A DNA stretch of 36,412 nucleotides from a virus, in the IMG/VR virus record IMGVR_UViG_3300033821_000024, positions 1-36,412 of that record; one strand, written 5' to 3'. The notes below the pieces were generated by a model. The model did not search any database and was not told the origin of the DNA. It was given only the letters and a program-made list of their open reading frames with translations. The position numbers and the translations under genes were made by a program. Below are positions 1-36,412 of the stretch, one piece after another (positions within the stretch are counted from its first letter, which is position 1; each line of letters begins with the position of its first letter).

Positions 1-134
1 TGCATCAGGATTTTCTAAAACGAGCATGGACAAAGCAAGATCAGACATACAAGCTTTAAAAGATGCATGGAATGAAACAGTAGGCACAAAAAATCAGATT
101 GAAGTTTTGAATTATTTGTATAGCGATAAATGGG
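1..134. repeat. Terminal overlap, left copy (equals 36279-36412)
   Basis: Bases 1-134 match 36279-36412 at 133 of 134 positions. The only difference is T at 127 against A at 36405, which changes Asp to Glu in the ejection protein reading through both copies. The reading frame is continuous from the right copy into the left, so this is a circular or terminally redundant genome written linearly. A short overlap of this size is more typical of an assembly join than of a physical phage end, but the sequence alone cannot decide. Confidence 0.95.
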
Positions 135-292
135 CAGCCGACCTAGGTAAGATCAAGGCAATGCCAAAAGCATCGCAAAAACCTATGATGATTATGTTAA
201 TTGGCAAGTCATTGGCTCCCTCTTATTTAATAGACAAGAAAAAAGAGCCTAAAATGATGACACTGGAATTAAACAAAGGATATAGAGAATAA
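2..292 (+). CDS. C-terminal end of the gp16-like ejection protein (continues from 34528-36412)
   Basis: This is the 3' part of the gene that starts at 34528. The frame beginning at base 2 is the same frame once the 134-base terminal overlap is collapsed, giving a full protein of about 680 residues. The segment is charged and helical and ends in a lysine-rich tail before a stop at 290-292. Nine bases separate the stop from the start of the tail-fibre gene, which has its own AAGGATTT ribosome site. An internal ATG at 26 is not a real start, because the upstream codons continue the ejection protein. Confidence 0.85.
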   Translation, partial: ASGFSKTSMDKARSDIQALKDAWNETVGTKNQIEVLNYLYSDKWAADLGKIKAMPKASQKPMMIMLIGKSLAPSYLIDKKKEPKMMTLELNKGYRE

Positions 293-301
293 GGATTTTA
301 T

Positions 302-2452
302 ATGTCATTCGTGCGCGGCGCTAATCCAGTCTGGTTTTTTGCTAATATCACAGCACAACCATTCGATGATACTTATTGGGCTTTTTTCTATGAGAATGAT
401 AATCCAACGGTATTGCAAGCTGTTTATAAAGAACCGGATGGAACTAATACCTGGGCTAATCCAATCGAATTTCAAGCTAGCTCAGGACTTCCAGATAATA
501 TTTTCGGCAATCCCGATGTCGCGTATAGAATTGAATTTAGAAATGGAAGTAGTCCGAGCGCTCCATTAATTTATTTAGTAGAAAATTATTTTTTCGGTGG
601 TGGTGGCGGAGGAGGTAGCGCGTCTGTTAATGATCCCCTTCTCATTGCGTCGAATATGATTACGAATCCCAATTTTTCCGATGTTTTCTTTTCTTCTCCA
701 TTAACAATTACGACTGCCGGGAATTATGATATCGCTCCTGGATGGCAATTGCGATTGACTGGTACCGGAACGATCACAATTTCTCAAAACACAAATTCCG
801 GTAGTTCTCATAATCCTGTCGATTCCCCATATCCTCCGTATTATCTTAGCTTGAGTGATGGCACGTGGGATTCAGTTCAGTTAGTTCAGAGGTTTAATAA
901 TAACGGGGCGATATTTGAAGGCGGTGCAGCCTCAATTGCATTTACCGCAGGGGTTAGTGTGCCTCCTGGAGTAATTACAGTTTCATACGCTCCCTCAACA
1001 TCTTCGGTTCAAACTGTTTTATTCCCATTTCCAAGTCCGGTACCGATTAGTTCAAGTTTACCTAAAGAATATAAAAATGCTGTAAATATTCCAAATTCTA
1101 CAAATACAGACGTTGGGATGAATTCATATGTAGATATCATATTTAATCTGCCGACAAGCGGTATAACGAATTTAACTAACATTCAGCTAACCGGACAAAA
1201 TACGCCTTTATCTACGCCAACTTTCATCGCTCCGTCATTTGCTCAACAAACATATGAGCGTATCGTAGATCAAGAATTTCACGTATACAAAGATTCTTTA
1301 GTTACTCAGCCGAAGAATAACTTACTTGTCGGATGGACTTTTGCATTAAATCCGTATCAGTTTGTTACGACTGCGATAACTTCAGTTTCAAATTTCGGAT
1401 ATGTAGCAGATCAAACAATTATAATTCCGCAGCAATGGTCTAGTGGATCAGCTCCTGTCGGAAATTCTGTATCAACAGGACAAGGAACATCATTGCAGAA
1501 TTATGCTTTTACAGTAAAAGCTAATACTGCAAATAATCAATTTGCAATCATTCAATACATAGATACGGCTACAATTGCTCCGTATTGGGATCAAATCCTT
1601 TCTGCAATGATAAACGCAAGGTTATCATCATCTAACAGTACACCGGTTAAATTTAAAGTTAGATTAATATCTAGAGAAACTGCAATACCCACAATTGCAA
1701 CAAATGAACCTATCGCATCATGGACGCTAAGCGGTGAACCAGTTTTCGCAACCGGATGGAATCCGATACCTTCTCTAAATGATCCAATTTATACGCTAAC
1801 ATCCGATAATCAAAATTTTCCTTTTGATCAATTTGCATTGACGATTGCTCCAACTGACACAATGTATCTCGGAATTGTTATTTATACTGTTAGTAATTTA
1901 GATATTAACAATTCTGTATTATTTAATCGCGTATCGTTTGTTCCGAATGATTTTGCAATTGATGCGTCAACTGAAACATGGGATGAAACATTAAGAAAAT
2001 GTCAATACTATTACGAGAAAAGTTATTCAAACTTTACTTTACCAGGTACCATAACTCCAGTCGGTAGCAATAATTCAGTATGCGTTGTTACGGTAGGCGT
2101 TCCAACCGATACTGCCCACGCATCTAGTTTTTATTTAAGATTTAAACAAACAAAAAGAACAAATCCATCTATTACTTTCTATTCTCCAAGCAATGGGGCA
2201 GCAGATTCCGTAAATGTAATAATATTTCATGGAAGTCAATTCCCTCCAGCTACCAGCTCAGCCGTTGTGTCATTGAGTTCCATATGGACATTTAATTACC
2301 CAGGGTCAACATCAACACTATCTGAAGACGGAGTACAGCTTATAACTAATAATACAAACGTATTAGCAGGGATACTCAATTCACTAGGGGGATCATCGGC
2401 AATGACAACATATCATTACACATGTGATGCACGTCTCGGAATTGTTCCATAA
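302..2452 (+). CDS. Tail fibre / receptor-binding protein
   Basis: A 716-residue virion protein rich in Ser, Thr, Asn and Pro, as in beta-structured phage fibres. Residues 1 to about 95 form a compact start with many aromatics, plausibly the virion-attachment part. A flexible run of glycines follows at about 98-104, then long beta-rich sequence. Near residues 560-600 the motif CQYYYEKSY and a later SITFYSPSNG stretch resemble the C-terminal domain of many phage tail-fibre proteins. It lies directly after the ejection proteins and before the tailspike, where P22-like phages keep adhesins. The ribosome site AAGGATTT supports the ATG at 302. The receptor is unknown. Confidence 0.75.
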   Translation: MSFVRGANPVWFFANITAQPFDDTYWAFFYENDNPTVLQAVYKEPDGTNTWANPIEFQASSGLPDNIFGNPDVAYRIEFRNGSSPSAPLIYLVENYFFGGGGGGGSASVNDPLLIASNMITNPNFSDVFFSSPLTITTAGNYDIAPGWQLRLTGTGTITISQNTNSGSSHNPVDSPYPPYYLSLSDGTWDSVQLVQRFNNNGAIFEGGAASIAFTAGVSVPPGVITVSYAPSTSSVQTVLFPFPSPVPISSSLPKEYKNAVNIPNSTNTDVGMNSYVDIIFNLPTSGITNLTNIQLTGQNTPLSTPTFIAPSFAQQTYERIVDQEFHVYKDSLVTQPKNNLLVGWTFALNPYQFVTTAITSVSNFGYVADQTIIIPQQWSSGSAPVGNSVSTGQGTSLQNYAFTVKANTANNQFAIIQYIDTATIAPYWDQILSAMINARLSSSNSTPVKFKVRLISRETAIPTIATNEPIASWTLSGEPVFATGWNPIPSLNDPIYTLTSDNQNFPFDQFALTIAPTDTMYLGIVIYTVSNLDINNSVLFNRVSFVPNDFAIDASTETWDETLRKCQYYYEKSYSNFTLPGTITPVGSNNSVCVVTVGVPTDTAHASSFYLRFKQTKRTNPSITFYSPSNGAADSVNVIIFHGSQFPPATSSAVVSLSSIWTFNYPGSTSTLSEDGVQLITNNTNVLAGILNSLGGSSAMTTYHYTCDARLGIVP

Positions 2453-2473
2453 TTTTTTATAAGGAAATAAATC

Positions 2474-2818
2474 ATGTCTACACCATATCAAATGAATTAT
2501 TCGGATTGTTTCCCAATAAGCGACACAGGTGAAATGATGACTCTAGTTGCAAGTACTGCATTATCTTTTACGGTTCCTGGAACCTCTGACAAAAAATATC
2601 GAGCTAATTTCTCGATAAATTCTACTGCTGACGTTTGGGTCAGGAAAAATGGTACGGCCGTATTGCCAACTTCTGGTACTGCTACATCAGTATACAATCA
2701 AGAAAAAATTAATGCGTATGAATATATTCGTTATGTTCAAGGCGGAGATACATTAAGTTTAATTAGTTCAGGAACTCCACAAATTGGAATTTCATTTTTA
2801 TCTTTGCCGAACAGTTAA
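2474..2818 (+). CDS. Small beta-rich virion protein
   Basis: A 114-residue protein lying between tail fibre and tailspike, with an AAGGA ribosome site before ATG 2474. The sequence alternates hydrophobic and polar residues throughout and includes stretches such as STADVWVRKNGTA and YVQGGDTLSLISSGT. These look like the small jelly-roll-like decoration or fibre-accessory proteins often found beside phage adhesins. There are no cysteine pairs, signal peptide or membrane segment. Likely a minor structural or fibre-capping protein; the role is inferred from position and composition only. Confidence 0.55.
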   Translation: MSTPYQMNYSDCFPISDTGEMMTLVASTALSFTVPGTSDKKYRANFSINSTADVWVRKNGTAVLPTSGTATSVYNQEKINAYEYIRYVQGGDTLSLISSGTPQIGISFLSLPNS

Positions 2819-2860
2819 GCATTGATCGCTTAATTTAATTTAAATCAAAAGGATTTGACC

Positions 2861-5800
2861 ATGGCCATTACATCTATACAAAGAGACCAAAACAATAACG
2901 TATCAATTGTTCGAATCACTGTTGATACTGATTTATCAGCCGTTATTGTTCCGAATTATATTACTTCGCAGCAAGATAATATTTACAGGCTAAATAAAGG
3001 GACATGGACATGGTTTGAAACCGATACATTATTAATTTCCGGTAATGATGCTAATGCATTTTTCGAATTTACTGATTTAACATTTTCTACAATAGAAAAG
3101 ATTGCTCCATCTCCAAACGGAATTGTTAACCCAGGTTTAATTAATCAAGTTGCATATTATGCTGCAACCGGCAATGAAGTTTCGGGAAGAAGAAGCTCAG
3201 CGCCAAATATAATTTATCTAGCCCCATCCCCATACGGAAGCGATTCAGGTGACGGAAGTATTTTAGCTCCTTTTGCAACTCTTTCTCATGCAATGTCAAC
3301 TATAACAACTGCAAGCCAAACAAACTTATTCGAAATTCGTTTTCAAATGGGATCGTACATTGATTCATCTGTTGCTCTTAAGCCATACATTAATGTAAAT
3401 GGACAAGGTTCTTCTCTGTCAATTTCTGGGAGCATTACAGCCGATGCAAGCTGGTCGTCAGGCGGCATCATTCATTTCGGAAATTTCGATAACATCTCAA
3501 CATCTATTTCTATAAATTTTGATGTTTCATCATCATCCACAACATGTATTGCATCATTTTATAATATGAGATTTGCTCAGAATAATTCAGTAAACATTTA
3601 CGGCGGAAATTTAATTTTAGTTTTAGATGCATTGTATTCATTTAACGGCGATTTAAACGTCTACGTAGAAAATGCTTATGGTGCAATAAATAGTTCATCA
3701 GTTTTAAATTTTACATATTTAGCATGGAGCGTTTCGCTCGGATATAATTTTCAAATATCTCAATCTTATGTGTTTGATTCATGTAATTTTTCAACAAGCG
3801 GTGGAGCTATCGGTGTTGCGTCATATATTACCGCAGCTAAATTAATCGGAACATTAAATGCAACCGGAACCAATACTAACTTATCTATTGATTGCGCAAG
3901 CTTAACTTCATCATCTTTGCCAAATATTTTGGCTGGCGCTACTGTGCAATATATTAATGTTGCAAATACATTAACCGCTAACTATGCACCTTTAAATTAT
4001 ATTCCTGACGCATCGGGAAGCACTTCACCTGTTACTTCTGTTGCTGCACATTTACACGGAATAGATAATGCATTATCTAATGCAGTTTTTATCCCAGCTG
4101 CAAATATTGTGTTCGTCGCAACAAACGGAACAGATGCCCCGGGCAACGGAAGTATAGCTAAACCTTATCAAACACTTTTATATGCTATTTCTTCGATTAC
4201 AACAGCAAATCATTTGAATTTATTTAACATTGTCTTGTTGAACGGAATATATAACGAAACAACATTGTCATTAAAACCATTTGTAAGCATAAATGGTTTT
4301 GGTTCAACTTTAAACGTAACCGGTGATGTTAATTTAGATTCCTCTTGGTCAACACTAGGAATGAACGGAGGAGAAATAAATTTTGTTAATTTTGCAGCAA
4401 TAAATACAACCGGAGATGTAATTTTAGACTTTAGTGTCGCCGGATTAAACCCATGCAAGTTAGTCATGGAAAATATTGATTTCCCATCAATTAATTCATT
4501 TGCTATCACTGCAAATAGAGTATTTAATTGTAATCTTGATCAAATATCTTCTTTCAACCCAACATTAGAAAATGTAAATGGAATTATGAATGATTGTTCC
4601 GCCGGGAATATGACGTTCAACGCAACTAGCGGATTGTCTGGAAGTATCTTTACAATACAAAATACTAGTTTCACAGGTGATCTTGCATATGTTGGTAATC
4701 CATTTGCTATATCTTCTATTCAAAAACTGTATGGTTCAAAAATAGATGGAATTCTATCAGCTGATCAAAGCAATGTATCTTTGTATATTGACTCAAACAG
4801 TTTAACGCCTAGTTCCTTGCCTGTTTTAACAAACGGAGCAAGCGCAATATATATAAATTCCGGGAATACTGTTGACGCAAATTATACACCATCTAATTAC
4901 ACTCCAAATTCTTCAGGTACTACATTCCCAGATACAAGCGTTGCCGGTAATTTACATGGGATTGATGATGCGCTTGGAATAACGAATCATTCTAGCGTAT
5001 TTTCTGTTTACGTATCCCCGGACGGGAATGATACAACCGGAACGGGAATTGTCACCAATCCGTACCAAACTATCGTGAAAGCTTTATCGACAATAACTAC
5101 AAATGACGCATCTAATATTTTCAACATCATTTTAACTGGTGGTGTTTACAACGAAATATCGCAAATTATGCTAAAACCATGGGTTAATTTAGTCGGTTTT
5201 GACAGAAACACAACTATAAACAATTCATTTGATATTATCAGTGATGCATCATGGAATGGCACAACAGCAGGAACTGTATCAATTGAAAATCTAAACATAA
5301 CAAATAAGCTGACATTAGATTTTAGTTTGTCAACTGCTGATTCTCCAATTTTCTATATAAACAATATTCAGGTTTCGAGTGATTTCACGATAAATGGTAA
5401 TGCAATAAATCCATCTATCTTTTTCATCAGATCATCATTTTTCTCTGACGGAATCTTTAACAACGCACTTGTGGAATCATTTAGCAATTATTATATATCA
5501 GGTTTTGTTTTCGGCCTTGGGTCATTTTCAACATCATCAACTTATTTTAGTAATGGAGACTATTACAATTCCCAAGTTACTTTTTTTGGAGACCCAACAT
5601 CTATAACAAGCCAACGATATTTTATCCGATCATCATTCATTGATCCAACCGTTCCTTCTGCATTAACAGTAACTGGAGCAGGGGCAACTTTAAATATTGA
5701 TCCGACATCATACGTTTTACCAACAATCAGCAGTAGCGCAACATTAGTATTAAGCAGTGTTTCCGGAGGTGTTGGCGCTGGAGATTATACCCCATCAAAT

Positions 5801-6322
5801 TATACTCCATCTGCGACAGCGCCAACCATTCCGACGAGTTTGCAAGGACATTTGAGAGGGATTGATAATATTCTTGCAAATTTCAATGTTGGAAATAAAT
5901 CGCTCGGCACAACTACTAACGATAATGCAGTTGCTGGTCATGTCGGAGAATATATTTCTAATTCTTCGACCGGAGTTTCATTATCGAACGGAACCGCTGC
6001 TACGATTACATCCGTATCTTTGACCGCGGGCGATTGGGAAGTGTCAGGTGTTATTGAATTTATACCGGCCGGGATAACTACAGTTCAACAATACATATCT
6101 TCTATAAGTAAAACAGCAAATACATTGCCGACCGTTTTAACTGAAAATAATATTCAATCATTAATCGCTAACTTTACAACTGGATCAACTAATATCTTAA
6201 ACTGCGGCGCAACTAGAATAAGCATTGCCTCTACAACAACAGTTTATTTAGTCGGTAGATCGGCTTTCGGGGTTAGCACAATGACAGCAAGCGGATTTAT
6301 AGGAGCAAGAAGAGTTAGATAA
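2861..6322 (+). CDS. Tailspike with three tandem beta-helix modules
   Basis: A protein of 1153 residues from ATG 2861, preferred over TTG 2855 because AAAAGGATTTGACC gives it good spacing. Residues 1 to about 85 are a conserved N-terminal module also present in the proteins at 15252 and 15810. Three modules of about 290 residues follow, starting near residues 119, 417 and 717. Each opens with a variant of 'YVSPDGND..G.G....PYQT...A.STITT', continues as Asn/Ser/Ile-rich beta-helix, and closes with a variant of 'YTPSNYTP...HLHGID'. The last ~145 residues form a beta-rich C-terminal domain ending in FIGARRVR. Parallel beta-helices in tailspikes usually bind or cleave surface polysaccharide; no catalytic residues were assigned here. 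The opening of each module resembles pectate-lyase-like/DUF1565 folds. Confidence 0.8.
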   Translation: MAITSIQRDQNNNVSIVRITVDTDLSAVIVPNYITSQQDNIYRLNKGTWTWFETDTLLISGNDANAFFEFTDLTFSTIEKIAPSPNGIVNPGLINQVAYYAATGNEVSGRRSSAPNIIYLAPSPYGSDSGDGSILAPFATLSHAMSTITTASQTNLFEIRFQMGSYIDSSVALKPYINVNGQGSSLSISGSITADASWSSGGIIHFGNFDNISTSISINFDVSSSSTTCIASFYNMRFAQNNSVNIYGGNLILVLDALYSFNGDLNVYVENAYGAINSSSVLNFTYLAWSVSLGYNFQISQSYVFDSCNFSTSGGAIGVASYITAAKLIGTLNATGTNTNLSIDCASLTSSSLPNILAGATVQYINVANTLTANYAPLNYIPDASGSTSPVTSVAAHLHGIDNALSNAVFIPAANIVFVATNGTDAPGNGSIAKPYQTLLYAISSITTANHLNLFNIVLLNGIYNETTLSLKPFVSINGFGSTLNVTGDVNLDSSWSTLGMNGGEINFVNFAAINTTGDVILDFSVAGLNPCKLVMENIDFPSINSFAITANRVFNCNLDQISSFNPTLENVNGIMNDCSAGNMTFNATSGLSGSIFTIQNTSFTGDLAYVGNPFAISSIQKLYGSKIDGILSADQSNVSLYIDSNSLTPSSLPVLTNGASAIYINSGNTVDANYTPSNYTPNSSGTTFPDTSVAGNLHGIDDALGITNHSSVFSVYVSPDGNDTTGTGIVTNPYQTIVKALSTITTNDASNIFNIILTGGVYNEISQIMLKPWVNLVGFDRNTTINNSFDIISDASWNGTTAGTVSIENLNITNKLTLDFSLSTADSPIFYINNIQVSSDFTINGNAINPSIFFIRSSFFSDGIFNNALVESFSNYYISGFVFGLGSFSTSSTYFSNGDYYNSQVTFFGDPTSITSQRYFIRSSFIDPTVPSALTVTGAGATLNIDPTSYVLPTISSSATLVLSSVSGGVGAGDYTPSNYTPSATAPTIPTSLQGHLRGIDNILANFNVGNKSLGTTTNDNAVAGHVGEYISNSSTGVSLSNGTAATITSVSLTAGDWEVSGVIEFIPAGITTVQQYISSISKTANTLPTVLTENNIQSLIANFTTGSTNILNCGATRISIASTTTVYLVGRSAFGVSTMTASGFIGARRVR

Positions 6323-6332
6323 CACGAATGAT

Positions 6333-6360
6333 AAGGGCGCAAATCAAGCGCCTTTATTTT
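6333..6360. terminator. Bidirectional terminator between tailspike and early operon
   Basis: The inverted repeat AAGGGCGC / GCGCCTTT (one mismatch) around a 7-base loop is followed by a T-rich ATTTTATTT run on the plus strand. It sits between the converging ends of the tailspike (6322) and the SSB-like gene (6430), so it probably stops both transcripts. Confidence 0.6.
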
Positions 6361-6429
6361 ATTTGTGGGCTATTGTCATTTCCACTACCCTCTCCAGAAT
6401 TAGTGAAAACTATCGTCGCCCGTTATTAG

Positions 6430-6879
6430 CTAAAAAGGGATATCGTCGTTTAGCTCTTCTTTTTTACCATCTTTCTCTTGAACATTATCTGATGCTAAAT
6501 AATCTTGAACTGAGTTTTGATCATTAAAATATTTTCCTTGCGCATCGTCCGGTATTGCTTTTCCTTTTTGTATTATAAGATCAAGAATCCCAATTTTACC
6601 GAAACAGTCTTTTGCTTCAAGATTTCCTTGAGAATATTTTTCTTTTAGATTGTTAGAGTCGCAAAAATGTTTAATTTTATGTATCATTTTCGGATTAAGA
6701 TAATCTTTAACTTTTCTTTCATTTCCTTGTTTATCTATTATCAACAAAGTTAACTTTATCTGATCATCTCCAGATCGAGATACAGTGTCGACTGCTTCAA
6801 CTACTTTATACTTATACTGTCCTTCATCTATCAAATTAAAGTTATTTAGTTGATCTTCAGTTTTTGGTTCAAATTTCAT
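6430..6879 (-). CDS. Phage single-stranded DNA-binding protein (DUF669-like) with SSB-type C-terminal tip
   Basis: A 149-residue protein. The body (about 1-120) has the alternating beta pattern and layout of DUF669-type phage proteins that act as single-strand binding proteins. The tail is acidic and ends exactly in DDIPF, the conserved C-terminal tip through which bacterial SSB recruits repair and replication proteins. The gene is the last of the minus-strand early operon, just downstream of the annealing-protein gene, with a GGAAGT ribosome site. The pairing suggests a recombination or replication unit in which this protein coats single strands. The family name is from recall; the DDIPF end is directly visible. 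Confidence 0.7.
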   Translation of the reverse strand: MKFEPKTEDQLNNFNLIDEGQYKYKVVEAVDTVSRSGDDQIKLTLLIIDKQGNERKVKDYLNPKMIHKIKHFCDSNNLKEKYSQGNLEAKDCFGKIGILDLIIQKGKAIPDDAQGKYFNDQNSVQDYLASDNVQEKDGKKEELNDDIPF

Positions 6880-6896
6880 TTTAATACTTCCTTTTA

Positions 6897-7646
6897 TTAA
6901 GTTAACTCAACTAAGAAATCAGAATTATCATCGACGATCGATTCTATCTCTTTTTTCTTTTCGTCTTTCATCATTGAAATTTCTTTGATTATTTTTTCGT
7001 TAGATCGATGAAGAGAGTAAAGTTTGGTGAAAGTCATCTTAAGATCATCTAATGTATTGCACTGACTTATTTTATCTTTACAAACTTCAAGTAGTGAAAA
7101 ATAGTCATCTTCTATTTTCAAAACGTCATCATTATACACATCTACTTTAACAGCTCCTTTCATCGTGTCCATTTCTGATTCATCAAGAATACCAAGTCCG
7201 CAAATAGATAACGTTACTCTACGCTTTGCTTTAGTTTCAGCCTTCATCATTGCGTTAGCTAAAGCATCACCGCGCAAACCAGTTATTGATATTACCCCGG
7301 TTGATGAATCTTTTTTGCAATTTAATAGAGATGCCGATGCGGTAACAATGTATATCCCGTCAATAATTTTAGTATCTAAGCTATCGATAGAAACATTATG
7401 TATCTTTCTCAATTGTTCTGTAGCGTCTTTAGTTGCATACATCACTTCTTTACCGTTGAACTTTAATAGTTGAAAAGGTTTTGTCAGCGGATTTAATCCG
7501 AGAGACTCACAAACTCTGCTAACATACATAACTTTTTCAACAGCAGTTAATCCCGCCAGATCATTTGATGTGATTACTTTTTCGAAAAGCTCCGCGTTAA
7601 CAGAACTTGATGGATATTGAATGATGTTATTTTGCGTCATACTCAT
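6897..7646 (-). CDS. Putative single-strand annealing recombinase (RecT/Red-beta-like superfamily)
   Basis: A 249-residue protein. Residues ~40-165 match a common phage pattern: 'ESLGLNPLTKPFQLL', 'YATKDATEQLRKIH', 'GLRGDALANAMMKAETKAKR' then 'RVTLSICGLGILDESE'. I recall this family as annealing proteins of the RecT/Red-beta/Rad52 kind, which pair complementary strands during phage recombination. The C-terminal 80 residues are charged and helical. It is followed 17 bases later by the SSB-like gene, the usual partner. No exonuclease gene is recognisable nearby. ATG 7646 has a GGGGAATTAATC leader; a second ATG two codons later is possible. Confidence 0.6.
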   Translation of the reverse strand: MSMTQNNIIQYPSSSVNAELFEKVITSNDLAGLTAVEKVMYVSRVCESLGLNPLTKPFQLLKFNGKEVMYATKDATEQLRKIHNVSIDSLDTKIIDGIYIVTASASLLNCKKDSSTGVISITGLRGDALANAMMKAETKAKRRVTLSICGLGILDESEMDTMKGAVKVDVYNDDVLKIEDDYFSLLEVCKDKISQCNTLDDLKMTFTKLYSLHRSNEKIIKEISMMKDEKKKEIESIVDDNSDFLVELT

Positions 7647-7648
7647 GA

Positions 7649-7780
7649 TTAATTCCCCAGACCGGATAATAAGATAACCCCAAAAAATGTGATAAAGAAA
7701 GTTGTTGCCAAATAAAGCTCATCGTATTTTTTAGATGGCATGGGCTTCAATCTCTGTTGCGATGTAATGTAATCCTTCAT
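7649..7780 (-). CDS. Small single-pass membrane protein, unknown
   Basis: A 43-residue protein starting at ATG 7780, chosen because a strong AAGGAG site lies just before it. A longer reading to 7855 would overlap the preceding gene and has no such site. Residues 1-23 are polar and 24-41 form one hydrophobic membrane segment, giving an N-in or N-out single-pass topology. It ends two bases before the recombinase start, so it is translated in the early operon. The function is not recognised. Small early membrane proteins may modify the host envelope or exclude other phages, but nothing here shows that. Confidence 0.55.
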   Translation of the reverse strand: MKDYITSQQRLKPMPSKKYDELYLATTFFITFFGVILLSGLGN

Positions 7781-7793
7781 GTTGTTTCTCCTT

Positions 7794-8270
7794 TTAAAAA
7801 TTAACGCATCTTTCGCCAGTTTCTGAATCGTAGTAAAATCTACCTCCGTTTTCATTCACGTATGAATAAAATAATTCAGCGCAAACTTGATCAAGCAGTT
7901 CTTGAGCTTGCGGCTGAAATTCTAAAAATATTGAGGTGATATAATCTTTTGCTATTTCGTGACTTTCGATGAAGTGATAAGCGTAAAATCTTGAGTACTC
8001 ATCAATGTTATCTTCTTTAAGAATGTGTTCTATGATTGTTTCTTTTTCAAACCAATTTAAATCATCAAAATCTAAGAAGTAACCGACTGATGTATGTTTT
8101 GATTTTGTATAGACTAATTCTTTAATGTAGTCTCTAAAGTCGTACGGTTTGATGTTGAATATTGCATCCATGTCTTCAGTTCCCTGCTCATTCTTTGAGC
8201 ATAAAGTTTTGTTGTCAGAAAATACTTGTATATTAACAATATTTTCGGATATAGTTTGCTTGCTGTTCAT
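7794..8270 (-). CDS. Early protein of unknown function, 158 aa
   Basis: An acidic, aromatic-rich soluble protein with no membrane segment or signal. An AAGGAGATTAGAA leader before ATG 8270 is a strong ribosome site. The middle (about 70-130) is predicted helical with many Glu, Phe and Tyr; the C-terminus 'NENGGRFYYDSETGERC' looks beta-hairpin-like. It belongs to the minus-strand early operon between a 58-residue gene and a small membrane protein. I recognise no family and assign no function. Confidence 0.6.
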   Translation of the reverse strand: MNSKQTISENIVNIQVFSDNKTLCSKNEQGTEDMDAIFNIKPYDFRDYIKELVYTKSKHTSVGYFLDFDDLNWFEKETIIEHILKEDNIDEYSRFYAYHFIESHEIAKDYITSIFLEFQPQAQELLDQVCAELFYSYVNENGGRFYYDSETGERCVNF

Positions 8271-8321
8271 TTCTAATCTCCTTGGATTAAGTTTTCTGAA
8301 TAGTGTGTGTTTACCATCGAA

Positions 8322-8351
8322 TCAGTGGGAAGCTTGCGCGCTCCCCACTGA
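8322..8351 (-). other. Hairpin between early genes
   Basis: TCAGTGGG at 8322-8329 pairs perfectly with CCCACTGA at 8344-8351, with an inner AGC/GCT pairing. It lies between the 58- and 158-residue genes. There is no T-run on the minus strand, so it is not a classical terminator; it may be an RNA processing or stability element. Confidence 0.5.
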
Positions 8352-8359
8352 CTTATCTT

Positions 8360-8536
8360 TTAGATATCTATCTCTTCAAAACTTTTAGTTCGCATAGACT
8401 TCTCAAGTATCACTGAAATCATTTTTTGATACGGTTTTATTTTCTTTTGTATAGAACATATTTTTATTTTATCTAAACACTCCTCACTTATTTCTACACC
8501 ATTTACTATAATGTTCCCATCTTTAACTTTACTCAT
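8360..8536 (-). CDS. Small early protein, 58 aa, possibly ribbon-helix-helix
   Basis: A 58-codon gene starting at ATG 8536, preceded by ATAGGAGATCAT, a strong ribosome site. The sequence runs from a beta-like start (NIIVNGVEIS) into two probable helices separated by KPYQK, ending in acidic residues. This size and strand-helix-helix order would fit a ribbon-helix-helix DNA-binding protein, but no key residues confirm it. It lies downstream of the hexamer array and upstream of the 158-residue gene in the same minus-strand operon. Confidence 0.5.
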   Translation of the reverse strand: MSKVKDGNIIVNGVEISEECLDKIKICSIQKKIKPYQKMISVILEKSMRTKSFEEIDI

Positions 8537-8576
8537 ATGATCTCCTATAAGTTGTATGAAAAATATTTTTTTATAA

Positions 8577-8627
8577 AACTTTTATAACTTTATAAACTTT
8601 GTAGAACTTTTATAACTTATTTAAGTT
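8577..8627. repeat. AT-rich direct repeats flanking the hexamer array
   Basis: AACTTTTATAACTT occurs twice (8577-8590 and 8605-8618) with a degenerate copy between, followed by an inverted AACTT/AAGTT pair. It abuts the 3' side of the hexamer array on the minus strand and precedes the 58-residue gene. It could be a promoter or protein-binding region; no function is shown. Confidence 0.6.
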
Positions 8628-8836
8628 TATTTAATAGACCCAGACCCAGACCAAGACCAAGACCTAGACCCAGACCTAGACCTAGACCTAGACCTAGACC
8701 TAGACCAAGACCTAGACCTAGACCCAGACCAAGACCTAGACCAAGACCTAGACCTAGACCTAGACCTAGACCTATACCAAGACCCAGACCAAGACCAAGA
8801 ACTATCGAGAATATCAGGTGAGTTAAGAATAATCAT
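8627..8836 (-). CDS. Hexanucleotide-repeat ORF encoding a Ser-(Arg/Trp/Gly) dipeptide array (locus 1)
   Basis: A 69-codon ORF. After a start of about 11 ordinary residues the rest is almost wholly alternating serine with Arg, Trp or Gly. On the sense strand the unit is TCT-NGG, where N decides the second residue (A gives Arg, T Trp, G Gly). It starts 11 bases after the stop of the 87-residue gene, so both should share one transcript. The ribosome site is weak, so translation is uncertain, and the array may instead act as DNA or RNA. The layout is the same as at 24482-24999. Low-complexity protein of this kind would be disordered and strongly basic. Confidence 0.45.
   Translation of the reverse strand: MIILNSPDILDSSWSWSGSWYRSRSRSRSRSWSRSWSGSRSRSWSRSRSRSRSRSGSRSWSWSGSGSIK
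8635..8796. repeat. Hexanucleotide tandem array, 27 units of NAGACC
   Basis: Twenty-seven contiguous 6-base units on the plus strand, each NAGACC. The first base is T in 15, A in 7, C in 5 and never G. Only one unit (8773, TATACC) differs elsewhere, and a degenerate unit follows at 8797. Variation confined to one position of an otherwise fixed hexamer is unusual for simple slippage alone. Confidence 0.95.
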
Positions 8837-8847
8837 ATTCTATCAGC

Positions 8848-9111
8848 TTATATTTGATTTTTTGGAACAGGATGCAGCCATTCACAAGCATCAACAATAC
8901 TAGACTTGTTTACTAAAACATCAGAAACGAAAGGCTCTACTTCGCTGAGAGTTCCATTTTTTAATGCATTGTAAAACCTTCCTGAGTCCGCAATCCAAGA
9001 AGCTTCCTTTAATATTATCTCATCATCTTCAATCGAATCTAAAATGCCGATTAAATGCATTGTTACCGTTCTAATGAAATAAGATTTTCCAACTACCCAA
9101 AATTTACTCAT
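8848..9111 (-). CDS. Small conserved phage protein, array-associated (locus 1)
   Basis: An 87-residue protein with a strong TTAGGAGA ribosome site before ATG 9111. Its sequence matches a widespread phage family I recall by pattern: 'GKSYFIRTVTMHLIGIL', 'ILKEASWIADSGRFYNALK', 'SEVEPF', 'IVDACEWLHPVP'. It also aligns loosely with the 85-residue protein at 24482 (shared IG near residue 20, central hydrophobic/W stretch, G-x-L, DV and a C-terminal SI), suggesting one superfamily; I recall relatives labelled DUF6948. The fold is probably a small beta barrel. No biochemical function is known to me. Immediately downstream is the Ser-X repeat ORF. The promoter carries the operator shared with the ribbon-helix-helix gene. 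Confidence 0.7.
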   Translation of the reverse strand: MSKFWVVGKSYFIRTVTMHLIGILDSIEDDEIILKEASWIADSGRFYNALKNGTLSEVEPFVSDVLVNKSSIVDACEWLHPVPKNQI

Positions 9112-9173
9112 GTTTAAATCTCCTAAAAGTTTAATTAATGTTTTTTTATAATTTCAAAATCACCACTCATGAA

Positions 9174-9204
9174 CATATACTAGCATGCTAGTTTACGGTG
9201 TCAA
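9174..9204 (-). promoter_or_regulatory. Promoter and operator of the early operon
   Basis: On the minus strand, TTGACA (9199-9204) and TATATG (9174-9179) are 19 bases apart. The spacer contains the perfect palindrome ACTAGCATGCTAGT (9179-9192). The same arrangement recurs at 9408-9436. The spacing is longer than ideal, so the promoter may need help or be easily repressed. Confidence 0.6.
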
Positions 9205-9382
9205 CACTTTTTTTATGTTTATTTATTATTTTTTCTAAACCCCAGCGCGCTAGCTGATTCATGCTTATTTTTTGATTAAAAGATATAAGCCGAAGCTCTT
9301 CATGCATTAACTCAGTAATCGGTATTACAAGAGTCCTCGGATAATTTTTATTCACGATTTTTTTTACTTTTTCTGACATCAT
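9188..9382 (-). CDS. Ribbon-helix-helix (Arc/CopG-like) transcription regulator
   Basis: A 64-residue protein from ATG 9382 (AAGGGGC site upstream); the next ATG codon is an alternative, and an upstream extension to 9469 lacks a ribosome site and would span the promoter. Residues ~17-58 show the ribbon-helix-helix order: strand 'RTLVIPITE', helix 'MHEELRLISFNQK', turn 'IS', helix 'MNQLARWGLEKIINKHK'. Such proteins bind palindromic operators as dimers of dimers. Two matching operator-like sites lie in its own promoter and in the promoter of the next gene downstream, so autoregulation and control of the early operon are likely. The stop codon lies inside the downstream operator. Confidence 0.75.
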   Translation of the reverse strand: MMSEKVKKIVNKNYPRTLVIPITELMHEELRLISFNQKISMNQLARWGLEKIINKHKKSVDTVN

Positions 9383-9407
9383 AAAAGCCCCTTTATTTAT
9401 TAAATGG

Positions 9408-9436
9408 ATTATACTAGTATGCTGTTTAGACATCAA
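9408..9436 (-). promoter_or_regulatory. Promoter and operator of the ribbon-helix-helix gene
   Basis: Minus-strand TTGATG (9431-9436) and TATAAT (9408-9413) are separated by 17 bases, a near-ideal sigma70 promoter. The spacer carries a version of the operator (AGCATACTAG on the minus strand) that matches the site at 9179-9192 apart from one substitution and a missing base. Confidence 0.7.
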
Positions 9437-9484
9437 GAGCGAATATTGAAAAATGTTAATAGAATTCAAGCGGAGGAATTAAGA

Positions 9485-9568
9485 ATGAATGCGAAATACA
9501 GAAAGACAGAGCGGAGTGATTTGTGCTATTTTTTTGATGCTTTACAAATAAATAAGGCGGGAGAGTAA
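9485..9568 (+). CDS. 27-aa leader ORF ending inside a hairpin
   Basis: A 27-codon ORF with a very strong GGAGGA site six bases upstream of ATG 9485. Its last codons and stop (9566-9568) lie inside the left arm and loop of the hairpin at 9550-9582. It precedes the replication gene by about 120 bases. A well-initiated short ORF running into a hairpin is the layout of a translation-dependent attenuator or leader peptide. The peptide itself is polar, basic and has no recognisable domain. It was called from its ribosome site; conservation is unknown. Confidence 0.5.
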   Translation: MNAKYRKTERSDLCYFFDALQINKAGE

Positions 9569-9582
9569 AGCCCGCCTTATTT
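9550..9582. terminator. Strong hairpin, terminator or attenuator upstream of the replication gene
   Basis: AAATAAGGCGGG and CCCGCCTTATTT form a perfect 12-bp stem with a 9-base loop. The flank is moderately T-rich on both strands. Because it overlaps the stop of the 27-codon ORF, translation could disrupt it. It may also end leftward or rightward transcripts at the divergent control region. Confidence 0.65.
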
Positions 9583-9616
9583 AACACTAAAAGAGTAAAG
9601 AACGAGTCGTCAAACC

Positions 9617-9655
9617 CCTTTCTGAACTTGCTAATAATGACGCAGGTCAGAAAGG
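9617..9655 (+). other. Leader hairpin before the replication gene
   Basis: CCTTTCTGA (9617-9625) pairs perfectly with TCAGAAAGG (9647-9655) around a 21-base loop, 31 bases upstream of ATG 9687. It follows the larger hairpin at 9550 and may be part of the same leader control. Confidence 0.5.
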
Positions 9656-9686
9656 AAGTCAATAATTTGAGTAAAGGAAAATTAAT

Positions 9687-10607
9687 ATGTCGATCGAAAA
9701 ATTAGATTTTAACTACATCAAGCAAGCACACAAACCATTCACAACTTTCCTAAACGATGTACTCCAGAACATAAAAGACCCACTTGTTTTAGGCGTGTAC
9801 GTTTATTTATCATCTCTCCCGCCGTTGTGGTCTGTAAATAAAGCTCATTTAATGGATCATTTCAAGGTTGGCCGAGACAAAATAGGGCATGTGCTTAAAT
9901 TTTTAAATGATGCACAGTTGTTATCGTACGATAGAGAGAGAGACGATAGAGGAATGCTTGGAAAAGTGTCCATAATAATACTAGATGGCGTTGAATTCTC
10001 CAAAAATTTACCAAAAAATTCCACACTACTGAGTTCCAGTGCTGTGGAACAATCCACGCTACTGAAAATCCAGACTATGGATAATCCAGGCTCTGGTGAA
10101 ACAGCACCTATAAATAATATATATATTAAAAATAAAACAAAAAAGAATAAAACATGTGCATCTAACGATGCACTTGACGGATTTATCGAGTTCAAAACGA
10201 TTTATCCTGTGCGCAAGAACATGCAGCGAGCACAAGAAGCTTGGGTGAAAAAGAAGTGCTACAAGCACAAAGATGTGATCATCAAACATGTGCGCGATAG
10301 TGCGCAAAAAGATGCGGACTGGAAAAAAGGAATAATTCCTCACCCGACCACGTATTTAAATGGGGCTAGATGGGAAGATGAAATAAAGACGCAAGAAGCC
10401 CAAGGATTCAAGGCATTTCACAAAACAAACGAATTGCACTCAACAGTCCCCGAATTTGTGCCTGATTACACGCCGATAAATAGAGAGGCTGGAATGAAAG
10501 GCATGGAAATGATCAGAAAGACGTTAGGGATAAAGTCAGACGCTAAAGCTCGTTTAAATGCCCCCGCTTTGAGCGTAGGCGAAATATATGGGGGGGGTAA
10601 GGGTTGA
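9687..10607 (+). CDS. Replication initiation protein (lambda O-like), origin inside the gene
   Basis: A 306-residue protein with an AAAGGAAA ribosome site. Residues ~20-100 look like a winged-helix DNA-binding domain ('LPPLWSVNKAHLMDHFKVGR' then 'HVLKFLNDAQLLSYDR'). Residues ~110-155 are a low-complexity linker encoded by an iteron array and AT-rich DNA. The C-terminal part (~165-235) contains 'PHPTTYLNGARWEDE', common in phage replication proteins. The DNA of the linker has five ~16-bp-spaced repeats followed by an AT-rich block, the arrangement of the lambda origin within gene O. A P-like loader follows two genes later. The most likely role is binding the iterons and recruiting the host helicase through the loader. 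Confidence 0.75.
   Translation: MSIEKLDFNYIKQAHKPFTTFLNDVLQNIKDPLVLGVYVYLSSLPPLWSVNKAHLMDHFKVGRDKIGHVLKFLNDAQLLSYDRERDDRGMLGKVSIIILDGVEFSKNLPKNSTLLSSSAVEQSTLLKIQTMDNPGSGETAPINNIYIKNKTKKNKTCASNDALDGFIEFKTIYPVRKNMQRAQEAWVKKKCYKHKDVIIKHVRDSAQKDADWKKGIIPHPTTYLNGARWEDEIKTQEAQGFKAFHKTNELHSTVPEFVPDYTPINREAGMKGMEMIRKTLGIKSDAKARLNAPALSVGEIYGGGKG
10020..10155. other. Probable replication origin: five iterons plus AT-rich block
   Basis: Repeats beginning TCCA at 10020, 10035, 10053, 10069 and 10085 share the pattern TCCA-S-NCTNY-K-GA. The copies at 10020 and 10053 match at 12 of 13 bases, and three copies have internal TCCA...TGG dyads. About 50 bases of almost pure A/T follow (10105-10155). Position inside the initiator gene and the iteron/AT-rich order match the lambda origin. 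Confidence 0.65.
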
Positions 10608-10672
10608 TGGTCACCATTGAATTAAATCGATCTACGGCCTTCCTCTTGAGTTCTGGAGTGATTTTGATATGA
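10607..10672 (+). CDS. Possible 21-aa coupled micro-ORF
   Basis: A 21-codon ORF that begins in a TGATG overlap with the end of the replication gene and ends in an ATGA overlap with the HNH gene. Its N-terminal half is polar and its C-terminal half hydrophobic. It has no strong ribosome site of its own. It may simply carry ribosomes from one gene to the next rather than make a functional peptide. Low confidence as a protein, but the two exact overlaps are real. Confidence 0.3.
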   Translation: MVTIELNRSTAFLLSSGVILI

Positions 10673-11079
10673 GAAAGAGATTGATAATACATCAATACAA
10701 AAAACATGAATCACTTTTTGATGATATTTGTTTTTATTGTGGAGATTTTGGCAATACGAAAGACCACATACCTGCCGTATCTTGCGATATAGATATAAAC
10801 GATGTCGAAAGAATTATAGTTAGAAGCTGCGTATTGTGCAATTCTCTGCTCGGTAATAGATATTTAAATGAGCTGCTTCATAGATGCGATTATTTATTGA
10901 TCAAATATCAGAAAAGATTTAAAAAACATTTGAGTTTACCATTTTGGACAGACGCAGAAGTTGATGAGCTTTCGGGAAGATTGAGAAGAACCGTTATTGT
11001 TGGTTTGAAAAAAAAGAAATATGTTGAAAATAAGTTAAAAAATATACAGCAAAGAATATTTGAATTGCAGGGGTATTGA
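10669..11079 (+). CDS. HNH-type zinc-binding endonuclease-like protein
   Basis: A 136-residue protein. 'CFYCGDFGNTKDHIPAVS' (about 21-38) supplies a Cys pair and the DH of an HNH-like site, and 'CVLCNSLLGNR' (about 54-64) supplies the second Cys pair and the Asn. This is the compact Cys4 HNH arrangement often seen as free-standing phage proteins. The C-terminal half is helical and lysine-rich. It is placed among replication and recombination genes, starting in an ATGA overlap with the preceding micro-ORF, so a DNA-processing role is likely. Free-standing HNH proteins may be homing, recombination or packaging nucleases; which applies is not clear. Confidence 0.65.
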   Translation: MRKRLIIHQYKKHESLFDDICFYCGDFGNTKDHIPAVSCDIDINDVERIIVRSCVLCNSLLGNRYLNELLHRCDYLLIKYQKRFKKHLSLPFWTDAEVDELSGRLRRTVIVGLKKKKYVENKLKNIQQRIFELQGY

Positions 11080-11080
11080 A

Positions 11081-11428
11081 ATGAATCCTATACCTGATGA
11101 CTGGATTGATAAGCTTTTTGTGTGCATGCAGGAATTTTACGGGCAAAGATGGGAAGCGTTATTTCACAGAAAAAATGATCAAAACTTTTACAAAACGATG
11201 TGGAAAAATGGATTGGCAGGGCTTGAATATGATCAAATCAAAGACGCGCTGAAGCTATACAAGCAATACGCAAAAGATGAGCACTCAAAAGCTCCGTACG
11301 TCACAGATTTTTATCAAACAGCGAAAGGGTTTGTTAAACCTGTTTACAAATCTCATAATAATGATCATATTTACAGCTCAGAGATTAGAGAAAATGCGAT
11401 GCGAGAAATACGAGAAAAGCTAGCATAA
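11081..11428 (+). CDS. Replication protein P-like helicase loader
   Basis: A 115-residue protein from ATG 11081, chosen over the upstream ATG 11060 because GCAGGGG is well spaced and the start sits just after the HNH stop. The pattern 'W.D.LF..M.EFYGQRWEALF', 'MWKNGLAGLEYDQIKDAL' and 'AP.VTDFYQTAKG' resembles the DnaB-loading proteins of the lambda P type, which deliver host helicase to the origin-bound initiator. Its place after the O-like gene fits. It is shorter than lambda P (233 residues), so it may represent only the core region. The family call is by motif pattern only. Confidence 0.55.
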   Translation: MNPIPDDWIDKLFVCMQEFYGQRWEALFHRKNDQNFYKTMWKNGLAGLEYDQIKDALKLYKQYAKDEHSKAPYVTDFYQTAKGFVKPVYKSHNNDHIYSSEIRENAMREIREKLA

Positions 11429-11444
11429 TGTTCCACGCGGAACA
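11429..11444. promoter_or_regulatory. parS-like 16-mer
   Basis: TGTTCCACGCGGAACA matches the chromosomal ParB-binding parS consensus TGTTNCACGTGNAACA at every position except one (C for T in the centre). It lies in the 31-base gap between the P-like and RusA genes. No parA or parB gene is seen in the window. It also forms a 6-bp RNA hairpin, which is a simpler explanation. Confidence 0.4.
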
Positions 11445-11459
11445 AAAAAGGATTTGATT

Positions 11460-11822
11460 ATGGCTAAAGAATTGTCTTTTGAGCTTCCGTACCCTATAAA
11501 ATGCTCTGTAAATTCTATGTACATTTGGAATAAAAAAGGTTCAATTTTGCTGAGTTGTCACGCTAAGAAATACAAGCAAGATGTGTACTATTTAACTCGC
11601 AAACTAGACAAATTCGGGTCTGATGATGTTAGCGTTGATATATCAATGTACCCACCTGATAATCGAACTCGAGACACTGACAATATACTAAAAGTACTTT
11701 TCGACTCTCTGCAATACTCTCAGATTATTGAAAACGACAAACAAATCAAAAAGCATAGCGTAGAAAAAATGGAAACGGTCAAAAACGGGAAGCTTGAAAT
11801 ATTGATAAAGTCTATTGTATAG
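11460..11822 (+). CDS. rusA: RusA-family Holliday junction resolvase
   Basis: A 120-residue protein from ATG 11460, with an AAAAAAGGATTTG leader. 'PPDNRTRDTDNILKVLFDSL' (about 57-76) followed by 'IIENDKQIKKHSVEKM' is the RusA signature, including the Asp residues that bind catalytic metal. The length equals the E. coli enzyme (120 residues). RusA cuts four-way junctions, here probably to resolve recombination and replication intermediates before packaging. The gene closes the rightward early block and is followed by a terminator. Confidence 0.85.
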   Translation: MAKELSFELPYPIKCSVNSMYIWNKKGSILLSCHAKKYKQDVYYLTRKLDKFGSDDVSVDISMYPPDNRTRDTDNILKVLFDSLQYSQIIENDKQIKKHSVEKMETVKNGKLEILIKSIV

Positions 11823-11884
11823 TGCTTACTCAACTCCTCGTTGTTGTGTTTTTTGGTTTTTTGTTAAAACCGACATACTGTATT

Positions 11885-11912
11885 AGCCCTGAGCAATTCG
11901 GGGCTTTTTTTT
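11885..11912 (+). terminator. Rho-independent terminator after rusA
   Basis: AGCCCTGAG pairs with TTCGGGGCT over a short loop and is followed by eight T residues. It lies 62 bases after rusA and before the endolysin, separating early from late transcription. Confidence 0.8.
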
Positions 11913-11913
11913 G

Positions 11914-11919
11914 TATAAT
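11914..11919 (+). promoter_or_regulatory. Possible -10 box for the endolysin gene
   Basis: A perfect TATAAT lies directly after the terminator T-run, 30 bases before the endolysin start. No convincing -35 hexamer is present, so an activator or phage factor would be needed. Confidence 0.3.
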
Positions 11920-11948
11920 GGATATTTAATCATCAAGGATTTCGCTAC

Positions 11949-12371
11949 ATGAATTCTCAAATGCGATCGAAACTAAGACTGATTTTGTTAAAACACGAGG
12001 GTTATGAGACGCATCCTTACGTCGATACTGAGAAAAAAATCACTATCGGAATCGGTAGAAATTTGACAGATAACGGAATCAGACCGACAGAAATCGATAT
12101 GATGTTTTTCAATGACACCGAGTATTTTTATCACTTTTTAGATAATAGATTTGATTGGTTTGCAGAGCTAAACGAAGCAAGACAGATAGCATTAATTGAT
12201 TTTTGTTTCATAGGGACTCACAAATTTTTGGAGTTTAAAAAGATGATTGCTGCACTCGCACGCAAAGATTATGAGAGCGCAGCAAACGAAGTCTTAGACT
12301 CAGATTACGCTAAACAAGTCGGACAAAGAGCTAATGATATTGCGGAAATTTTACGCAGCGGGACGATTTAA
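11949..12371 (+). CDS. Endolysin, GH24 (T4-type) lysozyme
   Basis: A 140-residue muramidase that would cleave the NAM-NAG backbone of peptidoglycan at lysis. The catalytic triad positions of T4 lysozyme are visible with the same spacing: Glu17 in 'KHEG', Asp26 in 'PYVDT' and Thr32 in 'ITIGIGRNLTDNGI'. The C-terminal lobe is shorter than in T4 (164 residues). There is no signal peptide or N-terminal anchor, so a holin is needed for export; candidates lie at 25679-26145. The ribosome site is AAGGATTTCGCTAC. Its stop touches the stop of the minus-strand gene beginning at 12372. Confidence 0.88.
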   Translation: MNSQMRSKLRLILLKHEGYETHPYVDTEKKITIGIGRNLTDNGIRPTEIDMMFFNDTEYFYHFLDNRFDWFAELNEARQIALIDFCFIGTHKFLEFKKMIAALARKDYESAANEVLDSDYAKQVGQRANDIAEILRSGTI

Positions 12372-12596
12372 TCATAGCTCCTCTCTCAAATTTATCGTTA
12401 AAACTTCAACGAGTGTTTGATCAATTGCTGCTTGAAATAGTTTTGATTTCTCTTTTTCATCTCTCATCTCTGAGATCAGTTGCTCATATGTTAAAGCGAT
12501 TTTGCTTTCTAAATCCTTTTCTCTTTCTGCTGCATTTTCTTTTAGTTTTGTTAATCGATCAATTATGATGTCTCGTATGTCAAAATTGTTACGCAT
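12372..12596 (-). CDS. Small coiled-coil protein, unknown
   Basis: A 74-residue, highly charged helical protein with heptad-like Leu/Ile spacing from about 14 to 70. It is the last gene of the minus-strand cluster 12372-13715, overlapping the gene before it by 8 bases. An AAGGAAC site lies nine bases upstream of ATG 12596. The composition suggests a dimeric coiled coil. No family is recognised. Its stop codon directly abuts the endolysin stop on the other strand, with no intergenic base. Confidence 0.6.
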   Translation of the reverse strand: MRNNFDIRDIIIDRLTKLKENAAEREKDLESKIALTYEQLISEMRDEKEKSKLFQAAIDQTLVEVLTINLREEL

Positions 12597-12780
12597 TGTT
12601 TTTTGTTCCTTTATTATTTATTTCTCGCTCAAGAGCATCAAAAGCTTTCGAAATAATGAGCGATTTTCTGTTATCTCCAAAAATTTGAAAGAAATTTTCA
12701 AGTTGATCGTACATTTGCTTGTTGAAATATATGTCGCATCTTTTAAGCTTTGGCTTTGTTTTTTTTGTTTCTTCATTCAT
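12589..12780 (-). CDS. Small basic protein, possible ribbon-helix-helix
   Basis: A 63-residue protein with a basic N-terminus, then 'CDIYFNKQMYDQLENFFQIF' and 'RKSLIISKAFDALEREI'. Strand followed by two helices would fit a ribbon-helix-helix DNA-binding fold, but this is only a pattern match. The leader AACAACAAATGGAGATAAC is the repeated element found before other genes in this cluster. It overlaps the next gene by 8 bases, indicating coupled translation. Confidence 0.55.
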   Translation of the reverse strand: MNEETKKTKPKLKRCDIYFNKQMYDQLENFFQIFGDNRKSLIISKAFDALEREINNKGTKNNA

Positions 12781-12802
12781 TTTGTTATCTCCATTTGTTG
12801 TT

Positions 12803-13087
12803 TTAATTTAAAGTTGATTCGTCTTCGAAAACATAAGTGCCGTATTCAATATCATTTTTTTTGTTTATTTCTTTTGCGCATCCAGCTTGCATCATTAAAT
12901 GCGCATCTCTTAAAGCTCCGTCTTGGCTTCGATGATCTCTTTCAAGTCGCTCAGCTATTGATTCTCCGTTTTCGAGTTTATAAGATGCAATTCTGTAACA
13001 ACTCGCTCGCTCGTAACTCGGTTTTTTGATTGTTGGATTGAATGTTTGTGCAAACTTAATCATTGCTTCTTTTGTTTTCTTTTTCAT
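12803..13087 (-). CDS. Small early-type protein, 94 aa, unknown
   Basis: A 94-residue protein with a lysine-rich N-terminus (about 1-25) and a charged, probably helical middle containing 'ERLERDHRSQDGALRDAHLM'. The C-terminus is acidic. The leader AACAACAAATGGAGACGAC is nearly identical to that of the next gene, placing GGAGA nine bases before ATG 13087. No membrane segment or signal. No family recognised. Confidence 0.6.
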   Translation of the reverse strand: MKKKTKEAMIKFAQTFNPTIKKPSYERASCYRIASYKLENGESIAERLERDHRSQDGALRDAHLMMQAGCAKEINKKNDIEYGTYVFEDESTLN

Positions 13088-13107
13088 TTTGTCGTCTCCA
13101 TTTGTTG

Positions 13108-13518
13108 TTAGCAGTATAAATACCAGTTATTTTTTGAATCGTGTGATATGCATTTTTCTTCAATTGATTGATTTTGTTTTTCTTCTAATTTATTTAGTTT
13201 TTCTTTAATGAAATCTCGTGCTACGTCGAGGATAGGTTCATCGAGGTCATCTAAATAAATGTTTTTATATTTAATTTCTCTTTTCCAAATTTTATCCCCG
13301 TTTTCATCTCTTCCGTTTTCTGTAGCTAATTCAATCGTTAACAATCCATTTTTTTGCTTGTATATGCATATAAACTGAAATGTTTTTTCTTGTTTAAAAA
13401 TTCTGAATTTAACGTGTGTAGCGCCTGTTGTGCATGCCCTTCCTCTGGTTTCAATTTTATGCAAAGTACTAATTTTTATTGAATCAAAAATTTCCTTATG
13501 AAATTTTGTAGGTGTCAT
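13108..13518 (-). CDS. Small early-type protein, 136 aa, unknown
   Basis: A 136-residue protein with a beta-rich middle ('VKFRIFKQEKTFQFICIYKQ') and a helical, charged C-terminal part (about 90-125) ending in aromatic and Cys residues. The leader AACAACAACTGGAGATAA is the third copy of the repeated element in this cluster. No catalytic motif is visible. It may bind nucleic acid or host protein, but nothing in the sequence proves a role. Confidence 0.6.
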   Translation of the reverse strand: MTPTKFHKEIFDSIKISTLHKIETRGRACTTGATHVKFRIFKQEKTFQFICIYKQKNGLLTIELATENGRDENGDKIWKREIKYKNIYLDDLDEPILDVARDFIKEKLNKLEEKQNQSIEEKCISHDSKNNWYLYC

Positions 13519-13547
13519 CTCTTTATCTCCAGTTGTTGTTTGTTATT

Positions 13548-13715
13548 TTATTTAGATTTGATTAAAACATTTTTAAGTCTTTCTATGCTCAATAATGTTA
13601 TTTTTTGCATTCCTTCAGTTAGGTTTTTCAAGTTCCTCTCCAGTTGATCTATGTGTTTATGTAATTTTTCTTCACCTAATTTTTCCAAAAGTTTTTCTGC
13701 GAAAGTATCTTTCAT
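13548..13715 (-). CDS. Small helical protein, 55 aa, first gene of the minus cluster
   Basis: A 55-codon ORF from ATG 13715, preceded by AACTGGAGATGAAA. A second ATG directly after GGAG is too close to be used. The product is a charged amphipathic helix with repeated Leu/Ile, probably a coiled coil. It lies about 40 bases downstream of a good promoter, so it is the lead gene of the five-gene cluster. Function unknown. Confidence 0.6.
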   Translation of the reverse strand: MKDTFAEKLLEKLGEEKLHKHIDQLERNLKNLTEGMQKITLLSIERLKNVLIKSK

Positions 13716-13753
13716 TTTCATCTCCAGTTAGCTATTAGTTACTCTATGCAGTA

Positions 13754-13782
13754 ATAGTATCATTGATACGTGTAACATGCAA
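13754..13782 (-). promoter_or_regulatory. Promoter of the minus-strand small-gene cluster
   Basis: Minus-strand TTGCAT (13777-13782) and TACTAT (13754-13759) are separated by 17 bases. An inverted repeat GTATC-ATT-GATAC (13757-13769) overlaps the -10 box and GTGT/ACAC arms lie beside the -35, so repressor control is plausible. The rest of the gap to 13861 is AT-rich. Confidence 0.65.
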
Positions 13783-13860
13783 CACTTATTATTACTATTT
13801 ATTAATTATTTTTAATTTATTTTCGATGTGTGATATATTTAGTGCAGATTATGGACAGGG

Positions 13861-14307
13861 ATGCTCGAAATGGTAAAAACTGGAAGGCCAACTATATATA
13901 GCGATGAGCTTGCTAAAGAGATTTGCAATAAGATTGCAACGCAAAGCAAGGGTATTTTGAGATTGTGCGAAGAAAATGCGCATTGGCCGGATCGATCAAC
14001 TATATTTGCGTGGAGACTTGACAAACCAATCTTTTCCGACCTGTACGACAAAGCAAAGCAAGCACAGCTCGAGGTTTTGCACGACGACCTCATCACAATC
14101 AGCGATGATACTGCTAGAGATTTGATCGAAAATGAAGCAGGTAAGACAGTGTGCAATAGTGAGTACGTCAATAGATCGCGTCTCAGAATTGATACGCGAA
14201 AATGGGTTTTAGAACGTCTAGCGCCGAAAAAATTTGGGGCGAAACAAGAAAATACTCGGTCTGAAGATGATGTATCGTTGATGCAAAAATTGATAGATAA
14301 GCTGTGA
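13861..14307 (+). CDS. Terminase small subunit
   Basis: A 148-residue protein (145 if ATG 13870, which has better ribosome spacing, is used). 'KTGRPTIYSDELAKEICNKI' leads into an N-terminal helix-turn-helix that would read the packaging site. 'WPDRSTIFAWRLDKP', 'FSDLYDKAKQAQLE' and 'RSRLRIDTRKWVLERLAPKK' are standard for Sf6/P22-type small terminases. It should form a ring that recognises pac DNA and activates the large subunit. Unusually, the large subunit is 2.6 kb away, with four other genes between. It is divergent from the minus-strand cluster. Confidence 0.85.
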   Translation: MLEMVKTGRPTIYSDELAKEICNKIATQSKGILRLCEENAHWPDRSTIFAWRLDKPIFSDLYDKAKQAQLEVLHDDLITISDDTARDLIENEAGKTVCNSEYVNRSRLRIDTRKWVLERLAPKKFGAKQENTRSEDDVSLMQKLIDKL

Positions 14308-14334
14308 TTTACAGCTTAAAAAACGTGATATAAT
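14308..14334 (+). promoter_or_regulatory. Extended -10 promoter after the small terminase
   Basis: TATAAT at 14329-14334 preceded by TGA makes an extended -10. TTTACA at 14308-14313 is 15 bases upstream, shorter than usual. It would drive the gene at 14367. Confidence 0.55.
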
Positions 14335-14366
14335 CGAGGTTCCGAAGTCGCAAAAGGATATTGCAC

Positions 14367-15134
14367 TTGAAATCTCGAATTGAACAAATCGCTCGAAACT
14401 CACTGCTAAATATACAAGAGATGCTCATACATCATCAGTTTAAGCGCGGTCACGAAATCAAACTAAGCAAACACGCGGAAACAACACGTAAAAAAGTGCC
14501 GGCGCACGTCGAGCGCGTATTTAAAGAGATCAAAAAAGTATCAACTAATAAAAAATCTAGTCATGACGCGCTCTGCAAATCAGTAGAGATAATTTTTAGA
14601 GCGACTCGAAAAAAGACTATTAATAGACATCAATCAGATCACGACTTTTACAAGCGCTTAGCATCGTATAAGACTCGTGACAGCAATTATCTCAATCCAT
14701 TTCGATTTAATCTTAAGCGTACTGTAGAGTCGATTACTGCTCTAGTCTATAAGCAATACGCAGGATTTCAGACAAGTTTTTTTCATCGCGTTCCCGCGTC
14801 GGTCATCCGCTTATCTAAGATATTAGCTGACTGCGATGCTAATAAAGACAATCCGTTTATCTTGCACAAAAATATCAGGGAGATGATATTGCTTGCTCAT
14901 GACGCAACAAAAGTGACGTTTTGCAAAGACGCACGAGAGATCGAGTTAATGCAGAGCGTATCAAAAGCATTAGTGTTTCGAGATGTCGACCCCTCAGATT
15001 TTAAATCGATGCTAGATGATGCTGAAACATCAGATAAAGCAGCTACTTTAGTCAGAGATGCGATTGTATCGCGCAGACCGAGCAAATCGGCGCTTGGCGA
15101 AGAAATAATAAGCGAGCGAAAAAACAAGATTTAA
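14367..15134 (+). CDS. Basic protein of unknown function between terminase genes
   Basis: A 255-residue, Arg/Lys-rich, mostly helical protein. TTG 14367 is preferred over TTG 14361, since AAAAGGAT then has the 8-base spacing seen before other genes in this genome; no ATG start is near. It has no recognised motif, signal or membrane segment. Sitting right after the small terminase with its own extended -10 promoter, it may act in packaging, head assembly or DNA binding, but that is inference from charge and place. The C-terminal 40 residues are a charged tail. Confidence 0.6.
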   Translation: MKSRIEQIARNSLLNIQEMLIHHQFKRGHEIKLSKHAETTRKKVPAHVERVFKEIKKVSTNKKSSHDALCKSVEIIFRATRKKTINRHQSDHDFYKRLASYKTRDSNYLNPFRFNLKRTVESITALVYKQYAGFQTSFFHRVPASVIRLSKILADCDANKDNPFILHKNIREMILLAHDATKVTFCKDAREIELMQSVSKALVFRDVDPSDFKSMLDDAETSDKAATLVRDAIVSRRPSKSALGEEIISERKNKI

Positions 15135-15175
15135 TTCAATTTATGAATATCAATACACTTTTCGAATAAATCTTA

Positions 15176-15204
15176 TTGCAAATCTATTGCGCAATGCTCA
15201 TAAT
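15176..15204 (+). promoter_or_regulatory. Promoter for the two virion-like paralogues
   Basis: TTGCAA (15176-15181) and CATAAT (15199-15204) are 17 bases apart, 48 bases before ATG 15252. Confidence 0.5.
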
Positions 15205-15251
15205 ATCCGCAGATCAAGTAGGATTGTCTTTAATGCAAAAGGATTGCATGC

Positions 15252-15794
15252 ATGTCTATCAAATCAATTCAGCGAGACCAACGCCCAAATGTCTGTATTG
15301 TCGGTATCGAAACCGATGATTTCCTGGAAGATATTTTACTCCCTGGGTGGATAACGGCTAATCAAACATCAATTGACGCAGCAAATAACGGCGTATTTGA
15401 ATGGAAAAAGAACGATGTAGTGTTGATTGATTATGACTTATACACCACTCTTTTCACGATTAGCGACGACTTTTCTACGGTAGTTCCGCTTATTCCAGTT
15501 TCTCCCATTACACAAGACATTGTACCGGCTGGCGGTGGACAATCTGGAGCGACACCGCTTAATCCGGGGATTAATGTTATTCCGGTTACGGGCGCTGGAA
15601 CCGGAGTTTTATTGCCGCCCGATGTGCTCGGAAATAATGTGATAGTTGTTAATCGCACCGGTGTTGCGCTTAATATCTATCCCGCCTCGGGCGATCAGAT
15701 TAACCACGATCTACCAAACGTCCCGTCTTCGTTAGCCCCTGGATTCGCGCTCGAATTCATCGGGACGGGCGTAACATTTTGGAACACTTTGTAA
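15252..15794 (+). CDS. Virion-associated protein with tailspike-type N-terminal module (paralogue 1)
   Basis: A 180-residue protein. Residues 1-80 ('IKSIQRDQRPNVCIVGIETD', 'WITANQTSIDAANNGVFEW', 'KKNDVVLI') match the N-terminus of the tailspike and of the next gene. Residues ~90-180 are a small beta-rich domain with 'GGGQSGATPLNPGINVIPVT' and a final 'EFIGTGVTFWNTL', a type often found in phage minor structural proteins. Probably a virion surface or adhesin-accessory protein that uses the same docking module as the tailspike. Of two neighbouring ATGs, 15252 fits the AAAAGGATT leader best. Confidence 0.65.
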   Translation: MSIKSIQRDQRPNVCIVGIETDDFLEDILLPGWITANQTSIDAANNGVFEWKKNDVVLIDYDLYTTLFTISDDFSTVVPLIPVSPITQDIVPAGGGQSGATPLNPGINVIPVTGAGTGVLLPPDVLGNNVIVVNRTGVALNIYPASGDQINHDLPNVPSSLAPGFALEFIGTGVTFWNTL

Positions 15795-15809
15795 AAAGGA
15801 TTTACAAAC

Positions 15810-16409
15810 ATGGCAGTTACATCAATAAGTAGAGACTACGGCGCTGGAGCTCAGATAGTACGAATGGTGACTACAGATCGCATCTATGATGTCATCCAAA
15901 GCGGCTGGCTAGCTAACAATCAAGCGAGTATTGAGTTAGCAAATAATGGCGTATTTGAATGGGGTGCAAACGATACAGTTCTGATTTCATATCCTGTAAG
16001 CGCCGGAACTTCCGGCGTTCTGAGCTCAAACATAAGCAGTTATTCATCGCAATTATTTAGCGTATCAAAAGATATGTCTAGTGTCGTCCCAATCCCATCT
16101 TTGTTTCCGGCAAACTACGGAGTGCAGCCATACACAGGCGGTGGACAAGCTAATGCAGCTCAGTTGATTTTCGGCGTAAATAAAATTTTAACTGTTGTTG
16201 CTCCTGGTAATTCAGTTCGACTACCCGAAGATGTGCAAGGCGCAATTTGCGTTGTGCAAAATCTTGGAGTTAATCCCGTTAATGTATTTCCATTTCCAGG
16301 GTCAAGCATTAATCAGCTTGGAGCAAACGTAGCTATTTCTCTACCAGCTGGAGTTGCAGCTCAATTTATAGGCATGTCATTGTTCAACTGGTCAGCATGG
16401 TTGAACTAA
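15810..16409 (+). CDS. Virion-associated protein with tailspike-type N-terminal module (paralogue 2)
   Basis: A 199-residue tandem paralogue of the gene before it, 15 bases downstream with the same AAAAGGATTTACAAAC type of leader. The N-terminal module is clear ('VTSISRDYGAGAQIVRM', 'GWLANNQASIELANNGVFEW'), with a short insertion near residue 70. The C-terminal domain keeps the 'GGGQANAAQL', 'GVNKILTV' and 'AAQFIGMSLFNWSAW' equivalents. The two domains are diverged, so the duplication is old or the copies came in separately. Likely a structural protein; its partner on the virion is unknown. Confidence 0.65.
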   Translation: MAVTSISRDYGAGAQIVRMVTTDRIYDVIQSGWLANNQASIELANNGVFEWGANDTVLISYPVSAGTSGVLSSNISSYSSQLFSVSKDMSSVVPIPSLFPANYGVQPYTGGGQANAAQLIFGVNKILTVVAPGNSVRLPEDVQGAICVVQNLGVNPVNVFPFPGSSINQLGANVAISLPAGVAAQFIGMSLFNWSAWLN

Positions 16410-16432
16410 TAATTTATTAAAGGAGATTTAAA

Positions 16433-16681
16433 ATGAGTGATTTCGACGGACAAGCAGGTGCAGTAGAAAACAAAAAGGATGAACAATATGTTGCAATGCC
16501 GAAATCTTGGCAGGCTCGAAACAACATGGAAATGAACAAAGGTCTGGGCTACAACAACATGTCTGACTTAGCTAATACTGCACATCCAGCCACAAAAATG
16601 GAAGGGGCAAAACGTAACGTGCAGCTAGGCGCAGAGATGGCTGATAACAAATACGATTACGACAAAAACCGTTCTAAGTAA
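16433..16681 (+). CDS. Small polar protein, 82 aa, unknown
   Basis: An 82-residue protein rich in Asn, Lys, Met and Ala, probably disordered, with an AAGGAGATTTAAA ribosome site. No hydrophobic core segment, signal or known motif. It follows the two virion-like paralogues and precedes the terminase hairpins. Polar proteins of this kind in phage late regions are sometimes minor head proteins, but nothing specific supports that here. Confidence 0.6.
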   Translation: MSDFDGQAGAVENKKDEQYVAMPKSWQARNNMEMNKGLGYNNMSDLANTAHPATKMEGAKRNVQLGAEMADNKYDYDKNRSK

Positions 16682-16700
16682 TCCGGGAATACCTGACAAC

Positions 16701-16731
16701 TTGAGCTATTAGGAAATTCAGAATAGCTCAA
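16701..16731 (+). other. Perfect 10-bp hairpin upstream of the large terminase
   Basis: TTGAGCTATT (16701-16710) pairs with AATAGCTCAA (16722-16731) around an 11-base loop. No T-run follows, so it is not a standard terminator. First of two tandem hairpins in this gap. Confidence 0.7.
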
Positions 16732-16752
16732 ATATAAGAAAGTAAATCCAGT

Positions 16753-16789
16753 TTATCGATGTTATCTAACTTATGAATAACATCGATAA
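16753..16789 (+). other. Perfect 13-bp hairpin upstream of the large terminase
   Basis: TTATCGATGTTAT (16753-16765) pairs with ATAACATCGATAA (16777-16789) around an 11-base loop, matching the loop length of the first hairpin. It may be an RNA-processing or translation-control element, or a DNA site for packaging. Confidence 0.75.
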
Positions 16790-16827
16790 GGTGCACTAAG
16801 GTTTATATATTTGTAGGATAAAATCTA

Positions 16828-16899
16828 ATGGATGAGTCACAAATCCCGCACAATATCATACCGTTTATTCCGCGATACATTCCTGATTCAGCGGCGTAA
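16828..16899 (+). CDS. Proline/isoleucine-rich 23-aa micro-ORF leading into the large terminase
   Basis: A 23-codon ORF with a GTAGGATAAAATCTA leader that gives a good ribosome site. Its stop is three bases before the terminase ATG 16903, which lacks a clear site of its own, so the two are probably translationally coupled. The peptide contains 'IPHNIIPFIPRYIPD', an unusual Ile-Pro pattern. It may be a leader peptide or a small functional protein. Confidence 0.45.
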   Translation: MDESQIPHNIIPFIPRYIPDSAA

Positions 16900-16902
16900 T
16901 GT

Positions 16903-18429
16903 ATGATCTTAAGTGATGATCAATTAGATACATTAAGAGATTTTACAAAGTTCGCCGAAAAGTTTCTAATGATTAGAAGCAAATCGGGTGAACCTAAATA
17001 TTTCAAATTTAATCGAGCACAGAAGTATCTAAATGCAAGATTAGATAACCAGCTGAGGGAGACTGGAAAAGTCAGAAGCTTGGTTTTGAAAGGACGCCAG
17101 CAAGGATGCAGTACACTGGTCGAAGCGCGTTTTTTTCATCGCGTTGTGACAAATCGTGGGAAAAAAGCATTTATTCTCACTCATGATAAAGATGCAACAA
17201 AAAATCTCTTCTCTATGGCGCAAAGGTTTTGCGAAAATCTTCCTGCGGGATTGATACCGAAACCCGAAACTGCAAACGCAAAAGAACTCTATTTCAAAGA
17301 GTTTGACAGTGGCTATGCAGTGGGTACAGCAGGCAATAAGTCAGTCGGTCGATCTCAAACAATTCAATTATTTCACGGTTCAGAAGTAGCTTACTGGGCG
17401 TTCGCCTCAGAGCATTCTAAAGGTATTCTGCAAGCTATTAGTAGCGAGCCTGGAACTGAAATAGTGATGGAAAGTACAGCTAATGGAATCGGCAACTACT
17501 TTCACGAGCGTTGGTTATCTGCAATGGGTGCAGAAGATGAGTATCAAGCGATATTTTTACCGTGGTATTGGCAAGATGAATATACGTACAAAGCGGAAAA
17601 TATTCATTTGACGTCGGAAGAAGATCATTTGATGTCAATGTACGGTGAGAATGGTCTTACGCATGAGCATTTAGCGTGGCGAAGAGTAAAAATAAGGGAA
17701 TTTTCTAAAGATTTCGAAGCTGGAAAAGATAGATTCAACGTTGAATATCCATTCAATGCTACAGAAGCATTCCGCAATCCTATCAATAATGTCTTCATTA
17801 ACAGTAAGTATGTCGACAAGGCAAGAAAAGCAGATGTTGATTCGACTAGCCCGCTGATAATCGGTGTTGATGTCGCAATTAGCGATAGAGATCGCACGGC
17901 AATCATCAGACGAAAAGGAAGATTAGCTTATAACTTAGAGAAATTCTCAAATTACAACACGATGGAAATCGTTGGAAGGTTGAAGCGAATTATCACGGAA
18001 GAAACACCGCATAAAATGTATATCGATTGCATCGGGATTGGCGCTGGTGTCGTGGATCGTCTGCAAGAAATGGGATATGACTGCGTGGAAGGCGTTAATG
18101 TCGCTCGTTCTGCTAATGATAAAGAGAAGTTCAAGAATCTACGCGCCGAAATATGGTCTGATATGCGCGATTGGTTTTATAGCGAAATGCCGGTTCAGAT
18201 TCCAGATTCTGATGATTTGCACGGCGAATTATGCTCACTCGGATTCAAGGAAAACTCTAGCGGACAAATTCAGATTGAAAGCAAAGATGACTTAAGAGCA
18301 CGTGGAATGAATTCGCCGGATGGCGCTGATGCACTCTCGCTTACGTTTTTTGGCGGAGCATTTGGCGGTATATCGAGTCATTTTGAAGTTCCACAATTAA
18401 CAGCTTCAGAAAGGGCGATGTTTAGATAG
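16903..18429 (+). CDS. Terminase large subunit
   Basis: A 508-residue DNA-packaging motor and nuclease. The ATPase domain carries an adenine/Walker A region 'LVLKGRQQGCSTLVEAR' (about 63-79) and a Walker B-like strand with 'LFHGSEVAYW' (about 157-166). The RNase H-like nuclease domain shows its acidic sites in 'LIIGVDVAISDRDRTAI', 'KMYIDCIGIGAGVVD' and 'NSPDGADALSLTF'. Length and order match P22/Sf6-type large terminases that cut by headful. The start lacks a strong ribosome site and probably depends on the 23-codon ORF just upstream. It works with the small subunit at 13861 and the portal that follows. Confidence 0.92.
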   Translation: MILSDDQLDTLRDFTKFAEKFLMIRSKSGEPKYFKFNRAQKYLNARLDNQLRETGKVRSLVLKGRQQGCSTLVEARFFHRVVTNRGKKAFILTHDKDATKNLFSMAQRFCENLPAGLIPKPETANAKELYFKEFDSGYAVGTAGNKSVGRSQTIQLFHGSEVAYWAFASEHSKGILQAISSEPGTEIVMESTANGIGNYFHERWLSAMGAEDEYQAIFLPWYWQDEYTYKAENIHLTSEEDHLMSMYGENGLTHEHLAWRRVKIREFSKDFEAGKDRFNVEYPFNATEAFRNPINNVFINSKYVDKARKADVDSTSPLIIGVDVAISDRDRTAIIRRKGRLAYNLEKFSNYNTMEIVGRLKRIITEETPHKMYIDCIGIGAGVVDRLQEMGYDCVEGVNVARSANDKEKFKNLRAEIWSDMRDWFYSEMPVQIPDSDDLHGELCSLGFKENSSGQIQIESKDDLRARGMNSPDGADALSLTFFGGAFGGISSHFEVPQLTASERAMFR

Positions 18430-18449
18430 ACAAATAATGGATTATTAAA

Positions 18450-20561
18450 ATGCCAAAAAAAGACCCGGAATTATGCAGTAAGATTCGCGATAGAGTCGAT
18501 AAATGGGAAAAATACTGGACTATTAATCGTAGTCTATATTACGAATGGATCGATTTTGTAATGGGCGATCAATGGCGAGAAGATGAATCAAAACTGTTTG
18601 AGCGATACAACAAAATCCCGTTGATGTTCAATAAGCTAGGCGTTTTGATGAATCACATGAAAGGGAATTACATCCAAAATACTCCAAATTTACAAATATC
18701 TCCTGACAATGGCGTCACGACAGAAGAAGCGCAAGTGAGAGCTGCTTTAATCAAAGATATTTCGCTGAATTCTGAAGCTAAAACAAAATATGTAAACGCC
18801 TATGGTCAATCAGTTGTTGGTGGATATTCAGCTTGCAAACTTAAACTGCAATACGTAAGCGATTTATCATTTGAGCAAGAAATTATAATTGATGGATTTA
18901 TCGACCCAAATCAAACTTATTTTGACTTATCAGCTCAGCATCAAACAAAGTTTGATGGGATGTTTGCTGGATTCAAAACTCGTATGTCTAGACAGTTTTT
19001 CCGGGACAAATATGGGAGAGATGTAGAGAGCCAGATTGGCACGACTGCGATAACTGAAGACAGTACAATTGCTTTCGCTGATGACGATTCGATTACTCAG
19101 ATAGATGATTTTGAACGCGTAGTCGATGAATCGCATACTAAGATTTATAAGTTATCTGATGGTTCAGTCGTTAATAACAAAGAATTTGCAGCGCTAGAAA
19201 AGATTAAGATTGACGGCAAAAAAATACTATTACGTGACGGTATGCCAGTCACTATTATAGATAAGCGTGATGTAGTTAGATACAAGATTAAGCATAGACA
19301 AATTGCGGGAGATTTTTTATTAGAAGAAACAGAATTTCCTAGCGAGCATTTGCCTATTTTCTTCGTCGATAACGATAGCTACTACACTAAACAAGGGCAA
19401 CAAATAACGCGATCATCTTTTAAAGACGTAAAAGACGCTCAAAAATACTTGAATTATCTCGCTACGCAGTCGGCGTACTTGTTAAAGATATCGCGTTATG
19501 ATCAATTTATCATGCCAAGAAAATGCGCAGCATCTCCAGATTCTCAGCAGCAGTGGCGTGATCCATCTATTGTAAAAGGTGCTCTTTATTATGACGAGAC
19601 TCCAAGCGGTGCAAAACCAGAGCAGTTAAGACCGCCTGAGTTATCACAGTCTCTGATTCAACAATACGAACGTACTTTGATGGATATTCAATCGGGAACT
19701 GGACTATTCAATACACAGCTTGGAGAGATGGGAAATGAAATATCCGGCTCTGCTATTCGTAAAAGAAATCAAAGAGGCGATAAAAATACGCAAACAACGC
19801 GACATTCCATGGATGTTGTTATTGCAGCGATTGGCACAGTAATCAATGAAATGATTCCAAAAGTTTACGATACAGAACGCACTTTAGTCATCCCAATGCC
19901 AGAATCGCAAGAGCAAAAAGTTGAGATTAATAAGCCCATGGATGAGTACGGATTATCGATTCAAAATGATATGTCAAAGGGTCGGTATAAGATTCGGTTA
20001 AAACCTGGATTGAGCTATGAAGGGCAAAAAGAAGAAGCGCTTGAGTCATTGCAATCAGTTTTAATGGCTGATAAATCTGGTTCTATATTCCCTATGATTG
20101 CCGATCTTTATGCGGAAAATCTTCCACTGGATAACAATATTGAGATAAGAAATAGACTTCGAACTATGGTTGCTCCTGAGATTATTGAAGCGGGAAAAAC
20201 TGGCAAGCCATTACCGCCTAAGCCTCCACAACCAAATCCCGAAATGATTATGATGGAATTGAAGAAACAAGAATTGCAGCAAAAAGCTCAGGAAGCGCAG
20301 CAAGAAGCTATGAGAAAAATGCAAGAACTTGAGATTAAGAAGTCAGAAATACAGCGTAAAGCAATCGAATCGCATCAAGATATGACTCTTGCTTGGGAGA
20401 GATTAGAGGCTGAGAAAGAAGAGGCCGCAGCAGAATTGCAGTCAGCAATGTTGAGATATCAAGCGGAAGGGGAACGTATTAATGCTGATATACAAATCAA
20501 TCAATCTCATAATCTCATAAGGTTATTGACGCATAAAAGTCAAATGAAAAATTCGGGGTAA
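18450..20561 (+). CDS. Portal protein (P22-like)
   Basis: A 703-residue protein, close to the P22 portal (725). The N-terminal part has 'YEWIDFVMGDQWREDESKLF' and 'RYNKIPLMFNKLGVLMNHMKGNY', typical of this family. 'DIQSGTGLFNTQLGEMGNEISGSAIRKRN' (quoted in part) lies in the core. Residues ~590-690 are a Gln/Glu/Lys-rich coiled coil, corresponding to the long P22 barrel. Twelve copies should form the channel through which DNA enters and leaves the head. It follows the large terminase by 20 bases, as in P22-like phages. Confidence 0.88.
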   Translation: MPKKDPELCSKIRDRVDKWEKYWTINRSLYYEWIDFVMGDQWREDESKLFERYNKIPLMFNKLGVLMNHMKGNYIQNTPNLQISPDNGVTTEEAQVRAALIKDISLNSEAKTKYVNAYGQSVVGGYSACKLKLQYVSDLSFEQEIIIDGFIDPNQTYFDLSAQHQTKFDGMFAGFKTRMSRQFFRDKYGRDVESQIGTTAITEDSTIAFADDDSITQIDDFERVVDESHTKIYKLSDGSVVNNKEFAALEKIKIDGKKILLRDGMPVTIIDKRDVVRYKIKHRQIAGDFLLEETEFPSEHLPIFFVDNDSYYTKQGQQITRSSFKDVKDAQKYLNYLATQSAYLLKISRYDQFIMPRKCAASPDSQQQWRDPSIVKGALYYDETPSGAKPEQLRPPELSQSLIQQYERTLMDIQSGTGLFNTQLGEMGNEISGSAIRKRNQRGDKNTQTTRHSMDVVIAAIGTVINEMIPKVYDTERTLVIPMPESQEQKVEINKPMDEYGLSIQNDMSKGRYKIRLKPGLSYEGQKEEALESLQSVLMADKSGSIFPMIADLYAENLPLDNNIEIRNRLRTMVAPEIIEAGKTGKPLPPKPPQPNPEMIMMELKKQELQQKAQEAQQEAMRKMQELEIKKSEIQRKAIESHQDMTLAWERLEAEKEEAAAELQSAMLRYQAEGERINADIQINQSHNLIRLLTHKSQMKNSG

Positions 20562-20565
20562 CGAA

Positions 20566-20745
20566 ATGATTAAAGTAATTAAATCTGTTAATGCTGACTA
20601 CGATACAACCCTAGCAATAACTAATAGTTTAGAGTTTGATGGCTGTATTTCATTAAGCATCAGAGATTCTGGCGGCAATGTTACGTCATTTATAACTGTT
20701 CAAAAGTCCAAGTTAAAAGAAATTTTTGGTGATAAAAATGGATGA
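20566..20745 (+). CDS. Small beta-rich protein, 59 aa
   Basis: A 59-codon ORF starting four bases after the portal stop, with GGGGTAACGAA as its ribosome site. The sequence alternates hydrophobic and polar residues and ends with a short lysine-rich helix. It overlaps the next gene by 8 bases. The two products share length and pattern ('LAITNS.....ISLSI' against 'LSITVSKNNSGSISIVV') and may be old paralogues. Role unknown. Confidence 0.55.
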   Translation: MIKVIKSVNADYDTTLAITNSLEFDGCISLSIRDSGGNVTSFITVQKSKLKEIFGDKNG

Positions 20746-20935
20746 CGATTTCAATTTTTACTATATGCCGTTAGTAAATAACATCAACAATTTATCGATT
20801 ACTGTCAGTAAAAACAATTCCGGTTCTATTAGTATTGTTGTCGCATATGAGCTTGAGTCAGATTTAGATAAAAAAGATTCGATAAAAACAATTAAGTTTG
20901 AGGTTAATGAAAAGTTTGCATTGAAATTGATTTAA
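20738..20935 (+). CDS. Small acidic beta-rich protein, 65 aa
   Basis: A 65-residue protein from ATG 20738, preferred over an upstream ATG four codons earlier because it fits the overlap with the previous gene. It starts with acidic residues and then alternates as a beta sheet: 'NLSITVSKNNSGSISIVVAY'. It resembles the preceding 59-residue protein in layout. It lies between portal and scaffold. No family recognised. Confidence 0.5.
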   Translation: MDDDFNFYYMPLVNNINNLSITVSKNNSGSISIVVAYELESDLDKKDSIKTIKFEVNEKFALKLI

Positions 20936-20962
20936 GGATTTTTAAATTTAAGGATAAATAAT

Positions 20963-21841
20963 ATGTCATTGAAAAACGTAGACGATCTAATCTATCAAGA
21001 TACGCAAGAGCAGATCAATAGCACTGATCATCAGAATACTTCAGATCAAGAGAGCCATCTATCTCAAGAGATTGAGGCTTCGCATTCCCAGGAACCGATG
21101 GAGTCCGATTCTCAAGATCAAATGCAAACAGAAGAACCGCAGCAAGAAGAAAAAAAGCAGCAAGAAGAATCAAAGAATTCTGAAACAAGTGAATCTCCTA
21201 TGGACGAATACGGTATTCCTGTACCTAAGACTCGATTATACACTGAAGAAGAATTACAGCAAAGAATACGAGATCGTGTATCTCGCATGAAATATCAACA
21301 ACCAGAAGTTCCTCAACAACAGTATGTTAATCCGCAACCTCAACAGCAAGCTGTTTCTGAGGACGATGATTGGGTATCACAGCTTAAATCCGTGGTAAAG
21401 CAAACTTTTCACGAAGAACAAGAGCAAATCGCAAGGCAACAATGGCAGCAAAGAGAAGCGCAAAGGCAAGCAGATTTTGAGATGAAATTCTCGTCCGGGA
21501 TGTCAAAGTATTCTGATTTTCAGGAAGTAGTTAGCGATAAACCGATCACTGACACAATGATGCTTGCTACAAGAAATCTTGATAATCCAGCCGCTTTTGT
21601 GTATGGAGCCAGCAAGTTACACCCAGCTGAATTAACAAGAATCGCAAATATTCCTGATCCTTTGGTTCAGGCCGCTGAAGTCGGAAGGCTGCACGAAAGA
21701 ATGGTTAAAGAACGTAGAATGGTCAGCCAAGCTTCCAAACCTCTTGATCAACCTCGCGGTGATATCGGGCAAAAAAACATAGCAAAAGTATCATTAGAAG
21801 AAAGGATTCAGCAACATGCAAGACAAAAATACAGACGATAA
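20963..21841 (+). CDS. Scaffolding protein
   Basis: A 292-residue, Gln/Glu/Ser-rich protein with a disordered first ~85 residues, central helices and a basic helical C-terminus ending 'LEERIQQHARQKYRR'. This matches P22 gp8 (303 residues), whose basic C-terminal helix-turn-helix binds coat protein. Position after the portal also fits. It would guide procapsid assembly and then leave. The coat gene, normally next, is 6.6 kb downstream here. AAGGATAAATAAT is the ribosome site. Confidence 0.75.
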   Translation: MSLKNVDDLIYQDTQEQINSTDHQNTSDQESHLSQEIEASHSQEPMESDSQDQMQTEEPQQEEKKQQEESKNSETSESPMDEYGIPVPKTRLYTEEELQQRIRDRVSRMKYQQPEVPQQQYVNPQPQQQAVSEDDDWVSQLKSVVKQTFHEEQEQIARQQWQQREAQRQADFEMKFSSGMSKYSDFQEVVSDKPITDTMMLATRNLDNPAAFVYGASKLHPAELTRIANIPDPLVQAAEVGRLHERMVKERRMVSQASKPLDQPRGDIGQKNIAKVSLEERIQQHARQKYRR

Positions 21842-21980
21842 TGCTAAAGTATGTAATGATAAAGAGTGTTTTTTTAGTAGCCGCAGTCATGAACATGTGA
21901 AAACTAATCGCGGCGGTTATGTTAGATATTTAGATGATATTAAACAAAAGGAAATTGACAATGCCAATCCCAGCAGATAA
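21816..21980 (+). CDS. Small overlapping gene, 54 aa
   Basis: A 54-codon ORF overlapping the end of the scaffold gene by 26 bases in another frame. AAAGGATTCAGCAAC before ATG 21816 matches the leader type used across this genome, which is the main support. The product is polar and charged with two cysteines near residues 13 and 18 and no membrane segment. It overlaps the next gene by 20 bases. Unknown function. Confidence 0.5.
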   Translation: MQDKNTDDNAKVCNDKECFFSSRSHEHVKTNRGGYVRYLDDIKQKEIDNANPSR

Positions 21981-22116
21981 TGGAAATCCAGCTAAAGAAA
22001 AAAGAGAGCAAGAAGAACGCATAACTGAAGTTGCAAACAAAGGCGCTTGCGTCCAGAAAGAAGTGAAATTTAACAAACCTGCACCGAAAGAAAAATGCAT
22101 TTTTGGAGAAATTTAA
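21961..22116 (+). CDS. Small charged protein, 51 aa
   Basis: A 51-residue protein from ATG 21961, chosen because AAAGGAAATTGACA is well spaced; earlier in-frame codons have no site. It is Lys/Glu/Pro-rich ('NPAKEKREQEERITEVANKG') with two cysteines, likely disordered or helical. It is one of a chain of overlapping small genes after the scaffold. Function not recognised. Confidence 0.5.
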   Translation: MPIPADNGNPAKEKREQEERITEVANKGACVQKEVKFNKPAPKEKCIFGEI

Positions 22117-22117
22117 C

Positions 22118-28327: not shown

Positions 28328-28347
28328 TTAAAGCATTGATGCTTTAA
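28328..28347. other. 20-bp palindrome in the coat leader
   Basis: TTAAAGCAT-TG-ATGCTTTAA has perfect 9-base arms. It lies just downstream of the candidate coat promoter, near where transcripts would start, and could be an operator or a 5' RNA hairpin. Confidence 0.55.
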
Positions 28348-28391
28348 AGTAGCCCCTCTTCTACAGAAAATGGTGCGTATGGATGTCGCCA

Positions 28392-28429
28392 CCGGACAAA
28401 ACAAATGACCTTTCATTTATTTTGTTCGG
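28392..28429 (+). other. Long stem-loop just before the coat ribosome site
   Basis: The 17-base arms 28392-28408 and 28413-28429 pair with one mismatch and one G-U around a CCTT loop. The right arm runs into GGAGA, the coat ribosome site, so it may protect the message or control coat translation. Confidence 0.6.
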
Positions 28430-28441
28430 AGACACACGGAT

Positions 28442-29692
28442 ATGGCCTCATCAAATTCATTTCAAACTACGCAGTACATTTTAGACGAAACCTTTGTTCG
28501 CTTCGTTAACTACCTTTCTTTTGCAAAAATTGCGAATAGAAACCTTGAAGGCGATTTCAAGGGACTCAAATACGCTACCGGTCAAACTATCAATTATCGT
28601 TTAGAAGAACGATATCTAGGCGGTTCCGGGGCTACTGCAACATCAGAAGCTCGCGTACAAGTCGTACGTCCTCTCACTATCGATCAGCAATTCAACACAA
28701 TGATCGAATTATCAGGATTTCAATTAACATTCGATCGCGCACGAGATCAGCCGTATTTAGATCAGATGTTGAATCCACGCGCTAAAACTTTAGCGAACTT
28801 AGTTGAACGATTCATCGCTAATACTAATTTCCAACAACAAACATATCAAGCGTACGGCACTCCAGGCGTTCCAGTAGATCGAGACACTGTCTTCGTAACT
28901 GATGCTTATATGACTGAGCTAGGCATTCCTGAAGACGGCAATCGTTATTTTGCGAACCCTCCAAGAATCTCCGCGCAATTATCTAATGATCTATCAAACG
29001 TATTTAACATGACTGTTAACCGCGGTGCGTTGTTAGATGGATTTGTCGGTCACTTGTCTGGTTTCGATTTCTTCAAAACCAACTTTTTAACGCGACATAC
29101 CGCAGGCGTAGGTCAGGCTGGCGGAACGCCTCCAACCGGTTATGCATTAGCAGGGACGGTAACAGGTGGCCCAGTAACAGGCGGAAGCACTATCTCCGTG
29201 ACCGGATTAGTAGCAAGCCAAGCTAACGCGTTTAATGTCGGCGATATCATTACTGTTGCCCCTGCTGCTGGCGTGTTTATGGTTAATCCTTTGACGTATC
29301 AGCCATTATCACAAACCGCGCAATTTGTTGTGACCGCTCAAGTAGCGTCTGACGGTGGTGGTAATGCAACCATTCCAATCAGTCCAACGATTGTAATTTC
29401 TGGCGCTCGTCAAAACATTTCTGCTGCGATTCCGAACGGCGCTCAGTTGTATCGTGCAAATACGCATAACGTATCTCTTGCATTCCACAATCAAGCCGTC
29501 GTGTTTGCTGCACCTCCAATCAAAGAATTGAAAGGTGGTGTTGAAGCGGTAACGTCTTACAGTGATTTATACAAAATCGCTTTGACCTATTCGCTTGGCG
29601 CAGACATTAGAAATTACCTGCAATTAGATCGTATCGACGTAATATGCGGTGTTGCAATTAACCCAGAGTTCGCCGTTCGGGTCATGTCGTAA
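28442..29692 (+). CDS. Major capsid (coat) protein, P22 gp5-like
   Basis: A 416-residue protein, close to P22 coat (430). The N-terminal arm and E-loop region ('TGQTINYRLEERYLGGSGAT') are followed by 'NTNFQQQTYQAYG'. An insertion at ~235-325 ('NAFNVGDIITVAPAAGVFMV') corresponds to the P22 telokin-like I domain. The C-terminus 'RANTHNVSLAFHNQAVVFAA' and 'RIDVICGVAINPEFAVRVM' is diagnostic for this family. It builds the T=7-type shell with the scaffold at 20963. GGAGACACACGGAT precedes ATG 28442. A terminator follows. Confidence 0.9.
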   Translation: MASSNSFQTTQYILDETFVRFVNYLSFAKIANRNLEGDFKGLKYATGQTINYRLEERYLGGSGATATSEARVQVVRPLTIDQQFNTMIELSGFQLTFDRARDQPYLDQMLNPRAKTLANLVERFIANTNFQQQTYQAYGTPGVPVDRDTVFVTDAYMTELGIPEDGNRYFANPPRISAQLSNDLSNVFNMTVNRGALLDGFVGHLSGFDFFKTNFLTRHTAGVGQAGGTPPTGYALAGTVTGGPVTGGSTISVTGLVASQANAFNVGDIITVAPAAGVFMVNPLTYQPLSQTAQFVVTAQVASDGGGNATIPISPTIVISGARQNISAAIPNGAQLYRANTHNVSLAFHNQAVVFAAPPIKELKGGVEAVTSYSDLYKIALTYSLGADIRNYLQLDRIDVICGVAINPEFAVRVMS

Positions 29693-29707
29693 AAGTTCCA
29701 ATATTAG

Positions 29708-29743
29708 GGCGGCTGTATTATCCGACAGTCGCCTGCTTTTTTT
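29708..29743 (+). terminator. Terminator after the coat gene
   Basis: GGCGGCTGT (29708-29716) pairs with ACAGTCGCC (29725-29733), with one G-U pair, and is followed by seven T residues. It could allow partial read-through so that coat is made in excess over the tail proteins. Confidence 0.8.
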
Positions 29744-29754
29744 AAGGGAATCAA

Positions 29755-29979
29755 ATGAAAAAAGAATTATCGCATGAAGGTCAATTTGAATACCTTGGCA
29801 AGTGGGTAGATAAGCATTCGTTTCGAGCTTTTGTGTACAACGAAAAAGGTGAAGAAAAGCTTGCCGATACATATAAAGAATTTGAAGACTTGACGAGTAG
29901 CGGCATTTGGTATTCGTCAAAAGATTTAACGGTCAAAGGCAGGAAGCCAAAAAATGACTCTGTACGCGCAGTCAGTTAG
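29755..29979 (+). CDS. Small protein between coat and gp4-like genes
   Basis: A 74-residue charged protein with AAGGGAATCAA before ATG 29755. 'FEYLGKWVDKHSFRAFVYNE' suggests a small beta fold; the C-terminus is lysine-rich. It overlaps the gp4-like gene by 26 bases. Position in the head block suggests a head accessory or decoration protein, but no family is recognised. Confidence 0.6.
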   Translation: MKKELSHEGQFEYLGKWVDKHSFRAFVYNEKGEEKLADTYKEFEDLTSSGIWYSSKDLTVKGRKPKNDSVRAVS

Positions 29980-30682
29980 AGATTTTGTACAAGATGCTTA
30001 TCAATTGATAAGCGCAAGCAGTCCTACTGTACCGTTGCAGGGTAATGACCTGCAAAAAGGAATTCAATTTTTAAACGAATTGATAAAGTCTTATAGTGCA
30101 AGTTCTTTGAGATTAACAATCGCAAAAAAAGTTACATTCACGGTTAACATTGGTCAGCAGTTTGTAACGTTTGGCGATCCTTCATATGTTCCGACTCCCG
30201 ATGTGGCGATCGGAAGATTATCGAATTTAGAAAATGCATGGCTAGAATTGGATGGCGTTGATTATCCGTTAATAGATGAATCACGCAATGTGTTTTTTGG
30301 GAGTTACAAATACTTTCCACAGCAAGGATTACCTCGTTTCATCATCATAACAAATGATCTTAATTTAACAACGATGCAGCTTTATCCTTCTCCATCCCAA
30401 GTTTATACGTTATTCGTGTATGGAAAGTTTGAGATGCCATATTTAACTTCAAATGACACGATGCAGGGACTGCCGCTCTATTATTATAGATTTCTTAAAT
30501 TCTCGTTAGCTCGAGATTTATCTTTCTATAAAGGCCGATCATCGGCATGGGATCAGAAGCTCGAAGCGATGTATCAAGAATTAGTTGACGAAATGGAATC
30601 TGTATCGTCGATGAATCTTGTCATTGATAGCGCTAACGAAAGCTATTTAAATGGATCATGGCGCGTAAGAGCAGGTATTTAA
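29954..30682 (+). CDS. Tail accessory factor, P22 gp4-like
   Basis: A 242-residue head-to-tail connector protein. 'DFVQDAYQLISASSPTVPLQ' and 'QKGIQFLNELIKSYSASSLR' are typical of gp4-type proteins, as are the later 'LYPSPSQVYTLFVYGK' and 'LPLYYYRFLKFSLARDL'. It is longer than P22 gp4 (166 residues), as in many relatives. It should bind the portal ring after packaging and form the tail adaptor. It overlaps the preceding small gene and is followed immediately by the gp10-like gene. Confidence 0.8.
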   Translation: MTLYAQSVRDFVQDAYQLISASSPTVPLQGNDLQKGIQFLNELIKSYSASSLRLTIAKKVTFTVNIGQQFVTFGDPSYVPTPDVAIGRLSNLENAWLELDGVDYPLIDESRNVFFGSYKYFPQQGLPRFIIITNDLNLTTMQLYPSPSQVYTLFVYGKFEMPYLTSNDTMQGLPLYYYRFLKFSLARDLSFYKGRSSAWDQKLEAMYQELVDEMESVSSMNLVIDSANESYLNGSWRVRAGI

Positions 30683-30683
30683 C

Positions 30684-32375
30684 ATGGCGCTATCTAATAA
30701 TGACGGGCAATTTAAAATAGAAAATTTGCCGATTGTTGGCGCGTACAATAAGCAAAGATTCCCGCAATGGTGCCCGGAAGATACAGCCAATTTCTACATT
30801 GTCAAAGGAGAAGATACAAAAAAGCCTTACGCTATGTATCCTACGCTCGGCCGAGCGCATGTTAATTATAATGGCATAAATCAGCTAGTTTTCGGCGCTG
30901 AACCTCGTGGAATTTTCAAAAGCATTAATTATTTGTACGTTGTTGAAGGTAGCACGATATATCAATTCGACAATCAATATAATCGAAAAGTGATTACGGG
31001 CTTAGGAACAAATTCAGGCATTTTATATTTTACATTTCTTGTCGTAAATTCACTTATTTTCACTGTCTTCGTCGATCAACAACACATTTATATTTATCAA
31101 GAAGGAACGCCTGCTCTTCAACTTGTAACTGATCCTCTCGCGCCTGGCAACTACGTTGATACGATCACTGGAAAGCCAACATTACCCGGCTATATTGCAT
31201 CGTTTGGCAATCGTATTGTCGTGTCAGTATTGAATAGCTCGCAATTTATTTTGTCTGCAATTAATTTGCAAGGTAAAGGAGCAGCAAATCCAGTGGGTTA
31301 TAATTTTGATCCTGCAAAATGTTTTACAAATTTCACAACGGATCAGGTTTTTGCGACAGAAGATGGAATTATTCGACAAATGGGAGTTCTAAATAATACG
31401 CTCTACATCTTCACTGATTATATAACGGGCGTATGGTCTAATATTCCAGCTGTCTTTTCAGGAACCGGAGCTACATTTCCGTGGAAAAAAAATACTACGT
31501 ACAACTGGAACTTTGGAATAGCTAACTCATCATCTCTCGATATTGACTTCGGGATCATGGTTTTTTTAGCTAGAAATAGTGATGGATTGTTAGAATTCCG
31601 AATGAGCAATGGTGGACAGCCAGAAAAGATTAGCGATAAATCGATCGATACACTCCTGCAAAACTACACCAATGCACTGAGCGGCGACAATCCGTTTCTC
31701 GTCCAAAATTCGAATGGTTTTCTGTACCAGTACGAAAACACTATTTTTTATCGCATGTCTGGCGGGGAATATTATGGATATGGACTGCTAGATCAAGAGC
31801 AAACGGCAGATTCAATCGAATATAGCTTTGAGTCGAAAGAATGGCATCGCGTAATCGAACAGAATGGCGAAAGAAATCGAGTTCAAAATCACGTGTATTT
31901 TAACTACATGCATCTTGTGACGGTTACAGGAGACAGCACCGTTTATAACATGTCTGGGCAATATTATTCAAATGAAATTCGAAACCCGGATCAACCTAAC
32001 AATCAAGACCAGACCGCTTATTTAATACAACCGTTTCGCTATGAAAGAACCACGCCAATTTTATATCAACAAGATTATTCAGAGTTTGAAACTGAATACG
32101 TTCAGATTGATTTTGTTTTTGGAAATAATGATCTTAACAATCCTGATTTTACTCCGAGTATTGAATTGTTTTGGTCTGATGATGGTGGCATATCATTTAA
32201 TTCGGCTGATCATCGCGAATTTTCCCCGACCGGATTATATAGCTGGCGCATGCGCTGGTATCAGCTAGGTTGCTCGCGTAATCGTGTTTATAAACTTGTT
32301 TGCGTTAGTTCCGTTCCGATCGTAGTGCTCGGTGGCTGCATGAATATGCGCAGATCAAGCGGAGGTGCTAATTAA
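30684..32375 (+). CDS. Packaged-DNA stabilisation protein, P22 gp10-like
   Basis: A 563-residue beta-rich protein. P22 gp10 is 472 residues. 'FPQWCPEDTANFYIVKGED', 'TLGRAHVNYNGINQLVFG' and 'PRGIFKSINYLYVVEGSTIY' are hallmark patterns of the family, which forms the tail nozzle with beta-propeller-like repeats. The C-terminal 'SIELFWSDDGGISFNSADHR' also fits. It starts one base after the gp4-like stop and overlaps the next gene in a TAATG. Confidence 0.85.
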   Translation: MALSNNDGQFKIENLPIVGAYNKQRFPQWCPEDTANFYIVKGEDTKKPYAMYPTLGRAHVNYNGINQLVFGAEPRGIFKSINYLYVVEGSTIYQFDNQYNRKVITGLGTNSGILYFTFLVVNSLIFTVFVDQQHIYIYQEGTPALQLVTDPLAPGNYVDTITGKPTLPGYIASFGNRIVVSVLNSSQFILSAINLQGKGAANPVGYNFDPAKCFTNFTTDQVFATEDGIIRQMGVLNNTLYIFTDYITGVWSNIPAVFSGTGATFPWKKNTTYNWNFGIANSSSLDIDFGIMVFLARNSDGLLEFRMSNGGQPEKISDKSIDTLLQNYTNALSGDNPFLVQNSNGFLYQYENTIFYRMSGGEYYGYGLLDQEQTADSIEYSFESKEWHRVIEQNGERNRVQNHVYFNYMHLVTVTGDSTVYNMSGQYYSNEIRNPDQPNNQDQTAYLIQPFRYERTTPILYQQDYSEFETEYVQIDFVFGNNDLNNPDFTPSIELFWSDDGGISFNSADHREFSPTGLYSWRMRWYQLGCSRNRVYKLVCVSSVPIVVLGGCMNMRRSSGGAN

Positions 32376-32764
32376 TGCTGAATTTTAACAATTTAGATTT
32401 TCTTGATCCTCCTGACGTCGATCAAACACAATTTGGTTCGGATATGAAAAGGTGGCTTTCAAATATCGTCGATATTTGTAATGCAAATTTTACTATCTTG
32501 AGTGCAGTTTCAAGTTTTCTTGAAAATTTAATCGCTACGGCTGGCGTGAACGTTGGCGGGACTGGAGTTGCGTACAACATTCCTGTTATAGGATTAACTC
32601 CGTCTGGATTTGTGACGGTCGACTTGATTAGCACGACAAACCCAGGGACTTTCAATGTTGTTTCAGTCGTTCCGAATTCTAGCTTTTTCACAGTTACTTT
32701 TAATGCAGACCCGGGCGCCATGTCAGTTATGACATACCAAGCATTTATTACAAATCCACAATAA
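32375..32764 (+). CDS. Protein in the tail-needle position, 129 aa
   Basis: A 129-residue protein in TAATG overlap with the gp10-like gene. Residues ~22-55 form a helix ('MKRWLSNIVDICNANFTIL'), and ~60-129 a beta-rich domain ending 'MTYQAFITNPQ'. In P22 the next gene encodes the needle gp26 (233 residues, trimeric coiled coil with a knob). A short helix plus beta knob could be a reduced needle or plug, or a fibre-like protein. Only position and layout support this. Confidence 0.5.
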   Translation: MLNFNNLDFLDPPDVDQTQFGSDMKRWLSNIVDICNANFTILSAVSSFLENLIATAGVNVGGTGVAYNIPVIGLTPSGFVTVDLISTTNPGTFNVVSVVPNSSFFTVTFNADPGAMSVMTYQAFITNPQ

Positions 32765-32774
32765 GGATATTGCG

Positions 32775-33383
32775 ATGTCAAATCCATTCGATATGATTTC
32801 ATCTTTTTTCAGCCCAGAAAAGGGTTATGAAGCTGCGGAAAATGCAGCTAAGCAAGGATGGCAAGAAGCTCAAGGATTCCAAAAGCCATATCTTGAAAAA
32901 GGATTAGAACAATATCCTTTATTGCAAAAATATATTCAGCAATTAAGCAATCCTCAGCAGATGCAAAATGAATGGGCGCAAGGTTATCAATCATCTCCTT
33001 ACGCTCAACGAATGCTGGATATGAATAAAGGCCAAGGATTGGATGCCGCCAGCGCCATGGGTCTGATGGGAAGTAGCGGAGCATTGCAAAACATTCAACA
33101 AGTAGCTGGTGATATTACATCTAAAGATCGTCAGCAATATTTGAATGATCTAATGCAGAAATATATGTCTGGTATCGGTTTGAGTTCTGGCATTTACAAT
33201 ACTGGTGCAGGTACCGCAGGAAATCTTGGAAATCAAGCGATGTTGCACGGTCAAGATATGGCTGGTCTTGAGTATGGTAAAACAAATGCTCCGGGCGATT
33301 TATATGGAAAAATAGTAGGTATGATCATGGGTGGCGCTACTGGCGGAATGGGCGGTGGCGGCGGTGGTTTTAAATTTGGGTAA
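32775..33383 (+). CDS. Ejection (DNA-transfer) protein, small
   Basis: A 202-residue, Gln/Gly/Ala-rich helical protein with AAGGATATTGCG before ATG 32775. 'GWQEAQGFQKPYLEKGLEQY' and 'QMQNEWAQGYQSSPYAQRML' resemble phage internal virion proteins of the P22 gp7/gp14 kind. The C-terminus is a long glycine/methionine-rich tail. It would be carried in the head and injected with the DNA to help form a channel across the envelope. First of three consecutive ejection-type genes. Confidence 0.65.
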   Translation: MSNPFDMISSFFSPEKGYEAAENAAKQGWQEAQGFQKPYLEKGLEQYPLLQKYIQQLSNPQQMQNEWAQGYQSSPYAQRMLDMNKGQGLDAASAMGLMGSSGALQNIQQVAGDITSKDRQQYLNDLMQKYMSGIGLSSGIYNTGAGTAGNLGNQAMLHGQDMAGLEYGKTNAPGDLYGKIVGMIMGGATGGMGGGGGGFKFG

Positions 33384-33400
33384 GGATAGGAAGTTAAATT

Positions 33401-34525
33401 ATGCCTTTGATTGATAGAATTCCCATGCCTGGATTGCCGGGTGAATCTTTTGAGAGCGGAGCAAAAACCGGCAGTTCGATTATAAATGCAATAATAGCGA
33501 GACAGCAAAATCAGAAAAAAATCGAACAACAGGGATTAGCTGATCAACAATTAGATAAATACAGAATGGGGTCTCTTGGAATCCAGCAACAAGGGTTAGG
33601 GATGAGAAAAGAATTGCAACCTATGCAATTAGAACTATTGAAATCAAAAATAGAAGATTTAAAAAGAGGCGGAAAAGGTGGCGCTGGAGTAGGGCAAAAA
33701 GAAGAAATGTTTTTTCAAGATTTAGTCAGACGAGACAATCCTAATTTACCAACAGATAAAATATACGAAGCAGCAAATGCATTAAGACAAGGTAAAACAG
33801 AATTAAGTGACGGGACAAAATTAAATCCTATGTCCCCAGCAACTCAATCGTCATTCGACAGATTAACAAAAGGATCTTCTTACTCTGGTGCTATTGTTCC
33901 TATCATTAAAGCCAATCAATCAGAAGCTGAATTGTCAACTATCATGAATATGGCTAATAAAGATTTTGAACCATATGCCACAACTTACGCCGGATACTCT
34001 TCTGATCAGATAATGGATTCGTTTAAAACCGATGATGCATCACAAAAAAGATTGGGAAATTTTATAGCTTCTCAAGCTGCTCAATATGAAGCGTCACAAA
34101 TTAGAAATAGAATAGCGGGTGGAGAGCCGGGAATTTCTGCAACGAATGAATTAATGGGTAAATCAGGACAAATAATAAAAACAATGTTCCCAAGATTATC
34201 CTCAACTGCAAGAATTCAAGCAACAAAAAGATTAGATGAGTACTTAAAAGAAGGGTTAAAAGCTAGAAAATCGGTAGGAGTTGGCGCTTCTAATGCTACA
34301 ACATTACCTAGGAAAACAAAAAAACTTCCTCTGTCTCATTTTAATACTGAAAAAGATATCGAAAGCGCAGAACCAGATGTTGAGCCAGGATCAACAGGTG
34401 AAGGTCAAGATCAATCAAGTGATACTGTCACGGTAATTTTAGGTGGTAAAGAACATCAAATCAGAAGAGACAGATTAGATGATGCAAAAATGAAATATCC
34501 TGAACTGCGAGTTAAAGGCGAATAA
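33401..34525 (+). CDS. Ejection protein, P22 gp20-position
   Basis: A 374-residue protein with AAGGATAGGAAGTTAAATT before ATG 33401. The first ~95 residues are Gln-rich helical repeats ('IARQQNQKKIEQQGLADQQL'). The middle is helical and the last ~60 residues are acidic and disordered, ending in a small strand-helix part. Size and place suit P22 gp20 (471 residues), an injected protein. Family identity is inferred from order, not from a diagnostic motif. Confidence 0.55.
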   Translation: MPLIDRIPMPGLPGESFESGAKTGSSIINAIIARQQNQKKIEQQGLADQQLDKYRMGSLGIQQQGLGMRKELQPMQLELLKSKIEDLKRGGKGGAGVGQKEEMFFQDLVRRDNPNLPTDKIYEAANALRQGKTELSDGTKLNPMSPATQSSFDRLTKGSSYSGAIVPIIKANQSEAELSTIMNMANKDFEPYATTYAGYSSDQIMDSFKTDDASQKRLGNFIASQAAQYEASQIRNRIAGGEPGISATNELMGKSGQIIKTMFPRLSSTARIQATKRLDEYLKEGLKARKSVGVGASNATTLPRKTKKLPLSHFNTEKDIESAEPDVEPGSTGEGQDQSSDTVTVILGGKEHQIRRDRLDDAKMKYPELRVKGE

Positions 34526-34527
34526 CT

Positions 34528-36412
34528 ATGCAAAATTATGACTTATCAGAATTTTCTAAACCTAAAAATGATGCAGATTATGATTTGTCAGAATTTTCCA
34601 AGCCAAGTACAAAAAATTCGCCTAAAAAAAATGATGAACTACATTTTGCTCCAATTTTTGAAGACCCGATAACAAGCGCTAAGAATCAAGTTAGTGGTAT
34701 GGATTTAATAAAATCTGGATTAATCGGAGCTGCAAAGGGCGGACAAAACATAAATGAAAGCGGATATAAATTAGCAAGTGCAGTAAAACAATTATTTGGC
34801 GGTGAACCAATTAAGTCGCCAGTCGGTAAAGAAAATTTGGATATTCATAAAATTTTTGGAGGCAGAGAAGACCCTGGATTTCTTGAAAATATGATTGAAT
34901 CAGTTTCGCAATATTCTCCACAATTAGCTTCTGGAGCAATGAGTATCCCAGCTGAAATAGGATTAGGCGCAATATATGGAGCGAGTCAGTCTCCTGATGA
35001 AATGATAAAGGGTGGATTAATTGGCGGCGGATTATCTGGCGCTACTGGATTAATCAATAAACTACTCGGCACAGAAATGAGTCCGATGAAAAAAGGATTA
35101 GCGAGAGCAGCAGCCGGAGCAATTCCTGGCTATATGATGGGTGGATTAAAGGGAGCTGCTACCGGAGCGGGTTTAGGTTTTTCACTTCCATCAATTGCTA
35201 AAAAATTAGGAATTGGTTCTAAAGAACACTTAGGTGAAGAACTGGTAAATAAAATACAACCACAAGAAGCAAGAGAAAGAATGTTAGCCGGTAAACGATT
35301 AGGAACTCCTTTAACTCCGGGTGAAGCTTCGGCTCGACCTGATATAATCGCTCAAGAAGCTGGAATTGGAAAAGTCGGGGAAGCAGCGGCAGAAAGAGTG
35401 AGACTCGGACAAGAAAGGATAAATAAACAAAAAAAAGCTATCGATAAACTATATGCAACGATAAGCCCTTCCGATGGAATCGGTTCGTTTGAGACTAGGA
35501 AAGCAATCAGAGATAAAATAAAAACAATGGAAAAAGAAAGAGAAGAGGCAGCATCTCCATTTTATAAAAAAGCGCACGAACAAACAGTTGATCCAGATTT
35601 AATCACAGCGTTAAGAAAAGAAGATAAAAATATTGCAAATGCAATTGATGCGGCAATGTCTGACCCTAAATATCAAAAAAAAGGCGAGTTGCTTGATGTC
35701 CCATCAAACAGTATAAAAGTACTTGATTATGCAAAACGAAAATTAGATCGACAAATAGAAGCAAATATGCCTAGCCTTACTAGTAAAGGCGACCTTGATG
35801 CTGTCAGAATATTGACCGACTCAAAAAACAGATTGCTAGATGAAATATCTTCATTTAGTCCTGATTACAAAACGGCGCGATCTATTCATGAAAAAATGTC
35901 ATTCCCGATAGATGAAGTAAAAAATAGTCAATCGGGTAGAATAGCCGCTTTAAAAAATGTTGACCTTAAACAAGTGCCAAAAAAAATATTTGATCCATCC
36001 GAGACTGATTTAAAGCAATTAACAAAAATCCGAGATAATGTTAGAAGCCAGAATCCACAAGCTTGGGATACCATCGTCAGAAATGAGATGGAAAGATTAA
36101 TGACCTCTGGAAAAAACAGAGGAATAACAGGAAGAAGTTTTTTTGATACTGTTTTATCTAATGATAGACGATTCAATCAATTTGAAACCGCTTTAGAACA
36201 TAATCCAAAAGCTCTTGGTCAATTGCGTGACATGAAAAAAGCTTGGGAACATTTAATAAATCTTGAAACCCCTAGAACTGCATCAGGATTTTCTAAAACG
36301 AGCATGGACAAAGCAAGATCAGACATACAAGCTTTAAAAGATGCATGGAATGAAACAGTAGGCACAAAAAATCAGATTGAAGTTTTGAATTATTTGTATA
36401 GCGAAAAATGGG
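34528..36412 (+). CDS. Large ejection protein, P22 gp16-position (5' part; continues at 2-292)
   Basis: Runs from ATG 34528, two bases after the previous stop, off the window end; with the segment 2-292 the full protein is about 680 residues (P22 gp16 is 609). The N-terminus has a near-perfect internal repeat, YDLSEFSKPKN and YDLSEFSKPST, a short motif found at the start of many phage ejection proteins. Residues ~120-230 are Gly/Ala/Ile-rich with several membrane-insertable helices. The rest is long charged helices. It would be injected and form or line the DNA channel in the inner membrane. Confidence 0.75.
   Translation, partial: MQNYDLSEFSKPKNDADYDLSEFSKPSTKNSPKKNDELHFAPIFEDPITSAKNQVSGMDLIKSGLIGAAKGGQNINESGYKLASAVKQLFGGEPIKSPVGKENLDIHKIFGGREDPGFLENMIESVSQYSPQLASGAMSIPAEIGLGAIYGASQSPDEMIKGGLIGGGLSGATGLINKLLGTEMSPMKKGLARAAAGAIPGYMMGGLKGAATGAGLGFSLPSIAKKLGIGSKEHLGEELVNKIQPQEARERMLAGKRLGTPLTPGEASARPDIIAQEAGIGKVGEAAAERVRLGQERINKQKKAIDKLYATISPSDGIGSFETRKAIRDKIKTMEKEREEAASPFYKKAHEQTVDPDLITALRKEDKNIANAIDAAMSDPKYQKKGELLDVPSNSIKVLDYAKRKLDRQIEANMPSLTSKGDLDAVRILTDSKNRLLDEISSFSPDYKTARSIHEKMSFPIDEVKNSQSGRIAALKNVDLKQVPKKIFDPSETDLKQLTKIRDNVRSQNPQAWDTIVRNEMERLMTSGKNRGITGRSFFDTVLSNDRRFNQFETALEHNPKALGQLRDMKKAWEHLINLETPRTASGFSKTSMDKARSDIQALKDAWNETVGTKNQIEVLNYLYSEKW
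36279..36412. repeat. Terminal overlap, right copy (equals 1-134)
   Basis: Right-hand copy of the 134-base overlap, lying inside the ejection-protein gene. It carries A at 36405 where the left copy has T at 127. Removing one copy gives a unit of 36,278 bp with an unbroken gene across the junction. Confidence 0.95.

Follow-up and report, generated by a model that had tools for sequence, protein, structure and literature searches.

Two cassettes of one design in a phage genome

What is a run of near-identical hexamers doing 11 nt past the stop codon of a small phage gene, and does it belong to that gene? The locus that raises this question lies in a 36.4-kb virus record with phage-type portal, terminase and coat genes, which was analysed over its whole length (36,412 nucleotides, hereafter the window). 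The first ~134 nt of the window are repeated at its end with at least one difference (1-134 and 36279-36412). Because the ends repeat in this way and an ORF at the end continues into an ORF at the start, the record probably represents a phage genome that is either circular or terminally redundant. A 405-aa ORF with a signal-peptide-like N-terminal start and no Pfam match was also observed at 26350-27567 (minus strand).

The small gene (8848..9111, minus strand) encodes an 87-aa protein, P0001, which on the basis of its ORF, its homologues and an AF2 model was assigned to an Sm-like family, here family A. Beyond it, on the same strand, lies array ORF 1 (8627..8836, 69 aa), which encodes the weak leader MIILNSPDILDS followed by a net basic (Ser-Arg/Trp/Gly)n peptide and does not overlap the gene through ATGA. 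The initial annotation, which was made from the sequence alone, had the coordinates, strand and 11-nt spacing right. The hexamers themselves (8635..8796, minus strand) comprise 26 units, NAGACC on the plus strand and TCT-DGG when read as coding strand, and a single TATACC unit; TRF reported a period of 6, 28.3 copies and a score of 235. On the coding strand, Ser (TCT) alternates with Arg (AGG), Trp (TGG) or Gly (GGG), and elsewhere on the plus strand of the window NAGACC occurs only 15 times. The annotation had stated that only the first base varies, which holds for the 26 NAGACC units and fails for TATACC, where a G-to-T change within the unit replaces Ser with Tyr. Its first-base counts of A7, C5 and G0 were reproduced exactly, and its T15 should be T14 (n = 26).

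The same design occurs a second time in the window. A family-B Sm-like protein of 85 aa (P0002; 24482..24739, plus strand; again identified by ORF, homologues and AF2 model) is followed by array ORF 2 (24736..24999, plus strand, 87 aa), whose start overlaps the stop of the gene as ATGA. Its product begins with MITISMLPYR and continues as a net acidic (Gly-Asp/Tyr/Ser)n peptide, encoded by GGC-[G/T]AT units with in-frame 3-nt insertions (24764..24993, plus strand).

Hexamer arrays are linked to Sm-like genes

To see how general this arrangement is, 80 loci with homologues were gathered from viral contigs per family (A and B), and the sequence downstream was scored for 6-nt periodicity at a threshold of at least 0.7, with 898 other genes of the same loci as controls. 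Such periodicity was found at 68/80 family-A loci and 66/78 family-B loci, against 1.7% of the control genes, and the excess was present only at periods 6 and 12. When distinct genes were counted and an array was sought within 800 nt, 69 of the 75 family-A genes had one downstream, 1 only upstream and 5 on neither side (one further family-A gene lay at a contig end); for the 69 family-B genes the numbers were 62, 6 and 1. The "upstream" arrays proved to be swapped gene orders or tandem cassettes. The link between the array and the 87-aa family is thus far stronger than had been proposed (69/75 distinct homologues vs 1.7% of control genes), and homologues free of any array, which would have spoken against it, are rare (5 in family A, 1 in family B). 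Contig ends less than 300 nt from the gene lay on the array side in 22 cases and on the other side in 7, as expected if arrays break assemblies.

The reverse scan started from arrays instead of genes and scored those with enough flank. Here, 25 of 34 mixed Ser-[WRG] arrays lay beside or in a family-A or -D gene, and 80 of 94 mixed Gly-[YDN] arrays beside or in a gene of family B, C or E; in one case the array was inside the Sm-like gene. Mixed arrays lacking an Sm-like neighbour were therefore a minority (9/34 and 14/94). Monotone Ser-Arg or Ser-Trp repeats were linked to an Sm-like gene in 1/77 cases only. One contig carries a natural fusion, with an Sm-like domain and a Gly-X repeat in a single protein (L300, 4963-5619).

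Several further arrangements were noted among the contigs. In one (L162:2280-3350), a DUF6948-like gene with a Gly/Ser-X array is directly followed by a family-A gene with a Ser-X array, each with its own chemistry. In two others (L218 and L244), genes of family D (GKTITLFCASYIYTGKLEGV...), which is not in Pfam, precede Ser-[W/R/G] arrays. L036 (2483-2968), L343 and L317 encode proteins that join a Gly-[Y/D/N] repeat to a DUF7666 domain (PF24703), which Sm-like profiles did not match, so the repeat peptide apparently forms the tail of another small phage protein there. A 351-aa protein resembling a VWA domain precedes Gly-X arrays whose leader is MKYPKG (L394:440 and 4589; L316). Sm-like proteins are thus not the only partners of the peptide, since some mixed arrays stand beside other genes (DUF7666 fusions, this VWA-like gene).

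Sequence constraint supports translation of the arrays

Most array ORFs overlap the upstream stop or begin shortly after it. In family A, 34/60 cassettes have the array start at -1 (ATGA/GTGA); most family-B starts lie between -7 and -19. A typical array peptide consists of a short leader and about 15-60 repeats. Family-A leaders follow M-N-x-A-V-L-R-x-G-F/Y-D, strictly in about a third, and NFDENQNSYG and TLDG are recurring leader types in family B.

Within the array cores, no in-frame stop was found in 6193 codons (0/2806 in family A, 0/3387 in family B), compared with 194 out-of-frame stops in 12,400 (98/5612 and 96/6788). The missing changes are specific: Trp TGG had become TAG in 0/423 cases, compared with 46 changes of its sister codons AGG, CGG and GGG to NAG (p = 3e-8), and Tyr TAY had become TAR in 0/678 against 15/795 (p = 1e-4). 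This sequence constraint strongly supports the view that the arrays are protein-coding and translated. The other frames (Gly-Leu, Gly-Ala, Arg-Gly) were rejected as real products; they vary with the Ser codon and carry stops.

Codon choice differs freely between phages. Ser is encoded by TCG, AGC, TCT, TCA, TCC or AGT, Gly by GGC, GGG, GGT or GGA, and Arg by AGG in AT-rich phages and by CGG in many GC-rich ones. The selection suspected from the restricted variation of array 1 was borne out in that W, R and G are kept across phages through differing codons. As the W, R and G codons TGG, AGG (or CGG) and GGG differ at the first base, and other phages use other codons, selection acts on the peptide. 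The single variable base of array 1 would then reflect the multiplication of three hexamer types that differ from one another by one base, with selection deciding which residues occur. Avoidance of G at the variable base (plus strand) was rejected as a nucleotide rule: Arg CGG accounts for 259 of 1633 NGG codons and is freely used in GC-rich phages.

Fixed chemistry and rapid turnover

Array chemistry follows the family of the neighbouring gene. All 60 classified family-A arrays were Ser-[W/R/G] and all 63 classified family-B arrays were Gly-[Y/D/N/S]; in an unbiased scan, family-D arrays were Ser-[Trp/Arg/Gly] and DUF6948 arrays Gly-[Tyr/Asp/Asn/Ser]. The median net charge of the array peptide is +9.5 in family A (basic) and -9 in family B (acidic), so that the basic peptide first suggested for locus 1 agrees with both the coding evidence and the family median. 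We infer that the peptide is disordered. Pairing of A and B cassettes with complementary charge in each phage, the situation seen in the window, was considered and rejected as a rule, the second family being present in only 2/50 and 1/50 records.

Unit order and length are far less stable. At 11 Barba phage loci with an identical 231-nt gene part, the array was the same or one substitution apart, save at L010, where its units were reshuffled and it was longer (79 vs 69 aa). Sabo and Ymer, two Pectobacterium phages, have kept the terminator and the leader MSKLIKPEKYG but differ in unit order. Internal block repeats were longer than those in unit shuffles in 27/115 arrays (about a quarter). From these comparisons of close relatives, the arrays turn over faster than the Sm-like gene, with units duplicating while the gene stays identical, which fits the copying mechanism that the initial annotation had offered beside selection.

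Both gene families are predicted to adopt the Sm/LSm fold

AF2 models were built from alignments of 72 (family A) and 62 (family B) sequences and reached pLDDT values of 96.8 for P0001 and 95.3 for P0002. Both models show the same strand-helix order with a helix between strands 3 and 4, and both form the small, strongly bent five-strand barrel of the Sm fold. The best 50 structural matches of the P0001 model were all Sm/LSm chains, the first being the archaeal SmAP 1i8f (Z 9.8, 1.5 A over 65 residues). The P0002 model best matched 3by7, a phage-type Sm-like protein (Z 8.8, 2.5 A over 71 residues), and TIP60, which is built on such a protein. 3BY7 is a phage-type Sm-like protein of putative cyanophage origin and is not known to have an array partner; despite being the best structural match of family B, 3BY7/TIP60 has no profile-detectable sequence similarity to that family. 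TIP60 contains a five-fold Sm-like part (PMC12389965). A search for PDB sequence relatives found none. On these models, both gene-1 families are predicted to carry the Sm/LSm fold.

Family A has the Gly and the hydrophobic pattern of Sm1, G-x-L...h-x-L-x-D/N-A (G22 72/72, L/V/I24 72/72, L34 69/72, A37 71/72). The Sm1 Asp and Asn, which contact RNA bases, are not conserved there, loop positions 28-31 being variable with no conserved D..N. The Sm2 motif [VIL][VIL]x[RK]G is present in 34/72 family-A members and absent from P0001 (KS) and from family B. Given the lack of a conserved Sm1 D..N, we claim only the Sm fold and not full membership of the RNA-binding Sm proteins.

Families A and B showed no direct sequence link in hhalign, and the profiles of both align in register, weakly, with the DUF6948-type family C. 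Families C and E are members of DUF6948 (PF22253; 2e-31 and 1e-19) and precede Gly-X arrays, whereas neither P0001 nor any other family-A member matched this entry above the Pfam gathering cut-off. P0002 had no DUF6948 match, and 24/62 of its family-B members match weakly. Predicted DUF6948 structures were among the viral structural matches of family A. The Pfam entry states no function.

Distribution and gene neighbourhood

Among cultured phages, the cassette occurs in those of Rheinheimera (115 records), Pectobacterium, Iodobacter, Vibrio and Chlorobiaceae. Family-A homologues were also found in 12 bacterial or archaeal MAG contigs, labelled as bacteria and one archaeon, and most of these contain the cassette. 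No plasmid homologues of P0002 were found. In cultured phages and many contigs the neighbours include Bet/RecT-like, Erf, SSB, exonuclease and replication genes, and packaging and HNH genes are equally frequent around family A. Taken without a control set for comparison, the neighbour genes lean toward replication, recombination and packaging.

A two-gene counterpart of Sm proteins with low-complexity tails

The genetics of the cassette (linkage, coding, family-specific chemistry and turnover) is strongly supported by the sequence comparisons. We propose, with a probability of about 0.5, that a phage Sm-like protein and a translationally coupled, multivalent low-complexity peptide together form the equivalent, in two genes, of an LSm protein with a low-complexity tail. 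The cassette is a widespread two-gene phage unit, of which the window phage has two copies. The first gene encodes a small protein of predicted Sm/LSm fold, which would act as a ring that binds RNA or ssDNA; the second, a hexanucleotide array translationally coupled in most phages, yields on the coding evidence a dipeptide-repeat peptide. This disordered peptide, with aromatic or charged stickers on Ser/Gly spacers, would associate with the Sm-like ring and supply the low-complexity tail that eukaryotic Sm/LSm proteins have in the same chain. It may then gather rings and RNA or ssDNA into a phage RNP or ssDNA-protein scaffold or condensate early in infection. The sticker-spacer composition (Arg/Trp/Tyr/Asp on Ser/Gly) and the recombination and replication neighbours fit such a mechanism. 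The array would lengthen, shorten and reshuffle through unit duplication, because selection keeps composition and not order. A wider version, in which several Sm-like families each have a dedicated, fast re-expanding dipeptide peptide of fixed chemistry and jointly form phage RNP/ssDNA condensates as a prokaryotic two-gene Sm and tail, is more tentative, and we place it a little below even odds.

A different role for the same pair is suggested by the poor conservation of the RNA-contact residues. With Sm1 Asp/Asn not conserved and Sm2 present in about half of family A, the protein may have lost any role on nucleic acids, like Rof, which is Sm-like and inhibits Rho via protein contact (PMC11018626). 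The Sm-fold protein could then be a Rof-like protein-binding adaptor and the peptide its ligand or antitoxin-like partner, with a host factor (Rho, a nuclease or a defence protein) as the target. The strict pairing of family and chemistry and the recurring short leader types fit a specific complex, and variable repeat number fits an arms race, but a low-complexity peptide offers hardly any specific contact surface outside the leader. No defence, anti-defence or toxin-antitoxin model came up for these proteins, and we consider this explanation unlikely.

The main nucleic-acid rival is RNA-level autoregulation, in which the Sm-like ring would control downstream genes by binding the hexamers of its mRNA, the peptide being a by-product. 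TRAP binds NAG repeats as an 11-mer ring, and the likeness to TRAP and Hfq lies in a ring protein combined with a repeated short RNA motif: the array stands directly downstream of the Sm-fold gene, and every array keeps sense-strand GG each 6 nt, as NGG or GGN. Hfq binds repeated A-R-N motifs (PMC4104026). In addition, the window arrays fold well as RNA compared with dinucleotide shuffles (z -5.4 and -11.7), and in NGG codons synonymous third-base changes are rarer than second-base changes, although such third-base purity is expected from recent unit duplication. Conserved NAG-type RNA repeats of the TRAP kind were not found; the hexamer varies by phage (TCG, AGC, TCT, TCA, TCC or AGT before NGG) while the peptide is kept, and stops are missing in one frame only. 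Family-A arrays use the most RNA-stable Ser codon in just 6/56 cases. A conserved RNA hairpin was accordingly rejected, single arrays folding well but family-A codon choice not favouring stability; family-B arrays have two codon choices, of which GGC usually gives the greater stability, and codon usage can explain this. The initial suggestion of a DNA/RNA element does not hold as the main role, given that phages differ freely in the nucleotides used and avoid the most structured Ser codon. We regard RNA autoregulation as quite unlikely, and an added RNA role may exist since GG every 6 nt is always kept.

Cassette 2 of the window sits among the clustered late structural genes, with portal/scaffold-like genes on one side and coat genes on the other, and surface proteins commonly show fast unit turnover. 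The array peptide might on this evidence be a virion or host-surface component (an internal head protein, a decoration or an adhesive) with the Sm-like protein as its chaperone. Against this, cassette 1 and those of several cultured phages adjoin early recombination genes (Bet/RecE, Erf, SSB, exonuclease), and no structural family match was obtained, which leaves this role improbable. A neutral slippage array merely next to the gene, for which the unlinked AGCAGG-type simple repeats of the same collection (76/77) might speak, has next to no likelihood and is already refuted by the stop-codon and frame analysis of array cores, together with more than 90% linkage among distinct members of two families in many different phages, the fixed residue alphabet, the alternative codons and the L300 fusion.

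Relation to known systems and implications

Neither Sm-like proteins in phages nor low-complexity tails on Sm proteins are new. Eukaryotic Sm/LSm proteins with low-complexity or RG-rich extensions include SmB/D1/D3, Lsm4 and LSm14/Scd6. Lsm11/SmE likewise has RG/GR motifs (PMC10578488). What these share with the phage cassette is the Sm fold, predicted here, with a dipeptide-rich low-complexity segment of Arg or Tyr with Gly/Ser, joined in one chain by the natural phage fusion. The phage segment differs in being a separate, translationally coupled hexamer-array gene with the alphabets S-[WRG] and G-[YDNS] rather than RG, and the phage cassette is known from sequence and models. By this analogy, the two genes of the cassette resemble, in split form, an Sm protein with a floppy tail.

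The C9orf72 hexanucleotide repeat also yields dipeptide-repeat proteins; it is pathological and read in several frames, whereas the phage arrays keep one frame stop-free with the peptide under selection. A diversity-generating retroelement target would have a reverse transcriptase and a template repeat in cis; no RT gene was noted in the ORF list of the window, and the variation in phage arrays lies between units of one array. We found no literature on such cassettes or on DUF6948 in open-access papers, which is not proof of absence, and no earlier description seems to exist of a conserved split cassette whose hexamer array is translated and turns over fast.

Low-complexity dipeptide repeats evolve too quickly for their sequences to be aligned, which makes them difficult to study. 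In this case, over 100 natural arrays, every one of them linked to a partner with a predicted Sm fold, reveal what selection keeps (a three-letter residue alphabet, the charge sign, the spacer residue and the frame) and what it ignores (order, length and codons). A sticker-and-spacer peptide grammar thereby becomes directly testable in laboratory-grown phages. The cassette also gives a starting point for finding out what DUF6948 and families A and D, which lack annotation, do in phages, and it suggests that the Sm ring and its tail are kept there in two genes.
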